A stretch of 64,000 nt of DNA from Vulcanimicrobiota bacterium. GTDB lineage: Bacteria > Vulcanimicrobiota > Xenobia > Xenobiales > JADMJV01. The notes under the pieces are model-generated. The model was not told the DNA's origin. It worked only from the letters and a program-made list of their open reading frames with translations, and did no database searches. Shown in pieces: positions 1 to 64,000 of this stretch. The DNA lies in the NCBI GenBank assembly GCA_019637395.1, contig JAHBVR010000009.1, positions 62,001-126,000 of the forward strand, in the 5' to 3' direction. The position numbers and the translations under genes were made by a program. Position 1 is the first letter of the stretch. Each line of letters begins with the position of its first letter.

Positions 1-1071
1 TCCCTCGGTAATGCCGTCGACGGTGTTGATGACCCGTTTGGCGCCTTCGGTGGCTTCGCGAGTATTCTGAATGGTGTCGCGGATGTCACCCTGCAATTCG
101 GGATCGGAAGTCAGGCTGCGGATGTCGGCCGTAATGCCCTGGACTTCTTCGGTGGTTTTCTTGAGGTTGTTGACGGTGGCCAGCACGTCGTCGCGCAGAT
201 CTTTGTTATTGGCCAGGGTTTCCAGGGTTTTCATGGTGCGGTTCAGGCTCTGGGCCGTTTCCTTGAGCGTAACCACGATGGTGTTGATATTGCCCTGATT
301 TTTCACGACAACGTCTTTGAGGCCGCCGGAGAAGCCTCTAAGGTCGGCGCCCACCGCCTGAGCGTCACTTTGGAAGCCGGTGACCGTCTGATCGACGTGG
401 GCCACCACCAGCTCGATGGCGTTGCCCAGGCGCTCCACGCGGCCATTGAGGCTGTGCACCAGGCCGCGTGCGTCGGTACTGGCTCCTTTGAGATTGCGCG
501 AAATCTCGGTGAAGTTACCCATGGTTTCGCGAATGTCGTTCTGGAACTTCTTGTCGGCCACCAACTCGTTGAGAGCGGTGACAGACTGGCGAAATTCGGC
601 CATCACAGCATTGCCCTCTCGGGCCAAGTCGTCGAGGCTGACCGGTGGTTCCCCCACAATCGGTTCACCTTTCGGATCCAACGGCTTGGTGTCGGCGGGA
701 ATGCGTCCGGTGCGAATATCCACCCACTTGTCGCCCAACAGGTTGCCGGCCACGGTGTAGACGTAGAAGCTGTCCTTGGGGTCATCGGGGCGGCGGCTGC
801 GGTAAAGGTTGACTCCGTCGCGGGTGATCAGCATGGTCACCCGCACGCGCGAGTCCTCGCTGCTCAGTTCCATCTTCTTGACCAGGCCGACTTTGACGCC
901 GGCCAGCAGCACGGGAGCCTTGGTTTGCAGGCCACCTACGTTTTGGAAGGAGATCTGGAATTCCTTACCCTTCTCTTCGCTGATGCCTCCCAGTTGGGTT
1001 ACCACCAGCCCAAAAAGGATGAGCGCGATCACCGCGACCATCCCCACTTTGGCGGCTGAACTCATTTCCAT
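1..1071 (-). CDS. mlaD: MlaD/MCE-family lipid-transport protein (3' end outside window)
   Basis: Likely the substrate-binding MCE subunit of an Mla-type phospholipid ABC system, anchored in the inner membrane and projecting into the periplasm. The translation starts with one membrane helix (about residues 9-27, ending near VVTQLGG). An MCE/MlaD domain follows at about 35-125, and then a long helical tail continues past the window edge (357 codons seen). The start at 1071 is chosen because AGGAGG lies 8 nt upstream; a second ATG at 1065 is less well placed. It follows mlaF by 15 nt in the order mlaE-mlaF-mlaD. The family call is firm; the direction of lipid transport cannot be read from the sequence. 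Confidence 0.9.
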   Translation of the reverse strand, partial: MEMSSAAKVGMVAVIALILFGLVVTQLGGISEEKGKEFQISFQNVGGLQTKAPVLLAGVKVGLVKKMELSSEDSRVRVTMLITRDGVNLYRSRRPDDPKDSFYVYTVAGNLLGDKWVDIRTGRIPADTKPLDPKGEPIVGEPPVSLDDLAREGNAVMAEFRQSVTALNELVADKKFQNDIRETMGNFTEISRNLKGASTDARGLVHSLNGRVERLGNAIELVVAHVDQTVTGFQSDAQAVGADLRGFSGGLKDVVVKNQGNINTIVVTLKETAQSLNRTMKTLETLANNKDLRDDVLATVNNLKKTTEEVQGITADIRSLTSDPELQGDIRDTIQNTREATEGAKRVINTVDGITEG

Positions 1072-1086
1072 GGGGCTGTCCTCCTG

Positions 1087-1881
1087 CTAAACACGGATCG
1101 GCCCTTTCGAGCTTCCTTCGCGAAACTGTTTGATATACGGGTTGTCGGTGGCGGCGAATTCCTTGGGCGGGCCGCTCCAGACGATTTTTCCTTCGTGAAG
1201 CATAATGATGTTGTGGGCCACCAGCATGGCTCCGGCCAGATCGTGGGTCACCACCACCGAAGTCGCTCCCAGACGATGCTGAAGTTCCAGGATGAGTTCG
1301 TTGATAACGGTGGAGATGATCGGGTCCAAGCCTGAAGTCGGCTCGTCGTAGAGCACCACGTCCGGATCGGTGGCCACGGTGCGCGCGAAGCTGGCGCGCT
1401 TTTGCATGCCGCCGGATATCTGGCTGGGATAGAGATGGTCCATGCCCTCCAGGTCAACGATAGCTAATTTTTCCGCTACGATCCGCTGGATGTCTTCCTC
1501 GGGGAGCCTGGTGTGCTCGCGCAGTCCGAAAGCCACGTTGTCACCCACCGTCATGGAGTCGAAGAGAGCCGCTTTCTGAAAGGCCATGCCCACGCGTTTG
1601 CGCAGTTGGTCCAGCTCTTTAGGTTTCATGGTGGCGATATTCTTGTTGTTGATGTAGATCTCACCGCTGGTGGGCTTCTGCAGCCCCACCATGCATCTGA
1701 GCGTGGTGCTTTTGCCGACTCCCGAAAGGCCTAGAATCACCAGGGTTGTTCCACGTGGAACTTCAAAGGAAACGTTGTTGAGCACCGAGCGACTACCGAA
1801 GGTCACGGTCAAATTCTTGACCACGATGGCCGGATCGGACATTGGTTCACGCGGCCCGGTTATAGCTTCTTGCCTGGCCAT
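1087..1881 (-). CDS. mlaF: Mla-type ABC transporter ATP-binding protein
   Basis: ATPase of a phospholipid transport system, acting on the cytoplasmic face with the MlaE permease. Visible motifs are Walker A (GLSGVGKST), Q-loop region (FQKAALFDSMTV), a signature-like ISGGMQKR and Walker B with catalytic Glu (VVLYDEPTSGLDP), then the H-loop (VVTHDLAGAM). The ISGGMQKR form is typical of MlaF rather than generic importers. It starts 1 nt after the mlaE stop, so the two are probably translationally coupled. An internal ATG 13 codons in (1842) is an alternative start at the beginning of the conserved domain, but neither start has a strong ribosome binding site. Confidence 0.94.
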   Translation of the reverse strand: MARQEAITGPREPMSDPAIVVKNLTVTFGSRSVLNNVSFEVPRGTTLVILGLSGVGKSTTLRCMVGLQKPTSGEIYINNKNIATMKPKELDQLRKRVGMAFQKAALFDSMTVGDNVAFGLREHTRLPEEDIQRIVAEKLAIVDLEGMDHLYPSQISGGMQKRASFARTVATDPDVVLYDEPTSGLDPIISTVINELILELQHRLGATSVVVTHDLAGAMLVAHNIIMLHEGKIVWSGPPKEFAATDNPYIKQFREGSSKGPIRV

Positions 1882-1882
1882 A

Positions 1883-2662
1883 TCAGTTAATGGGAAACAG
1901 CCAGGCTGACAAGAAATAATTCGTCATAAAGACGATGATCATCGAGATGACTACGCTGCCGGTGGTGGCCTGCCCTACACCGGCGGCACCCCGACCCGAC
2001 TGCAGGCCTTGTTGGCACGAGACCAGGGCTATTTGCGTTCCATAGATAACCGCCTTGAAGAGTCCTCGGGTGACGTCGTCGAGCACGGCCATTCTTCTTA
2101 CAGAATCATAGAAAACTTCCTGAGGAATGCCGGCGCTGGCTTCCGCTACGAAAGAACCTCCGACCAGACCCGCCATATCAGAAAAGAGAGCCAGAATGGG
2201 CATCATGCACACCAGCGCGATAACACGGGGCACCACCAGGTACTTGATCGGACTGACGGCCATACATTCGAGCGCGTCGATCTGTTCGGTGACCTTCATG
2301 GAACCGATTTCGGCGGTGATGGCGGAGCCGGCTCGCCCGGCCACCACCACGGCCGTCAACATAGGCCCGAGTTCGCGGGCCATGGCCAGGGCCACACCGC
2401 CACCCACAATGTTAGAGACGCCGTATTGGACGGCCACGTGGGCCAGTTGTAGACTGATGACCATGCCGGCGAAGGTGGTGGTCAAAAGCACGATCATAAT
2501 GGAATTCACGCCCAGGAAAGCCATCTGGTAGATGGCCAGCGGCCAGCGCAGGCCGCCCGCCGCCAGAAATCCCAGAACATCCCAAAGCAACAGAGCCAGC
2601 CCGCCGATGTAGTCGAGAATAGCAATCACCGATTGCCCGAGCGACTCAAAGAAGCGAATCAT
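1883..2662 (-). CDS. mlaE: MlaE-family ABC permease
   Basis: Membrane permease of the Mla/MCE lipid transporter, 259 residues, the usual size. It is strongly hydrophobic with about five membrane segments and carries the family hallmark ELGPMLTAVVVAGRAGSAI around residue 90-110, followed by EIGSMKVTEQIDAL. It leads the mlaE-mlaF-mlaD run on the minus strand. An unrelated solute-binding protein gene ends 37 nt upstream, so mlaEFD may be read through from 3911 or 4977. Confidence 0.94.
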   Translation of the reverse strand: MIRFFESLGQSVIAILDYIGGLALLLWDVLGFLAAGGLRWPLAIYQMAFLGVNSIMIVLLTTTFAGMVISLQLAHVAVQYGVSNIVGGGVALAMARELGPMLTAVVVAGRAGSAITAEIGSMKVTEQIDALECMAVSPIKYLVVPRVIALVCMMPILALFSDMAGLVGGSFVAEASAGIPQEVFYDSVRRMAVLDDVTRGLFKAVIYGTQIALVSCQQGLQSGRGAAGVGQATTGSVVISMIIVFMTNYFLSAWLFPIN

Positions 2663-2699
2663 GGACGGTGTGGCTTCCGTGGTACGAAGGTGAGTCCTC

Positions 2700-3911
2700 T
2701 CATTTTAACAGGTCTTGCGAGGTTTTTTCCCCGCGCAGAACCGCTCCCAGGGATTTGCCGGCGTTGTCGTAGCGCTCCAATTGGCCAGCGGAAGTGTCGA
2801 CAATGCGCGACTTCCCGATGGAATTGAGGAAGACTCGCAGATTACCGTGATCGGCCAGACGCTCTCTCCTGTAGAATGGATTGTCGAAGACCTTCAGGTG
2901 GGCCGCCAGGTAAGGCGTCTGCTCGGCGAAGCGGAGCTGTTGCTGAAAGTCGGTGATGAAGAAGGCCAGTTCCTGAACTTTGTAGAGTTCGCGATCGGGC
3001 ACGTTCTTGAACATGGCCAGCGCCCAACCCTGAGTTTCCGTGATGCGGCTGAATTTGTCGAAGCCGGGAATCATGGCCGTCTTAACCGGCAGGCCGGTGG
3101 TGCGCAGGTTGAGATAGTCCTCGACGTTGCCGATGTACATGCCGACCGGCAACATGGCCGGCTGGCCATCCACCGGAGCCAGCCCGGGAGTCAGCTTCTT
3201 GAAGAAGTCGATGGTGGTCTGTACGGCCACCGGATTGTTGGCGGAAACGCTGGTGTTGAGGCCGTCGCCGCCGTTTTGCCAGACGAGCAGTTGGAAGTTG
3301 CGGGCGATGCTGGTAGGCGAGTCGCCCAGGGAGAGCGTCACCTGCTGCTGACTGGCTTTCGGGTCGCTGATTTTCTTGGCCGCGGCCAGAACCTGATCCC
3401 AGGTGGCCGGCACTTGTTTGATGCCGGCCTTGAGTAGCACGTCGCTGTTATAAATCAACGCTTTGGTGCTGAAAAACATGGGGAGAGCGTAGAGGTTGCC
3501 ATTGACTTGGGAAGCTTCCCAAAGGGCGTTCTGGGCGTTATTTTTGATGGCCCAACTCATGCCGAACTGCTCTTTGGGCATCCAGGTCTCGACCGGATAG
3601 AGAGCGGGCTGATTCTGAACCAGCCCGGGCAACCAGCTATTCTCCACCAGCGCCATGGTGGGCGCGGGGCGGTTGGGGTCGCTGAGCGAATTATACAGCT
3701 CTTGCGGAGTGGCGAAGTTCTTGACCTGAATATCCAGGTAAGTGTGGGTTTGGGCAAACTCCTGGATGAAGGAATCAAGCACCTGCGCCGACCTTGCGGG
3801 CAGGCTCAGGTAAATCTGGACCGGGAGTTTGGTATTGAGTGCTTCTCTCGGCTTGGGCTGGGCTTGGACCCCTAGGGCAAGTAGCAGTAAGAGTAAAATT
3901 GTCCGGAACAT
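2700..3911 (-). CDS. Extracellular solute-binding protein (sugar-type ABC, UgpB/MalE-like)
   Basis: Probable periplasmic substrate-binding protein, 403 residues. It has a Sec signal peptide (MFRTILLLLLLALGVQAQ) with no lipobox cysteine, so it should be soluble. The body fits the SBP_bac_8 type that binds sugars or glycerol-phosphates: an N-terminal lobe with ARSAQVLDSFIQEF, and PMFFSTKALIYNSDVLLKAG near residue 145-165, the usual first hinge. No permease or ATPase of this class is adjacent; the neighbour downstream is mlaE. Either it works with a distant permease or it supplies a ligand related to the lipid system. The ligand is unknown. Confidence 0.8.
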   Translation of the reverse strand: MFRTILLLLLLALGVQAQPKPREALNTKLPVQIYLSLPARSAQVLDSFIQEFAQTHTYLDIQVKNFATPQELYNSLSDPNRPAPTMALVENSWLPGLVQNQPALYPVETWMPKEQFGMSWAIKNNAQNALWEASQVNGNLYALPMFFSTKALIYNSDVLLKAGIKQVPATWDQVLAAAKKISDPKASQQQVTLSLGDSPTSIARNFQLLVWQNGGDGLNTSVSANNPVAVQTTIDFFKKLTPGLAPVDGQPAMLPVGMYIGNVEDYLNLRTTGLPVKTAMIPGFDKFSRITETQGWALAMFKNVPDRELYKVQELAFFITDFQQQLRFAEQTPYLAAHLKVFDNPFYRRERLADHGNLRVFLNSIGKSRIVDTSAGQLERYDNAGKSLGAVLRGEKTSQDLLK

Positions 3912-3933
3912 GGGGTTGCTTTACCCCTCCAGG

Positions 3934-4977
3934 CTAGCGGGAAAACGAGAATTCCCCGCGATCCCCGTAGATGTCCTCGAGAAAGACCTTCATGCTGTCC
4001 TGGTTGGGAACCCGGGGGAAGGTAATGAATCCGGTCACTTCCTGCTTGGGAGCCAGCTTGCGGTCGAGCACCTGGTCGTAATGAGTGGCCACCACTCGCT
4101 TGTCGTCGGGCGCGCTCAAAAACATGTGCCAATGGAAAGGCGACATTTCGACGTTGAGTTCGCCCACGTTCTGCATGCGCACCTGAAAGACGTCGTTCTG
4201 ATCGAGTCGCTTCTCGCGCTGCATCTGTTGGCGCAGGGCGTTGAGTTCCTCCACACTGGTCATGCCCTGTTGAGCGGCCTGCATTTTAGCGTAAGACTCC
4301 AGCAACTCATTGTCCCAGTGGATGACCTCGATCTGGATGCGGGCCACATAGTCGCGCATCATGTGTTCGCGCAAATTATGACTCCAGTAAGCCTGACTGG
4401 CGGTCCGGGTCAAGGTGTCGGCGGTATTCCACCACCAGCCCGAACCACCGGCCCACAGCGAGAAGGCGAGCGAGTCCAGCATGTAGGCGCCATTCTGCAT
4501 ATTGAAGGCCTCGGTGTTCTGATCGGTCTTGCCCGACCATTTCTGCTGAAACTCCTGGCTCTGAGTGCGACTCTTGAGCATTTCCTGGTAATCTTCTTGG
4601 GTCTGCTGCATGGTGAGCTGCAGGGGGGTAACGGCTTTGGGAGTGCTCGGCCGGGAGTTGTTGGCCTGCGGCGCCACTTCGCCGCCCAGCGTGAGGGCAT
4701 CGCCGGCCAGCACGGGTTCTTGCGAGTAGAGCTGGGAAACGACGGCTTGCGATTCCTGTTGGTTGACGTTCTGCACGACCAGTTCGGCAATATTACGGCC
4801 CATGCGCAGGACGACGAAGCGGTCTCCCACTTTGACGGAGTCCATCAAGCCGCGATTGATGACGATACGAGAACCTTCCACCCTTACGACGAAGCCGGCG
4901 GGAGCGGCCAGAACAGGGAGGGCGGCGAGCAAAAAGGCGATAAACAGTCTCAGGGTACGCATAAGCAAATTATCCAC
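3934..4977 (-). CDS. Secreted protein of unknown function with FlgT-C-like N-terminal domain
   Basis: 347 residues, or 342 from the second Met, MRTLRLF, which gives a cleaner signal peptide (RLFIAFLLAALPVLAAPA). The first 70 mature residues have the pattern V-x-G-x-x-x-x-I-N-x-G-L-x-x-x-V-x-x-G-D-x-F-V-V, seen in FlgT C-terminal-like and other small beta-barrel envelope domains. The rest is charged, Gln/Met-rich and without recognised motifs, with Trp-rich segments near residues 180-210. It precedes the solute-binding protein by 22 nt and probably shares its transcript. The function is not recognised. Confidence 0.6.
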   Translation of the reverse strand: MDNLLMRTLRLFIAFLLAALPVLAAPAGFVVRVEGSRIVINRGLMDSVKVGDRFVVLRMGRNIAELVVQNVNQQESQAVVSQLYSQEPVLAGDALTLGGEVAPQANNSRPSTPKAVTPLQLTMQQTQEDYQEMLKSRTQSQEFQQKWSGKTDQNTEAFNMQNGAYMLDSLAFSLWAGGSGWWWNTADTLTRTASQAYWSHNLREHMMRDYVARIQIEVIHWDNELLESYAKMQAAQQGMTSVEELNALRQQMQREKRLDQNDVFQVRMQNVGELNVEMSPFHWHMFLSAPDDKRVVATHYDQVLDRKLAPKQEVTGFITFPRVPNQDSMKVFLEDIYGDRGEFSFSR

Positions 4978-5022
4978 TTCTCGGAGCAGGTTGACAAGCC
5001 CGGGATTAGGAACATTTGAAGT

Positions 5023-5607
5023 ATGGACGCCCGCAATGTTCGATTAAAGCGCAAGGTGACAGCGGTAGAGCCACTTTCTCCGCAGCAACAGATGATGCGC
5101 TTTGGATTGGCTCTGGTGGCCGTACTGGTGCTTTTCGTGCTGGGCGTCAAGTGGTTCGCCGAGAATCGCTCGGGAGCCCTGAACTCCACGGCCGCTTTGG
5201 AATCGGGCGGTCTGTACTTGAAGCTATCGATGGCCAAGGCATCGTACGGCACTTCCGAACCGGTCGACGTGGTGCTGCAGGTGAAGAACATCTCCGACAA
5301 GGACGCGGTGCTGAATTTCGACACCGACCTGGAGTTCGACTTCACGGTCCAGAGCGAGATGGACTTGCTGTTCACGCAGATTCCACAGAATATCTGGCAG
5401 TACAGCAGCGAACCGGACCACATTCCCAAGCCGAAAGCCCACAGCATTCACATCGCGCCGGGCAAGGAGCAGGTTTTCAAGGGGCGCTGGAATCAGCAGA
5501 TGTTCTCCGGCGCCAAAGTCAAACCGGGACGCTACATTATTACCGGTTACCTGAAGTCGTCCAACCACTCCGAAACGTTGCAGTTACGCGGTCAGACGCA
5601 GAAGTAG
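5023..5607 (+). CDS. Membrane-anchored BsuPI-domain protein
   Basis: 194 residues: a short cytoplasmic N-terminus, one membrane helix (about 27-45, ALVAVLVLFVLGVKWF) and an extracytoplasmic domain. That domain starts LYLKLSMAKASYGTSEPVDVVLQVKNISDKDAVLNF-like and ends with GRYIITGYL. This is the immunoglobulin-like BsuPI fold, named after an intracellular proteinase inhibitor, and is common in envelope proteins of unknown role. It is divergent from 4977 (45 nt gap) and followed by the tRNA cluster promoter 8 nt after its stop. Protease inhibition is not demonstrated for such anchored forms. Confidence 0.65.
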   Translation: MDARNVRLKRKVTAVEPLSPQQQMMRFGLALVAVLVLFVLGVKWFAENRSGALNSTAALESGGLYLKLSMAKASYGTSEPVDVVLQVKNISDKDAVLNFDTDLEFDFTVQSEMDLLFTQIPQNIWQYSSEPDHIPKPKAHSIHIAPGKEQVFKGRWNQQMFSGAKVKPGRYIITGYLKSSNHSETLQLRGQTQK

Positions 5608-5614
5608 CATTCTG

Positions 5615-5643
5615 TTGACGAAACATTCGCCCGGTTGTATACT
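5615..5643 (+). promoter_or_regulatory. Sigma-70-type promoter of the tRNA cluster
   Basis: TTGACG at 5615-5620 and TATACT at 5638-5643 are separated by exactly 17 nt. The -10 ends 13 nt before tRNA-Pro, so transcription should begin just ahead of the first tRNA. This is a near-consensus promoter. Confidence 0.75.
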
Positions 5644-5656
5644 GCCGGTCGGGCTT

Positions 5657-5733
5657 CGGAGCGTAGCGCAGCCTGGTAGCGCACCTGCTTTGGGAGCAGG
5701 GGGCCGCCGGTTCGAATCCGGCCGCTCCGACCA
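5657..5733 (+). tRNA. tRNA-Pro (TGG)
   Basis: The 7-bp acceptor stem is CGGAGCG/CGCTCCG, the anticodon loop CTTGGGA-type places TGG in the anticodon, the T-loop is TTCGAAT, and CCA is encoded. It is the first of five tRNAs in one cluster. Confidence 0.96.
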
Positions 5734-5740
5734 AGAGCGG

Positions 5741-5816
<76 letters not shown>

Positions 5817-5834
5817 TAACAGTTGAATAAATGT

Positions 5835-5909
5835 GGTGAGTGTAGCTCAGTTGGTCAGAGCGCTGGTCTGTGGAACCAGAGGTCGGGGGTTCGAGCCCCC
5901 TCACTCACC
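5835..5909 (+). tRNA. tRNA-His (GTG)
   Basis: The acceptor stem is GTGAGTG/CACTCAC, with the extra 5' G at 5835 opposite C73 that is diagnostic of tRNA-His. The anticodon GTG sits between CTGGT and ACCAG. No CCA is encoded (the next bases are CTCT), unlike its four neighbours, so CCA must be added after transcription. Confidence 0.95.
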
Positions 5910-5935
5910 CTCTCTCAAAATATACGATATGACTC

Positions 5936-6010
5936 GGGCCGCTAGCTCAGCGGTAGAGCAACCGGCTCTTAACCGGTTGGCCGTAGGTTCGAATCCTACG
6001 CGGCCCACCA
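5936..6010 (+). tRNA. tRNA-Lys (CTT)
   Basis: Acceptor stem GGGCCGC/GCGGCCC, anticodon stem ACCGG/CCGGT around CTT, T-loop TTCGAAT, CCA encoded. Confidence 0.95.
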
Positions 6011-6020
6011 AATAGGCTCC

Positions 6021-6041
6021 GGGGGAGGCAGTGCCTCCCCC
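6021..6041 (+). repeat. Perfect hairpin in the spacer between the two tRNA-Lys genes
   Basis: GGGGGAGGCA and TGCCTCCCCC are complementary over 10 nt around a single G; physically this is an 8-bp stem with a 5-nt loop. No T-run follows, so it is more likely a processing or spacer structure than a terminator. Confidence 0.6.
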
Positions 6042-6060
6042 GCCTTCATAAAACGGCTTC

Positions 6061-6135
6061 GGGCCGGTAGCTCAGTGGTAGAGCATCCGACTTTTAATCG
6101 GGTGGTCGCGGGTTCGAATCCCGCCCGGCCCACCA
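6061..6135 (+). tRNA. tRNA-Lys (TTT)
   Basis: Acceptor stem GGGCCGG/CCGGCCC, anticodon TTT in loop CTTTTAA, T-loop TTCGAAT, CCA encoded. It is the last gene of the cluster and the second lysine isoacceptor beside tRNA-Lys(CTT). Confidence 0.96.
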
Positions 6136-6140
6136 ACAAA

Positions 6141-6165
6141 ACCCCGCGAAAGCGGGGTTTTTTGG
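6141..6165 (+). terminator. Rho-independent terminator of the tRNA cluster
   Basis: ACCCCGC-GAAA-GCGGGGT stem-loop followed directly by a run of T, 5 nt after the CCA of tRNA-Lys(TTT). Confidence 0.9.
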
Positions 6166-6168
6166 TTT

Positions 6169-6459
6169 CTAGCGACGGCTGGGGATAGCGCAGGCCAACC
6201 CCACCTGCAGCAGTCCGGGCAGCGGTAGAGCCATGGCCACCCAGTAGTAGAATCGGAACACGGCGGCCGCGATGGAGGTGAGCTTCCAGGTCATGAGCAG
6301 GTAGCCGAACTGGAGCCACACCACCGAACTGAGCACCAGGGCGATGCCTAAACAGGCCCATCCGGCTGGCTTTCCCCCGGCGCCTATAGCCAGCCGCGTG
6401 ATCCAAAAGGGCCCGGGGAAGATCAACAGCAGAGCAAGAAAGACTATTTTCACGATCAT
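6169..6459 (-). CDS. Small integral membrane protein of unknown function
   Basis: 96 residues from the ATG at 6459 (MIVKIVFLALLLIFPGPFW). A longer reading frame reaches 6534 but would overlap the divergent ATP-grasp gene, and the shorter form begins with a natural membrane helix. About three hydrophobic segments are visible (1-17, 32-50 and 60-85). No ribosome binding site is obvious. It is convergent with the tRNA terminator and divergent from 6515. No family is recognised. Confidence 0.5.
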   Translation of the reverse strand: MIVKIVFLALLLIFPGPFWITRLAIGAGGKPAGWACLGIALVLSSVVWLQFGYLLMTWKLTSIAAAVFRFYYWVAMALPLPGLLQVGLACAIPSRR

Positions 6460-6514
6460 AAAATTAACACTGTTAACCAAGGAAGTCAACTGAAACCCGG
6501 GAAGGCGGTGGGCT

Positions 6515-7384
6515 ATGAAAGCCGCTTTGATCACCTGTTCGCGCCTGCCGCATCTTCATCCCGACGATGAATTGATGGCTCCCATCTTGAGAGAACTAGC
6601 CATCGAAACGGTGGCGGTGGACTGGACCGGGCCGTTTCCCACGGATGTGGACGCGATCTGGCTGCGCACGCCCTGGGACTATCATCGGCAATTGCCGCGC
6701 TTTCTGAAATGGCTGGAGAGCACCGGCGACCTGCCCATGTGGAACTCGCGCGAAGTGGTGCGGTGGAATTCCCACAAGCGCTACGTCGGCGAGCTGTATG
6801 CAGCCGGACTACCGGTGGTGCCCACGCGTATCTATGAACCAGAGCAGGCACTGGACGAGAGCGAATTGACCGCCTGGCTGCGCGGGCAGCCGGTGGTCGT
6901 CAAACCCGCCGTGAGCGCCGGGGCCTACAAGACGGCGCGCTATGATCGATGGAACGAGGCCGCCGCCCGGCACGCCCGCGAACTGCATGGCGAAGAAGCG
7001 GTCATGATTCAGCCCTATTACGCTAATATCGAGAAACACGGTGAACGCTCGCTGATCTTCCTGGACGGCAGCTACAGTCACGCCGTGCGCCGCCACTTAC
7101 CTTTGATCGAGGGGCCGGAAGTCGATTATCTGATGCGGCCGGTGGCAGCCTCAGAAACCGAACTGGAGGCGGCCGGCAAAATTCTGGCGCATTTGCCTTT
7201 TCCGGATCTGCTCTACGCGCGGGTCGACCTCATCCCCGATCCCGAAGGCCGGCCGGTCCTGCTGGAGCTGGAGTTGATCGAGCCCCAGTTGTTCCTGCGC
7301 GAGCATCCTGAGAGCGCACCCGTGCTGGCGCGAGCTTTCGCCCGCCGCATGGCTCAACTACAGCGCGGCGTAAAATCGATCTAG
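6515..7384 (+). CDS. DcsG-like ATP-grasp ligase
   Basis: 289-residue ATP-grasp enzyme resembling the group that includes O-ureido-D-serine cyclo-ligase (DcsG) of D-cycloserine biosynthesis. The N-terminal region has LITCSRLPHLHPDDEL and WDYHRQLPRFLKWL, followed by NSREVVRWNSHKRY, all typical of that group. The ATP-binding core is VVVKPAVSAGAYKT with metal/ATP residues in LLELELIEPQLFL. Many genomes carry such homologues with no cycloserine cluster, and none is visible here, so the substrate is unknown. An amide- or peptide-like ligation is expected from the fold. Its 3' end overlaps the convergent gene at 7358 by 27 nt. Confidence 0.75.
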   Translation: MKAALITCSRLPHLHPDDELMAPILRELAIETVAVDWTGPFPTDVDAIWLRTPWDYHRQLPRFLKWLESTGDLPMWNSREVVRWNSHKRYVGELYAAGLPVVPTRIYEPEQALDESELTAWLRGQPVVVKPAVSAGAYKTARYDRWNEAAARHARELHGEEAVMIQPYYANIEKHGERSLIFLDGSYSHAVRRHLPLIEGPEVDYLMRPVAASETELEAAGKILAHLPFPDLLYARVDLIPDPEGRPVLLELELIEPQLFLREHPESAPVLARAFARRMAQLQRGVKSI

Positions 7385-8128
7385 CTGGCGGATAGCCCGT
7401 TCCACACTGCGCATTCCCTGCGAATTGACGCGCAAACCCGGAAAAACCTCGTCGAAGGCGTCGCGCACCTTCTGGAAAGCCCGAGCCGTCTGGCGCACGT
7501 CCTGATAGCGGGAATTGCAGACGTTCTCGTAGTTGTAGACGGCCTGTTGCAGGCGGACGAAGTCGCCCGTCCAACCGCCACCGTAGCCGAGACCGTAGAC
7601 GCCGAAGCCGTTGCCGGGCACGATGAAGGGACTGCTCATCTGTAGCACGTCGATACGCAAGGAGCGGGCCTGGCGCAGCAGGTCCTGGGGATCCTCGTAG
7701 CCGGGCGGATTCCAATCGCGCTGGAGATCGCTGGCGGCCACTTCGGCTGCATCCGGCAAATTATAGCCTCCAAAGGACTTCTGCAGCTGGGCCAGTCCGT
7801 TTTCCAGTTGAGTCACCTGCTCGAGCCAGGCCAGCGCGCCCGAGGAGTCGGGTAGAGTCGTCAGGCTGACCTGCAACCGCTCGCGATAGCGGTGCATGCT
7901 GAGACGCACGTCTTCCAGCACCGGATGGCTTAACGGAGTGGGTCCCCAGGCCTGCACCGACTGCAGGGCACCGATCAGCAGCTTCAGGTCCTCGGACGCC
8001 ATCTGCCCACCCCAACTTTGAGGCAGCACCAGGCTCGAACCCTGACCGGCCAGGCGGGCGGCGGCCTGGTGGTAGGTTTCACTCCAGACCGGCAGAGCCA
8101 GCAGCAGCCATAAAATCCATTTGCCCAT
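7358..8128 (-). CDS. Secreted protein of unknown function
   Basis: 256 residues with a Sec signal peptide (MGKWILWLLLALPVWS) and a mature part that looks mostly helical and charged. A Gly/Tyr-rich stretch (GNGFGVYGLGYGGGW) lies near residue 170-185, probably an exposed loop. No domain is recognised. It is divergent from the histidine phosphatase, which starts about 40 nt away on the other strand, and overlaps the convergent ATP-grasp gene by 27 nt. Confidence 0.55.
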   Translation of the reverse strand: MGKWILWLLLALPVWSETYHQAAARLAGQGSSLVLPQSWGGQMASEDLKLLIGALQSVQAWGPTPLSHPVLEDVRLSMHRYRERLQVSLTTLPDSSGALAWLEQVTQLENGLAQLQKSFGGYNLPDAAEVAASDLQRDWNPPGYEDPQDLLRQARSLRIDVLQMSSPFIVPGNGFGVYGLGYGGGWTGDFVRLQQAVYNYENVCNSRYQDVRQTARAFQKVRDAFDEVFPGLRVNSQGMRSVERAIRQLDRFYAAL

Positions 8129-8167
8129 GAGATGAATTTAGCTTCTCGGCTGAGAACACCTCGGGAA

Positions 8168-8722
8168 ATGAACGACGTGATCGTATGGCTGGTGCGCCAC
8201 GGCGAGACGGTCTGGAACGCCGAGCATAGAATCTCGGGATGGATCGACGTGGAGCTGAGTGAGCGCGGCATACAGATGGCCAGAGACTTGAGGGCGGGCC
8301 TGGAACCCGAGCAATTTGACGGTGTCTGGAGTTCCGATTTGCAAAGAGCCGTTCGCACCGCCGAACTGGCCTATCGCAGCCCGGAGAAACAGGACCAGCG
8401 CCTGCGTGAGCTGGACTTTGGCCCGCTCGAGGGGGAAAACTGGCTGACCATTCCCCAGGATCACCAGAAGGAGGTTATCGATTTCGGCGAGGACTGCACC
8501 CGGGGGGGCGAAAAGATCTCCGTCTTCGAAAATCGGGTGGTGAGCTTTCTGGATCATCTGCCGCCGGGACGACACCTGCTTTTCGTGCACGCCGGTGTCA
8601 TCCGGGTCGCCTTGCGGCGCGTCAACGCCGACCATTTCGTGCCGCCTACGTCCGTAGCTATCGTCAATTGGAGCCAGGGGGAACTGGTCGAACTGCGACT
8701 TCCCCCGGAGATCGGAGTCTAG
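8168..8722 (+). CDS. Histidine phosphatase (phosphoglycerate mutase-like)
   Basis: 184 residues from the ATG at 8168, chosen because the conserved RHG motif (VRHGETVWNAEHR) then sits near the N-terminus. An in-frame ATG at 8132 would add 12 unlikely residues. The catalytic His is in RHGE, the second conserved region is SSDLQRAVRTAE, the acid is in LRELDFGPLEG, and the second His is in VHAGVIR. The family includes CobC, GpmB-type and broad-specificity phosphatases, and the substrate cannot be told from the sequence. The glutathionyl-hydroquinone reductase gene starts 3 nt after its stop. Confidence 0.85.
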   Translation: MNDVIVWLVRHGETVWNAEHRISGWIDVELSERGIQMARDLRAGLEPEQFDGVWSSDLQRAVRTAELAYRSPEKQDQRLRELDFGPLEGENWLTIPQDHQKEVIDFGEDCTRGGEKISVFENRVVSFLDHLPPGRHLLFVHAGVIRVALRRVNADHFVPPTSVAIVNWSQGELVELRLPPEIGV

Positions 8723-8725
8723 TCA

Positions 8726-9673
8726 GTGGGACATTTCATCGAAGGAGAATGGCAGCCCGGTTTCTACAAACCTGATTCCAGCGGCCATTTCGTACGCACC
8801 CAAACAGTCTACCGCCACCCCCTCGAGAAAGAAGCGCTTTTCAAGAAACGCTACCTTCTCTACGTCTCCCTGGCCTGCCCCTGGGCTCACCGCACCCTGA
8901 TCGCCCGCTCTTTGCTGGGACTGAAGAATCACATCGAAGTGGCCGTGGTCGACTGGCTGATGGACGACAACAGCTGGTCTTTCCATCCGGAACGCCCCGG
9001 CTGCACGCCCGATCCGCTCTTCCAGAGCCACTATCTGAAAGAAGTCTACCTCAAGTCCGACCCAAAATACACGGGACGTGTCACCGTCCCGGTTTGCTGG
9101 GACAAAGAGAAGAATACCATCGTCAACAACGAAAGCCGGGAAATCCTGCGGGGACTGGCCAAATTGGCCACCCAGAAATACGACCTGGCTCCCAACGAGC
9201 AGATAGACCTGATCATCGATCAGCTTTACGACGCCGTCAACAATGGGGTCTACCGGGCCGGCTTCGCCACCTCACAATCGGCCTACGACGAGGCTGTCTC
9301 CCAGCTCTTTCACGCTCTGGAACACTGGGAGAGCACCCTGGGCAAACAGCCTTTCGCGGCCGGTCAGGCTTTCAGCGAGGCGGATATCTGCTTTTTCACC
9401 ACGCTGGTACGCTTTGACCCGGTCTACTTCATCCACTTCAAGTGCAGTCATCGGCGCATCGTGGACTACCCCAACCTGTGGTCCTACCTGCGCAGCATCT
9501 ATCAAATGAGCGGCGTGGCCGAGACCTGCAATATGGATCATATTCGGCACCATTACTACGAGAGCCATCGTCACATCAATCCTTACGGCATCGTGGCGCG
9601 CATCCCGGCCGCCTACCTGAACTCGGCCCATGATCGCTGGCAGCGCTTTCCGCAGGCTATTTTTCCCGCTTGA
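8726..9673 (+). CDS. Glutathionyl-hydroquinone reductase (Xi-class GST, YqjG/ECM4 family)
   Basis: Reduces glutathionylated hydroquinones to release glutathione; cytoplasmic. 315 residues, normal length, GTG start. The catalytic cysteine is C51 in SLACPWAHR, the signature of Xi-class glutathione transferases. The C-terminal helical domain has AGQAFSEADICFFTTLVRFDPVY. The final residues (NPYGIVARIP) also fit the family. It lies 3 nt after the histidine phosphatase and overlaps convergent ybaK by 17 nt. Its presence implies that the cell has glutathione or meets glutathionyl-quinones. Confidence 0.92.
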   Translation: MGHFIEGEWQPGFYKPDSSGHFVRTQTVYRHPLEKEALFKKRYLLYVSLACPWAHRTLIARSLLGLKNHIEVAVVDWLMDDNSWSFHPERPGCTPDPLFQSHYLKEVYLKSDPKYTGRVTVPVCWDKEKNTIVNNESREILRGLAKLATQKYDLAPNEQIDLIIDQLYDAVNNGVYRAGFATSQSAYDEAVSQLFHALEHWESTLGKQPFAAGQAFSEADICFFTTLVRFDPVYFIHFKCSHRRIVDYPNLWSYLRSIYQMSGVAETCNMDHIRHHYYESHRHINPYGIVARIPAAYLNSAHDRWQRFPQAIFPA

Positions 9674-10139
9674 CCCTCACCCACTGAGGCCTGAGCAGCG
9701 ATTCCAAAGTGGCCGGGGTCATGCCCACCAGAAACCCCCGCTTGCCGCCGTTGATGTAGAGATAAGGCAGCTCACGAATGGAAGCTTCCGCGTAGATCGG
9801 CCAGCTCTTGCGCTGGGCAAACGGTGAAATGCCGCCCACCTGGTAGCCGCTGGCTTTCTCGGCCTGCTCGCGAGAACACGGCTCCAAACTGCGCAAACCG
9901 GCCTGGCGAGCCAGTTCGCGGGCTGATACCTGCCGATCGCCGTGCATCAACATCACCACCACTTTAGGACCCTCGCAAAACATCAGAGTTTTCACTACCT
10001 GATGCTCCGCCACGCCCAGTTCGCGGGCGGAGACGGCCGTGCCGCCGTGCTCTTCATATTCGTAAGGATGCTCCGTGTACTCGGCCTGCCGGGCTTTAAG
10101 CCAGCGTATGGCGGGAGTCACAGGATTTTTCGACATCAT
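9657..10139 (-). CDS. ybaK: YbaK/EbsC-type aminoacyl-tRNA deacylase
   Basis: Likely Cys-tRNA(Pro)/Cys-tRNA(Cys) deacylase, a trans-editing factor. About 160 residues starting MMSKNPVTPAIRWLKA at 10139; the ATG overlaps the TGA of the upstream transporter. The family core is present: HPYEYEEHGGTAVSARELGV, VVKTLMFCEG, GGISPFAQRKSWP and YINGGKRG. A much longer open frame extends upstream to 10928, but that part is antisense shadow of the EamA gene. It is the third gene of gltA-eamA-ybaK on the minus strand. Confidence 0.9.
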   Translation of the reverse strand: MMSKNPVTPAIRWLKARQAEYTEHPYEYEEHGGTAVSARELGVAEHQVVKTLMFCEGPKVVVMLMHGDRQVSARELARQAGLRSLEPCSREQAEKASGYQVGGISPFAQRKSWPIYAEASIRELPYLYINGGKRGFLVGMTPATLESLLRPQWVRVKREK

Positions 10140-10972
10140 TCGGACTTGGTCACACTGCGGGTGAGCCCTGCCAACCCCGCCAGGGTCAGCAAAAGTCCCA
10201 TCACCTGCAGGCCGACCAGTTGCTCCTCCAGCAGCCAGACGGCCAGCAAGATCGAGCCCACCGGCTCCAGTAAAATGGTGAGCGAGGCCCAACCAGCCGA
10301 GCCGAAACGGACGGCCAGCAGCAGAAAGGTATGGCCCAGCACTTGCGGAACGACGGCCAGACCCAGCAAGCACAGCCATTGCTCCCTGGTGTAACCGTTC
10401 ATGGTGGTGCCGCTGGCCAGACTGAGGCTCAGCAAAACCAGGGCAGCCGTGGCATAAACTCGCAGAGCATAGGCCGGTTGACCTGCCTGCGGTTGGTGAG
10501 CGCGGGCCCAGAGCAGGTAGCCGGTCATGCTCCAGGCACCCAGCAGAGCCAGCACCACCCCCAACGGCTGAACCTGTGCGTCCACACGCAAAGAATGCCC
10601 GCTGAGCAATACCGTTCCCAAAAAAGCCAGCAGCAAGGCGGGCGGCGAGGTTCGCTCGCCAGCGCAAAGCGCCACCCAGAGCGGACTGGTGGTGACCAGA
10701 GTCACGGATAAATAGACCGGCAGCAAGCTCAAGGAGGCAATCCAGGTGCCGAAATGGATCGCCAGCAGCAGGCCGCCGACCAGTACCGCCCGGCCCGGCA
10801 ACTGGCAGGAACGGCGGGCAGCCGGCCACAGCGCCATGATGAAGCTGGCCAGCAACAGCCGCCAGGAGGCCACTGCCAGGGGCGGCAGATGGCACCACTT
10901 CACGAGAATCGAGGCCCAGGACAAACAAAAACCGCCCAGCCCTAATGCGAGCCAGGCGGTCCAGGACCTCAT
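10136..10972 (-). CDS. EamA/DMT-family transporter
   Basis: 278-residue inner-membrane protein with about ten membrane helices in two EamA repeats. The second repeat ends in LTILLEPVGSILLAVWLLEEQL, the usual EamA signature with the conserved glutamate. The substrate (metabolite or amino-acid export) is unknown. It starts 6 nt after the gltA stop and shares a TGA/ATG overlap with ybaK, so the three genes are probably cotranscribed. No clear ribosome binding site is seen, consistent with coupling. Confidence 0.85.
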   Translation of the reverse strand: MRSWTAWLALGLGGFCLSWASILVKWCHLPPLAVASWRLLLASFIMALWPAARRSCQLPGRAVLVGGLLLAIHFGTWIASLSLLPVYLSVTLVTTSPLWVALCAGERTSPPALLLAFLGTVLLSGHSLRVDAQVQPLGVVLALLGAWSMTGYLLWARAHQPQAGQPAYALRVYATAALVLLSLSLASGTTMNGYTREQWLCLLGLAVVPQVLGHTFLLLAVRFGSAGWASLTILLEPVGSILLAVWLLEEQLVGLQVMGLLLTLAGLAGLTRSVTKSE

Positions 10973-10978
10973 GGGTTT

Positions 10979-12244
<1,266 letters not shown>

Positions 12245-12313
12245 AGAATTGTTGCTCCTTGAACGTGGGTTACCCTGGGGGGCGGGTCCCTTCCATAAGG
12301 GCGGAGGGATCCC

Positions 12314-13489
12314 CTACAAGCTATGGCGGGCGAGTTTCTCCCCGATGGCAGCCTCTCCGTCAGGGTTCTCAAGAATGCGGTAAAGCTCGCGGAGCTGTAC
12401 CCAGATGCGCAAAGTCAATTCGTGTTCGGCGCCCAAATGCTCTTCGGCCAGGCTGGCGATATTCTCCAGGATCGGCAGTGCTTGCTCACGGCGGCGGGCA
12501 CCCATGTGAGCGCTGCCCAGATTGAACAGCACCGAGATGCGGGCCGCCTGGGTGAGGGTTTCGGGCAGCTCCAGGGACCGTTGGAAAAGTTCTGCCGCTT
12601 CGTCAAATCGCTCTTGCAGGAAGAGAACCAGACCGTATTCGTTGAGCCAGCGGCGCGTCTGGTCCGGCGCATCTTTGCCGACCTGGGCGGCTTTCTCGAG
12701 CTGGCCGGAATCACGCAGGCAAATCAGTTGGCCCAGACGGCAACCGGCCAGGCGCGCATCGTCGGCCGGCACGCAACCGGCAAAGGCGGGAATGGCCTTG
12801 GCGTAAAGTTCGGCGGCGTCGGCCAGGCGCTCCTGAGCCATCAGGCTCTCGGCCATATTGGCCACCACTTCGGCATAAGCCAGCGTCTGCGCGCCCCACA
12901 AATCCTCGATCAGAGCCAGAGTTTGGGCGCGCGTCGTGTCCGCCTGAAGTTTCTGCCCGGTGGCATCATAGATGTGGGTAAGCATATGCAGGGCTTTAGC
13001 CCGGCTCTGCGGACTGTCCCCCTGAATACGCACCAACTCCTGCAGCACTTCACTGGCCTCCGGCAATTTCTGCTGAGCCATATAAAACTGGGTCAGATTC
13101 TCCATGGCTTGAACTCTGACCCGAGTGGCCATTTCGCGAGTCAAAGCCGACTTGAACAACTGTTCGGCTTCGGCGACGCGCCCCAACTTGGCGTAGTCGC
13201 TGGCCAGGTTGAGCATGCCGGCGGCGATGACCTGGTGGTCAGGTCCCAGTAGCTGATGAGAAAGTCCCAGCGCCTGCTCCTGCAGGCCCACCGATTGGGC
13301 GATCTGCCCCTGGTGTGAAAGTGCACAGGCGAGGTTATTGAGTCCACGGGCCAGGCGCAGGTCAGGAGGGTCGAGTTTAGCGGCTTCCTCCACGGTCACC
13401 TCGAAGGCCTGCACGGCCTGCTCCCATTCGCCGTTCTGATAGGCCTGCATTCCCAGCTGATTGAACAGCTCCCAACGTTCCTCGTTCAT
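12314..13489 (-). CDS. Tetratricopeptide-repeat protein
   Basis: 391-residue, entirely helical TPR protein with no signal peptide, so probably cytoplasmic. Repeats start at the N-terminus (YQNGEWEQAVQAFEVTVEEA) and recur through the protein, e.g. LARGLNNLACALSHQGQI and EYGLVLFLQERFDEAAELFQ. It resembles kinesin-light-chain-type TPR repeats. It is upstream of gltA on the same strand with a 69-nt gap that contains a GC-rich hairpin (12284-12313), so it may be transcribed separately. Partners are unknown. Confidence 0.75.
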   Translation of the reverse strand: MNEERWELFNQLGMQAYQNGEWEQAVQAFEVTVEEAAKLDPPDLRLARGLNNLACALSHQGQIAQSVGLQEQALGLSHQLLGPDHQVIAAGMLNLASDYAKLGRVAEAEQLFKSALTREMATRVRVQAMENLTQFYMAQQKLPEASEVLQELVRIQGDSPQSRAKALHMLTHIYDATGQKLQADTTRAQTLALIEDLWGAQTLAYAEVVANMAESLMAQERLADAAELYAKAIPAFAGCVPADDARLAGCRLGQLICLRDSGQLEKAAQVGKDAPDQTRRWLNEYGLVLFLQERFDEAAELFQRSLELPETLTQAARISVLFNLGSAHMGARRREQALPILENIASLAEEHLGAEHELTLRIWVQLRELYRILENPDGEAAIGEKLARHSL

Positions 13490-13568
13490 AGAACGAAGGC
13501 CTTAGTAAAGTTTCTCGGCGAGTCCTGCCCGGAAAAGGACCCCGAAGGCCCACGGGGAACAACCGGCT

Positions 13569-15737
13569 ATGAGCGAGTTCCTGGTCCGCGAACTCAATCG
13601 CGGTGGACTGCTGGCCGAGCGCGGGAACTTTACCTTGCAAGTGGGCGCCTATCCTGAAACCATCAAGGATACGATGACGGCCAAACAGGGCGTTCCCGAC
13701 CTCTTCCTGGTTCCTCGCGAGCTTTTTGACCACCAACTGGGTATCAGCGCGGTCGAACTCGAGTTTCCCCTCTATTACAACTTCTACCTGAAGAAGCGCA
13801 AACTGCGCTTCGTCTGCCACCGCAGCCAGTTGCGCGCCATCCTGCGGGTGCTCAAAGAATCGCTGTTCGGTCCCACCAGTCTGCGTCACGACCTGGAATA
13901 CCGCCACGGCAGCGACTCTCCGGGATTCCCTGACCTGGTCAAGGAAATGGCCTACTTTAAGAAGGATCCCAGTCTGCCGCGCGGGCGTCTGCGCCTGGCC
14001 GACTGTATCTTGCCGATTCTATTCAACGAGAGCGGGCGCTGTGAAGTCGACGGAGTGACCATTTGCGACCTGGGTAATGACGAGTATCGTTTGGAAGCGG
14101 AGGGCGACAGCCGGGACTTCCGCTTTGTGGCGGGCTGCGGCGTGGAACCGCCCTCTTCGGAAAGTCCGCCCAGCGAGTATCATCCGCCCACCTTCGGCAT
14201 CACGCTGATCGGTAGCGGCCACGGTTTCGACTCCAAGGCCAAGACCTCAGGCTTCGTGATCTGGTTGGACGGCAAGGGTGTCCTGATCGATCCGCCCGTG
14301 CACACCACCGCCTGGCTCAAGAGCCAGGGCATCAATCCGCGTTCCATCGAGGACATCGTGCTCACCCACTGCCACGCCGACCACGACTCGGGCACACTGC
14401 AGAAGGTCTTGCAGGAAGGCCGCGTGCGCCTGCACACCAGCCCTACCATACTGCAGAGTTTCACCCGCAAGTACCGCGCTCTGACGGGGCTCTCTCAGAC
14501 GCAATTTCTCAGTCTGTTTGATTTTCACCCGGTCATGCTCGACGAAAGCGTCAATATTGCCGGCGGAACCTTCCGCTTTCAGTATCGCTTTCACCCGGTC
14601 CCCACGCTGGGGTTTGAAACGTTTTTCCGAGGCAAGTCCTTCGCCTACTCTTGCGACACGCTGTGGGACCCGGAAGTTCTGCAAAAGTTGGCCGACGAAG
14701 GGCTTTTCTCGCCCAGCCGGGCCGAAGACCTGATCGACTTCCCCTGGCATCACACGCTGGTCTTGCACGAGGCAGGGATCCCGCCTATTCATACCCCCGT
14801 TTCGGTGCTGGCCAGGCTGCCCGCTGAAGTCAAAGAGCACATTCACCTGGTGCATATTTCCGATTCGGCCATTCCCGAAGACTCGGGTCTGCGATTGGCT
14901 CCCACGGGAGCAGCCGATAGCCTGATCATCCCGGTACCGGAAACGGAGTTGAGCCTGGCCCAGCGTAGCCTCGATCTTTTGGCCCATATCGATCTTTTTC
15001 GCTCCTTGAACGTGGATAAAGCGGCCGAGTTCCTGCGCTTCGCCCAATACCGCAGCTATGATGCGGGCGAACAGGTCATTCAATCGGGGCAACCGGGCAA
15101 CGATTTTTATATGATTATGTCAGGAGAGGCGGAAATTCGCCGTCAGGGCGTAACTTTCCGGGTGCTCAGCCGCTATGAATATTTTGGAGAATTTGCCGTC
15201 GTCGAAGATTCTCCACGCATGGCCGATGTTTTTGCCCGCACCAAGTTGGAAGTATTGATCATGTCACGCTACGACTTCCTCTGCTTCCTGCGCGGCACCC
15301 CCCTGCTACCACTCTTCCGCCGGGTCGCCCGCAACCGCCTTCACTACGCGGAAGACCTGGTGCAGTTAAACCCGCGCCTGAGCGAATTGACCAGCTATCA
15401 GCGCAGCCAATTGATGTCGCTGCTGTTACCGCGCAAGGTAGAAGAAGGGCAGGTTCTTTACGAGCGCGGCAGCGAACTGACCCACTATTATATCGTGGCC
15501 GAAGGCAGCTTCCGCCTCGAAGGCCTGGACGGCCCGCCCGTCATCGCCACCCCCGGAGTCTTTCTCGGGCAGGTCAGCCTGGATCTCGACACCGGCTACC
15601 ACATCCGCACGGCCGTCGCCGAAACCAAATCGCGCGTACTCGAAGCCCCGGTCTCGCAAATGCTGGACTTCTTCCGGATGAATCCGGGTTTTACGTTCCG
15701 CCTCGGCCGCCACGCCGCTGAAAATCACTACTGCTAG
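13569..15737 (+). CDS. MBL-fold hydrolase fused to two cyclic-nucleotide-binding domains
   Basis: 722 residues. Domain order: an N-terminal region of unknown fold (1-210), a metallo-beta-lactamase-fold domain (about 215-470) and two cNMP-binding domains (about 490-600 and 610-720). The MBL metal site is intact, with H267, H269, D271 and H272 in THCHADHD and a later SCDTLWDP. The first cNBD has a good phosphate-binding cassette, G540-E541...P549-R550-M-A, whose Arg should contact the cyclic phosphate; the second is degenerate. This suggests a cAMP/cGMP-regulated hydrolase or cyclic nucleotide phosphodiesterase. Its stop codon is shared, inside a CTAG palindrome, with the convergent gene. Confidence 0.8.
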   Translation: MSEFLVRELNRGGLLAERGNFTLQVGAYPETIKDTMTAKQGVPDLFLVPRELFDHQLGISAVELEFPLYYNFYLKKRKLRFVCHRSQLRAILRVLKESLFGPTSLRHDLEYRHGSDSPGFPDLVKEMAYFKKDPSLPRGRLRLADCILPILFNESGRCEVDGVTICDLGNDEYRLEAEGDSRDFRFVAGCGVEPPSSESPPSEYHPPTFGITLIGSGHGFDSKAKTSGFVIWLDGKGVLIDPPVHTTAWLKSQGINPRSIEDIVLTHCHADHDSGTLQKVLQEGRVRLHTSPTILQSFTRKYRALTGLSQTQFLSLFDFHPVMLDESVNIAGGTFRFQYRFHPVPTLGFETFFRGKSFAYSCDTLWDPEVLQKLADEGLFSPSRAEDLIDFPWHHTLVLHEAGIPPIHTPVSVLARLPAEVKEHIHLVHISDSAIPEDSGLRLAPTGAADSLIIPVPETELSLAQRSLDLLAHIDLFRSLNVDKAAEFLRFAQYRSYDAGEQVIQSGQPGNDFYMIMSGEAEIRRQGVTFRVLSRYEYFGEFAVVEDSPRMADVFARTKLEVLIMSRYDFLCFLRGTPLLPLFRRVARNRLHYAEDLVQLNPRLSELTSYQRSQLMSLLLPRKVEEGQVLYERGSELTHYYIVAEGSFRLEGLDGPPVIATPGVFLGQVSLDLDTGYHIRTAVAETKSRVLEAPVSQMLDFFRMNPGFTFRLGRHAAENHYC

Positions 15738-16771
15738 CGGATATTGCCCTGATCTAGTTTCCAACCCTTAGAAGTCGAGATCGCCGTGTAATCGCCCTTG
15801 TAAAAGTGCTTTTTGCCGGATTCCGTCACCTCGAGTCCGATATCGACCTGATAACGACCGCCTTTTAAGGAACGCACCGCCTTCACGGCGCAACGCGCGT
15901 TCTCCGTTTTGGCATAGCCATTGCGGAACTGATCCAAGGTCATTTCGCGCTGCCATTCCGGACTCAGCGCGTCGTAAGCATCCTGATAATTCTTTTCGTT
16001 GATGGACTCATAGAAGCTGACCACCAGGTCGGTGACGGCCTGCTGGTTCAGCTCGCCACTGTTGGTTACCGTGCGCGTAGGCGGAGGCGGCGGCACTTCA
16101 TCACCGCGATGCCCGTAGAGGCGGCCCACCCAGGTGCCGGCGTAGAGGCAAGCCGCGGCCATGGCCAGGATGAGCAAGGCGCGCAGGGCCAGGCCAACCC
16201 CGGAAAGGACCGAGAAGCCTACGGTGGAGGCGGTCTTGGTGGTGCCGCGCACGAACCACTCGGAGAAGTCTTCGATGAACCTCCAGAGGGGACCGAGGCC
16301 TCCGCCTTTTTTGGCCTCCCCCTCCCAACCCATCGGGCCGAGATGGGGGTGCTGGACGCGCACGGTGGCATCCGGATCCACGGGCATTTCAATCGAGTCG
16401 GTCGGCGGGAGAAAATTGGCTTCCGGCTCGACCTGGGCGGGCGCCGCCTCCTGAGCGGCGGCGGCCTGAGCCGCTTGGCGCCGCACCGAACTGAGCGGGC
16501 GGGCGCGCGGGGCGGGGGCGGCCGGGGCTTCCTGAACAGCCGATCCTTCATCCTCGGCGGCCGGTGCCGGTTCGGGTGCCGGAGGAGGCTCGGACTCTCC
16601 ACTGGGGGGAGTTCCAGCCCCGCCTTCTTCACCACCCGCCTCGGGGTTCTGGTGGGTTAGCTCGTGGCGACGAAGGCTCTCTTCATCGATGAAAACCTCA
16701 TCACAAACCGGGCAGGAGAAAATCTTGCGCCTGGAGCGCGAACCTGCCCGTGATGTTCTGGGTGAATCCAA
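15734..16771 (-). CDS. Membrane protein with N-terminal classical C2H2 zinc finger and C-terminal NTF2-like domain
   Basis: 345 residues from a TTG start (AAAGG 10 nt upstream). Residues C20, C23, H36 and H40, with F27 and L33 at the canonical positions, make a textbook C-x2-C-x3-F-x5-L-x2-H-x3-H zinc finger after a basic segment. A low-complexity Pro/Ala/Glu linker runs from about 45 to 120. One or two membrane helices lie near 180-212, and a C-terminal domain (about 235-345) resembles DUF4878/NTF2-like folds (VSFYESINEKNYQDAYDALS). The zinc finger is presumably cytoplasmic and the NTF2-like domain outside. The function is unknown. Confidence 0.7.
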   Translation of the reverse strand: MDSPRTSRAGSRSRRKIFSCPVCDEVFIDEESLRRHELTHQNPEAGGEEGGAGTPPSGESEPPPAPEPAPAAEDEGSAVQEAPAAPAPRARPLSSVRRQAAQAAAAQEAAPAQVEPEANFLPPTDSIEMPVDPDATVRVQHPHLGPMGWEGEAKKGGGLGPLWRFIEDFSEWFVRGTTKTASTVGFSVLSGVGLALRALLILAMAAACLYAGTWVGRLYGHRGDEVPPPPPTRTVTNSGELNQQAVTDLVVSFYESINEKNYQDAYDALSPEWQREMTLDQFRNGYAKTENARCAVKAVRSLKGGRYQVDIGLEVTESGKKHFYKGDYTAISTSKGWKLDQGNIR

Positions 16772-16871
16772 GAGCCGTTTACCTTTCTCTCCTCTTTACC
16801 CAAGTGTTAGTGCTCAGCCCGCGAAGTCCTGGTTTCAAACGCAAAACCTCCGGGTAAGCGGCCAGGACATT

Positions 16872-17702
16872 ATGCACCAGGTACTCATCGATCTTGGCGG
16901 ATTCAAAATATACACTTACGGGGCTTTGCTGGCCACCGCTTTCTTTCTGGCCAACCAGTGGGGCCTCTATCTGGCCCGCCGTCTCGGCTACTCGCTGGCG
17001 GCCGTGGAAGAATCCATCATGTGGTGCATTTTGCTGGGCGTGGCCGGCTGCCGGCTCGGCTTTGTGCTCATCTATCCCGACAACTACCTCAAGAACCCCT
17101 TGCAAATCTTTAATTTACGTGAGGGCGGTCTGACCATCATGGGCGGCGTGCTGTTTGTCGTCGCCTTTCAATTCATTCGCTTTCGAATGAAAGGCAAGTC
17201 GGTCATGAATCTCTACGACTTCTGGGCCGGGCCGCTGCTGGTGGGAATGGCTTTTGGACGACTGGGTTGCTTGATGCACGGTTGCTGCTTTGGAGCCATG
17301 ACCGACCTGCCCTGGGGCATCACCTACCCCGAGCATGTGCTGATCCCGGCCGGCCTCCCGTGCGGCCCGCGCCACCCCTCACAACTCTATGAACTGCTGA
17401 TGGATCTGGGCCTGCTCTGGGTGGTCACCAGGCAATTGTTCCATTTGAAATTCGCCGGTCAGAACTTCTACACATTTATGCTCGGCTACGGCGTCATTCG
17501 CTTTCTCGACGAAATGACGCGCGAGAAAGAAGCGCTTTACGGTTCCTTAACCATCTACCAGTGGGTCAGTGTGGCGATGGCGGTAGTGGGCTTGCTCGGC
17601 TTACTGGGGGTCTTCGGCAAGAAGCCGGTCGACCGGGAGATTTTTCCTCGCGATGACCTCAGCGCACCGCCGCCCGGCGGTAACGATGCTCTTGCGACTT
17701 GA
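16872..17702 (+). CDS. lgt: Prolipoprotein diacylglyceryl transferase
   Basis: Transfers diacylglyceryl from phosphatidylglycerol to the lipobox cysteine of prolipoproteins; inner membrane. 276 residues from the ATG at 16872 (MHQVLIDLGGFKIYTYGALL); upstream in-frame starts would add 61 non-homologous residues. The Lgt signature GRLGCLMHGCCFG is present around residue 133, with RHPSQLYE later and about seven membrane helices. Clients are visible in this window, such as the btuF- and malE-like lipoproteins. Its 3' end overlaps cofH by 44 nt on the opposite strand. Confidence 0.95.
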   Translation: MHQVLIDLGGFKIYTYGALLATAFFLANQWGLYLARRLGYSLAAVEESIMWCILLGVAGCRLGFVLIYPDNYLKNPLQIFNLREGGLTIMGGVLFVVAFQFIRFRMKGKSVMNLYDFWAGPLLVGMAFGRLGCLMHGCCFGAMTDLPWGITYPEHVLIPAGLPCGPRHPSQLYELLMDLGLLWVVTRQLFHLKFAGQNFYTFMLGYGVIRFLDEMTREKEALYGSLTIYQWVSVAMAVVGLLGLLGVFGKKPVDREIFPRDDLSAPPPGGNDALAT

Positions 17703-18900
17703 CCAACTGCTGATACGATCCAAAGGGATTTTCTTCGCCTAAACGGTCGAGCGGACTGTCGGGAGCCTCTCCGGGGGAAAATTCTCGAAGGATCTCGTAC
17801 TTGGTATTGCGTTGGGCCGGCTGGCGGCCCACTTCTTCAATCAACCGATGCAAAGTGGCCGGGCTGGTGCGCTGACCGTGGCCAGAGCCGGCCGCGGTGG
17901 AAATGCTTTCGTTCATGAGCGTGCCGCCCAGATCGTTCACGCCCGACATGAGCAGCCCCTGAGCCAACTTCAACCCCTCCTTCACCCAGGAGACCTGTAG
18001 ATTGGGAATCTTCGTGCCCAGAAACACGCGGGCCAGGGCGTGCACGCGCAGCACTTCCACTCCGCTGGCGCCAGCCCGTACCCCGGGATTCTTACGCAGA
18101 TACATGGGGGCTTCGCTGTGTACAAAGCCGAGAGGCACAAACTCCGTGAAGCCGCCGGTCTCCTCCTGCAGATTACGCAGCAAAAGCATATGCTGGAGCC
18201 AGTGTTCCGGCTCTTCCACAAAGCCATACATCATGGTCGAAGTGGTGGGCAAGCCCAACCCGTGGGCTCCGCGAATCACCTCGGTCCATTGCTCTACCGA
18301 GATTCGTCCGGGCGCCACCTGGTCGCGCAGGCCGGGGACCAATAACTCGGCCGATGTACCCGGAAGGCTGTCCAGACCGGCGGTTTTCAATTCCTGAAGA
18401 TACTCCTGGATGGAACAGCGCGAGCGCACCGCGCCGTAAAGAACTTCTTCCGGGGAAAAAGCGTGCATGAGCAAACTCGGAAATTGCGCCTTGATTTTAC
18501 GAGTTAACTGGATATAGAGGTCGCCCTCCATTTTGGGTGGCAGCCCGGCCTGAATACACACCTCGGTAGCCCCAAAGTCAACGGCTTGCTGGACCCGGCC
18601 CAAAATCTCCTCGTCGCTGAGATGGTAGCCTTCTTCGGTGCGAAAATCTCGGCTGAAAGCACAGAATCCGCAATGCTTTATACACACATTGGTAAAATTA
18701 ATATTCCGGTTGACTACGTAGGTTACGCGTTCGCCGACCTGGCGCTGGCGCAATTCATCGGCCACCTGCTGCATGGCCAGCAATTCCGGACCGATGACTC
18801 GAGTCAATGGTAGAGCCTCTTCATAGGTCAAGGTGGCGCCCTCCAGGGCGCTGGCCAGAGCCTGATAGACCGGCTCACTGATTCGACTACGCTGCAACAT
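17659..18900 (-). CDS. cofH: FO synthase subunit 2 (CofH)
   Basis: Radical SAM enzyme that joins 5-amino-6-(D-ribitylamino)uracil to a tyrosine-derived fragment, the first half of FO (F420 chromophore) synthesis. 413 residues from the ATG at 18900, chosen by homology; an upstream Met adds 38 residues that are antisense to nothing conserved. The 4Fe-4S motif is C73-x3-C77-x2-C80 (NVCIKHCGFC). The C-terminal GVNDLGGTLMNESISTAAGS is typical of CofH and distinguishes it from MqnC/MqnE. It overlaps cofG by 14 nt and follows it. Confidence 0.93.
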   Translation of the reverse strand: MLQRSRISEPVYQALASALEGATLTYEEALPLTRVIGPELLAMQQVADELRQRQVGERVTYVVNRNINFTNVCIKHCGFCAFSRDFRTEEGYHLSDEEILGRVQQAVDFGATEVCIQAGLPPKMEGDLYIQLTRKIKAQFPSLLMHAFSPEEVLYGAVRSRCSIQEYLQELKTAGLDSLPGTSAELLVPGLRDQVAPGRISVEQWTEVIRGAHGLGLPTTSTMMYGFVEEPEHWLQHMLLLRNLQEETGGFTEFVPLGFVHSEAPMYLRKNPGVRAGASGVEVLRVHALARVFLGTKIPNLQVSWVKEGLKLAQGLLMSGVNDLGGTLMNESISTAAGSGHGQRTSPATLHRLIEEVGRQPAQRNTKYEILREFSPGEAPDSPLDRLGEENPFGSYQQLVKSQEHRYRRAAVR

Positions 18901-19987
18901 GAGCAATTCTCTCCGCATTCTTTTGCACCGAGAGAGCCAGTCCGGGGTCGACCCAGTCGAGGTATTCCGCGTACACGGGCAGGCGTGCTTCCAGGCGAAA
19001 GCCTTCCAAAGCACAGGTCTGGCGCAAGCTTTCGATATGCGGCCAGGGAGCCTCGGGGTTGATGAAGTCCTGAGTCACCGGGCTGATTCCGCCCCAATCG
19101 TTGATGCCGGCCCGAATCAGCAAGCGGTGAGCCAGGGGAGTGAGGTTGGGAGGGGCCTGTACGTTCATGTCCGGCAGCAGCAGCCGCGCCACCGCCACCA
19201 GTCGCACCAGTTCCCAGTCCTCCATCTCCAGGTGATCGCGCATGACAATGTCCGGCTTGGCGCGGAAGGTCTGCACGATGACCTCCTGGAGATGACCGTA
19301 TCGCTTGTGAATCCGATCGATCTCCAGCAGCGTGTCGATTTGCTCCTCGAGCGTCTCGCCGATACCGGCCAGAATGCCGGTGGTGAAGGGAATCTTGAGC
19401 TGGCCCGCTTCTTCCAGCATTTGGATGCGCAAGGCCGGCTCTTTATCGGGGGCCCCGGCGTGGGCCATCCCTCGTTCGCGCAGGCGGGGAGTAATCTGCT
19501 CCAGCATCAAGCCCATGCTCACATTGACCGGACGCAAGTGCTCCATTTCCGTTTTGGTCAGCAAACCGGCGTTGGTGTGGGGCAACAGACCCTGGTTGAG
19601 GGCCACCACACAGGCTTCGTAAACATATTCGGCGGTGGTCTCCACTCCCATGCGCCGAAGATGCTCTTGATAAGTGGGGTAAACCGCTTCGGGGCGGTCT
19701 CCCAGGCACATGAGGGCTTCGCTGCAGCGCAAATGGACGCCCTGAGCCGAGACCTCCTTGATTTCATCCAGAGTCATGGTCTTGGCGCCCGCCTCGCGCG
19801 GACTTTTGCGAAAGGTGCAATAGGCGCATTTATCGCGACAGAGGTTGGTGACCGGCAAAAAGACCTTGGGAGAATAGGTGAGTCGTTTACCGCTGCGGCG
19901 ATCACGAGCTTCGCCGGCGGCCTGGAGCAGGGAGTCGAGTTCCGTCAGGGGAGTTTGCAGTAGGCGCAGAGCGTCGGAAGCGTTCAC
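18887..19987 (-). CDS. cofG: FO synthase subunit 1 (CofG)
   Basis: Radical SAM 7,8-didemethyl-8-hydroxy-5-deazariboflavin synthase, the second half of FO synthesis. 366 residues from a GTG start. The cluster motif is C50-x3-C54-x2-C57 (NLCRDKCAYC). Further hallmarks are SMGLMLEQI, TTGILAGIGET and GINDWGGISPVTQDFINPE. With cofH it makes FO from the riboflavin intermediate that RibD, encoded 121 nt upstream, helps to make. FO becomes F420 through CofC/D/E-type enzymes, which are not in this window. Confidence 0.95.
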   Translation of the reverse strand: MNASDALRLLQTPLTELDSLLQAAGEARDRRSGKRLTYSPKVFLPVTNLCRDKCAYCTFRKSPREAGAKTMTLDEIKEVSAQGVHLRCSEALMCLGDRPEAVYPTYQEHLRRMGVETTAEYVYEACVVALNQGLLPHTNAGLLTKTEMEHLRPVNVSMGLMLEQITPRLRERGMAHAGAPDKEPALRIQMLEEAGQLKIPFTTGILAGIGETLEEQIDTLLEIDRIHKRYGHLQEVIVQTFRAKPDIVMRDHLEMEDWELVRLVAVARLLLPDMNVQAPPNLTPLAHRLLIRAGINDWGGISPVTQDFINPEAPWPHIESLRQTCALEGFRLEARLPVYAEYLDWVDPGLALSVQKNAERIAHVAA

Positions 19988-20032
19988 TGAGCCTGCCTTC
20001 CGCGGACGCGGGGCGCCGCCCTGCCGGGCTTA

Positions 20033-20108
20033 GTGGCCCCCGGTGTAATTCCGCCGGGCGGGATGCCAGGGCGTCCAAATTCGTGATGGAATTTACGCCG
20101 GGGGTCAC
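20033..20108 (-). repeat. Long imperfect inverted repeat between ribD and cofG
   Basis: GTGGCCCCCGGTGTAATTCC (20033-20052) is the near-complement of the sequence at 20088-20108, giving about 19 pairs with one bulge and G-U pairs around a 35-nt loop. It fills most of the 121-nt gap between the ribD stop and cofG start. It could separate ribD from cofGH transcription or control it. No T-run follows, so a simple terminator is unlikely. Confidence 0.5.
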
Positions 20109-21242
20109 TCAGGTCGCGATCTCAGGGACGGGGAGGCAAGCCGAGCGCCAACTGTCTTCCAATTCACCGTCCAGGACAAAATCGTCGGCGAGATTTTCCC
20201 AGCGAACCCGCTTGAGCCGGGGGGCCCGGCTCATGAGGGCCACGCCCTGGCCGGCCAGGGGACCCGGGGCCTGGGCGGCCCCCACCAGAATCGGCGCGGT
20301 GTAAACCAACATGCGCTGCACCAGATTCTGATCGAAAAAGGCTCCGGCCAGGCGCGGACCGCCTTCCACCAACAAGCTACGTATGCCCTGAGCGTAAAGG
20401 TGGGACAACAAAGAGGTCAGGTCGGGGGCTTCAAAAAGCTCTCCGCCGGCGTCCGCCATCTGCTCGCGCCAGCTTTGCTCGGCCAGCGGACCGTAGCCGA
20501 TCCAGATGGGCCCGCCCGGAGAGTTGAACAGTCGAGCCTGAGGCGAAAGGCGGCCGCGCCGATCGGCTACCACGCGAATGGGCTGAGCGGCACCCGGGAT
20601 GCCGCGCACGTTGAGATGCGGGTCGTCCTGCAAGGCCGTGCCGCTGCCCACCAGGATGGCCTGATGGGCGGACCGCTCCTGATGCACCTGCTGGCGAGCG
20701 GCCGTTCCGGTAATCCAACGCGAGTCGCCGGATTCGGTGGCCACTCGCCCATCCAGAGTCATCGCATACTTCAAGGTCACAAAAGGCCGCTGGCGCAGAG
20801 CGGAATGAAAAAAGGTCCGGTTCAGATCCAGGCAGCGTTCGAACCAGGCCGGAGGGCAACCATCCACCTGCAGGCCGGCGGTACGCAACCACTGAAGGCC
20901 GCCTCCCTGGACCCGGGTATCCGGGTCCAAAGTCCCCAGCACCACTCGCGCCAGGCCGGCTTCCACCACCCGAGGAGCGCAGGGAGGGGTGCGGCCGTGG
21001 TGGCAACAGGGCTCCAGATTCACGTAAAGAGTGGAGCCACGCGCGCGCTCGCCCGCCTGCGCCAAGGCCAATACCTCCGCGTGGCTTTCGCCGGCGGCGC
21101 GATGGTAGGCTTGACCCACGATTTCGTCGCCCTGAACCACCACCGCGCCCACCATCGGGTTGGGGGCGGTCGTCAGGCGACCTTGAGCGGCCAGTTGCAG
21201 GCACAAGTCCATGGCCTGCTCATCCAGTGGGCTCCAAGCCAA
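20109..21242 (-). CDS. ribD: Bifunctional riboflavin deaminase/reductase
   Basis: Converts the GTP-derived pyrimidine to 5-amino-6-(5-phosphoribosylamino)uracil. 377 residues in two domains. The N-terminal zinc deaminase (1-145) has HAEVLALAQAG and EPCCHHGRTPPC. The C-terminal reductase (about 150-370) has FVTLKYAMTLDGRVAT and LLVEGGPRLAGAFF. The dephosphorylated product is the substrate of CofH, so placement beside cofGH is metabolically sensible. An alternative start at Met11 is possible. The WD40-like gene ends 7 nt upstream on the same strand. Confidence 0.95.
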   Translation of the reverse strand: MAWSPLDEQAMDLCLQLAAQGRLTTAPNPMVGAVVVQGDEIVGQAYHRAAGESHAEVLALAQAGERARGSTLYVNLEPCCHHGRTPPCAPRVVEAGLARVVLGTLDPDTRVQGGGLQWLRTAGLQVDGCPPAWFERCLDLNRTFFHSALRQRPFVTLKYAMTLDGRVATESGDSRWITGTAARQQVHQERSAHQAILVGSGTALQDDPHLNVRGIPGAAQPIRVVADRRGRLSPQARLFNSPGGPIWIGYGPLAEQSWREQMADAGGELFEAPDLTSLLSHLYAQGIRSLLVEGGPRLAGAFFDQNLVQRMLVYTAPILVGAAQAPGPLAGQGVALMSRAPRLKRVRWENLADDFVLDGELEDSWRSACLPVPEIAT

Positions 21243-21249
21243 AAGGCTA

Positions 21250-22212
21250 CTATGCCCACTTCCAGATCTTGATCAAGCCCTGGACGTGGCCGCTGGCGGC
21301 CAGCTTATCGCGCAGCGAGCACGACCAGGTCTCTCCCCGCACCGGCAAAGCCACGGGTTCCGCCGGGAAAGCCGAGGGTTTCCGCCAGTTGGGTAGTGGC
21401 TGGATACCCAGCGTCAAGCCGTTGTCGGAACAGCCGACCATGGCGCGGTTATTGGGTCCGTCCAACCAGAGAGCGCGCAGATCGCCGTTATAGCTGGCTC
21501 TTTGGCTGGCTTTCGGATTGACCCGGCAGTAGATATCCAGAGTGCCGCCCATGGCCCCGGCCAATACGAAGGTGGCGTCCCGGGTCAGGCGCAGGTTGGT
21601 GATTTCACCGGGCTGATCCTTGAGGGTGATGGGGTCATCCGGCTTGCGGATATCCCACAAGATGGCGCGCACACCCTGAGCGGCCACAAACCACTTGCCA
21701 TCCTCGCTGAAAGCGTAGTAACGCGGCTCGGGGCGGTAAGCGACCACCGGCGGCGCCGTCAACGGAACGAGCTTCATAGTCTTGGAGTTCCACAGGAAGA
21801 TGGTAGTGCGCTCGCGCGTTCCCGCCCACCACTCTCCGTTGGCCGAGATGGCCACCGGGTCGATGTCCACCGGAATCACATCCTCGGCTCCGGTGGCCAG
21901 CGCCACGCGTCGAGGCTGGCCGTTGTCCACGCAGACCATGTGGGTGCGGTTGGTGCCCAGCAACCAGGTCTTTTCCGTGCGGCTCCAGATTTTTTTGTTC
22001 TGAGCGATATTCCACAAGCACAGCGAGCCGTCGCTGGCCCAGGAGGCAACCGTCTTGCCGTCGGCGGCCAGGTCGATTTGCTCCACGTTGATGTCGGCGG
22101 GATGGCGCAGCTCCTGCACCAGCTTCCAACTGGCGTTGGCCGCCCGCGAGCGCCCGTGGAGCAAGGTAAAAGCACTGGCCAGCAGCACTTGATTGAATTC
22201 TCTTCGTCTCAT
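21250..22212 (-). CDS. WD40-like beta-propeller protein with twin-arginine-type signal
   Basis: 320 residues. The N-terminus MRRREFNQVLLASAFTLLHG resembles a Tat signal, so export is likely. The rest is a run of WD40-like blades: IDLAADGKTVASWASDGSLCLWN, a repeat ending TIFLWNSKTMK, one ending AILWDIRKP, and a last blade ending LIKIWKWA. Roughly six blades can be counted. It ends 7 nt before ribD, but no functional link is evident. The ATG overlaps the stop of the small fragment upstream. Confidence 0.65.
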   Translation of the reverse strand: MRRREFNQVLLASAFTLLHGRSRAANASWKLVQELRHPADINVEQIDLAADGKTVASWASDGSLCLWNIAQNKKIWSRTEKTWLLGTNRTHMVCVDNGQPRRVALATGAEDVIPVDIDPVAISANGEWWAGTRERTTIFLWNSKTMKLVPLTAPPVVAYRPEPRYYAFSEDGKWFVAAQGVRAILWDIRKPDDPITLKDQPGEITNLRLTRDATFVLAGAMGGTLDIYCRVNPKASQRASYNGDLRALWLDGPNNRAMVGCSDNGLTLGIQPLPNWRKPSAFPAEPVALPVRGETWSCSLRDKLAASGHVQGLIKIWKWA

Positions 22213-22346
22213 CAGCGGCTGTTTCTCAGCCTTTTGAATCGCTCCTTTTTCAGGTTATGCGCTTTTTCCGGCTGAGATTCGCATCCCTCGGAAGAGAGCC
22301 GACTGAGATTGGCCGGCGGGATGCCCATGTCCAAAGGAAATTTCAT
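22212..22346 (-). pseudogene. Truncated remnant resembling DUF5615 (PIN-like) protein
   Basis: A 44-codon frame starts MKFPLDMGIPPANLSRL, close to the N-terminal consensus of DUF5615 PIN-like toxin-type proteins (MKFLLDMGLPP...). After about 20 residues it loses similarity and becomes charged, ending in TGA that overlaps the next ATG (TGATG). Full members are over 100 residues, so this is probably a decayed copy. No ribosome binding site is visible, and no antitoxin gene is adjacent. Confidence 0.45.
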
Positions 22347-22443
22347 GAGCTGAAGCATAGCTGATTTACGTCACACGTATTGCCAGGAACCAGGAGCTGG
22401 CGCGAGAAGTTAAGCTGGTTGAAACCCTGATTGGAGGAACCCG

Positions 22444-23220
22444 ATGACAGACCCTCGCGTCCAAGAAGACCGCGACTATGTGTCTTCCGGCTATGCAGAG
22501 CGCGCGGTAGGCGCGGAACAGGTTTTTGTGCCGAGCACCCACATGCGTGTGCTCGACACGAACCAAAAGGCGGAAGTGATCCGCGAAACCTATAGACTTC
22601 TGGCGATCGGCGTTTTTTGCGCGATGGCTTCGGCCTGGGTGGCCTGCCGGTTTTTACCGGTGGTTCAATTTATGGCCAGCGGTCCGGGCTGGATCGTGGC
22701 CATGCTGGGGCTCAACATGGTTCCCGGCATGGCTTTGAGTGCCGCTCGCAAGCACCCCAGAAATGCTGCCCTGTTGTTAGCCGGCCACGGCGCTTTTGCC
22801 GGCGTCTGCCTGAGCCCGCTGATCTTCCTGGCCATGCTGCTCTCCGGGGCCGGCGCCAATGCGCCCAACCTGGTGCAGTCCGCGCTGGTCATCACCGCGG
22901 CCGTCTTCCTGGGCATCTCGGGCTACATTTATCAGAGCGGCACCAACTTTAACTACGGCAAGGGCTTCGGCGTCGGCCTGGCCTGGACGCTTTTCGCGGG
23001 CATCGCGATGAGTTTCTGGTTCCCGATGAGCAGCGGCCTCAACCTGCTCATCCTGGGCGGCGTCGGCATCCTGGGCACCCTGCAGCTCCTCTGGGCCACC
23101 TCCTCGGTGCTGCGTGACCCGGAATTCGACGACCCGGCCTATGGGGCGCTCTGCCTGTTCGCCGGTCTCTTCAACCTGTTCCAGGTTATCTTGAGCGTGC
23201 TGTTGCGTTCCCGCCGCTAA
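22444..23220 (+). CDS. Bax inhibitor-1 family membrane protein
   Basis: 258 residues, with a 40-residue soluble N-terminus followed by seven membrane helices, as in the YccA/YbhL/BI-1 family. Members may act as pH-sensitive calcium leak channels or modulate membrane proteases, but the bacterial role is unsettled. GGAGG lies 8 nt before the ATG. It ends at a good terminator (23248-23276) and is a single-gene unit. The preceding 97 nt (22347-22443) show no clear promoter. Confidence 0.8.
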   Translation: MTDPRVQEDRDYVSSGYAERAVGAEQVFVPSTHMRVLDTNQKAEVIRETYRLLAIGVFCAMASAWVACRFLPVVQFMASGPGWIVAMLGLNMVPGMALSAARKHPRNAALLLAGHGAFAGVCLSPLIFLAMLLSGAGANAPNLVQSALVITAAVFLGISGYIYQSGTNFNYGKGFGVGLAWTLFAGIAMSFWFPMSSGLNLLILGGVGILGTLQLLWATSSVLRDPEFDDPAYGALCLFAGLFNLFQVILSVLLRSRR

Positions 23221-23247
23221 AAAACAGGGCGTAGCGCCGGCAACGAG

Positions 23248-23276
23248 AAAAAGGGCCTCTCTTGAGGTCCTTTTTC
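23248..23276 (+). terminator. Rho-independent terminator after the Bax inhibitor-1 gene
   Basis: A-rich arm and GGGCCTC-TCTT-GAGGTCC stem (one G-U pair) followed by five T. The A-run on the other side could also make it work in the opposite direction. Confidence 0.8.
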
Positions 23277-23294
23277 TTTGTAAGGAGAGCTGCC

Positions 23295-24122
23295 ATGATC
23301 ACCACCGACGTCATTACGCGCAAGCGCTACCGTGTAGAGCAAAATAAGAAGTTCCGCATCAAGGACTGGGACGCCAATGATCGCGTGGGTTTACCACCGG
23401 AAACCCACCTGGTGATCGATCAGACGGCTCGCGAGATTGTGCGCATCGAGAAGCTTCAAGGTCGCTTGCACGCCGAGCACAGACATAAAGTGCTGCTGGT
23501 TTTCCAGGCCACCGACACGGGTGGTAAAGACGGTTGCATCCGCAGGCTGGCCAGCGGTATGGACCCGGCTGGCTTGCGCGTCACCAGCTATAAGGCTCCC
23601 AGCACCATCGAATATGACCACGACCCGCTCTGGCGCATCCATCCCCACGTGCCCGGCAAAGGCCAGATCGCCATCTTCAATCGCAGTCACTACGAGGACT
23701 ACCTGGTCCCGCGCGTGCATAAAATCTTCGACGAAAAGCGGCTTGAGAAGCGCTTGCGCCACCTGTTCCACTTCGAAGAAATGCTGGCCGATGAAGGGGT
23801 CTGCATCATCAAGTTCTTTCTGAATATCGACAAAGACGAACAGAAGAAACGTCTGCTGGCGCGTCAAGAGAATCCCGAGAAACACTGGAAATTCGACCTG
23901 GCCGACCTGAAAGAACGCGACCACTGGGATGAATACCAGAAAGCCTACGAAGAGGCGCTGGCCTATACCAGCGCCGACTATGCCCCCTGGTACATCATTC
24001 CGGCCAACAACAAGAAACGGCGCGATCTGGTGGTGGCCACCATCGTCCGCAAACACCTGGAGGACCTTGCTCCTCAATTCCCCAAAGCGGCTTTCGACGT
24101 CAGCGAGCTTAAGATCAAGTAA
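23295..24122 (+). CDS. ppk2: Polyphosphate kinase 2
   Basis: Transfers phosphate between polyphosphate and nucleotides; cytoplasmic. 275 residues from the ATG at 23295, which has AGGAG 7 nt upstream. The Walker A-like motif is FQATDTGGKDGCIRRL, the lid/Walker B region IAIFNRSHYEDYLV, and the end has ADYAPWYIIPANNKKRRDLVV, all diagnostic of PPK2. The single-domain length fits class I or III. Whether AMP or ADP/GDP is preferred cannot be read reliably. Confidence 0.94.
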   Translation: MITTDVITRKRYRVEQNKKFRIKDWDANDRVGLPPETHLVIDQTAREIVRIEKLQGRLHAEHRHKVLLVFQATDTGGKDGCIRRLASGMDPAGLRVTSYKAPSTIEYDHDPLWRIHPHVPGKGQIAIFNRSHYEDYLVPRVHKIFDEKRLEKRLRHLFHFEEMLADEGVCIIKFFLNIDKDEQKKRLLARQENPEKHWKFDLADLKERDHWDEYQKAYEEALAYTSADYAPWYIIPANNKKRRDLVVATIVRKHLEDLAPQFPKAAFDVSELKIK

Positions 24123-24162
24123 CTTCCAGAGGAAGGCAAGCCGGCGGCAAGAAGCGGCTGGT

Positions 24163-24717
24163 ATGATTGAGAAAACCATTCCGACCGTGTTGCGCCGGGG
24201 CTTGCTGGGTGTAGCCTTCTGTTATTTTGCTTCCCTGGCCATGACGCTGGTGGGATTCTGCTGGGATCTCAGGTTCGGCCTGTGCCTGCTGCTGCTCCAG
24301 GCCAATTTCAGCCTGTTCTACTCCATGTGCGCCCTGTCGAGCGCGGAAGCCCGGCGCTTCTTCGCCTGGGCGGCCCGCCTGCGCTTGCTGACGCTGATCA
24401 TCGCCAGCGTGCTGGTGGCACTCCATCCCAACGAACCGAACCAGTGGTTTTCCTGGGCCTGGGTGGTGGGGCCGTTGTGGTGGCTTTCCCACGTGCTGGG
24501 AGGAGCCGGCCTCTACGTGGTCTACCAGGAATATCGTCCCGGCGGAGTGGCCTGGTTGACGCTGGCCGTGCCCCTCTGGGTCGGCCTGCTGCTCTTCAAC
24601 CCCTTCGGGCTGCCGGGCTACCTGGTGTTAGCCGGCTCGCTTGCCAGCATCGGCTTGCAATCGTTTCTTTTCCTGTGGCCCTTGCGGCCGGGAGCTGAGC
24701 GCCGGTCCTTCCGCTGA
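24163..24717 (+). CDS. Integral membrane protein of unknown function
   Basis: 184 residues from the ATG at 24163 (MIEKTIPTVLRRGLLG). A much longer frame back to 23929 is shadow of ppk2. About six hydrophobic segments, rich in Trp and Leu, nearly fill the protein, with a short basic C-terminus. It starts 40 nt after ppk2 and may be cotranscribed. No family is recognised. Confidence 0.55.
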   Translation: MIEKTIPTVLRRGLLGVAFCYFASLAMTLVGFCWDLRFGLCLLLLQANFSLFYSMCALSSAEARRFFAWAARLRLLTLIIASVLVALHPNEPNQWFSWAWVVGPLWWLSHVLGGAGLYVVYQEYRPGGVAWLTLAVPLWVGLLLFNPFGLPGYLVLAGSLASIGLQSFLFLWPLRPGAERRSFR

Positions 24718-24798
24718 ACAGCGGACCGGCCCAAGCCATTGCTTGGGACGGCCGGGCAGACGCACCGGTCCCAGCCAGATGGGTTGTTCGTTTGTCAT
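24628..24798 (-). CDS. Possible small protein with duplicated WLGPVR motif
   Basis: A 56-codon frame starts MTNEQPIWLGPVRLPGR, with a second WLGPVR eleven residues later. The first 27 codons lie in the otherwise empty 132-nt gap between convergent genes; the rest is antisense to the 3' end of the 24163 gene. AGG sits 8 nt before the ATG, a weak site. The repeated motif argues for a real peptide, while the antisense tail argues against one. No homologue is recognised. Confidence 0.3.
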   Translation of the reverse strand: MTNEQPIWLGPVRLPGRPKQWLGPVRCSAEGPALSSRPQGPQEKKRLQADAGKRAG

Positions 24799-24849
24799 AG
24801 CCAGAACCTATCCGGTCGCCGAGACCGGTGGCTGTATTCCAGCTCACAA

Positions 24850-25230
24850 TTACATGCTGGTGGTTTTCTCGATCTCGATGACGTAACGGACGCGCTGTTC
24901 GTCCGCTGTGCGGTAAGGGTAGGTATCCACTCCCATATAAGCTTTGGCCAGCTCGTCGATCATCTTTTCCGCGTTGGGGCCTTCTTCATACTCGACCACC
25001 TTGCCGCGCACTTCCAGGTAGCGGTAGCCGTTCTTCGGATCGATCACCGACAGGGCCACCTTGGGATTGGCCCGCATATTACGGTCTTTGAGACGGCCCT
25101 TGGCGGAGTTGACCTCCAGTTTGCCGTTCACGTAACGGAACCACACCGGGGTCGATTGCAGCGAACCGTCCTCCCCCAGGGTGGCCAGGTGCCCGAACAG
25201 ATTGCTGGTCAGCAAGTCTTCATTTTTCAT
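24850..25230 (-). CDS. PPOX-class flavin/F420-dependent protein
   Basis: 126-residue split-barrel protein of the pyridoxamine-5'-phosphate-oxidase superfamily. It begins with LLTSNLFGHLATLGEDGSLQSTPVWF, a typical strand pair. NPKVALSVIDPKNGYRYLEVRGKVVEYEE forms the cofactor-binding barrel. Small members of this type commonly bind F420, less often FMN. It starts 1 nt after the stop of the LLM oxidoreductase gene, forming a two-gene unit. F420 use is inferred from family and from cofGH nearby. Confidence 0.82.
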   Translation of the reverse strand: MKNEDLLTSNLFGHLATLGEDGSLQSTPVWFRYVNGKLEVNSAKGRLKDRNMRANPKVALSVIDPKNGYRYLEVRGKVVEYEEGPNAEKMIDELAKAYMGVDTYPYRTADEQRVRYVIEIEKTTSM

Positions 25231-25231
25231 T

Positions 25232-26407
25232 CTAGAGTCCTACTTTCTTCCAAATATCCAGATCCTTGGGCAGAAGACGGCGCATCAGGCCCATCCGGCG
25301 CAAGGGTTGAAGCAAAACGTTCATGGCCCGGGCGAAAGCGGTTGGCGGCCGGCCGGTAAACTCGGGCATGACCTCACAGGCGAACCAGACGATGGAGGAA
25401 ATAACGTCCGGGCTGGCGTTGGTGATCTCGAAATGGGTCACGCCGGCGTTCACGTATTTGCGCACCTGCTCGCGGATGAGCTGGCCGGGGCCGGCCACCA
25501 CAAACCGGTTGAGCATCTCGTCAGGCAGCCAGCGGCAGTATTCATCATAGAGACGCAGCGATTCCGGATCGGCCGGATTGACAGTGTGGTAGCCCACTCC
25601 CCGCAAATGCTCGGGAGGATTCCATTCCATGCCCATCTGTTGGATGGCCGGCTCCCACACCAGCGCGCCCGCGTAAGGACGCACCGCCGCCGCTAATTGG
25701 CGGGCGCTGGGCTGCTGCTCCCCATCAAAAAGTGCGAAGGCGAAAGGCACGCCCCGGTCGATGTCGTTGGGATTGCGCCCCGCTTCCAGGGCGGCGCGGC
25801 GAATGCCGGAGAAATAGTCGTCGTAGTGGCTGGGGGGAATGACCACCGGCTTCCAGCCATCGGCTACCTGTCCGGCCAACCGCTGCATTTGCGGTCCCAG
25901 ACTGGCCAGATGGATGGGAATCTTGCGTCCCTGATAAGGCCTGACGCTGAGCCGGGCTCCCTTGAGTTGATAGAGCGGGCCTTCGTGGTCGACGGCGTGG
26001 CCTTGCAGCAGCCCGTGAAAAACCTCGATAAACTCGCGCACGCGGCCGACCTTGCGATCTTTCCAGGCAATCCCAAAGGCGTCCAGGTTCATGGCCTCAC
26101 CGCTACCCAGACCGACGATCAGACGGCCTCGGCTCAGCTGGTCGAGAGTGGCCGCGCGCTGGGCAAAAAGGGCCGGATGCAGCCGATGCGGGTCGGAGAC
26201 CGCGGTTCCCAGCTTAATTTTGCGGGTCTGAGCGGCCACCGCGGCCATTACCGTCCAGGCATCCACCGCCTCGGCCTGGTCCAAAAAGGTCAGATGATCA
26301 GGAAACCAGAGTGTATCGTAGCCCAATCTTTCGCACAGAACCGAGAGCCTGAGTTGCTCGTGCAGCGGAGCCTGAGCAACGATACACATTCCGAACTTGA
26401 CCTTCAT
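25232..26407 (-). CDS. LLM-class (probably F420-dependent) oxidoreductase
   Basis: 391 residues from the ATG at 26407, with GGAGGT 4 nt upstream. A TIM-barrel luciferase-like monooxygenase-family enzyme, beginning KVKFGMCIVAQAPLHEQLRLSVLCE, with GYDTLWFPDHL and KIKLGTAVSDPHRLHPALFAQRAATLDQLS. GRLIVGLGSGEAMNLDAFG is the glycine-rich segment shared by F420-dependent members such as Mer and Fgd. The substrate is unknown. It is divergent (49 nt) from an ATP-grasp gene and heads the LLM-PPOX pair. Confidence 0.87.
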   Translation of the reverse strand: MKVKFGMCIVAQAPLHEQLRLSVLCERLGYDTLWFPDHLTFLDQAEAVDAWTVMAAVAAQTRKIKLGTAVSDPHRLHPALFAQRAATLDQLSRGRLIVGLGSGEAMNLDAFGIAWKDRKVGRVREFIEVFHGLLQGHAVDHEGPLYQLKGARLSVRPYQGRKIPIHLASLGPQMQRLAGQVADGWKPVVIPPSHYDDYFSGIRRAALEAGRNPNDIDRGVPFAFALFDGEQQPSARQLAAAVRPYAGALVWEPAIQQMGMEWNPPEHLRGVGYHTVNPADPESLRLYDEYCRWLPDEMLNRFVVAGPGQLIREQVRKYVNAGVTHFEITNASPDVISSIVWFACEVMPEFTGRPPTAFARAMNVLLQPLRRMGLMRRLLPKDLDIWKKVGL

Positions 26408-26456
26408 CTTTACCTCCGCAGGGTACTTTGGGCATGCCTGGAATGGACCTCCCCTC

Positions 26457-27647
26457 ATGTCTATCACCTTTTTATGTCTGGCCAGCTACTACAAGGGCGC
26501 GGCCTTTATGGAAGAAGCCAGGCGCCAGGGCTGCCGCGTGCTCCTGCTGACCATCGAAAAGCTCAAAGGGGAGCCGTGGCCTCACCACGCCCTGGACGAC
26601 ATCTTCTACATGCCGGAGCTCAATAAATATCCGGATATCATTCGGGCCGTGAGTTATCTGGCCCGCCAGACCAAGATCGACCGGATCATCCCGCTGGATG
26701 ACTACGATGTGGAAACGGCCGCGCGCCTCCGGGAACACCTGCGCGTGCCCGGCATGGGCGACACCACCGCCCGCCACTTCCGCGACAAGCTGGCCATGCG
26801 CGTGCAGGCTCGCGATGAGGGAGTGCCTGTCCCTGACTTCGTGCACGTGCTCAATCATGGCCAGGTCGACGCTTTCATGAAGCGCTGTCCCGCCCCATGG
26901 GTGCTCAAGCCGCGTTCCGAAGCCGGTTCGGTGGGCATCAAGAAACTGCACCACGCCCAGGAAGTCTGGGACACCATCGCAAGCCTGGGTGACCTTCAGT
27001 CCTATTACCTGATGGAGCAGTATGTGGCCGGCGACGTCTACCATGTCGACTCCATCGTCTATGATCGCAAGATTTTGTTTTCCCAGGCCCATCGTTACGG
27101 TATTCCGCCCTTCAATGTGTGGAACCACGGCGGCGTCTTCAGCACCAAAAGCCTGGACAAGGAAGCTCCTGAACTCGGTGGTTTGCTGGCCGTCAATGAT
27201 CAGGTGATCCGGGCCATGGGCCTGGTGCGCGGCGTGACCCATGCGGAATTCATCCGGGGCGCCGACGGCCAGCTTTACTATCTCGAGATGGCGGCCCGCG
27301 TGGGCGGCGCCAACATCGACGTGCTGGTTGACAAAGCCACCGGTGTGAATCTGTGGGCCGAGTGGGTGAAACTGGAACTGGCCAATTTCCACGGTCAACC
27401 TTACAAGCCGCCCAAGCGCGCCTTCGGGCACGCCGGCCTGATGCTCTGCTTGAGTAAGCAGGCCGAGCCGGATTTGTCGCACTACGACGATGCGGACGTA
27501 GTCTGGAAACTGAAGAAAGACCACCACGCCGGTCTGATCGTTAACTCCCGTTCGGCCCAGCGTCGCGACGAATTGATGAATCGCTACCTGGAGCAGATGG
27601 GCTACGATTTCCTGGCCATCGCTCCGCCCACCGAAACCGCCGTTTGA
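26457..27647 (+). CDS. ATP-grasp domain protein (carbamoyl-phosphate-synthase-like)
   Basis: 396 residues from the ATG at 26457 (MSITFLCLASYYKGAAF); an upstream in-frame ATG would overlap the divergent gene. An N-terminal Rossmann-like domain is followed by the ATP-grasp core: DKLAMRVQARDEGVPVPDF, PWVLKPRSEAGSVGIKKL, YLMEQYVAGDVYHVDSI and HAEFIRGADGQLYYLEMAARVGG. Such proteins are carboxylate-amine ligases or biotin-carboxylase-like enzymes; the substrate is unknown. The stop overlaps the TTG start of ogt by 4 nt. Confidence 0.78.
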   Translation: MSITFLCLASYYKGAAFMEEARRQGCRVLLLTIEKLKGEPWPHHALDDIFYMPELNKYPDIIRAVSYLARQTKIDRIIPLDDYDVETAARLREHLRVPGMGDTTARHFRDKLAMRVQARDEGVPVPDFVHVLNHGQVDAFMKRCPAPWVLKPRSEAGSVGIKKLHHAQEVWDTIASLGDLQSYYLMEQYVAGDVYHVDSIVYDRKILFSQAHRYGIPPFNVWNHGGVFSTKSLDKEAPELGGLLAVNDQVIRAMGLVRGVTHAEFIRGADGQLYYLEMAARVGGANIDVLVDKATGVNLWAEWVKLELANFHGQPYKPPKRAFGHAGLMLCLSKQAEPDLSHYDDADVVWKLKKDHHAGLIVNSRSAQRRDELMNRYLEQMGYDFLAIAPPTETAV

Positions 27648-28135
27648 CCTTTCATCACGCGGTCGAGACCGGCTGGGGCGCGGTCACGCTGGAGTGGGAC
27701 GAACGGGGTCTGCTGCGCAGCTATCTGCCGGGACCCTGTACTCCGGCTGGGGAACCGGCCGCGCTGCCGGATTGGCTGCTGCCCGTGGCCGCCTGGATGC
27801 GCGACTTCTTTGCGGGACGAAAGCCCGCCGAGGTGGACTTTCGGCCGGTCGGGTGCGGCCCGGCGGACTGGGCCGTCTACCAGCACACCATGGCCATTCC
27901 CCCCGGGAAAACACGCACCTATGGGGAGATTGCCGCGCTGTGCGGGAAGCCCGGAGCCGCCCAGTGGGTTGGCCAGGTGCTGGGGAACAACCCCTGGCCA
28001 CCCCTGGTCCCCTGCCATCGCGTGATCGGGGCCAACGGCAAGATGACGGGCTTTTCCGCGCCGGGAGGGGTGGACAGCAAACGCCGCATGCTCGACATGG
28101 AGTTAGGCCGAGAGCAAGGAGAACTGTTTACCTGA
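27644..28135 (+). CDS. ogt: Methylated-DNA--protein-cysteine methyltransferase
   Basis: Suicide repair of O6-alkylguanine. 163 residues from a TTG start overlapping the previous stop. The acceptor cysteine is in the canonical PCHRV motif, preceded by the helix-turn-helix (TYGEIAALCGKPGAAQWVGQVLGNNP) and followed by GFSAPGG and KRRMLDMEL. It lacks an Ada N-terminal domain. Coupling to the ATP-grasp gene is probably only transcriptional. Confidence 0.93.
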   Translation: MTFHHAVETGWGAVTLEWDERGLLRSYLPGPCTPAGEPAALPDWLLPVAAWMRDFFAGRKPAEVDFRPVGCGPADWAVYQHTMAIPPGKTRTYGEIAALCGKPGAAQWVGQVLGNNPWPPLVPCHRVIGANGKMTGFSAPGGVDSKRRMLDMELGREQGELFT

Positions 28136-28215
28136 CACCCGGAAAAATAATGGCGGATTAAGGATGGTCGGTTAAGCTTCCGTTATCAACTCGGGGGGCT
28201 TGGAGGGAAACAAAG

Positions 28216-28302
28216 ATGAAGAACGAACGCAAAATTCATTGGATCTGGAACATCATGGACATGCCCAAGACCGACGGCGGGAGCCGAATCCTGGTCATTT
28301 AA
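28216..28302 (+). CDS. Micropeptide of the WIW type (28 aa)
   Basis: A 28-codon gene starting MKNERKIHWIWNIMDMP. GGAGGG lies 8 nt upstream of the ATG, a strong site. It is related to the 20-residue peptide encoded on the opposite strand at 32213-32275: N-E-x3-[QH]-W-I-W-x-I-x3-P is shared, and so are leader bases (TATCAAC and GGAAAC). The peptide is too polar for a membrane helix but amphipathic. It lies between ogt and the BtuFCD-type genes. No known family is recognised; regulatory peptide or RiPP precursor are guesses. Confidence 0.6.
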   Translation: MKNERKIHWIWNIMDMPKTDGGSRILVI

Positions 28303-28347
28303 CTCGGACGAGGAGCCGTCTGACAGAGGGCAGAAGCTCTTTCTGCT

Positions 28348-29178
28348 TTGAAAACAACCCTGGGCGCGCTGATCCTGAGTGTGGGTCTATCCGGCTGCCA
28401 CTCCACGCCGGAAAAACCTTCCACGCCTTCGGCTCAGCCGCGGGTGGTCAGCCTGACGCCCAATCTGACCGAGATCCTCTTTGCTCTGGAAGCGGGCTCC
28501 CAGGTAGTGGGCGTCACCGGCAACGACCACTTCCCCCCGGAAGTCGATCGCCTGCCCAAAATCGGCGATATGCAGCTGAACTACGAAGCGCTGCTGCAAC
28601 TGCATCCGGATCTGGTGGTCTACGACCCTTTGCTCAATCGCCAGCAACTGGCTCAACTCCAAAAGTTAGGGCTGCACCTGGAACCGCTTTCCACCCAGAC
28701 TTTACCCGAGATGCTCAATTCCATCAGCCGTTTGGGCGTCAAGGTCGGCAAGCCGGAACAGGCCGCCCGCCTGGTGACCAGGCTCCGGGAAGAATTAGAG
28801 CTGTGTAAAAAACGCCGGGAAAAAATGAATTATCGCCCCCAGGCTCTGGTGGAAATCTGGCACGACCCGCTGATCGCGGCCGGCCAGGGCTCCTATTGCA
28901 CCGAAGTGCTGGAACTGGCGGGCTTCCACAACATCGTCAGCCGACCCGGCTATCCCACCATCGACCTGGAAGAACTGCAGCGCCTGGATCCCGAAGTTCT
29001 GGTGCTGACCCATCCCCTGCCCCAAACCCCCGTCTGGAAACGTCTGAAGGCCGTGCGCAATCAGCGCGTGCTGGAGATTTCCGAAGACTTGCTGGTCCGA
29101 CCCGGACCGCGAGTCGTCGAAGCCTTGCACCGCATGCAAGATTGGTTGGAGCTGCGCCAGCCCGTTCCGCGTGCGTAG
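28348..29178 (+). CDS. btuF: BtuF-like substrate-binding lipoprotein
   Basis: 276 residues from a TTG start. The N-terminus is a lipoprotein signal with lipobox LSGC (Cys at 17), so it should be a Lgt substrate. The class III binding-protein fold is clear: RVVSLTPNLTEILFALEAG, VVGVTGNDHFPPEV and LLQLHPDLVVYDP, followed by a long backbone helix. This matches BtuF (vitamin B12), though siderophore or heme cannot be excluded. A GCAGAA/TTCTGC hairpin (28331-28347) abuts the start codon. It overlaps the permease gene by 8 nt. Confidence 0.85.
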   Translation: MKTTLGALILSVGLSGCHSTPEKPSTPSAQPRVVSLTPNLTEILFALEAGSQVVGVTGNDHFPPEVDRLPKIGDMQLNYEALLQLHPDLVVYDPLLNRQQLAQLQKLGLHLEPLSTQTLPEMLNSISRLGVKVGKPEQAARLVTRLREELELCKKRREKMNYRPQALVEIWHDPLIAAGQGSYCTEVLELAGFHNIVSRPGYPTIDLEELQRLDPEVLVLTHPLPQTPVWKRLKAVRNQRVLEISEDLLVRPGPRVVEALHRMQDWLELRQPVPRA

Positions 29179-30136
29179 CTGGCTGCTGCTGGGCGGACTG
29201 GCTTTGCTGGGGCTGGTGACCTTGGGGCTGTGCTCAGGCTCCTATTCCCTCTCGCTGAGTCAGGTCTGGAACGTGCTTCTGCAAGGGCCGGGAGAGAGCC
29301 CGGAAAACGTGGTGGTCTGGCAATTGCGCCTGCCCCGTCTGCTCCAGGCCATTTTGGTAGGCGCCTGCCTGAGCACGGCCGGAGCGGCCTTCCAATCCCT
29401 GCTGCGCAGTCCGCTGGCCGATCCTTATCTGACCGGCACCTCCGCCGGCGCTTCGCTGGGAACGGCCCTGGCGGTGGTGCTGGGGTTGAATTATGGACTC
29501 TACCCGGTATGCGCTTTCGCCGGGGCGCTGGGGGCGGTCTTGCTGGTCACCCGTCTGGCCCGCATCCGCCAGGGAGTGCGGCTGGAAGACTTTTTGCTGG
29601 CCGGAGTGATGGTCAGTACTCTGCTGGGGAGCCTGGTCAGTCTGCTGATGGTGCTGGCCGGACGCGAACTGAGCCGGCTGGTCTTCTTCTTGCTGGGCAA
29701 TCTTTCGGGCAGCAATTGGCTGCTGCTGGGCTGGTGCCTGGCTCCCTTCGTACTCGGAACAGGCTTGCTGGTGTGGAACGCCTACCCCCTGAATTTGCTC
29801 AGCCTGGGCGAGGACCTGGCGGCGCCGGCCGGGGTGGCAGTGGAAAGAGTCAAGCTGCAAGTGCTGCTGGCGGCGACCTTGCTGACCGCCTCAGCCGTGG
29901 CTTCTTCGGGTCTGGTCGGCTTTGTGGGTCTGGTCATTCCGCATCTGTGCCGGCTCTGGGTCGGCCCGGATATGCGCAAACTGCTGCCGCTGGCCCTGGT
30001 CTGGGGAGGTGTCTTTCTGTTGGGTTGCGACTGGCTGACCCGGCTGGCTCCTCAGGAACTGCCGGTCGGAGTGGTCACCGCCCTGGTCGGCGCGCCCTGG
30101 TTTCTCTGGCAGCTGCAGCGAGAGCGAAAATGCTAG
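29171..30136 (+). CDS. btuC: FecCD/BtuC-family ABC permease
   Basis: 321 residues from a GTG start, with about ten membrane helices. Family motifs include RLPRLLQAILVGACLSTAGAAFQ, NPLADP-type SPLADPYLTGTSAGAS, and GLVGFVGLVIPHLCRL, the coupling-helix region. It overlaps btuF by 8 nt and the ATPase by 7 nt, so the three are translationally coupled as a B12-, heme- or siderophore-type importer. Confidence 0.92.
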   Translation: MRSWLLLGGLALLGLVTLGLCSGSYSLSLSQVWNVLLQGPGESPENVVVWQLRLPRLLQAILVGACLSTAGAAFQSLLRSPLADPYLTGTSAGASLGTALAVVLGLNYGLYPVCAFAGALGAVLLVTRLARIRQGVRLEDFLLAGVMVSTLLGSLVSLLMVLAGRELSRLVFFLLGNLSGSNWLLLGWCLAPFVLGTGLLVWNAYPLNLLSLGEDLAAPAGVAVERVKLQVLLAATLLTASAVASSGLVGFVGLVIPHLCRLWVGPDMRKLLPLALVWGGVFLLGCDWLTRLAPQELPVGVVTALVGAPWFLWQLQRERKC

Positions 30137-30921
30137 AGATCCGCGATCTGTCTTTCGCCTATCCTGGAGGTGGCCCGGAAATGCTGCGCGACCTCCAAGG
30201 CAGCTGGCAACCGGGCGAAATCCTCGGTCTGCTCGGTCCCAACGGTTCCGGTAAGTCAACTCTGCTACGAATCCTGGCCGGTCTTCTGCCTTACCGCGGT
30301 TCGATTCAGTTTGAAAACCGGGAGCTGTCCGGGCAAACGGCCGCCTGGCGCGCTTCCCGGTTGAGCTACCTGCCTCAGCAACTGGGTTTCGAGCAGCCCT
30401 TCACGGCCGCCGAGGTGGTCATGATGGGGCAGTTTCACCGGCTCGACCGCTGGGGCGGCGGCGGCTCTCCAGAATTGGTCAGCCGCTGCCTGGAGCGGGT
30501 GGGCGCCGCGCATCTGGCCGGCCGGGCGGTGACCCGTCTGTCAGGTGGTGAACTGCAACGCGTGCGGCTGGCCCAGGCCCTGGCGCAGGATGCCCGAGCC
30601 TGGCTGCTGGACGAGCCGACTTCCGCCATGGACTTACATCAACAGTTGGAACTGCTCGACCTTTTCAGGGAACTACGCGAGCAGGGCAAGAGTTTGCTCA
30701 TAGTGCTGCATGATTTGAATCTGGCCCGGCGCTTGTGTTCCCAGGTCTGGGTCATGGATTCAGGTCGGGTGCTGGCTCGAGGAAATCCCGACAAGGTCTT
30801 CGCCAGCCCCCAATTCGAGAAGATTTTTCAAGTTAAGATGGAGGTTTTTTGGGATGAAAAGGGAGATTCCGTTTTGTGGCCTAAAAAATTGACGCATTTG
30901 GAATCCTCTGATACCCTTTAA
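30130..30921 (+). CDS. btuD: FecE/BtuD-family ABC ATP-binding protein
   Basis: 263 residues from the ATG at 30130; a far longer open frame upstream is shadow of the permease. Walker A is GPNGSGKST, the signature RLSGGELQRVRLAQAL, Walker B AWLLDEPTSAMDL, and the H-loop VLHDLNLA. ATPase for the preceding permease. The last 30 residues (VFWDEKGDSVLWPKK) are typical of the C-terminal extension of this class. Confidence 0.92.
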   Translation: MLEIRDLSFAYPGGGPEMLRDLQGSWQPGEILGLLGPNGSGKSTLLRILAGLLPYRGSIQFENRELSGQTAAWRASRLSYLPQQLGFEQPFTAAEVVMMGQFHRLDRWGGGGSPELVSRCLERVGAAHLAGRAVTRLSGGELQRVRLAQALAQDARAWLLDEPTSAMDLHQQLELLDLFRELREQGKSLLIVLHDLNLARRLCSQVWVMDSGRVLARGNPDKVFASPQFEKIFQVKMEVFWDEKGDSVLWPKKLTHLESSDTL

Positions 30922-31161
30922 AAGTTGCCGGTGCCTTCCCCGGAAGGAGGCCGGTTGGCTCGCTTCGGCGGGCTTAAGTCGCGACGAGCGCGATGGAGAG
31001 GAGGTGGGTGCCATTCCTAGTTCGAGTATGCATCCCACTTCCGGAGGAGTGGGTGCGTAAAGGTCTTTGACCTTTACGCTTTAGCCTCCGGCCTGCAGGC
31101 ACCCTCGGGTGCCTGTTGTGTTTTCAGGAGTTTTTCAGACATCATTGAATAAGTTCCAAGG
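30922..31161 (+). ncRNA. Highly structured intergenic region, possible RNA or 3' UTR array
   Basis: 240 nt with no convincing gene but many hairpins: CCTTCC/GGAAGG near 30935, GCTCGC-TTCG-GCGGGC near 30957, CCCACT/AGTGGG near 31034-31052, GCGTAAAGGTC-TTT-GACCTTTACGC at 31055-31079, and CAGGCACCC-TC-GGGTGCCTG at 31096-31115. The last ends in a T-rich tail and is the likely terminator. No known riboswitch, SRP, 6S or RNase P motif is recognised. It may be a small RNA or a folded 3' UTR of the importer operon. Confidence 0.4.
31096..31125 (+). terminator. Probable Rho-independent terminator of the BtuFCD-type operon
   Basis: Perfect 9-bp stem CAGGCACCC/GGGTGCCTG with a 2-nt apparent loop, followed by TTGTGTTTT. 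The tail is interrupted by G, so termination may be partial. Confidence 0.65.
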
Positions 31162-31821
31162 ATGAAACGCCTGTTCGCGCTCTGGTTGCTGGCCTATCCG
31201 GTCACCGCCGATCCGATTGTTTCGGGAGACTGGACCATCGACGCCCAGCCGGTGGAGGACCGGCGCGCCCGCGTGGAAGCCTGCTATCAGGAGGCCAGCC
31301 AGGAAGATAACTACTGGCGGGCGCGGCTGGACGACAAAAAAGTGGAATTGTCAGCGCGCCGCGACTTCGTGGGCCCCCTCCAGACCGAAGTGGAGCTGGA
31401 GCAAAGCTGGCAAACCGAGTTGGAGCAGAGACGCGCCCAGGTTACGCTGAGCATACCCGACTATCACGGCTGGGCCACCGGACTGACCAGTCGCTGGGAT
31501 TACGCCGGGGAGCAGTGGTCGACCCCGCAACTACGCGGCTGGGTAGCCACTCCCGAACTTTCGGGTTGGTCAGCTCGCGGCGAGCTGACCACCACCACCG
31601 ACAGCCGCGGCTATCTGGCTCGTCTGTGCAAGCGAATCGGACGAGGAGAACTTCAGGTGGAGACGGCCGTGGTGGAAAGCGAACACCTGCAGCGCCGCTG
31701 GCTGGCTCGCTACCAATGGAACCTGACCCGTGGCGCCAGTTTTTCCACCAGCGGCAGCCGCACCAGGCTGGAAGGCACCGTGCAGGACAAGGTAGAGGCA
31801 ACCCTTGAGGTTCATTTCTAG
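31162..31821 (+). CDS. Secreted beta-rich protein of unknown function
   Basis: 219 residues with a Sec signal peptide (MKRLFALWLLAYPVTA). The mature chain has alternating patterns such as AQVTLSIPDYHGW and LSGWSARGELTTTTDSRGYLARL, and ends in KVEATLEVHF with a terminal Phe. That pattern is consistent with an outer-membrane or surface beta-sheet protein, but it is not proof. The stop TAG overlaps the GTG of the next gene by 1 nt. No family is recognised. Confidence 0.55.
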   Translation: MKRLFALWLLAYPVTADPIVSGDWTIDAQPVEDRRARVEACYQEASQEDNYWRARLDDKKVELSARRDFVGPLQTEVELEQSWQTELEQRRAQVTLSIPDYHGWATGLTSRWDYAGEQWSTPQLRGWVATPELSGWSARGELTTTTDSRGYLARLCKRIGRGELQVETAVVESEHLQRRWLARYQWNLTRGASFSTSGSRTRLEGTVQDKVEATLEVHF

Positions 31822-32216
31822 TGGAGAAGATGACGTCTCAGGAGATCTGGGAATTCTGCGATTCCAAGCCGGGCTGGGCGGCGCTCACCACTCTGGACGC
31901 GGACGGTTTCCCGCATACGATAGCCATCGGTTACTTTCGCCTGGGTGAGATCCTCTACTGCGGTTGCCGGGCGGGCACCCACAAGTGCCGGAATATCGCG
32001 GCCAATCCTAAGATTTCCTTGATGCTGGACCACCGCGAAGAAGTGCGCGGAGTGGTCTTCCAGGGGTTGGGACGGGTCATCGAGGATGCGGCCGAGTTAC
32101 TGGAAATCAAGTCCCGCCTGGCCGCTGGGCGCGGGGAGGAGCGACCGACCACGGTGGCTCCGGGAATTGCTTATATCGAACTCAGGCCTGAGCGGATTCG
32201 GAGCTGGAAGCGTTAA
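31821..32216 (+). CDS. PPOX-class flavin/F420-dependent protein
   Basis: 131 residues from GTG (or 128 from an ATG at 31830 that has a poorly spaced site). Second split-barrel protein of the superfamily in this window, with WAALTTLDADGFPHTIAIGYFRLGEILYCG and KCRNIAANPKISLMLDHRE followed by GVVFQGLGRVIED. The KxRNIxxNP motif is typical of F420/FMN-binding members. It is only distantly like the 24850 protein. The substrate is unknown. Its stop codon overlaps the stop of the micropeptide gene on the other strand. Confidence 0.82.
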   Translation: MEKMTSQEIWEFCDSKPGWAALTTLDADGFPHTIAIGYFRLGEILYCGCRAGTHKCRNIAANPKISLMLDHREEVRGVVFQGLGRVIEDAAELLEIKSRLAAGRGEERPTTVAPGIAYIELRPERIRSWKR

Positions 32217-32275
32217 GCTTCGCCGGGGAGATTGATGATGGTCCAGATCCACTGCAGGTTCTGCTCGTTGCTCAT
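32213..32275 (-). CDS. Micropeptide of the WIW type (20 aa)
   Basis: A 20-codon gene encoding MSNEQNLQWIWTIINLPGEA, preceded by GGAAGGAAA about 8 nt from the ATG. It aligns without gaps to the first 19 residues of the peptide at 28216 (N-E, W-I-W, I, P conserved). The upstream bases also match in part (TATCAAC...GGAAACNA), so the two look like diverged copies of one cassette. It lies convergent to a PPOX gene with a 4-nt overlap and divergent from the LRR gene. Its function is unknown. Confidence 0.55.
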   Translation of the reverse strand: MSNEQNLQWIWTIINLPGEA

Positions 32276-32351
32276 CGTTCTGGTTTCCTTCCGGTTGATA
32301 GGTTGAGGATAGCCGAGTGATTTCTACCAAATCTCTACGGAGGGCTTCCAT

Positions 32352-33434
32352 TTGTTAACATTATGTGAAGGTCTTGCGTCAATTTGGGCAGACCCGGATT
32401 CGGACGGACCTCGGCTGGCGATGGCCGACCGCCTGGAAGCACTGGACTCGCAACGGGCCCAATTCATCCGCGACCAGGTCCTGCAAAATTCGTCTGGCAA
32501 CCCGACCGCAGATCTATTCGAGCAGTCCGGGCCGCGCTGGCTCCAACCTCTGCTGGCGCCGCTTGCTCTCGATCTTAGCCGGCTCCACCTGCAACACTAC
32601 AGCCCTTCCTGGCGCATGTGCGCGCAAGGCCATGTGACCGTGCGCCTGTGGGAAGAAGGCGGTCGGCAAATGGCCGGGCTCTCCCCCATTTGTTGGCAGC
32701 GAGGTTTCGTCTCGCGCCTCGATTTGAGACCCGCACCAACCATGAATCTGCAGCAAGCGCTGAGGGCGGAGCCGATCGATCAGCTCCACCTGGCCTGGAA
32801 CAGACACCTGCAAGAGGGGCTTTGGAGCCGCCTGACCGGTCCGGCCACCGGCCAGATCCGGCAGCTCTCGCTCGACTGGAAAACGGGTCCGGCTCCCGAT
32901 TTTTCCAGTCTCTACGAGGATCCCCATTGGCATTCGCTGGTCGATTTGGAACTGGGTTGCTGGGACAACGGACTCCTTCCCGAACCTTTGCCCACCGCTA
33001 TCCTGGCGCGCCTGTCCCGATCCGCCTGGACCGCTCAGTTGCGCCTCTTGCGCCTGTATTGCCCGGATTGCTACGGGCTCGACGCTCTGTTTGAGCAGGA
33101 TTGGCCGCAACTCCAAGAATTGGAAGTAACCCGTATCTTCAGCGAAGGAGAAGTTCGCGGCCATCCGCCCGCCCTGAGTCGCCTGCCCGGGTCGTTGCGC
33201 TGCCTCGACTTCTACGACTTCGAAATCGGAGAGGAAGGGTTGCGCCAACTGGCTCAGGCCACTCTACCCCAGCTCCGCCAGTTGCGCCTGTCCGGTGCCG
33301 GCTTTAGCCGTGACGCCCTGGAAATATTGTTGCAAGCTCCCTTCCTGCAGGGGTTGGAAAGCCTGGACCTGAGCCGTAATGGGCTGCAGATGGCCGACTT
33401 TCCCGAAGCTCTGCACTCCCGACTTCGACTTTAA
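32352..33434 (+). CDS. TIGR02996-domain leucine-rich-repeat protein
   Basis: 360 residues from a TTG start with GGAGGG 8 nt upstream. The first 50 residues are the TIGR02996 repeat-companion domain (WADPDSDGPRLAMADRLEA, then RAQFIRDQVL), known mainly from Myxococcota and Planctomycetes. The rest is leucine-rich with irregular repeats, clearest at the C-terminus (LRQLRLSGAGF and GLESLDLSRNGLQ). No signal peptide is seen. It probably serves as a protein-interaction module, with partner unknown. Confidence 0.78.
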   Translation: MLTLCEGLASIWADPDSDGPRLAMADRLEALDSQRAQFIRDQVLQNSSGNPTADLFEQSGPRWLQPLLAPLALDLSRLHLQHYSPSWRMCAQGHVTVRLWEEGGRQMAGLSPICWQRGFVSRLDLRPAPTMNLQQALRAEPIDQLHLAWNRHLQEGLWSRLTGPATGQIRQLSLDWKTGPAPDFSSLYEDPHWHSLVDLELGCWDNGLLPEPLPTAILARLSRSAWTAQLRLLRLYCPDCYGLDALFEQDWPQLQELEVTRIFSEGEVRGHPPALSRLPGSLRCLDFYDFEIGEEGLRQLAQATLPQLRQLRLSGAGFSRDALEILLQAPFLQGLESLDLSRNGLQMADFPEALHSRLRL

Positions 33435-33472
33435 CACCCAGGTCGCCGGCCCCGGGTTGCGAAGAGGCGGCG

Positions 33473-34600
33473 ATGCGTGGCGCCGTCATTTTCAACGGAA
33501 ACATTCAGGCCGAGGCCGATTTTGTGGAGCGGGCCGCCCAAACCCTGAGAAGCTCACGCCATTCCGATCCCTCGGTGGCGCGGGCCGGCAAGGTGGTGCT
33601 GGTGACGGCGGGCTGGACGGCCAACGAATACCACGAGGAGCATATCAAAGAAGCTCTTTATGGAATCGGCATCGAGCCGAATTTTCAAGGCGGCCACGAC
33701 CAGAACGTAAAAAATCTGGCTCTCTATCATCGCTACCAGGAGTTCCTGGAGCAACGCCCGGCTCTGGCCGCTTCCTGGCAAGAATGCGCAGCCATGATGG
33801 AAGGCGCGCGTTCACAGTATCTGGAGAAAAACAGCTTCTTCTGCGCCTCCTTGCGGCGTTCGCTGCAGCATCTGCGCGACTATTTGCCCAACGACTCGCT
33901 GGCCGACATTCTCGACAACACCCTGCTCTTTTCTGGAGGAAGGGGCCGGCTGGTCAGTTTTCTCAGCAATGAACTGCGAGAAATGCTGCAGCTTTTGCAA
34001 GCCAACGACGATCGCATGGTGCAGTTGCTCACCGATCTCGACGAGCAATTCGCCGAAGAAACCGGCCTGGCTTACGATCCGCTATGGATGAGGCTCCATC
34101 AGGAGTTGAGCGAGTGCATTCTTTCGGCTAATTCCCTCTTTCTCTTCGGAGGCAATCTAGGGGTTCTGCACCGCTGCCTGACCTTCTTCCGCCTGCGCCA
34201 ACCCCTGCTGGAAGCGCTGAGACGAGGCACGACTTTCTACACGGTGTCGGCCGGATCCCTGATGTGCTGCGAGCGCATCATCATCTACAACGACTTTGAA
34301 CATGAACGAGAATTCCAGCTTTATGACCGGGGATTCGGATTGATCCGTGAGCTACAGCTCTTTCCCCACTGCATGGATCGCATCCAGACCGACGACCGCG
34401 ACAATCTCACCTATCTGTCGCACCGTTTCCGGCACCGCGTCTGCGTGGGCCTGAACCAGGAGTCATTCCTGGAAGTCCAGTTTTCTCCTGAGGTGAAAGC
34501 CACTTCCCTGGGCACCCGAGACGGGGTCTACGTTTTTGACCGCAATGGAAATAAGGCGCGGTATAATGCGGGTGAAGTTATACTTCCCAGGTATGAGTGA
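33473..34600 (+). CDS. Peptidase S51 (cyanophycinase/dipeptidase E)-like protein
   Basis: 375 residues. The fold markers of S51 Ser peptidases are at the ends: GAVIFNGNIQAEADFVERA and VVLVTAGW near the N-terminus, then SLFLFGGNLGVL, then the nucleophile S259 in TVSAGSLM. A candidate His lies in LFPHCMDR (H299) and a later GLNQESFLEV segment matches the usual GIxED region. About 100 extra residues, mostly helical, separate the first and second halves, which is longer than the common 230-290. It may hydrolyse an aspartyl or isoaspartyl peptide. It starts 38 nt after the LRR gene. Confidence 0.7.
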   Translation: MRGAVIFNGNIQAEADFVERAAQTLRSSRHSDPSVARAGKVVLVTAGWTANEYHEEHIKEALYGIGIEPNFQGGHDQNVKNLALYHRYQEFLEQRPALAASWQECAAMMEGARSQYLEKNSFFCASLRRSLQHLRDYLPNDSLADILDNTLLFSGGRGRLVSFLSNELREMLQLLQANDDRMVQLLTDLDEQFAEETGLAYDPLWMRLHQELSECILSANSLFLFGGNLGVLHRCLTFFRLRQPLLEALRRGTTFYTVSAGSLMCCERIIIYNDFEHEREFQLYDRGFGLIRELQLFPHCMDRIQTDDRDNLTYLSHRFRHRVCVGLNQESFLEVQFSPEVKATSLGTRDGVYVFDRNGNKARYNAGEVILPRYE

Positions 34601-35339
34601 GGAAGGTTTTCAGGTAAACGGCCAGCATGCGCAGTTGAGCCGGCTTCATCTCTCCGAACTCCATACCGTACAGGTAATGCTTGCCCTGAGGCCGGGCTTT
34701 GACCAGTGTTCCTGACACGTCCAGGCCCGGGAGTTTTTCGTAGGGTCCAATTCGAATGGTTATCTCGCCCAGGGGAAGCTTGTCCCGGTATTCGAAAAGC
34801 GCCCCACCCACTCCCAGATTCTGAATGCGTATTTCGTGGCGCGAATGGTCGGCGCGCTTGACGGTGCCTTCTAAAAACACTTCGGCGCGCACCCAGGCGC
34901 GCTTGGAAAGCAGCGACTCGGGCCGGAACCCCAACTGCTTCATCACGCCTTTAACCCAGGTGCGGGCCATTTTCTTGGGATCGGTGGCGTAGACCAGCCC
35001 GGCGTAAGTAACGAAACTCTTGTCGGGTTGTTGCGTCCAGACCACCTTGCAGTCCACCGGCGCATTGTTCTCGCCCACTTCGTTGAAAGGGCTGTGGACG
35101 GTGAGCACCTGGCCGACCTTGAGAGCATGGAAAACCTTGAGGCGCAAGCCACCCACTCCCATATCGGTGATCACGCCCTCCAACTTCTTGCCATCCAGTT
35201 CTAGCTGAGTCTTGTAGTGAGAGCGCATGCGAATGAGCTTGCGGCGCTCGCCGAAGTCCCAATCCGGAGTAGGGCGCTGCACCAGACTGAGAAAACCTTT
35301 GAGGATTTGCTTGAGCATTTGGAGGAGTCTTTTCCGCAT
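34578..35339 (-). CDS. Tandem PilZ-domain protein
   Basis: 253 residues with two PilZ-like domains, the usual c-di-GMP receptor fold. Domain 1 has the basic start ERRKLIRMRSHY and ITDMGVGGLRLK; domain 2 has KRAWVRAEVFLEG and IQNLGVGGALFEY. In both, the second motif (D/N-x-S-x-x-G) has Gly instead of Ser, so binding may be altered in one or both. A short amphipathic N-terminal helix precedes. It overlaps the convergent S51-like gene by 23 nt. Confidence 0.82.
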   Translation of the reverse strand: MRKRLLQMLKQILKGFLSLVQRPTPDWDFGERRKLIRMRSHYKTQLELDGKKLEGVITDMGVGGLRLKVFHALKVGQVLTVHSPFNEVGENNAPVDCKVVWTQQPDKSFVTYAGLVYATDPKKMARTWVKGVMKQLGFRPESLLSKRAWVRAEVFLEGTVKRADHSRHEIRIQNLGVGGALFEYRDKLPLGEITIRIGPYEKLPGLDVSGTLVKARPQGKHYLYGMEFGEMKPAQLRMLAVYLKTFLTHTWEV

Positions 35340-35374
35340 CGAACGTGAGGATCCCGCCCCCCCATGGCGAATCC

Positions 35375-35992
35375 ATGGGCATGCCGAAGCCGACCTTTAG
35401 ATTTGAAGTCAATCTGAAGAAGCAGAAACAGGCCCCGGAACCCAAGGAGGAGATCAAGTTGGACGCCGCCAGCAAATGGCAATTAGAAGTTGAAAAGAAG
35501 CTGCGAGAGATCAAACCGGCCCAGGTCAATGAAGAGGAGTGGGAAGAAGATCCACTTACCGTTAAGGAGTTGCTGGCCGCCTACAATGCTTCTCTGCAAC
35601 GCTGTCAGAGCGTGACCCTGGGCCGCCGCGCCGAAGCCACCATCGAGTATTCGGTCTTTATCGACGATTGGGAAAACAAGCACGTGGTCACTCAGCCCTT
35701 GGGAGCCAAGGGCTCGCGCATTAGCGAACTGGTGGTGTCGCTGGACGGCATTGTGTTGCGCATGAGCATGGAACGGGTGGCCGGTGCCGCCCTCGACCTG
35801 GACCCCTATATGGGCCTGGGCTTAACGGAGTTCAACGACGACGAAATGCTGAAGCAGTTTTCCGGTTACAACCTGCAGATTACGCGCTACCACCGCGACG
35901 GAGACTTCCTGACCTGGGTCGAGCAAGTCCGTAAGCGCTATGATCCCGCCCAGGGCAAGGTGGTCAACGAGATGGAGTTCACCCTCCGGTAA
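35375..35992 (+). CDS. Conserved-looking protein of unknown function
   Basis: About 205 residues from ATG 35375 (MGMPKPTFRFEVNLKKQ); a GTG at 35345 and an ATG at 35381 are alternatives, none with a clear ribosome binding site. The first 65 residues are charged and Lys/Glu-rich. The second part (SVTLGRRAEATIEYSVFIDD, ISELVVSLDGIVLRM, NLQITRYHRDGDFLTWV) looks like a beta-sheet domain. No signal peptide or membrane helix. No family is recognised. It is divergent from the PilZ gene. Confidence 0.5.
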   Translation: MGMPKPTFRFEVNLKKQKQAPEPKEEIKLDAASKWQLEVEKKLREIKPAQVNEEEWEEDPLTVKELLAAYNASLQRCQSVTLGRRAEATIEYSVFIDDWENKHVVTQPLGAKGSRISELVVSLDGIVLRMSMERVAGAALDLDPYMGLGLTEFNDDEMLKQFSGYNLQITRYHRDGDFLTWVEQVRKRYDPAQGKVVNEMEFTLR

Positions 35993-36061
35993 GGACGAAA
36001 TCGCCGAATTGGCACTTCCTGACCAGGGCAGGACTACAGGAGTTTTAACGAATCCACTTTC

Positions 36062-37201
36062 ATGTCAGAACAGGCAAATGTTACTGCGAAGTGTTGGAAG
36101 GTTCACACCTGCGCTCACTGCCAAACCCTCTTCCGCTATCTGATGGAGCGCTTTTGTACCGCCACGGGTGAAACCCAGGAGCAGGCCCGCCTGAATTTGC
36201 GCAGCGCCGTGAGCCGTCAAACAGAGGAGGGTGTGGATTCCCATCCGTGTCCGACTTGCGGCCTGGTGCAGCCCGAGATGGTCAAGGCAAGTCGCACCTT
36301 CCATTATGGCTGCTTGAGTTTTCTGATCGGTGCCACAGGCCTGGGCGTGTATCTCTATCACGGCTTTTCCTCTGTTTTTATGGGCTCCATCTGGAACGGC
36401 ATCTTGCTTTCGTTGCTGTTTTTGTTTGCTCTTCTGACCTATTTGGGAAACCCCAACCGAGACTTGGAGAGCAATCGTGGCCGAGCCCAGAGCGAGATCC
36501 AACGTCAGGTGCTGGTCGTCGAGCAAGCGCCCGAAACCGTCCCTTCGAAAACCGACCGCCTGGCCAGGTTGACCAAGGGGGGCCCTCCGCTGGCCGTGTT
36601 CCTCATGCTCGCCGGTCTGGCTCTGGTATGGCTGCCGCAAGGCGTGCGGGTCTCCAAAGGCCTGGATGAGAACCCCGGGCTACGGTTTTTTCCGAGGGTG
36701 GTGGGACCGGGAGACGAGCTGGTCTACCGTATGCAGGACAGCACCATGAGCCTCAACGGACTCTGGAAAGCCAGGTCCCTCCAGGCCCAACTGGACGGAA
36801 AGCAAATTCCGGCCGTAGCCCTTGATGGCCAGTGGGGAAATGAAATCTCGACCTTCTCCAGTAAGAGCCTGGGGCTTACGGAAAAGCATACCATGATGAA
36901 GATCAGGGTCTCTATTCCCAACGATGCCTCACTGGTCGGAAAGGAGGCAACCTTGGAGTTGAAGCTAGACTATGTGGTTCCGAGCAAGTTTTCGAATTAC
37001 TTTAAGGAGCAGGACCGCAAGGCGACGGAAAAGGTGAAAGTGCGGATATCTTCTCCGGGCGCCGCCTCGCTTTACTCCTTGTTGGGATGGCTGGCCTTGA
37101 TCGGCGGACCGGTGCTGCTATTCACAGGCTGCCTGATAGGCTACCTTCAAGCCAACCGTCTCGAAGGCAATCCCCACCGCACTCTGCCCGCAGAGGACTA
37201 G
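36062..37201 (+). CDS. Zinc-ribbon-like membrane protein of unknown function
   Basis: 379 residues. Cys pairs C17-x2-C20 (TCAHC) and C63-x2-C66 (PCPTC) in the first 70 residues suggest a split zinc ribbon. Two membrane helices follow at about 85-127, one at about 175-195, a large extracytoplasmic domain (about 200-340) and a final helix near 345-365. The TCAHCQTLFRY and CPTCGLVQPEM forms are usual in bacterial zinc-ribbon membrane proteins of unknown role. It overlaps the convergent TPR gene by 4 nt. Confidence 0.6.
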   Translation: MSEQANVTAKCWKVHTCAHCQTLFRYLMERFCTATGETQEQARLNLRSAVSRQTEEGVDSHPCPTCGLVQPEMVKASRTFHYGCLSFLIGATGLGVYLYHGFSSVFMGSIWNGILLSLLFLFALLTYLGNPNRDLESNRGRAQSEIQRQVLVVEQAPETVPSKTDRLARLTKGGPPLAVFLMLAGLALVWLPQGVRVSKGLDENPGLRFFPRVVGPGDELVYRMQDSTMSLNGLWKARSLQAQLDGKQIPAVALDGQWGNEISTFSSKSLGLTEKHTMMKIRVSIPNDASLVGKEATLELKLDYVVPSKFSNYFKEQDRKATEKVKVRISSPGAASLYSLLGWLALIGGPVLLFTGCLIGYLQANRLEGNPHRTLPAED

Positions 37202-38055
37202 GTATTGGGCTTGCTGCTTTTGGCCTTCTCCATGCGAACCTGCACATATTGGCTGTCGGGGCGAATCTTCTTGGCCGCTTCGAAAGCCGTGACGGCTTCG
37301 CTGGGGCGATTTAACTTCATGTAGCAGTCGCCCAGCAGAGCGGCCGCGTCAAAACCCTGAGTGATGCCTTTGGGGTCGAGGTCGCGGGCGCGCATGAGCG
37401 GCTGCACGGCTTCTTCGTAGCGCTTCAGGTCATAAAGGGCCGAGCCCACAAAGTAGTGGCCGTCCGGGTAGGTGGGCAGTTCATCCACGATGCGCTGGTA
37501 AAGCTGCAGCGCTTCATCCGGTTTCTTGTCATCCACCAGCAGGATGTTGCCCAGGCGATCCAGGGCCATCACATCATGAGGGTTGATGCGCAAGGCACGC
37601 ACAAAGTAGCCTTTAGCGCGCGGCATCATGCGCTTCTGGAAGTAAACCATGCCCATACCGGTGTAAGCCAGCGAGCACTTGGTGTCGTCCTTGGCGGCAT
37701 TCTTGAATTCGGTGAGGGATTCTTCCATCACGTTGGGCATCACCAGGCCCTTCAGAAAGTAGGCCATGCCGAGCTGGGCCTGGGCCACCGGGTCGCTGCC
37801 CTTGGAGACGGCCTCCTGCTCGATCTTGGTGACGATGGTGGTGATGTCACGCTTACGGTAGTAGGAGTGCAGCAGGTAGGCCATGGCCAGCGTATTTTGC
37901 GGCTCCTGGCGCACGGCTTTGTCGAGCAACGGGATGGCGTCGTCAAATTTCTCCTGATAGAAGGAGACCATGCCGGCTTCCAGTTCGTTTTGAGCCCAAC
38001 CAGGAATGGTCAGCAGCAATAGGGACGCTGCACTCAGGGCGATGTGCTTGAACAA
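37198..38055 (-). CDS. Exported TPR protein
   Basis: 285 residues from a TTG at 38055, chosen because GAGGAG lies 9 nt upstream and it gives a clean signal peptide (LFKHIALSAASLLLLTIPGWAQ). An earlier in-frame TTG at 38097 lacks these. The mature part is a chain of tetratricopeptide repeats: AGMVSFYQEKFDDAIPLLDKA, AMAYLLHSYYRKRD, AYTGMGMVYFQKRMMPRAKGYF and EAVTAFEAAKKIRPDS. It is periplasmic or surface-exposed. It follows malG by 100 nt with two hairpins between. Confidence 0.8.
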   Translation of the reverse strand: MFKHIALSAASLLLLTIPGWAQNELEAGMVSFYQEKFDDAIPLLDKAVRQEPQNTLAMAYLLHSYYRKRDITTIVTKIEQEAVSKGSDPVAQAQLGMAYFLKGLVMPNVMEESLTEFKNAAKDDTKCSLAYTGMGMVYFQKRMMPRAKGYFVRALRINPHDVMALDRLGNILLVDDKKPDEALQLYQRIVDELPTYPDGHYFVGSALYDLKRYEEAVQPLMRARDLDPKGITQGFDAAALLGDCYMKLNRPSEAVTAFEAAKKIRPDSQYVQVRMEKAKSSKPNT

Positions 38056-38084
38056 TGTTCGATACTCCTCACGCCATCCCGGAA

Positions 38085-38126
38085 GTTTGCGAAGCAAACG
38101 CCGGACTTCGCTCTAAGGCGAAGTCC
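38085..38126 (-). repeat. Two adjacent perfect hairpins between malG-like and TPR genes
   Basis: GTTTGC-GAA-GCAAAC (38085-38099) and GGACTTCGC-TCTAAG-GCGAAGTCC (38103-38126) lie 3 nt apart. No T-run follows on either strand. They may stabilise or separate the transporter and TPR parts of a transcript. Confidence 0.6.
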
Positions 38127-38155
38127 ATATTTTCCCGAAGCCAGGGATTGCAAAC

Positions 38156-38989
38156 CTATCCTTTCACAGCTCCTTGCGTGAGTCCCTGGACCAGGAAGCG
38201 CTGAATCGAGAAAAACAGCACCAGGATCGGTATGCTCCCCAAAATGGAGGCTGCCGCGAAAAGCGACCAGTTGGCCGAGAAGTTCCCGGAAATGAAACTT
38301 TGCATTCCTACCGCCAATGTGTAGCGTTTGGCTTCTTGCATGAGCACGCTGGGGAAGACGAAGTCAGAGTAAGGCGTGATGAAATTGAAGACAGCCACTA
38401 CCGATAAAATCGGGCCGAGCAGCGGCAGGATAATCTGCGCGAAGGTCTGGTGGGGAGTGGCCCCATCCAGGTAGGCGGACTCTTCCAATTCCTTGGGAAG
38501 CGAGTCGATGTAACCTTTGATCATCCAGGTGTTGAAAGGAATTCCACCGCCGATATAGACCAGCGATAACCCGATCAGGCTGTTCAGGCCGATGACCCCG
38601 CCGGTGAGATTGCCCATGACCTGAAGCACGCGGAACACGGCCACCATGGCCATGCCGGCCGGGAACATCTGCAGCAGAATCATCATGAGCAGGCCGTATT
38701 TGCGGCCGGGGAAGCGAAAACGAGCAAAGGCGTAACCGGCCAGGGTGGTGACCACCAGGGCCACGATGGAGGCCAGAGTCGAGACGATCAGCGAGTTGAG
38801 CATCCACTGCAGGAAAGGCGTGGTGCGCAACAGCTTGATGTAATTGGTTACGGCCAGATCGCTCAAACTCAGCGAAAATAGATCGTTGCCGCTCCGGAAA
38901 GAAGCCAGCAACACCAGCACGGCCGGAGCCAGCGTCAGGCACAAACAACTGAGCAGAAAAGCGTGGATGACGAAGTGCTTGCCTTTCAT
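38156..38989 (-). CDS. Sugar ABC transporter permease, MalG type
   Basis: 277 residues, six membrane helices. The EAA loop is ELEESAYLDGATPHQTFAQIILPLLGP, which contacts the ATPase. It has the usual family ending (FFSIQRFLVQGLTQGAVKG). It overlaps malF by 3-4 nt (TGATG). No MalK/MsiK-type ATPase is in this operon, so a shared ATPase elsewhere is needed. Confidence 0.92.
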   Translation of the reverse strand: MKGKHFVIHAFLLSCLCLTLAPAVLVLLASFRSGNDLFSLSLSDLAVTNYIKLLRTTPFLQWMLNSLIVSTLASIVALVVTTLAGYAFARFRFPGRKYGLLMMILLQMFPAGMAMVAVFRVLQVMGNLTGGVIGLNSLIGLSLVYIGGGIPFNTWMIKGYIDSLPKELEESAYLDGATPHQTFAQIILPLLGPILSVVAVFNFITPYSDFVFPSVLMQEAKRYTLAVGMQSFISGNFSANWSLFAAASILGSIPILVLFFSIQRFLVQGLTQGAVKG

Positions 38990-39894
38990 CAGTCCTCAAA
39001 AGCCCCCGAGGCGTTAAAGTTGACCCAGCTGAGCGAGGCCACGATCAAGAAGATGAGCACCGCGTAAGCGCAGGCCAGACCATACTGATACTGGGTGAAA
39101 GCCAGCTTGTAAGAAGTGGTGATGAGAATGTCGGTGGCGCCGGCGTCGCTGCCGGCCACCGGCGGTCCGCCCGCCGTGAGCAGATAGATGGTGGCGAATT
39201 GATTGAAGTTGAAAGCGAAGCTGGAGACGATCACCGGCACCAGGGCGGGCCGCAGCATGGGCAGGGTGACCGAAACGAACTGCTTGCCCGGACTGGCCCC
39301 GTCCAGGCCGGATGCCTCGTAAAGGTCCTTAGGAATACTCTGGAGGGCGCCCAGGCAAACCGTCAGCATAAACGGATAGCCCAACCAGATGTTGACCAAC
39401 AGCACTGAAAAGCGTGACCACCAGGGGTCGTCCAGGAAGGGTATGGGCTTGATACTGAGCTGCCCGAGCAAGGCGTTGATGGCGCCCTGGTCACTGCTGT
39501 TGAGCAGTCCCTGCCACATCAGTACCGAAATAAAGGCCGGGATGGCCCAGGGCACGATGAACAGCGTGCGATAGAAATTGACCCCCTTCAGCCCTTCGGT
39601 ATTGAGGGGCAGGGCCAGCATCAATCCCACCGCAATCGAGAAAAAGACGGAAAGTCCCGCCCAAATCATGGTCCAGGCGAAGACCCGGCCGAAGGTGCGC
39701 ATCTCGGGGCCAAAGAGGATCCGCTCAAAGTTGTGTAGCCCCACAAACGAGAACTCGCGAAAGTGAAAGAGCGAGTAGTTGGTGAAAGCCAGATAAACCG
39801 AGTAGAGATTGGGCAGCATGGAGAGCACCGTGAGCAGCACCAGGGCTGGTCCGATGTACACCATAGGCAACATGCCGCCGCGTTTTTCGTCCAA
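38989..39894 (-). CDS. Sugar ABC transporter permease, MalF type
   Basis: 301 residues from a TTG start with GGTGGAG upstream; an ATG seven codons in is an alternative. Six membrane helices, with the EAA loop ELYEASGLDGASPGKQF-like (DLYEASGLDGASPGKQFVSV). It directly abuts the stop of the binding-protein gene (TAG then TTG). Partner of the MalG-type permease. Confidence 0.92.
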   Translation of the reverse strand: MDEKRGGMLPMVYIGPALVLLTVLSMLPNLYSVYLAFTNYSLFHFREFSFVGLHNFERILFGPEMRTFGRVFAWTMIWAGLSVFFSIAVGLMLALPLNTEGLKGVNFYRTLFIVPWAIPAFISVLMWQGLLNSSDQGAINALLGQLSIKPIPFLDDPWWSRFSVLLVNIWLGYPFMLTVCLGALQSIPKDLYEASGLDGASPGKQFVSVTLPMLRPALVPVIVSSFAFNFNQFATIYLLTAGGPPVAGSDAGATDILITTSYKLAFTQYQYGLACAYAVLIFLIVASLSWVNFNASGAFED

Positions 39895-41079
39895 CTACTC
39901 CACCATCCGCTGAATCTTCTGGCGAATCGCCTCGTCCGCGGCGCGCAATTCCGTAGTCGGATCCACCTCTCCTTTGGTGATCAGCTCGAGTGATTGCTTC
40001 ATAGGGTCCCAAACGGCGTTGGCGGCCGGGTGGTTGGGCATGGCCACGCCTTGCTCGACCACTCGGGTGAAAGCGGCGATGTCAGGCCCTTTGACCGGAT
40101 CCTGGGCCACCTCGGCCTGGGCGTCGCGGCGCGCGGGCACCCGCCCGGAAGCCAGGGCCATGGTCACCTGGCAGTCCTTGTTGCCGAGAAATTCGATGAG
40201 CGGAAAGGCGTCCTGCTTGCGGGGGGAGAGTTGATTGACCATCAGGCCGTTGACTCCGATAAACGAGGCGGCCGGGTGGGAACCTGGCGGCACCGGCTCG
40301 ATCACGTAGGGAGTATGCCTGGCGCGCAAATCTCCTAGAAACCAGGGACCATTCAAGGTCATGGCCAGTTTGCCGTCCAGAAACAAACTCTTGGCGAAAT
40401 CGTTCTTGGCGCCCAGTGGGATCAGCTCTTGATCGCGCAGGCTTTTCAAGTATCGGGCGGCCTGGACTCCCTCGGGGCCGGTCAGGCCCGGCTCCAGGCC
40501 ATTGGGCCGAAAGACCGTGGCTCCGTTGGCGGAAAAAAAAGGCCAGGAGAAATAGAGCTCTCTCAGGTCAAAATAGAACCCCTTGATCTTACCGTCCTTC
40601 TGCAGCTCGACGGCGTAGTCACGCAGTTCCTCAATGCTCTTGGGACTGCGTGGCGCCAGCTCGGGGTTGCGCAGCAGCGCCAGGCCGTCCAGCAGGATAG
40701 GATAAGCGTAGACCTTGCCGCCGTAGGTTACGCCATCCAGAGCCACCGGCAACACTGCTTGCTTGAGGGGAGTAACCAGCGACTCCGGCAGCGGCTCCAG
40801 CAAATCGGCCGCCGAAAAAACGCCCAACCAATCCTGTGGGCCCACGATCACTTCCGGTCCCTGGCCGGCCGGGGTAGCTACCAGTACCTTATTCTTGAGT
40901 CCATCGAAGGGTACGCCCAGCACCTCGACCGGCTGGCCATATTGGGCGCACAGGCCTTTGAACGCTTCCAGCTCGGGCCCCTCAAAGGCGGTCCAGACAC
41001 GCAGCGGCCGGTCTTTGGGATCCGGTTGAGCGCAACCGGCCAGAAAGAGAGCAAGGAACAGCCAGAACCAGCGGATCAG
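39895..41079 (-). CDS. Sugar-binding lipoprotein, MalE type, apparent CTG start
   Basis: The frame holds a full MalE-like protein only if read from 41079: residues LLIR-type start, then WFWLFLALFLAGCAQPD, a lipoprotein signal with lipobox LAGC. No ATG, GTG or TTG exists between the upstream stop and this signal; the only plausible start is CTG at 41079, inside the CTGA that contains the phosphatase stop. The 394-residue length is then normal. The first ATG-like start (40923) would remove the signal and 52 residues. The body has GPQDWLGVFSAADLLEPL and YPILLDGLALLRNPEL. Confidence 0.75.
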   Translation of the reverse strand: MIRWFWLFLALFLAGCAQPDPKDRPLRVWTAFEGPELEAFKGLCAQYGQPVEVLGVPFDGLKNKVLVATPAGQGPEVIVGPQDWLGVFSAADLLEPLPESLVTPLKQAVLPVALDGVTYGGKVYAYPILLDGLALLRNPELAPRSPKSIEELRDYAVELQKDGKIKGFYFDLRELYFSWPFFSANGATVFRPNGLEPGLTGPEGVQAARYLKSLRDQELIPLGAKNDFAKSLFLDGKLAMTLNGPWFLGDLRARHTPYVIEPVPPGSHPAASFIGVNGLMVNQLSPRKQDAFPLIEFLGNKDCQVTMALASGRVPARRDAQAEVAQDPVKGPDIAAFTRVVEQGVAMPNHPAANAVWDPMKQSLELITKGEVDPTTELRAADEAIRQKIQRMVE

Positions 41080-44009
41080 AAGCGCACCGCCAGCAGAGAG
41101 AAGTCGTCGGTGATATTTTCGCGGGTGAATTTACGCACCTTATTATAAAGACCGTTGACCAACTTGGTGGGATGCCCGTCGCCGTGCGCCACCAGCGCCT
41201 GCATAATGCGCGAAAGCCCGAAAAACTCGCCCTGAGGCGTGCGCGCCTCGGTGATGCCGTCGGTATAGAGTAGCACCAGGCTACCCTCTTCGAGAGCGAC
41301 GGTCTGTTCGGGATACTCGTAGTCATCGATGGCGCCGATGAGAATGCCCTCGGCCCGCAGCAATTCCGGCTCGGCCACGCCCGGCCTCATGAAGAGCGGC
41401 TGTTCGTGGCCGGCACAGGCAAAACGCAGTTGCCGGCTGGTCATATCGGCCTGCGCGCAAAAAACCGTTATCTGCTTACTGGAGCTATGCTGAGCGATCT
41501 GATGGTTGAGCATACGTAGCGAAGCAGCCGGCCCGTAGCCCGCCAGAGCGTAGCTTCCCAGAATGTGCTTGGCCTGCAGGGCCTGAATGGCCGCATCCGG
41601 ACCTTTGCCGGAAACGTCGGCGATGACCAGGAAGAATCGCTCTTTGTCGAGCGGAATCAAATCGTAGTAATCACCGGAGAGGTCCATCGAGGGGATGAAG
41701 CGATGCCCCACCTGCACTCCCTGAAAGCCGAGTTTTTCCTTAGGAATGAGGGCCGTGTGCAGGAGCTCGGTGACCCGTTGTTTCTCAGCGTAGAGCCGGG
41801 CATTCTCGATGGCCACGGCCGCCTGGCTGCCCAACGCGATGAGCAGGTTGACCTGAGCCGGCGTATGGGTCATCAACTCCCGGAAATAGACGTTGATCAG
41901 ACCGATGACGCGCCCGCGCGTTTCCACCGGCACGCACAGGATGGTTTTCAAGCCCTGTTCGCGCACCTTGGCGGGAAACTCGCTGGCATGGCCGTCCTCC
42001 TGGTCGAGCACGACGGTGGGTTGGCCCGTCTTGGCGGCCGTGCCGGCCACTCCCACTCCCAGGGGAATGGGCCGATAATGCTGCGATTTGACCAGTCCCT
42101 CGGAGGTCTTGAGGACCAGATAATTAGCTTCCAGGAGCATCAACGAACAGGCGTCGGCACGCAGGATATCGCGCACGTGGCGCACGATCTCTTCCAAAAC
42201 GCGGTCAAGCTGCAGTGTGGACGTAATGGCTTTACTGACCTCAAAGAGCGTGCCCAACTCACCCATCTTGAAGCGCACCAAACCATGCAGGCGGGCATTC
42301 TCTACGGCGATGGCGGCCTGATTGGCGAAGCCCCGCAAGAAGCGAATTTCTTGCTGGCGGAAGCGCATGCTCGGCTTCACGAAACAATTGAGCACGCCCA
42401 CCATCTTCTTGCGGGCCACCAGCGGGACCGTCAGCAGACCGCCGAAGCTGGCCCGCTTGAGCACGCCTTCAAACTCCAACGCCTCGGGATCTTTCTCCAG
42501 GTAGAGAGCGGTGGCTTTCTTGCGCTCCACGGCCACCCGGGCCATGCGAGCCTGCAGAGCGGGCTCGAGCAATTCGTCACTCAGTCCCACGCTGGTCTCC
42601 AGACGAAATCCCTCGCCCATCTCGTCCAGCACCAGCAAGGCGCAAGCCGAATGCTCCAACAATTCGACAGCCTGCTCCACAATCAACTTGACCACCTTGT
42701 TGAGGCTGAGCGTGCCGGTGATGGCCGTCGAAACCTGGTAAAGAGCGCGTAACGGACCGAGGTTCTCCTGAAGCTGATTGAGCAAGGTAGCGCGCTGGAT
42801 GGCGTTGCCCACCTGGAAGGAAAGCGTCAAGATCATGCGGCGGGCGGCTTCGCTGATCTGAGCGTCACCGCGAGGGTCATCCAGATAAATCAGCCCGATC
42901 ACCCGGTCCTTGACCAGCAGAGGCACCAGCAAAAACCCGGCCCCGGGCATGAGCGCGCAGAGACGCCCGAGAGCCGACTCGCGCAGGTCAAACTCCCCGG
43001 AACTGAGCGACTCGCCCTCGGTCAGCAGCTTGCGCATATGGTCGGGAAACTGAGACAAAGTCAGGCGAAAGGCGGCAAAAAACTCCTCCTGATCGGGTGA
43101 AAGGCCGGTGGCGGCGACGACCGAGAAGTAGGTGCGCTGTTGATCGCGCAACAAGATAAGGCAACGGCGCACGTCGGCCACCCGAGCCAGAGCAGCCGCC
43201 GACTGCTCCAAGACTTCTTCCAGGTCCTGGCCCTCGTCGATGGAACGGGCCGCATTGTAAAGAATCTGGGCTTCGCGGGCCTGCTCTTGCTCGCGCTCAT
43301 GATTGAGCATATTGTCAATGGCCAGAGCAGCCTGCTTGGCCAGCGCGAAGAGAAGGTTGAGCCGGCTCTCCAGCAGGATATCGCCGGGCTCGAAAAACAG
43401 CGTGACCAGGGCCTTCACCTGTTGGTGCCGGAGCAGCGCGATGGTCAGGCTGCGGGGAGTTTCGCAGCCCAGCGTCCGGGTGGCCGTTTCCCAACCCCCT
43501 TCGATCAGTTGAATCGACCCGCCGCGGGCCTGAGACACGCGCACGTAAGTCTGCAGCACCATCTGCAGCAGCTGTTCGAGCTGGTGGGCGCCGGCCAGGG
43601 CCGAACCCAATTGAACCAGCGATTCCTCGCCGCCAGCGCCGGCGCCGAAAGTCACTTCCAGGCGGCGAAACCAATCGGCCACCATCCACTGGATGAGCGC
43701 CTCAAACCCGGCGTAAGCCGGTGCTTCCGCCTGCTCGGCCTGACTGGGCCAGAGTTCCAGGCTGCCCCGTCCGGCCGAGCTCTCGACCTCAATCGAAACG
43801 GAATGGTCCTTGGCCTGGCCATGCTGCACCACAATCGTCTCGAACTCGCTGGTGAGGTGCAGGCGACCGCCCAGCAATCCCGCCTCCTCACTCAGGATCC
43901 GGCACAACTCTTCGGCCGCCAGGCGCACGCCGAGGACGTCCCGACATTGCCGGGAAATCTTCCGACTGAGCGAGACCCAATCCACCTGATGGGCAAGCTG
44001 TGAGGCCAT
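41076..44009 (-). CDS. Multi-GAF sensor with C-terminal SpoIIE/PP2C phosphatase
   Basis: 977 residues. The N-terminal 120 residues are poorly defined. Four GAF-like domains follow: about 125-235 (LVQLGSALAGAHQLEQLL), 250-390 (LYNAARSIDEGQDLEEVL), 415-560 (LYQVSTAITGTLSLNKVV) and 590-735 (LFEVSKAITSTLQLDRVL). The C-terminal SpoIIE-type PP2C domain (about 760-977) has SMDLSGDYYDLIPLD and VIADVSGKGPDAA with metal Asp residues, and YTDGITEA. It is likely a signal-controlled Ser/Thr phosphatase, usually acting on an anti-sigma-factor antagonist. None is adjacent; instead it overlaps the MalE-type gene. Confidence 0.88.
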   Translation of the reverse strand: MASQLAHQVDWVSLSRKISRQCRDVLGVRLAAEELCRILSEEAGLLGGRLHLTSEFETIVVQHGQAKDHSVSIEVESSAGRGSLELWPSQAEQAEAPAYAGFEALIQWMVADWFRRLEVTFGAGAGGEESLVQLGSALAGAHQLEQLLQMVLQTYVRVSQARGGSIQLIEGGWETATRTLGCETPRSLTIALLRHQQVKALVTLFFEPGDILLESRLNLLFALAKQAALAIDNMLNHEREQEQAREAQILYNAARSIDEGQDLEEVLEQSAAALARVADVRRCLILLRDQQRTYFSVVAATGLSPDQEEFFAAFRLTLSQFPDHMRKLLTEGESLSSGEFDLRESALGRLCALMPGAGFLLVPLLVKDRVIGLIYLDDPRGDAQISEAARRMILTLSFQVGNAIQRATLLNQLQENLGPLRALYQVSTAITGTLSLNKVVKLIVEQAVELLEHSACALLVLDEMGEGFRLETSVGLSDELLEPALQARMARVAVERKKATALYLEKDPEALEFEGVLKRASFGGLLTVPLVARKKMVGVLNCFVKPSMRFRQQEIRFLRGFANQAAIAVENARLHGLVRFKMGELGTLFEVSKAITSTLQLDRVLEEIVRHVRDILRADACSLMLLEANYLVLKTSEGLVKSQHYRPIPLGVGVAGTAAKTGQPTVVLDQEDGHASEFPAKVREQGLKTILCVPVETRGRVIGLINVYFRELMTHTPAQVNLLIALGSQAAVAIENARLYAEKQRVTELLHTALIPKEKLGFQGVQVGHRFIPSMDLSGDYYDLIPLDKERFFLVIADVSGKGPDAAIQALQAKHILGSYALAGYGPAASLRMLNHQIAQHSSSKQITVFCAQADMTSRQLRFACAGHEQPLFMRPGVAEPELLRAEGILIGAIDDYEYPEQTVALEEGSLVLLYTDGITEARTPQGEFFGLSRIMQALVAHGDGHPTKLVNGLYNKVRKFTRENITDDFSLLAVRF

Positions 44010-44146
44010 ACAGTCCCGGTCCTTCCACCCTGGTTGCCGGCTTCCCCTGTTCGCCGGAAAGCGGGTCAGGCTTACCCTCGAAACGCGCGCAAACCCTTGA
44101 AAAACCGTGGTCCGCAGTATACTTTAACGATTGTCCACGTGAACTC

Positions 44147-44175
44147 TTGACAACAAGGGAACGATAGGCTACTAT
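44147..44175 (+). promoter_or_regulatory. lexA promoter
   Basis: TTGACA at 44147-44152 and TACTAT at 44170-44175 with a 17-nt spacer, 35 nt before the chosen lexA start. The -10 lies inside the palindrome described next. Confidence 0.75.
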
Positions 44176-44177
44176 CG
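44162..44177 (+). promoter_or_regulatory. Probable LexA operator (palindrome over the -10)
   Basis: CGATAG-GCTA-CTATCG, a perfect 6-bp-arm palindrome covering the -10 hexamer of the lexA promoter. Its position fits autorepression. The sequence differs from the E. coli (CTGT-N8-ACAG) and Gram-positive (GAAC-N4-GTTC) LexA boxes, but LexA operators vary by phylum. No second exact copy was noticed in the window. Confidence 0.5.
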
Positions 44178-44209
44178 CTTCAGACAAGCGTTCACAGGAG
44201 ATGATGAGC

Positions 44210-44830
44210 ATGAAAACCCTTACCGATAGACAAAAGCAAATCCTCGACTTCGTAATCAACAGCATCAACGAGCGAGGCTACCCCCCATCCGTCCGCGACA
44301 TCTGCAGACACTTCGACATCCAGTCTCCGCAAGGAGCACAGCGGCACCTCAACGCGCTGGAGAAAAAGGGATACCTCAAGCGCGATGCCCGTCTGGCCCG
44401 CTCGCTCTCGATCACACCGCTCTCGGCCGCCATGGTGCCGGCTGCCGAAAAACCGGAATGGATTCCAGTGGTGGGAGACGTCGCCGCCGGCGCGCCCATT
44501 CTTGCCCAGGAAGACATTTTGGACCAGATCCCCCTCTCCAAAGACTGGCTGGGGATTGGGAAAGACTACTTTTTCCTCCGAGTCAAAGGCGACAGCATGG
44601 CGGAAGCCATCCAACCTGGCGACCTGGTGCTGGTCGAACGAGCCCAGACGGCCAGTCGCGGCGAAATTGTGGTCGCCCTGTTAGAAGAGGAAGCCGCCTG
44701 CAAGCGCTATTTCCCCGACAAAAACTGCGTCCGACTGCGCTCGGACAACCCCCGTTACGACGACATCGTCGTCTCCAACGATTTCAAGCTACTGGGAAAA
44801 GTGAAAGCCCTCGTGCGCAAATATCAGTAA
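44210..44830 (+). CDS. lexA: LexA SOS repressor
   Basis: 206 residues from the ATG at 44210, which has AGGAG 9 nt upstream; ATGs at 44201 and 44204 are too close to that site. The winged HTH is in residues 1-70 (YPPSVRDICRHFDIQSPQGA). The self-cleavage bond is A93-G94 (VAAGAPILA). The latent peptidase dyad is S129 in KGDSM and K165 in AACKRY. Standard SOS regulator. Two small genes follow on the same strand, the first 14 nt after the stop. Confidence 0.96.
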   Translation: MKTLTDRQKQILDFVINSINERGYPPSVRDICRHFDIQSPQGAQRHLNALEKKGYLKRDARLARSLSITPLSAAMVPAAEKPEWIPVVGDVAAGAPILAQEDILDQIPLSKDWLGIGKDYFFLRVKGDSMAEAIQPGDLVLVERAQTASRGEIVVALLEEEAACKRYFPDKNCVRLRSDNPRYDDIVVSNDFKLLGKVKALVRKYQ

Positions 44831-44844
44831 AATCAGGAGGTTCC

Positions 44845-45030
44845 ATGTTGGCCTTTGCCCTGAACCCACAACCCGAAGGAGTTGCCTATCAGGCAAGCTC
44901 CAACCGCCGCAACACGCCTCAGCGCGTGAAACCGGCCACTAACTTAGCCGTCCATGAGCGTTTCGTAATGAAGGCGGAGGCCATCTTTCCGGGCTCCGAA
45001 ATCGTCTCCCATCAGAGTCAAGAAACATAA
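44845..45030 (+). CDS. Small protein downstream of lexA (61 aa)
   Basis: 61 residues beginning MLAFALNPQPEGVAYQAS, with AGGAGG 4 nt upstream of the ATG, a strong site. Basic and polar, with no membrane helix or known domain; the end (VMKAEAIFPGSEIVSH) may form a short beta hairpin. Position 14 nt after lexA suggests SOS control, as with division inhibitors next to lexA in other phyla (SulA, YneA, DivS), but it resembles none of them. Confidence 0.55.
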   Translation: MLAFALNPQPEGVAYQASSNRRNTPQRVKPATNLAVHERFVMKAEAIFPGSEIVSHQSQET

Positions 45031-45146
45031 GCCGACTCGACCACCCTGAAGAAACATAGAGAGTTCAGGCGTCGCCCCGCGCGTGCGCCAGCTACGGCAT
45101 TGCCCGTGCAATACTAATCAAGAACACCTGAGAACCGGAGAACACC

Positions 45147-45428
45147 ATGCCTACTACCAGTGCTTTGCATTGCCCCAATCAGCTCTCGGTCACCCGTTTC
45201 GAATCGCGCCTGCCATCTCTTGATCACTGGGGTCAGGGGAGTAGCGGGACCATCCGCTTTCTACGCCATCGCCCCCGCAATGGCTGGAAAAAGCGAGGAA
45301 AGAAGCAGGCGGCGCCGCAGCGTCTCGTAGCCAGTGAGCAGCCTTCGCTCTTGCGTCAAAGCATCGAAATCGGACTTTTCGGCGCCTACATGCTGATTTT
45401 TATGGCCTCGCTTTGGATGCTTGGATAG
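45147..45428 (+). CDS. Small protein with C-terminal membrane helix (93 aa)
   Basis: 93 residues. CGGAG lies 8 nt before the ATG. The first 70 residues are basic and polar (GWKKRGKKQAAPQ). The last 20 form a single membrane helix (IGLFGAYMLIFMASLWML), so it is a tail-anchored type. It is 116 nt after the previous small gene, and that gap holds an ATTGC-CCGT-GCAAT palindrome at 45099-45112 near an AATACT sequence. SOS membership is possible but unproven. No family is recognised. Confidence 0.5.
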   Translation: MPTTSALHCPNQLSVTRFESRLPSLDHWGQGSSGTIRFLRHRPRNGWKKRGKKQAAPQRLVASEQPSLLRQSIEIGLFGAYMLIFMASLWMLG

Positions 45429-45441
45429 AGTTTTGAGCGCC

Positions 45442-45502
45442 CCCAGACTTTCGGACCGTTTCCCACCCCTCCCCCACACCTCCCGCGGTTCGAAAGTCTG
45501 GG
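45442..45502 (+). repeat. Long stem-loop with pyrimidine-rich loop
   Basis: CCCAGACTTTCGGACCG (45442-45458) pairs with the segment at 45486-45502 over 17 positions with one G-U pair. The 27-nt loop is almost pure C/T/A. It lies 14 nt after the small membrane protein gene and 110 nt before the FecR gene. It could be a terminator without a T-tail, a leader structure or a protein-binding site. Confidence 0.55.
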
Positions 45503-45613
45503 TGCCGCGCCCAATTTGCGATTCTTTTTGGAAGAAAAGGGGCTCCCCAACGACCGGAGGATTTCCCTGCCTCTAGGGGAAGCTGATTTTATCTATCTAT
45601 GGGGAGTCATCTT

Positions 45614-46828
45614 ATGACCAAAAAGCTTGCAACTCTTACTTTGGGACTACTGCTCTGTGGATCGTCCTGGGCTCAAGACGAGCCGGTCGTTCGGGTCCAA
45701 AGCATCGGCAAAGTTTCGCAGTCTGCTCCAAGCAAACTCATCCAGAAGAGGCCAAACGACAAGGACGGATTTCCGGTCACTCTCAACACGACCGGATATG
45801 TCAAAGACCACTATGTAACCGACCAGAACACCCTGGCGGCCTTGGAATTCCTCATCGGTGGACGAGTCGGCATCAACAAAGACACCGACATCATGATCGT
45901 CAATGAACGCTCCGTCGCGGACGGCAAGACGCCCACCAAACGGGTCGTGCTCAAAAGTGGCGGACTCTGGGTCAAAGCCGATGCGAAAAGCCTCAAGCAG
46001 CCGCTGGAGATTCAAACCAACGGTGGCGTTATGGGCATCAAAGGCACCGAATTCACCGTCGAATCTCAAGCGGACGGCTCCGCCAAGGTTTGCTGTTTCG
46101 AAAGCAACAGCGATATCGGCGGCGTGGAAATCCGCGACAATTCCGGCAAAGTCGTCGGCGTGGCCAAACCGGGAGACGAATACCTGATCAGCCTGAAGGC
46201 GGCCCCGGTGGTCAAACACTACGAAAACATCGAAGAATTTCGCAACCAGCGCATCGATGCCTGGGGAGTCCGCAACCATCCGGCTTTCCAGGCGGCCATG
46301 TCGGTAGCCAGCATCGCCGGTGTGCCAGGCATCGGCACGGCCAGCGGGGCTCTCTGGGCAGCGGATTCTATTGCCAACTGCGAAAGAGACCCGGCCGGCG
46401 CCACTCTGGCCGCTTTGAGTCTGGCCAATCAGGCCGGAGCCAATACGGGGGCGGCGGGAAGCTACCTCGGCTGGGGCGCCTCGATCTACAATGCCACCAA
46501 GAGCAACGAGCCCCCCAAGGCCGACTATCCCACTCAGTTGTCACCGGACAACTCTCCCAAAAGTCAGAGCAGCGTGAGGACAACCTCAGGTTTTCCCAGC
46601 TTCAGCTGGAAAGGCCTGGATGAGGCTCGCAGCTACGTCGTCATGGTCGCTAAAGACGAGAACATGTACGACGTCGTATTTACCGACCAGACCCAGAATC
46701 AGCAATTGACCTATCCGTCCTACCTGAGACCCCTGCCCAAGGGCCAGTACTACTGGCGCGTAATTCCCGTCAATGATGAGGACAAACCGGTCGAGCGCTC
46801 CTCGCAAACCTACTTCATGGTCCAGTAG
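45614..46828 (+). CDS. Exported FecR-domain protein
   Basis: 404 residues from the ATG at 45614, which has GGGAG 7 nt upstream. Signal peptide KKLATLTLGLLLCGSSWAQ. A FecR domain covers about 35-180 (TLAALEFLIGGRVGINKDTDI, LKSGGLWVKA, LEIQTNGGVMGIKGTEFTV). A Gly/Ala-rich hydrophobic stretch lies at about 225-290 and a C-terminal Ig/fibronectin-like domain at about 315-400 (LPKGQYYWRVIPVNDED). This architecture is the non-TonB kind often found beside CHASE2 cyclases. It is directly followed by a paralogue. Confidence 0.85.
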   Translation: MTKKLATLTLGLLLCGSSWAQDEPVVRVQSIGKVSQSAPSKLIQKRPNDKDGFPVTLNTTGYVKDHYVTDQNTLAALEFLIGGRVGINKDTDIMIVNERSVADGKTPTKRVVLKSGGLWVKADAKSLKQPLEIQTNGGVMGIKGTEFTVESQADGSAKVCCFESNSDIGGVEIRDNSGKVVGVAKPGDEYLISLKAAPVVKHYENIEEFRNQRIDAWGVRNHPAFQAAMSVASIAGVPGIGTASGALWAADSIANCERDPAGATLAALSLANQAGANTGAAGSYLGWGASIYNATKSNEPPKADYPTQLSPDNSPKSQSSVRTTSGFPSFSWKGLDEARSYVVMVAKDENMYDVVFTDQTQNQQLTYPSYLRPLPKGQYYWRVIPVNDEDKPVERSSQTYFMVQ

Positions 46829-47908
46829 ATGCGGAAACCAGCTCTCGCCTGGCTGCTGTTGATTTGCTCCCCGGCTGCGGGATGGGCCGAGGAGCCCGTC
46901 CTGCGGCTGATCAACATCCAGGGCGTCGGTGCCGCACCCCACATGCAGCGCCGCGCCGCTGGTGACAGCAAATGGTACCAGGCTTTCCTGGGGACCGAGG
47001 GCTACCTGGCCGATCATTTCAAAACCGATGCCCAAACGGTGGCCGCCCTGGAATTCGCCATCGGCGGTCGGGTAGCCATCAGCCGGGATACCGAGATTGA
47101 AGTGCTCAGCGAGCGCAGCGTCAACGCAATTTCCGCTTCCCAGCGGGTGCTCATGCGCAGTGGCCACCTCTGGATGAGGTCTGCCCGGCCGCTGGCGCGT
47201 CCCCTGGAAATCCAGACCAACGGTGGCACCCTTGGCATCAAGGGCACCGAATTCACGGTAGAGGCGCTGCCCGATCAGACCCAGGTGGCGGTGATGGAAG
47301 GAGCGGTGGAAGTCAAAGACCTGCAGGCCAAATACCTGGGAGTGGCTCAGGCGGGGGATGTTTATCACCTGAAAACCAACCCGAAGCCGGAAGACGTTCT
47401 CGCCGTGGAGCACCTTGATCCAAACCAGATGCAGGGCTACAAGGAAAGCTTCCTGCTCAGGGCCGAGTTGGCCAGTATTCGTCAGTCCCTGGAGCAGAGC
47501 GCCAGAACGCACCTGAACGAGCTTATGCAAAAACTCGAGGGCCTGAAGGGCGTCGACGAGCACGTCAATCGAGGTATGGTCGAACCCTTTGGGGCGGCTA
47601 TCGGCATGAGCCCCAGCGGCGGCTTTGCTCTGTCCACCAGGAACACCTCGCCGCTCGGAACGACCTTTGCCTGGGACAACGTGCCCGGGGCGGACGGCTA
47701 CGTCATTTTCGTTTCGGATACGGCCCAGTTCAACAACATTCTCTTTTCCGACCGAGTGCGCGACACTCGCGCCGTTTACCCAGAAACCGCCCGACCCTTG
47801 AAACCCGGCCGCTACTACTGGCGAATCATCCCCGTGGGGAACAACGACCAGGTCTTGGAGGGTGTCGGAGCCGCCCAATCTACCTTCGAAATCTCCGCCA
47901 CGCAGTAA
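46829..47908 (+). CDS. Exported FecR-domain protein (paralogue)
   Basis: 359 residues, starting immediately after the previous stop. Signal peptide RKPALAWLLLICSPAAGWA. The FecR domain is closely similar to that of 45614 (VAALEFAIGGRVAISRDTEI and LEIQTNGGTLGIKGTEFTV), so a tandem duplication is likely. The Gly/Ala stretch is absent and replaced by a helical linker (about 195-245). The C-terminal Ig-like domain ends LKPGRYYWRIIPVGNNDQV. The cyclase gene starts at the next base after the stop. Confidence 0.85.
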   Translation: MRKPALAWLLLICSPAAGWAEEPVLRLINIQGVGAAPHMQRRAAGDSKWYQAFLGTEGYLADHFKTDAQTVAALEFAIGGRVAISRDTEIEVLSERSVNAISASQRVLMRSGHLWMRSARPLARPLEIQTNGGTLGIKGTEFTVEALPDQTQVAVMEGAVEVKDLQAKYLGVAQAGDVYHLKTNPKPEDVLAVEHLDPNQMQGYKESFLLRAELASIRQSLEQSARTHLNELMQKLEGLKGVDEHVNRGMVEPFGAAIGMSPSGGFALSTRNTSPLGTTFAWDNVPGADGYVIFVSDTAQFNNILFSDRVRDTRAVYPETARPLKPGRYYWRIIPVGNNDQVLEGVGAAQSTFEISATQ

Positions 47909-49711
47909 ATGCTCAACTTCAAGGCCTGGCTGCGGAGACTGGTGGTGGGCTGGTGCTTCACGCTGGCCTCCTTTGGCATCCTGGCTCTGTTCCCACGCGT
48001 CGAATTATCCCTGTATGACAAACTGATCGCCTATTACCGAGATATTCCCGAGTGGGTGCGCCAACGCTACCCGGCCTTGAGCCGGGGCGAAATGGTGTTG
48101 CACCGGTCCATCACCCTCATCGGCGATCACAGCGGCGAAAGCCGGCGGCAAGTCGAGATTCTGCGGCGTTTGCGGGCGGACTTCGCGGCGGCGGCCTGCT
48201 GGATCACCAATCAAGAGGAAAAGCTTCCCAACGATCTGGCCAATCAGAGCCTGGAAACAAACCTGGTCTACTCGGTGACCTCGGTCCCGCGCTGGGACGG
48301 CAAATCCAAAGAGCCTCCCCCCCTCGTCCTCAAACAAAGCGAAGTGGACAGCACCGTTCGCGAAGTCTACCTGGCTTTGAAGAGTCCTCAGGGACCGGTG
48401 CCCTGCCTGCCACTCGTCCTCTACGCCCGATTTCTGAATGAAACCAATGTGGCACCGGACATCCGGGGCAATACCTTGTGGCTGGGCGACCGCGCCATTC
48501 CCGTCAACGAAGACGAGCAGGGCTACTCGTTCCCCATTATTCCTTACCACCCGCAAGTCAGAGCTCAAATCGACCTCAACACCGCCGGCGTGCCCAGCGT
48601 GGCCGATCCCATGGAGCCACTCAACCTGAGCGATATGCTCGAACTGCCGGAGGCCTTTTTTGGCCAGCGGGTGCGCGATCGATTTTACTTCCTCGGTGAC
48701 TTCTCCATGACCGCGATCGGAGAACATGTCACTTCCCTCGGTCCTTTCCGCGATTTTCAGATCGCCGCCCTGGGCCTGGACACTCTCATTCAGGGTCCCT
48801 ATCTGCGTTGGGTGTCGGGGCCGGCCTGCATCTTCTTCAACTTCCTGCTCTCGAGCGCGCTGGCTCTATGGCTCCTGAGTCCCACCACGGGATGGGGACG
48901 CCTGGTGCGCGCCGTGCTGGCCCTCGTCGCCTGCCAGGTGGGAGCCGGTTGCACCTTCGCAGCCGGCTTCTACTTGCCGCTCACCTGGGCGTTTCTTTAT
49001 GTCATCTTGCTGAACGTTTGGATTCTGGCCAAAATCTGGTGGTCCACGCTCTCCTATTTGAGACGCTACGGAGGAGCCACGGCTGCCCACATGCTGGCCA
49101 CCGGCCAGGTGCACCTGGACCACGGCGTGGCCGAAGAACGTATCGTTACCATTGTTTTCGTGGGCCTGCCCGCCCACCTGCGCCAGCAAGAACTGGAGGA
49201 CGATCCGCTGACGCTCAAACATCGCCAGATCTTCTCCAAGCGTGTAGCCGACATCACGCACCGCCAGCACGGCATCGTGCACGACTTCCAGGCCGATTAC
49301 TTGATGCTGGGCTTCGGCACTCACCCCGGTGAACAAGACGCCAATCACGCGGTCAAAGCTTTCCGAGCGGCCAACGAATTGATCGCCGCCCAAGAGTTCT
49401 TCGAGGAAGCCTGGAAACCAAAGATTTCCGGAGGGGCGCGTGTACAGGTCTCGCTCAACGCCGGCCTGGTCGCCATCGGCTGGGTCGGCACCACCCAACT
49501 CAAGCGCGCTTCGGCCGCTATCGGCGATACCACCAACGTGGCCGCCCGCTTGTTGGGAACGGCCAAGAAGTATGACGTCAATATGATTCTCTCCGAAAGC
49601 GCCTACGAACTCCTGCAGGATCAAGCCCACTTCGAAGCTTTGCCGCCGGTCATGCTGAAAGGCAAGACGGAGGCCGTAGCCATCTATAAGTTGGCGGATC
49701 CCGAAGAATGA
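47909..49711 (+). CDS. CHASE2-domain class III nucleotide cyclase, C2-like half
   Basis: 600 residues: one N-terminal membrane helix (about 10-30), a periplasmic CHASE2 sensor (about 35-290), three membrane helices (about 300-375) and a cytoplasmic class III cyclase domain (about 405-575). The catalytic Asn and Arg are kept: N543 and R547 in IGDTTNVAAR. The first metal Asp is replaced by G419 (VFVGLPAH), while the second is D463; spacing is the canonical 44. The substrate Lys position is D459. Alone it should be poorly active or inactive. It overlaps the next cyclase gene by 4 nt. Confidence 0.85.
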   Translation: MLNFKAWLRRLVVGWCFTLASFGILALFPRVELSLYDKLIAYYRDIPEWVRQRYPALSRGEMVLHRSITLIGDHSGESRRQVEILRRLRADFAAAACWITNQEEKLPNDLANQSLETNLVYSVTSVPRWDGKSKEPPPLVLKQSEVDSTVREVYLALKSPQGPVPCLPLVLYARFLNETNVAPDIRGNTLWLGDRAIPVNEDEQGYSFPIIPYHPQVRAQIDLNTAGVPSVADPMEPLNLSDMLELPEAFFGQRVRDRFYFLGDFSMTAIGEHVTSLGPFRDFQIAALGLDTLIQGPYLRWVSGPACIFFNFLLSSALALWLLSPTTGWGRLVRAVLALVACQVGAGCTFAAGFYLPLTWAFLYVILLNVWILAKIWWSTLSYLRRYGGATAAHMLATGQVHLDHGVAEERIVTIVFVGLPAHLRQQELEDDPLTLKHRQIFSKRVADITHRQHGIVHDFQADYLMLGFGTHPGEQDANHAVKAFRAANELIAAQEFFEEAWKPKISGGARVQVSLNAGLVAIGWVGTTQLKRASAAIGDTTNVAARLLGTAKKYDVNMILSESAYELLQDQAHFEALPPVMLKGKTEAVAIYKLADPEE

Positions 49712-51570
49712 AAAACTTTGGCTGGCTGCTCACCGCCGCGTTGCTGCTGCTGGCCTGGAGCCTGGATGCGGTGCCGCGCCTGAAATCAATGGAAAACCGG
49801 CGCCTGGTGCAACGAATCGCTCGCTCCAGTGATGATCCACCCGACTCATCCATCGTCATTCTGGGGCTGGATGATCGCGTCTTTCAAGAGAACCGCTACA
49901 ATCGTATAGAACACGCTAAAGTCATCGATCGCCTGAGCGCGGCCGGCGCGCGGGCCATCTTCCTGGACCTCATCTTCGACGAAGCGCGCGGACCGGAATT
50001 CGATGTCCCCCTGGCCGAATCGATCCGCAAGAGCGGCAGGGTCACGGTAGCCGGTGTCTATCAGATCGACACCAATGACGCCTTGATGGGCTTGCTCCGT
50101 CCCAAGTTCTTTCCCGAACTGGAGGCGCTGATCCGCTCCAAAGTCTGCCAGATGGGCATCATCAATACCTCGCGCCAGGATAGTAAGAACGAAACCATCG
50201 TAGCCGTGGTCGACAGCGAGCAAGATTCCCGGGTGAACCCCTTCGGGCCCGGATTGCGCTTGAGCGCGGCCGCCGCTCTTTACACCCAGGGCCAGCACCT
50301 GAAGGCCAGCGATGTGGAAGTCCTGCCGCCCAGTCCGTGGCACGGTGACTGGCTGAATATTCCTCCGCTACGCCTGGAGACCTATCGTGCCGAAGAGCGG
50401 GGCATCGTCAACTTGATGGTTCCGCTCACCTTCCATAGACCGGCTACCGGACCGGAAGGCAAGCCGGGCGAGAGCGGGCGTCTGACCGTCATCCCCTACC
50501 TGAAAATTGCGGATGGGGATCCGGACGCCTTGAAGGCGGTCAAAAACAAGTATGTGCTGATCGGCGATACGCGCAGCGGCGAAAGCGACCTGTACAACAC
50601 CCCCGTAGGCAAGATGAAGGGGGTGGAGATCCACGCTCAAGCCCTGGATATGCTCATTCAGAACCGCGTGTCCCGTTTTCCCTTCGAGGGAACCTTCTTC
50701 TTGCATCAGGCGGAACTGGGCATTCTGGTCTTGTGCTTGATGTGCAGCATTCTGCTGGACCGCCAGCCCAACCTGGCCCGTTGCGCGCTGGTGGGGCTCG
50801 GGGGGCTGGCCGTGTGGGAAATCAGCGTCTGGCTCTGCGACCAGGAGCAGATCTATTTGCCCCAGACCCAAGGAGAAATCGCCCTGGTCATCACCTTTGT
50901 GGCCAGCATGTTCGTGCGCCTGCAAACCACCAAGAACATTCTGCGCACCTTCATTCCCTCCGCCATCGTCGACCAGTTGCTGCAGGGTGCCGAGATCCAT
51001 CAGGGCGAGGTAGAGGCCACCGTCATGGTCACCGATATCCGCGGCTACACCACCCTGAGCGAAAGCCGCACGCCCACCGAGGTGCTGGACTTGCTCAACG
51101 ATTACCACACCGAGACGGTGACGCTTTACCAGAAATTCGGCGGTCACGTGCTCAACTATCAAGGCGACGCCCAAATCATTTTGTTCGGCCACCCCAAAGC
51201 CTTAAAAGATGCGCCCCGCCAGGCCATCCTGGCGGCCCAGGCCGCCTCCGGGGCGGTGGAAACGCTGCGCAAGCGCTGGAAGCTCCCCCCCGACCAGGCT
51301 TTTAACGTGGGCGCCGGTATCTGCACCGGCAAAGTCATTATCGCCGACCTCGGTGGCATGCACCGCGAATATACGGTGATCGGCGAAATGGTGCGCAAGT
51401 GCCACAAACTGCAAAGCCAATCCCAGATTCTCAAGGCCAACATCATTTTGGATGAAGAAACCTTCGAGCGCTGCCAGAGCAAACCCGAGGTGGAAAAACG
51501 CGAAAACGTAATCATCGACGGCCTGCCTGAGCCTGTGACGGTCTACATCACCGATCTCGTACCCGATTAA
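49708..51570 (+). CDS. CHASE2-domain class III nucleotide cyclase, C1-like half
   Basis: 620 residues with the same layout: N-terminal helix (3-20), CHASE2 (about 30-310), three membrane helices (about 325-410) and a cyclase domain (about 430-600). Both metal aspartates are present: D443 in VTDIRGYTTLSE and D487 in YQGDAQIILFG. The transition-state residues are lost: the Asn position is R563 and the Arg position K567 (VIGEMVRKCHKLQ). The substrate Lys position is N483. It complements the preceding cyclase, suggesting a heterodimer. Complex I genes follow after 50 nt. Confidence 0.86.
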   Translation: MKNFGWLLTAALLLLAWSLDAVPRLKSMENRRLVQRIARSSDDPPDSSIVILGLDDRVFQENRYNRIEHAKVIDRLSAAGARAIFLDLIFDEARGPEFDVPLAESIRKSGRVTVAGVYQIDTNDALMGLLRPKFFPELEALIRSKVCQMGIINTSRQDSKNETIVAVVDSEQDSRVNPFGPGLRLSAAAALYTQGQHLKASDVEVLPPSPWHGDWLNIPPLRLETYRAEERGIVNLMVPLTFHRPATGPEGKPGESGRLTVIPYLKIADGDPDALKAVKNKYVLIGDTRSGESDLYNTPVGKMKGVEIHAQALDMLIQNRVSRFPFEGTFFLHQAELGILVLCLMCSILLDRQPNLARCALVGLGGLAVWEISVWLCDQEQIYLPQTQGEIALVITFVASMFVRLQTTKNILRTFIPSAIVDQLLQGAEIHQGEVEATVMVTDIRGYTTLSESRTPTEVLDLLNDYHTETVTLYQKFGGHVLNYQGDAQIILFGHPKALKDAPRQAILAAQAASGAVETLRKRWKLPPDQAFNVGAGICTGKVIIADLGGMHREYTVIGEMVRKCHKLQSQSQILKANIILDEETFERCQSKPEVEKRENVIIDGLPEPVTVYITDLVPD

Positions 51571-51620
51571 ACGAATAAGGGGAGGGAAGGCATACCCTGG
51601 GGCGAAGGCGGCCCGGCTCT

Positions 51621-53794
<2,174 letters not shown>

Positions 53795-53798
<4 letters not shown>

Positions 53799-55303
53799 TT
53801 CCCTGGCTCAGTCTGATCATCTGGCTGCCTACCCTGGCCGCCCTCTTCATCGCGGTCACTCCGCGCCATTGGGTCCGGCTCATTCAGGCGCTGGCCCTGA
53901 GTGCCGGAGCCGCTTCCACGTTCCTGAGCATCCGCGTCTTCTTCGCGGGACTGATGGATACGGCGGCACTCAACAAATTTCAAGTGGTCGAGGCACTCCC
54001 CTGGCTGGAAAGCCTGGGCATTCAGTATAAGGTGGGTGTGGACGGACTGTCCCTCAGCATGATTTTGCTGACCGGTCTGGTCAGCCTGGCCGCTCTCTGG
54101 ATGTCGGTCTCCATCGACAAACGTCAAAAAGAGTATTTTGTACTCTGCCTGCTGGCTATCAGCGGTGTCTATGGTGTTTTCGCCTCCATCGACCTCTTCT
54201 TCTTCGTCATCTTCTATGAGCTGGCGTCCATCCCGATGTATTTCCTGGTGGGAATCTGGGGCTCGGACAAGATCGGTTCGGGCCGTCCCATCTACCGGGA
54301 ACGGGCCGCCACCAAGCTGCTGATCTATCTGCAGTTGGGCGGCGGACTGGTGCTGTTGGGCATTTTGGCCCTGTATTTCGCCACCGGCGCCAAGACCTTC
54401 GATCTGCAGATGCTGCTGCAGACCCAGTTGAGCGGCGCCCACCAAAAAGTGCTCTTCCTCATTTTCTTCGTCGGCTTTGCCATTGAGGCTGGATTGGTGC
54501 CGTTGCACACCTGGCTGCCCGAAGGCCACTCCTCGGCTCCCACCCCGCTCTCCATGTTGCTGGCCGGCGTGCTGCTCAAAATGGGAGGCTACGGCATTCT
54601 GCGCTTCTGCCTGCAGCTGACCCCCGACGCCTCGGCCAAATTCCTGCCCGCCTTTGCCATCCTCGGCGCCGTCAATGTTCTCTATGGCGGCCTGTGCGCG
54701 CTCCGGCAAAGCGATGTGAAAGTCATGATCGCTTACTCCAGCGTCAGCCACATGGGCATGTTCTATCTGGGCATCGGCTGCTGTGCGGCCGCTTCCCCCT
54801 TCAACGGCTACGGGGTGCTGGGGGCGCAATTCCAACTTTTCTCGCACGGCGTCATCACCGCCCTGCTCTTTGCCGTAGCCGGCGCCGTCTATAACAAGAC
54901 CCACTCGCGCGACCTCAGGGCCTGGGGCGGGCTGGGGGCGCGCGCTCCCGTTTACACCTTTTTCTACGTGCTGGCCGCCATGGGCTCGCTGGGTCTACCC
55001 GGTATGACCGGCTTCTGGGCGGAGTTCATGGTGCTCTTCGGGACCTGGGGCAGCCAATGGCCGTTGGCCGTGCTGGCCGTACCCGGTCTGCTCATCACTA
55101 CCATGTTCTTGCTTCGCTCCGTGCAATACGGCTTTTTCGGACCGCTCAACCCGGATCATGTAGGCATGCAGGACGCCGACTGGTGGGAACTGGTGGCCTT
55201 CTTGATGCTGGCCACGGCCGCCCTGTGGTTCGGGATCTTCCCGGCCGGGCTGACCGCTACAGTGCTACCGATTCTGCCCGCCCTGATCGGAGGGGCGCTA
55301 TGA
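53795..55303 (+). CDS. nuoM: NADH-quinone oxidoreductase subunit M
   Basis: 502-residue antiporter-like complex I subunit. It shows GVDGLSLSMILLTGL, FYELASIPMYFLVGIWG (key Glu), PLHTWLPEGHSSAPTPLSMLLAGVLLKMG and DVKVMIAYSSVSHMG. The ATG overlaps the nuoL stop by 4 nt and its own stop overlaps nuoN by 4 nt. Confidence 0.96.
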
Positions 55304-56814
55304 ACTGGTCCCATCTACTGGTGCAGTTTACTCCCGAACTGGCGGTGCTGGTTACCGCCGTCTGGGTGATCCTCAGCGATCTGTTTCTGTCGCGCCACCC
55401 CTCGGGACTATGGCGCCAGTGTTTCCTGGGGCTGGCCGCGGCCACCATCGGCGCCGCCTTTCTTTATCAGGTACCGACCCCGGGCGTGGAACTGCCGGCT
55501 ATCATTACGCGCGTGCTGCTGGTATCCCCGTTGACCAGCAGCCTGAAATTCGTGGTGCTGTTGCTGAGTACTCTGGCGGTGGTTTTTTCCTACCGGAGCT
55601 TCGAGGAGACCGAGCGCCACGCCGGTGAGTATTATTCCCTGATCCTGTTTTCCGTGCTGGGCGGCCTGCTGTGCATCTCCAGCCAGGATCTGGTGCTCTT
55701 CTTCATCAGTTTCGAGCTGCTCTCGTTGCCGCTCTATATGCTGTGCGGCTTCCGCCGCTACAACTCGGCCTCGGCTGAAGCCGGCCTCAAATACTTCGTC
55801 AATGGAGCGCTGAGTTCGGCCTTGATGCTCTACGGCATCAGTTGGATTTACGGCAGCCTGGGCAGCACCCATCTGCCCACCCTGGCGGCCAACTACGCGG
55901 TCGTGCCCAGCCCCCCCAGCGGTTTTCTGGTGGGCTGCCTGCTGGTACTCAGCGGGCTGGGCTTCAAAGTGGCAGTGGCGCCCTTTCATACCTGGGCGCC
56001 CGATGTCTACAGCGGAGCTCCGCCGGCGGTGTCCACCTTCCTGGCCAGCGCTCCCAAAGTGACCATTGTGGGCTTCATCCTGCGCCTGTTCTGGCAATCT
56101 CTGGACGGAACCGGTCAGTTTTTCAACCTGCCGGTGGACTGGGTCTTTCTTTTTACGGTGCTGGCGGCCGGCTCGATGTTCGTAGGCAACTTGAGCGCCC
56201 TGCCTCAGCAAGACGTGCGCAAAATCTTCGCTTACTCGGGTATCGCCCAAATCGGCTACATCTTTCTGGGTCTGGCCGCCTGCAACAATCCCCATCCCCA
56301 GCAGTCTTTCAGCGCCGTGCTTTTTTATACAACCGTCTACGGAATTTCCAACCTGGGAGCCTGGGCCGTGCTGGCCGTGCTGGCCCGGGGGCAAGAGCGC
56401 TTCGATCTGGACAGCCTGCGCGGCTTACATCAACGCAATCCGGCGCTGGCCGCCTGTCTGGCTCTATGTCTGATGTCGCTGGCGGGTGTGCCGCCCCTCT
56501 CCGGGTTCATGGGCAAATTCTACTTGTTCCGAGCCATCTACGAGAGCGGGCTGCCCTTTCTGGTGGTGTTGGGCATCCTCAATTCGGTCATTTCTCTCTT
56601 TTACTACTTCAAAGTGTTAAAGGCCGCCTATTTTGTGGAAGCAGAAGACGGAGGAACTTCGTTCCTCCAAGCGCCTTCCGCCGGTCCGGCTTTGCCGATG
56701 GTCCAGCAACTGGCATTCCAGCTCTGTCTATGGTCTAACGTGGTGTTGGGACTGTGGCCGGCCGTCATAGGTGAAGTGGAGCGGGTGGCGAGCACTATAA
56801 CGCAAGGAAGCTAA
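55300..56814 (+). CDS. nuoN: NADH-quinone oxidoreductase subunit N
   Basis: 504 residues from the ATG at 55300 (MNWSHLLVQFTPELAVLV); a longer frame upstream is nuoM shadow. It has FFISFELLSLPLYMLCGFRR, FHTWAPDVYSGAPPAVSTFL and VRKIFAYSGIAQIGY, all complex I hallmarks. Final gene of nuoL-nuoM-nuoN. Confidence 0.96.
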   Translation: MNWSHLLVQFTPELAVLVTAVWVILSDLFLSRHPSGLWRQCFLGLAAATIGAAFLYQVPTPGVELPAIITRVLLVSPLTSSLKFVVLLLSTLAVVFSYRSFEETERHAGEYYSLILFSVLGGLLCISSQDLVLFFISFELLSLPLYMLCGFRRYNSASAEAGLKYFVNGALSSALMLYGISWIYGSLGSTHLPTLAANYAVVPSPPSGFLVGCLLVLSGLGFKVAVAPFHTWAPDVYSGAPPAVSTFLASAPKVTIVGFILRLFWQSLDGTGQFFNLPVDWVFLFTVLAAGSMFVGNLSALPQQDVRKIFAYSGIAQIGYIFLGLAACNNPHPQQSFSAVLFYTTVYGISNLGAWAVLAVLARGQERFDLDSLRGLHQRNPALAACLALCLMSLAGVPPLSGFMGKFYLFRAIYESGLPFLVVLGILNSVISLFYYFKVLKAAYFVEAEDGGTSFLQAPSAGPALPMVQQLAFQLCLWSNVVLGLWPAVIGEVERVASTITQGS

Positions 56815-56815
56815 T

Positions 56816-57232
56816 ATGCCTGAAGCCGCCGCCCCCGCAGAACAAGTCATCGCCCAGGTCCTGCACCGCCGCATGGAAGACGAGAAGAGTTTGATCGCCG
56901 GTGAACGCGGCGCTGTCGCTTACCGTATCGCGGAATTGATGGTGCACGCCAAGGACCTCTACACCCAGTCGTTGCCACGCCTGACCAAGGAAATCAACTC
57001 CGAATTGCCCATGGAAGAAGAGCTGACCGGCCTGCGCATGGTTTTGCTGCACATGCGCGACCTGATCACGGACTTTGACAACGCTTACCTCGATGCCATG
57101 TTCGTGGAACGCAAAGCCAATCCCGAGGCCGTCTATGACCAGTGGCGCGACCCCGACGCCGAAGCCCCTGGAGACGACGGCGACGAGTGGACCGATGAGG
57201 ACCTGGGCCTGAGCGAAGAAGAACTTAGCTGA
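56816..57232 (+). CDS. Small acidic helical protein of unknown function
   Basis: 138 residues with AAGGAAG 6 nt before the ATG. It is predicted to be almost all helix (VAYRIAELMVHAKDLYTQSL and LTGLRMVLLHMRDLITDFD), with an acidic tail (DDGDEWTDEDLGLSEEELS). No signal peptide. It follows nuoN by 1 nt and could be part of that transcript. No family is recognised. It overlaps the convergent gene by 8 nt. Confidence 0.6.
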   Translation: MPEAAAPAEQVIAQVLHRRMEDEKSLIAGERGAVAYRIAELMVHAKDLYTQSLPRLTKEINSELPMEEELTGLRMVLLHMRDLITDFDNAYLDAMFVERKANPEAVYDQWRDPDAEAPGDDGDEWTDEDLGLSEEELS

Positions 57233-57890
57233 CCAGCTCCTGGATGGTCTGATTTTCGATGTCAAAAGACATTGGTCCCACCTGTGGCTTGGTGCGCGTG
57301 GTCAGTTCCAGCTTGACCAGGTAACCGGCCTGATTATCGAACCACATGGTGCCGTCGGAAGCGGTCTTGACGTTGCTGTGTCCCTGCCCGTTGGGCAGAG
57401 GGACCTGAAATTCCACCGGTTCCGAGGTGAAGGTAATGCGCACGCATGGCTTGCCCAGCATCTCTTCATCGCCATCGTAGGTGTAGACGTACTTCATGGT
57501 GACCGGCTGGGGGACATTGGGCAACTGGCTCTGGGTTTGCCCCTCCCAACTGGCTCCTTGAGACACTTCACCTTCCGGGAAAGAAAAGGCGTTGCCCTGA
57601 TTGGGGCCGGAAACTTCGTGAACCTCGCCGCGGGGGCCGAGATGCTGATAAATCACGCTACGAGCGCCGTCGGGTATGCCCGCCCCGGGTTTAGGAATCG
57701 TGACGCTGACCACATGACCGGTTCCGTCCTCCAGCGAACGGATAATCGTCTGATTGAGGCGCGCTTCGAAACCTCCCTTTTCCTCGCCGACGCGCTTGCC
57801 TTCCTGGCTGGCGGTCTGGCTGGACTTGCTCGAAAGCGCGTAGCTGAGCACCTGATCGGTTTTGAACTTAAGACGTAGAACCTGGCCCAT
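57225..57890 (-). CDS. Beta-rich protein of unknown function (DUF6263-like)
   Basis: 221 residues, no signal peptide. Alternating strands run throughout: QVLRLKFKTDQVLSYAL, TIIRSLEDGTGHVVSVTI and TMKYVYTYDGDEEMLGKPCVRITF, with DGTMWFDNQAGYLVKLELTT near the end. This pattern resembles DUF6263-type and lipoprotein-carrier-like beta domains, but those are usually exported. The function is unknown. The 106 nt upstream (57891-57996) to the next plus-strand gene shows no clear motif. Confidence 0.55.
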   Translation of the reverse strand: MGQVLRLKFKTDQVLSYALSSKSSQTASQEGKRVGEEKGGFEARLNQTIIRSLEDGTGHVVSVTIPKPGAGIPDGARSVIYQHLGPRGEVHEVSGPNQGNAFSFPEGEVSQGASWEGQTQSQLPNVPQPVTMKYVYTYDGDEEMLGKPCVRITFTSEPVEFQVPLPNGQGHSNVKTASDGTMWFDNQAGYLVKLELTTRTKPQVGPMSFDIENQTIQELVS

Positions 57891-57996
57891 GCAAAAGCAA
57901 TCTCCTTCTCGACTGTTCGGGGGTCGTTTCTCCCTAAGTCCCGTGCAATTCCTTTTTCAAAAGGGGAAGGCAATCCGCGAAAACGAAACTTGAAAG

Positions 57997-58524
57997 GTGG
58001 CCCGCTCCCAACCGTCCTCCAACATGGCCTGGCTACCTCTGGGGGTGCTCACTGTTTTGTTGGGCGCCACTCCGCTGGGCTATCTGCCGGTGCCCGGAAC
58101 AGCCCAATTTCTGACCATCGCGCACATCCCCGTGGTGCTGGGCGGAGTACTGTGCGGTCCGCTGATCGGTCTGGTGCTGGGGACCCTGTTCGGGATAGGA
58201 AATTGCTGGTATGTCTACCCTCACAATCCTTTGGTGCAGATCCTACCTCGAATTCTATGCGGGCTGGTGGCGGGAATCGTCTTTGCGGCGGCCCGGCGTT
58301 ACGGCCATCCCCACGCCCAGATCACCATCGGGTCGTTGTCCGCGGCTCTGGCCGGGAGTTTGAGCAACACCTTGGGTGTAACCATCATCAGCGTGGTCAA
58401 GGGCCTGATGCCGGCCAGTGAAGTTATGCCGGTGATTCTCTTTCACGGCGCACCAGAAGCCTTTCTGGCGGTATTGGTGACTTTGCCTTTTGCCGTCACT
58501 CGAGGTGCCCCGCCCGGAAGATGA
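57997..58524 (+). CDS. ECF transporter S component
   Basis: 175 residues from GTG (an ATG at 58024 is an alternative). A small membrane protein with about five to six helices and the S-component signature TIAHIPVVLGGVLCGPLIGLVLGTLFG. It binds a vitamin or precursor and pairs with a shared ECF module (EcfAAT) encoded elsewhere. The sequence resembles the pantothenate/thiazole-type group, but the ligand is not certain. Confidence 0.75.
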   Translation: MARSQPSSNMAWLPLGVLTVLLGATPLGYLPVPGTAQFLTIAHIPVVLGGVLCGPLIGLVLGTLFGIGNCWYVYPHNPLVQILPRILCGLVAGIVFAAARRYGHPHAQITIGSLSAALAGSLSNTLGVTIISVVKGLMPASEVMPVILFHGAPEAFLAVLVTLPFAVTRGAPPGR

Positions 58525-58601
58525 CAATCTCGAGAAGTAGCCTCGCCCGGCAGGCCTTGAGGAGCAGGTAGGCGTCGGGGCGGGGGCAAAACTTCCCGGC
58601 C

Positions 58602-59849
58602 ATGGAATCCAACAACCAGGAACTGCATGAGGTCAACCGGCTTTATCGCCAGCACATCAGCCCCGATTTGGCGCGCCTGATGAAGTTTGGCGGTCCGGGC
58701 AGCCTGGAAGTGAGCGCCCGCGACTGCCGGGTAACCGACCACCTGGGCCGCGTTTACCTGGACTTCGCCGGCGGTTACGGAGTGTTTTCCTTGGGCCATG
58801 CCCATCCCGAAGTGGTGGCGGCGGTGAGCGAGCAACTACACCTGCTGCCGCTCTCGTCCCGGGTTCTACTCAACCCTCAACAAGCTTACCTGGCCCGCGA
58901 TCTGGCCGGGCTGGCGCCAGGCTCCCTGCAGTACTGCTTTTTTTGCAACAGCGGCGCCGAAGCCGTCGAGGGAGCCCTCAAGTTGGCGCGCCTGGCCACC
59001 GGCCGGCGCCGGCTGCTGGCCTGCCACAACAGCTACCACGGAAAAACCCTGGGGGCGCTCTCGGTGACCGGCCGAGAAAAGTACCGCCAGCCTTTTGAAC
59101 CTTTGATTCCAGAAGTTGGCTTCGTGGAGTTCGGCGACCTGGCAGCCTTACGAGCGGCCCTGGACGACCAGTTGGCGGCCTTTATTGTCGAACCGGTGCT
59201 GGGAGAAGGGGGCATCCACGTGGCTCCGGCCGGCTACCTGAGCGAGGCGCAACGGCTCTGCCGCGATCACGGCGTATTGTTGGTCGCGGACGAAGTGCAG
59301 TGCGGCCTGGGCCGCACCGGCAAGATGTTCGCCGTGGAGCACTGGGGAGTAGAGCCAGATCTGCTGGTTCTGGCCAAGGCTTTAGGCGGCGGCGTGGTTC
59401 CGGCCGGGGCCATCTTGGGGACTCCCGCGGTCTGGCAATCCTTAAAAGGCCGGCCCTTGATTCACACCAGCACTTTCGGTGGCAATCCTCTGGCCTGCGT
59501 GGCCGGGCGCAAAACCCTGGAAATCCTGCAAAGAGACGGTTTGCCCGCCCGCGCCGCGGAGTCCGGTGAGTGGTTGCTGGCAGAACTGGAGAATTTGCGC
59601 CAGGAATTTCCGCACTTGATCGCACAGGTCAGAGGGTTGGGACTGATGATCGGGGTGGAGTGCACCGGGGAGCAACATGCCGGAGCCTTGATTAGCGAGC
59701 TGCTCAAGCACCAGTTGCTGGCCGTTTACACCCTCAATCAACCCAAAGTGATACGACTGGAGCCGCCTCTGACCATCTCTCGAACCGATCTGAAACTTGC
59801 CGTGGACGCCTTCCGAGCGGCTTTGTCGGCCATGTTGGCGGTTCGCTGA
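58602..59849 (+). CDS. Class III aminotransferase (putrescine/ornithine type)
   Basis: 415-residue PLP enzyme. The N-terminal region has DHLGRVYLDFAGGYGVFSLGH and CNSGAEAVEGALKLAR; the cofactor Asp is in LLVADEVQCGLGRTG and the PLP lysine in LVLAKALGGGVVPAGAIL. This fits the putrescine and ornithine/acetylornithine aminotransferase group; the substrate is unresolved. An SRPBCC protein follows after 1 nt. The same run leads to an acyl-ACP-reductase-like gene, so an amine or aldehyde pathway is possible. Confidence 0.87.
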   Translation: MESNNQELHEVNRLYRQHISPDLARLMKFGGPGSLEVSARDCRVTDHLGRVYLDFAGGYGVFSLGHAHPEVVAAVSEQLHLLPLSSRVLLNPQQAYLARDLAGLAPGSLQYCFFCNSGAEAVEGALKLARLATGRRRLLACHNSYHGKTLGALSVTGREKYRQPFEPLIPEVGFVEFGDLAALRAALDDQLAAFIVEPVLGEGGIHVAPAGYLSEAQRLCRDHGVLLVADEVQCGLGRTGKMFAVEHWGVEPDLLVLAKALGGGVVPAGAILGTPAVWQSLKGRPLIHTSTFGGNPLACVAGRKTLEILQRDGLPARAAESGEWLLAELENLRQEFPHLIAQVRGLGLMIGVECTGEQHAGALISELLKHQLLAVYTLNQPKVIRLEPPLTISRTDLKLAVDAFRAALSAMLAVR

Positions 59850-59850
59850 T

Positions 59851-60288
59851 ATGGCTTACGTCGAGCGCAGTATCATCATCGAGGGGCCCATCGAGCAGGT
59901 CTACGAGTTGGCCAAAGACATGGAAGCCTATCCGAACTTTATGCCGGATGTGGAAAGCGTCAAAGTCATCGAGCGTGAGCCCAAACGCACTGTGACCGAG
60001 TGGGAAACCAGCGTGGACGGTACGCCGATTCTGTGGACCGAAGAGGACCTGTTCGATGACGAAAACTTCGTCATCGACTATCGGCTGATCGAGGGAGACC
60101 TGGACAAGTTTGAGGGTCAATGGCGCTTTTCACGCCAGGGCACCTCGACCAAAGTGATTTTGACGGTCGACTACGACTTTGGCATTCCTGAACTGACCAA
60201 TCTGATCGGCCCCACTCTGGAACAAAAAGTCGGCGAGAATTCCGAAATGATGCTGACCGGCATGAAACGAAGAATCGAAGGATCATGA
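59851..60288 (+). CDS. SRPBCC/START-like (Coq10-type) protein
   Basis: 145 residues from the ATG at 59851. It begins VERSIIIEGPIEQVYELAKDMEAYPNFMPDVESVKVIE, the start of the polyketide-cyclase/Coq10 ligand-binding fold. It has FEGQWRFSRQGTSTKV and a C-terminal helix. Such domains bind hydrophobic ligands such as lipids or quinones. It is between the aminotransferase and the AAR-like gene, with a 4-nt overlap to the latter. Confidence 0.8.
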   Translation: MAYVERSIIIEGPIEQVYELAKDMEAYPNFMPDVESVKVIEREPKRTVTEWETSVDGTPILWTEEDLFDDENFVIDYRLIEGDLDKFEGQWRFSRQGTSTKVILTVDYDFGIPELTNLIGPTLEQKVGENSEMMLTGMKRRIEGS

Positions 60289-61382
60289 ATGTCTTCGGTT
60301 TTTTGCTCCACCCGCTGGGGATGCAGGATGTGGTTCGCTACGCTCCCAACGCGCGCGGCAAACGCGAAGCGCTGGTTTCCAAAATTTTGGAGTGGATGCC
60401 GGCCTATCAAGCCTCGATCATCACGGGAGTTCGTTCGCGGGCGGTCGACACGCAAATCGAGGGGCGCTTCATCACCATCCCCATGCTACCTCAACAATTT
60501 CTAGAGAAAGAGCGGCGTTGGGTCTTTGAGCGGGTGCTCCAGGGAGCCTTGCTGGCCCAGAGCAACGGAGCCCAAATCGTGGGACTGGGTGGCTACAACT
60601 CGGTGGTGGGCGAGGCCGGCCGGGCCATTGCCGAGCGCCTGGACGTAGGCGTCACCTCGGGCAATTCCTACACGGTGGCCACGGCTATGGAGGCCACTCT
60701 GGCGGCGGCCCGGGCCATGGATTTAGATCTGGCACGCTGCAACGTGGCCGTGGTGGGAGCCACCGGTGCCATCGGCGGTGTCTGTTCTCGATTACTGGCG
60801 CGCCAGGTAGCTCGCCTGTCGCTGGTGGCTCGCAGCCGCTCGCGTTTGCAGACCCTGGCCGAGAAAATTCACCACGAAGGCCCGTGCGCCGTTTCCATCG
60901 ACACCGACCTGGAACGGGGCATTCGCGAGGCCGACGTCATCGTCTCGGCCACTTCTTCGGGCGGCGGCATCATTCGCCCCGACAATCTCAAGCCGGGCGT
61001 GGTCATCTGTGATGTGGCCCTGCCCCACGACGTCAGCCGGGAGGTGGCCCGCCAGCGGCCCGACGTGCTGGTCATCGAGGGAGGCGTCATCGAGGTTCCC
61101 GGTGAGGTGCAGTTCAATTTCGACTTTGGCTATCCCCCTGGACATTCGCTGGCCTGTATGGCCGAGACCATGATTTTAACCCTGGAGGGCCGCTTCGACG
61201 ACTACAGCCTGGGACGAGGATTGGACCTGGAGAAGGTCGAGGAGATCAGCCGGCTGGCCGCCCGCCACGGCTTCCGCACGGCCGGACTGCGCGCTTTTGA
61301 CGAGCCGGTCACCGGCGAGAAGATCGAAGAAGTCAAATCGCGCTTGAGGGACCACCGCCGCGGCCTTTCCGTCATTCGATGA
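60285..61382 (+). CDS. Long-chain acyl-ACP reductase-like (AAR-like) dehydrogenase
   Basis: 365 residues. The NAD(P) Rossmann motif is VAVVGATGAIGGVCSRLLA. The preceding GLGGYNSVVGEAG and VTSGNSYTVATAMEAT match the cyanobacterial acyl-ACP reductase (AAR), which makes fatty aldehydes for alkane synthesis; so do VIEGGVIEVPGEV and LEGRFDDYSLGR. No aldehyde-deformylating oxygenase gene is nearby. Related proteins occur outside cyanobacteria with uncertain roles. Its stop overlaps the quinate-dehydrogenase-like gene by 4 nt. Confidence 0.75.
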   Translation: MNVFGFLLHPLGMQDVVRYAPNARGKREALVSKILEWMPAYQASIITGVRSRAVDTQIEGRFITIPMLPQQFLEKERRWVFERVLQGALLAQSNGAQIVGLGGYNSVVGEAGRAIAERLDVGVTSGNSYTVATAMEATLAAARAMDLDLARCNVAVVGATGAIGGVCSRLLARQVARLSLVARSRSRLQTLAEKIHHEGPCAVSIDTDLERGIREADVIVSATSSGGGIIRPDNLKPGVVICDVALPHDVSREVARQRPDVLVIEGGVIEVPGEVQFNFDFGYPPGHSLACMAETMILTLEGRFDDYSLGRGLDLEKVEEISRLAARHGFRTAGLRAFDEPVTGEKIEEVKSRLRDHRRGLSVIR

Positions 61383-62254
61383 AGCGAGTGGTTTCCGTCA
61401 GCCTCGGTTCTTCCCGGCGCGATCACCGGGCCGAGGTGAATTTCCTGGGAGAGTCCTTTGTGGTGGAACGGCGCGGAGTGGACGGCCGCTTCAAGAACGC
61501 CCAGGCCCTGCTGCGCGAACTGGATGGTCAGGTGGACGCCATCGGTCTGGGGGGGGTGGACATTACCCTGCGCTGTCGGGACAAACGCTATGTCCTCAGG
61601 GACGGCCAGCGGTTGCTTGACTGCGTGGCTCGAACACCGGTGGTGGACGGCAGCGGTTTGAAAGATACCCTGGAAGCGGCCGTGGTGCACGAACTGGCCC
61701 AATCCTACCCACTGAAAGACGCCCGGGTGCTGGTGGTCTCGGCCCTGGACCGTTTTGGCCTGGCCGAAGCGCTGGTCCAGGAAGGCGCGCAGTGCACCTT
61801 CGGGGACAAGATTTTTACCCTGGACCTGGACCAGCCCATTCACGACCTCGACGAGCTGGAAGTGCAGGCCGAGAAACTGCTGCCCGAACTCTGCAAATTG
61901 CCCATCAGCATGCTCTATCCGGTGGGGCCGAGCCAGACGAATATCGAGCCGCGCGAGTTGACCTCGCGCTATCTGCACGAGGCCGACTGGATCGCCGGCG
62001 ACTTTCACCTGATCCGGCGCCGCCTGCCCGCCCGGTTACCGGGCAAGACCATCTTGACCAATACCATTACCTCTGATGATATCGAAGAACTGCGCTCGCG
62101 AGGCGTGGCCACCCTGATCACCACCACCCCGGAGTTCGGCGGGCGTTCCTTTGGAACCAATGTGCTGGAAGCCATGCTGGTGGCGGCGGGGAAGGATTCT
62201 GACGAGCTTTTGCGAGATCTCCCGTGGAGGCCGCGAATTCTGTCGCTACAATGA
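61379..62254 (+). CDS. Quinate 5-dehydrogenase-like protein
   Basis: 291 residues of a family usually annotated quinate 5-dehydrogenase, often found next to the AAR-like gene in other bacteria (recalled, not searched). The N-terminus is KRVVSVSLGSSRRDHRAEV, and the C-terminal half has PIHDLDELEVQAEKLLPELCKLPI and TILTNTITSDDIEELRSRGV. A real Rossmann fingerprint is not obvious, so the annotated activity is doubtful; a role with the AAR-like protein is more likely. LysS follows after 20 nt. Confidence 0.6.
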   Translation: MKRVVSVSLGSSRRDHRAEVNFLGESFVVERRGVDGRFKNAQALLRELDGQVDAIGLGGVDITLRCRDKRYVLRDGQRLLDCVARTPVVDGSGLKDTLEAAVVHELAQSYPLKDARVLVVSALDRFGLAEALVQEGAQCTFGDKIFTLDLDQPIHDLDELEVQAEKLLPELCKLPISMLYPVGPSQTNIEPRELTSRYLHEADWIAGDFHLIRRRLPARLPGKTILTNTITSDDIEELRSRGVATLITTTPEFGGRSFGTNVLEAMLVAAGKDSDELLRDLPWRPRILSLQ

Positions 62255-62274
62255 CCCCTGCATAGGAGTAACTT

Positions 62275-63774
62275 ATGTCGAACCCCGTTGAGGAAGAAAC
62301 TTCTAGCCTGGAAGAGCTGATCGCTCACCGGCGCAAGCATCTGGAGAATCTCCAGGCGGCCGGCCTGAATCCCTGGGGCCAGCGCTACCACCGCGACCGC
62401 ACCGCCGACTCCATTCACCAGGAATTTGCCGAGCTCACCTCCGAGCAAGAAGGCCCGGTGGTGACCGTGGCCGGGCGCATCACCGCTCACCGCCACCAGG
62501 GCAAGGCCACCTTCATCGACCTGACCGACCTGAGCGGGCGCATCCAGTGCTATTTGCGCAAGAACGATCTCGAAGATAGCTACGAGCTGCTGAACAACCT
62601 GGATATCGGTGATTTCCTGGGCGTGACCGGCAAGGTCTTCCGCACCCGCCGCGGCGAGTTGTCGATTCACGTCCAGGAATGGGTTCCGCTTTCCAAGGCG
62701 CTCAGGCCGCCGCCCGAAAAATGGCACGGCCTCAAGGATCAGGAAACCAGGTATCGCCAGCGCTACGTGGATCTTTTGTCCTCGGCCGAGGTGCGTAACA
62801 CCTTTGTGCTGCGTAGCCGTATCATCAGCGCGATCCGCAATTACCTGGACGGGCTGGGTTTTATGGAGGTGGAAACACCGACCATGGCCAGCCTGGCCGG
62901 TGGCGCTTCGGCACGCCCTTTCATGACCCACCACAATGCCCTGGACATGCAGCTCTACATGCGCATCGCCACCGAACTTTACTTAAAGCGCTGTATCGTG
63001 GGCGGCCTGGAGAAAGTCTACGAAATCGGGCGCATCTGGCGCAACGAAGGCATTTCCACCCGCCACAACCCGGAATTCACCATGATGGAGCTCTACGAAG
63101 CCTACTCGGACTTCGAGGGCATGATCGAGATCACCGAGGGCATTTTTGGCCATCTCTGCGATCACGTGCTGGCCTCGGATCAGGTCGAGTTCGGCGGCCA
63201 CACCGTGAATCTACGCCCACCTTTCCGGCGCGCCACCATGGATTCGCTGCTGCGCGAGCACGCCGGGCTGGGCATTCACGAACTGCGCCATCCCGAAACT
63301 TGCTTTACCAAGGCCCGCGAACTCAAGCTGGGCCTGGATCCCAAAACCACCACCGTAGCCCACGCCATCGACAAGATCGTGGATGAAACGGTGCTGCCCC
63401 ACATTATCCAGCCGACTTTCATCACCGATTACCCCATCGAGCTCTCGCCCCTGGCCAAGCGCAAGGCCGGCGATCCGGATCTGACCGATCGGTTTGAACT
63501 CTTTGTGTGTGGTGCGGAAATTGCCAACGCTTTCTCCGAGTTGAATGACCCCGACGACCAGCGCGGGCGCTTCGAGGCCCAGCAGGCCCTCAAGGAGATC
63601 GACGCCGAGGCCCATCCACTGGACGAGGATTTCTTGCTGGCCCTGGAATACGGCATGCCGCCCACGGGAGGCATCGGCATCGGTATCGATCGCCTGATTA
63701 TGCTGCTCACCGGCAAGACCTCGATCCGCGACATCCTGCTCTTCCCGCTCATGCGCCCGCGCGCGGATGCCTGA
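62275..63774 (+). CDS. lysS: Lysyl-tRNA synthetase (class II)
   Basis: 499 residues. The N-terminal OB-fold anticodon domain is at about 60-170 (VTVAGRITAHRHQGKATFIDL). Class II motif 2 has YEIGRIWRNEGIS, and motif 3 GIGIGIDRLIMLLTG. Standard length. GGAG lies upstream of the ATG. Both tRNA-Lys isoacceptors are encoded in the cluster at 5936-6135. Its stop overlaps the start of alr by 8 nt. Confidence 0.97.
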   Translation: MSNPVEEETSSLEELIAHRRKHLENLQAAGLNPWGQRYHRDRTADSIHQEFAELTSEQEGPVVTVAGRITAHRHQGKATFIDLTDLSGRIQCYLRKNDLEDSYELLNNLDIGDFLGVTGKVFRTRRGELSIHVQEWVPLSKALRPPPEKWHGLKDQETRYRQRYVDLLSSAEVRNTFVLRSRIISAIRNYLDGLGFMEVETPTMASLAGGASARPFMTHHNALDMQLYMRIATELYLKRCIVGGLEKVYEIGRIWRNEGISTRHNPEFTMMELYEAYSDFEGMIEITEGIFGHLCDHVLASDQVEFGGHTVNLRPPFRRATMDSLLREHAGLGIHELRHPETCFTKARELKLGLDPKTTTVAHAIDKIVDETVLPHIIQPTFITDYPIELSPLAKRKAGDPDLTDRFELFVCGAEIANAFSELNDPDDQRGRFEAQQALKEIDAEAHPLDEDFLLALEYGMPPTGGIGIGIDRLIMLLTGKTSIRDILLFPLMRPRADA

Positions 63775-64000
63775 AGCTCGGGCCTGGATCGAAGTTGATC
63801 TGGGAGCCATCCGCCATAACCTCAAGCGCCTCTCCAAATGGGCGGCGCCGGCCCGTTTTCTGGCGGTGGTCAAATCCGATGCCTACGGCCACGGCATGGA
63901 GGCGGTGGCGCGCGTGGCCGTGGACGAAGGCGCCTGGGGCCTGGCGGTGGTCAACATCGATGAAGGCCTGCGCCTGCGCGCGGCCGGTTTTGCCTGTCCG
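63767..64000 (+). CDS. alr: Alanine racemase, N-terminal part (runs off window)
   Basis: 78 codons from the ATG at 63767, overlapping lysS by 8 nt. It starts MPEARAWIEVDLGAIRHNL, and the PLP lysine is in LAVVKSDAYGHG. This is the catalytic N-terminal motif of alanine racemase, making D-alanine for peptidoglycan. The rest lies outside the window. Confidence 0.93.
   Translation, partial: MPEARAWIEVDLGAIRHNLKRLSKWAAPARFLAVVKSDAYGHGMEAVARVAVDEGAWGLAVVNIDEGLRLRAAGFACP

Follow-up and report, generated by a model that had tools for sequence, protein, structure and literature searches.

Complementary active-site losses in adjacent CHASE2-type cyclases of Vulcanimicrobiota suggest a heterodimeric bacterial class III nucleotide cyclase

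Can two overlapping cyclase genes, each with an incomplete active site, encode one enzyme between them? A review on membrane adenylyl cyclases from 2022 describes bacterial class III cyclases as monomers that homodimerise, and places the duplication and fusion behind the C1/C2 type in the early eukaryotic cell (PMC9552081). An actinobacterial survey mentions heterodimers (PMC2447327), and a search of the open-access literature turned up no naturally heterodimeric cyclase described from bacteria. The question is raised by a 64,000-nucleotide stretch of DNA (the window) from a Candidatus Eremiobacterota / Vulcanimicrobiota genome of 7.66 Mb, in which two adjacent genes, here called A and B, were initially annotated as CHASE2 cyclases predicted to form an obligate heterodimer. 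This reading is supported by the catalytic residues, by ten of ten gene pairs in this genome and its relatives, by natural fusions of the two genes and by a search of 149 genomes of the phylum in which no lone copy was found. Judging from sequence, we consider it quite probable that A and B pair as subunits of a heterodimeric class III nucleotide cyclase of the membrane that has one working and one dead site, comparable to the cyclases that hormones and nitric oxide control in animals.

Four genes lie head to tail without gaps at 45599–51570, encoding two FecR-domain proteins, A and B. The first (409 aa; 45599–46828, forward strand; Pfam FecR 34.2 bits) is conserved in the genus, opens the apparent operon and probably encodes an extracytoplasmic partner of the sensor. 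Its stop codon directly adjoins the ATG of the second (359 aa; 46829–47908, forward; Pfam FecR 50.6 bits), whose own stop directly adjoins the start of A. Subunit A (600 aa; 47909–49711, forward) and subunit B (620 aa; 49708–51570, forward) both combine a sensor, transmembrane (TM) helices and a class III catalytic domain. The sensor is diverged and CHASE2-like in A and a CHASE2 domain in B, and the catalytic domain is of the C2/sGC-beta type in A and of the C1/sGC-alpha type in B (sGC, soluble guanylate cyclase). Both reading frames are open as first annotated, and they overlap by 4 nt, the ATG of B lying over the TGA of A (ATGA). Downstream of B on the same strand, at 51621–56814, are nuoL-, nuoM- and nuoN-like genes (NADH dehydrogenase proton-pumping subunits); a nuo-like neighbour is also found 3' of B in genomes G001–G004, and these genes probably form a separate operon.

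The assignment to class III holds for both proteins, which score 26.1 bits (A) and 49.1 bits (B) against Guanylate_cyc (PF00211; Pfam cut-off 21.9). Their description as CHASE2 cyclases stands directly for B, with a significant match to CHASE2 (PF05226) of 101 bits, but the N-terminal half of A has no Pfam match and is recognisable only through its relatives: hhalign pairs it with the B/CHASE2 profile at 98.4%, and Pfam CHASE2 is found in the A orthologues of genomes G006, G011 and G012 at 36–78 bits. By these profile comparisons, the N-terminal half of A is homologous to CHASE2.

Alignment of the catalytic domains (A, 49106–49708; B, 50950–51567; both forward) reproduced the losses from which the heterodimer had first been proposed. 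Homodimeric class III cyclases carry two metal-binding Asp, an Asn and an Arg in one chain, and neither protein has this set. In A, the first metal Asp is replaced by Gly (G419, 49163–49165) with a Pro two residues on (P421), and N543 (49535–49537) and R547 (49547–49549) are retained, as is the second metal Asp (D463, 49295–49297), which the initial annotation had not mentioned. B keeps both metal Asp (D443, 51034–51036; D487, 51166–51168) and has Arg in place of Asn (R563, 51394–51396) and Lys in place of Arg (K567, 51406–51408). A third complementary loss, beyond those described before, concerns the gamma-phosphate Lys, which is retained in A (K584, 49658–49660) and replaced by Asp in B (D604, 51517–51519). 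At the base-specifying positions, A has D459/A536 and B has N483/T556. The substrate Lys is thus missing from both chains, as had been pointed out, but this is not specific to the pair: canonical CHASE2 relatives share the D/A combination of A (14 domains of the census described below), where Lys to Asp is common, so the missing Lys is a family trait. For the same reason we rejected a call of the substrate from these residues; the predicted product is cAMP or cGMP, with the residues compatible with either. That D459 and A536, which would specify the base in the composite site, are unusual counts against the proposed enzyme, though canonical relatives have them too.

Homodimers of either protein would be incomplete, since each would be without one of the two residue sets. 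In a mixed dimer, a working site would take both metal Asp (D443, D487) from B and N543, R547 and K584 from A, whereas the second site could not catalyse because the first metal Asp of A is missing and the Asn of B is replaced by an invariant Arg. At this dead site, a salt bridge between D463 of A and R563 of B may favour the mixed pair. The periplasmic CHASE2-type domains, probably together with the upstream FecR proteins, would pick up a signal and set the geometry of the two cytoplasmic domains accordingly. This signalling step is suggested by gene order, since at all ten loci the gene immediately upstream of A, or of an A-B fusion, encodes a FecR protein, and by the FecR-CHASE2 cyclase gene neighbourhood known in Campylobacterota (PMC9239204, PMC13001267). 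Dimerisation of A with B, activity and signal are what we infer from the locus.

A search for relatives followed by locus extraction yielded ten A-B pairs in nine genomes, covering three families of one order: five genomes of the window's genus, one of the same family with two copies (G005), and three of other families (G006, G011 and G012). The first Asp is lost in every A (Gly in five, Asn in three, Ser in two), the second Asp, Asn, Arg and Lys are kept in every A, and the Pro two residues past the lost Asp, present in all ten, occurs at that site in 0 of 121 other domains. No B has lost either Asp, and in each of them Arg stands where Asn would be expected; at the Arg position K, H or E is found. 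The phosphate Lys is lost in eight of the ten B and still present in G005 fusion 1 and G011, so this loss is not universal. All ten pairs therefore combine one chain bearing both Asp with another bearing Asn and Arg. Motifs that are invariant across the pairs are AAIGDTTN.AARL and the +2 Pro in A, and TDIRGYTTLSE and VR in B. Within the genus, dN/dS is 0.03–0.15 for the catalytic domains vs 0.07–0.34 for the sensor halves, and purifying selection acts strongly on both catalytic domains. It might be supposed that the substitutions are noise of relaxed selection in a decaying duplicate pair, as the low Pfam scores of A and its lack of a Pfam-detectable CHASE2 domain would allow, but dN/dS far below 1 already contradicts this and the invariant motifs of A and B speak against it, leaving it very improbable.

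How unusual these residue patterns are was assessed in a non-redundant census of 147 class III domains, most of them from this phylum. Canonical domains make up 120 of the 147, that is, 120 of the 127 that are neither A nor B. Loss of the first Asp with the rest intact occurs ten times, always in A, and replacement of Asn by Arg with both Asp intact occurs ten times, always in B; since both patterns are confined to A and B, they are more than chance. Of the remaining seven domains, three are fragments or misalignments; the others are L011, with Arg changed to Glu, L195, with Ser/Gln, L013 and the first reading frame of L080. L013 (L013:1-2013; G000:C23) is a lone degenerate TPR-cyclase that has lost several catalytic residues, and L195 (L195:1608-3500, reverse strand; G033:C11) is a TPR-cyclase that keeps both metal Asp and has Ser/Gln at the Asn/Arg positions.

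The occurrence of a few degenerate class III-like domains in the phylum, together with the non-canonical base-specifying residues of the pair, would fit a receptor complex in which neither A nor B is catalytic and the cyclase fold serves only to bind nucleotides or to signal. This is hard to reconcile with the presence of exactly one complete catalytic set between the chains at ten of ten loci, despite the large divergence between families (31–45% identity), or with the strong purifying selection on these domains, and we consider it unlikely. Alternatively, A could be a dead pseudo-cyclase, a regulator or dimerisation partner, with the chemistry done by homodimers of B or by B together with a canonical cyclase. 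Single degenerate cyclase domains do exist in the phylum, as L013 and L195 illustrate, and K567 of B could partly stand in for Arg. However, B is without Asn in all ten pairs and without the phosphate Lys in eight, its Arg position varies, and Asn, Arg and the phosphate Lys are invariant in A, where a non-catalytic regulator would not need them; as A and B are moreover fused in G005, this explanation too has a low probability.

If the two proteins depend on each other, their genes should co-occur, as the initial annotation had suggested checking, and they do so at ten of ten loci, two natural fusions among them. In all eight unfused loci, A and B are adjacent and overlap by 4 nt, with the B start inside the A stop codon; the overlap reads ATGA but GTGA in G006 and TTGA in G012. 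The B gene of G006 (L108:4898-6663; G006:C354) is frameshifted between its CHASE2 and catalytic parts, which is perhaps an assembly error. A single gene carrying the same substitutions, named at the outset as evidence that would overturn the heterodimer, was not seen: profile searches of the phylum's 149 genomes, whose sensitivity to highly diverged copies is limited, returned no A or B beyond the ten loci, and neither gene is present in G010 or G013, which are closely related to G011 and G012. The bit scores of A and B stand apart from other matches in the phylum (252 vs 184 and 261 vs 213), a gap that is partly inflated, the same sequences having trained the profiles. When clades were left out of the profiles, held-out members came first except for the A group of the genus, above which canonical relatives scored, and fusion 2, which was not among the five best; because of these two failures, very divergent lone copies could be missed. 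A scan of 84,980 species genomes for the B motif pattern recovered this clade only, followed by unrelated cyclases at no more than 33% identity. Other neighbouring cyclase pairs with split losses were not found among the extracted loci, and the tandem cyclases of G015:C182, considered as a candidate split pair, were rejected as both are canonical.

Fusion of partners is classic evidence of joint function. In G005, A and B form a single reading frame twice, of 1206 and 1106 aa (L088:5435-9055 and L089:6062-9382, both on the reverse strand; loci L110 and L112 are on the same contigs), each with a FecR gene directly upstream. Both have the layout CHASE2-like/TM/A-catalytic/CHASE2/TM/B-catalytic, with the A half first, and the two are either independent or duplicated. 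AlphaFold models of both fusions were built from shallow alignments (A4, A8) of 16 rows and have pTM values of 0.54–0.57; the catalytic halves are well predicted, though AlphaFold might bring together any two cyclase domains joined in one chain. Compared with the C1-C2 pairs of AC9 and sAC across both halves, the models reach TM-scores of 0.61–0.67 by target length, again on shallow alignments, and the modelled placement of the halves relative to each other appears about right since a lone domain would cover less than half of the targets; with models this shallow, we take the match as no more than support. The best whole-model matches are AC9, AC5 and AC8.

In a tree built without the active-site columns, A forms one clade (100/97) and B another (98/96), both related to canonical CHASE2 cyclases and mirroring each other in a near-identical branching order. 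It follows that the active-site split is at least as old as the common ancestor of the three families, and the fusion is later than the split. As all pairs descend from one ancestral pair, the ten are not ten independent events. We think it likely, if somewhat less so than the heterodimer itself, that Bacteria evolved an obligate heterodimeric class III cyclase of their own, separate in origin from animal sGC and tmAC: a CHASE2 cyclase would have been duplicated, its copies would have lost half-sites reciprocally, and one lineage would then have fused them into a single tmAC-like chain. If so, both steps in the evolution of the heterodimer architecture are visible in living relatives.

The pair had been likened to the C1/C2 arrangement of mammalian tmAC. 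An independent profile search agrees, with A matching C2 of sAC, AC5, AC8 and AC9 as well as sGC beta, and B matching C1 of those enzymes and sGC alpha, but the residue pattern is closest to sGC beta/alpha. Human sGC likewise consists of two related subunits from separate genes with one active and one dead site: in sGC beta, as in A, Gly replaces the first metal Asp while the second Asp, Asn, Arg and Lys remain, and sGC alpha, like B, keeps both Asp, has lost Asn (to Thr) and has Lys for Arg. Homodimers of human sGC are inactive, as their sites cannot be completed (PMC3591389), and by analogy the same logic would apply to A and B. It differs in being soluble, in its haem sensor and in making cGMP, whereas A and B are predicted to sit in the membrane with CHASE2-type sensors, lie next to FecR genes and have other residues at the base-specifying positions. 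The likeness to tmAC lies in the G005 fusions, which repeat its sensor/TM-catalytic-sensor/TM-catalytic layout in one chain, and in C2 of AC2, where Ser replaces Asp with a Pro two residues on (S-I-P; G/N/S-L/V-P in A). Here, however, the C2-like half comes first, the genes are mostly separate, and the two six-helix membrane domains that define the tmAC family (class IIIa) are absent, with CHASE2-type sensor halves in their place.

Among bacterial enzymes, the CHASE2 cyclases of Campylobacterota and Sinorhizobium CyaD1, CyaD2 and CyaK share the architecture of CHASE2 plus cyclase; the CHASE2-type relatives examined have complete residue sets in a single chain, as expected of homodimers, and A and B do not. 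The catalytic fold is common to A, B, Rv1625c, Pseudomonas aeruginosa CyaB and Synechocystis Cya2, and among solved structures CyaB and Cya2 come closest to the A and B domains. Rv1625c, CyaB and Cya2 are homodimers in which every chain has all the residues. Fungal rhodopsin cyclases are heterodimeric for other reasons, RGC1 and RGC2 both keeping all catalytic residues (PMC8815786). One bacterial order would have taken the route that the review places in the early eukaryotic cell, with complementary genes that are separate in most species and a fused chain in one. The pair offers a tractable system in which to ask why cyclases become asymmetric, and bears on the purpose of the dead second site (forskolin's site in animals) and on how two different sensors gate one active site.

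Two further cyclases of the phylum may be mentioned. The window's genome encodes an FHA-cyclase whose catalytic Arg is changed to Glu (L011:709-2034; G000:C21) and, elsewhere, a canonical FHA-cyclase (L006; G000:C12); the former could be a member of another split pair. In a 903-aa protein of genome G014 (L074:1307-4018, reverse strand; G014:C340), a canonical cyclase domain precedes a second domain with weak resemblance to cyclases (E about 1e-5).
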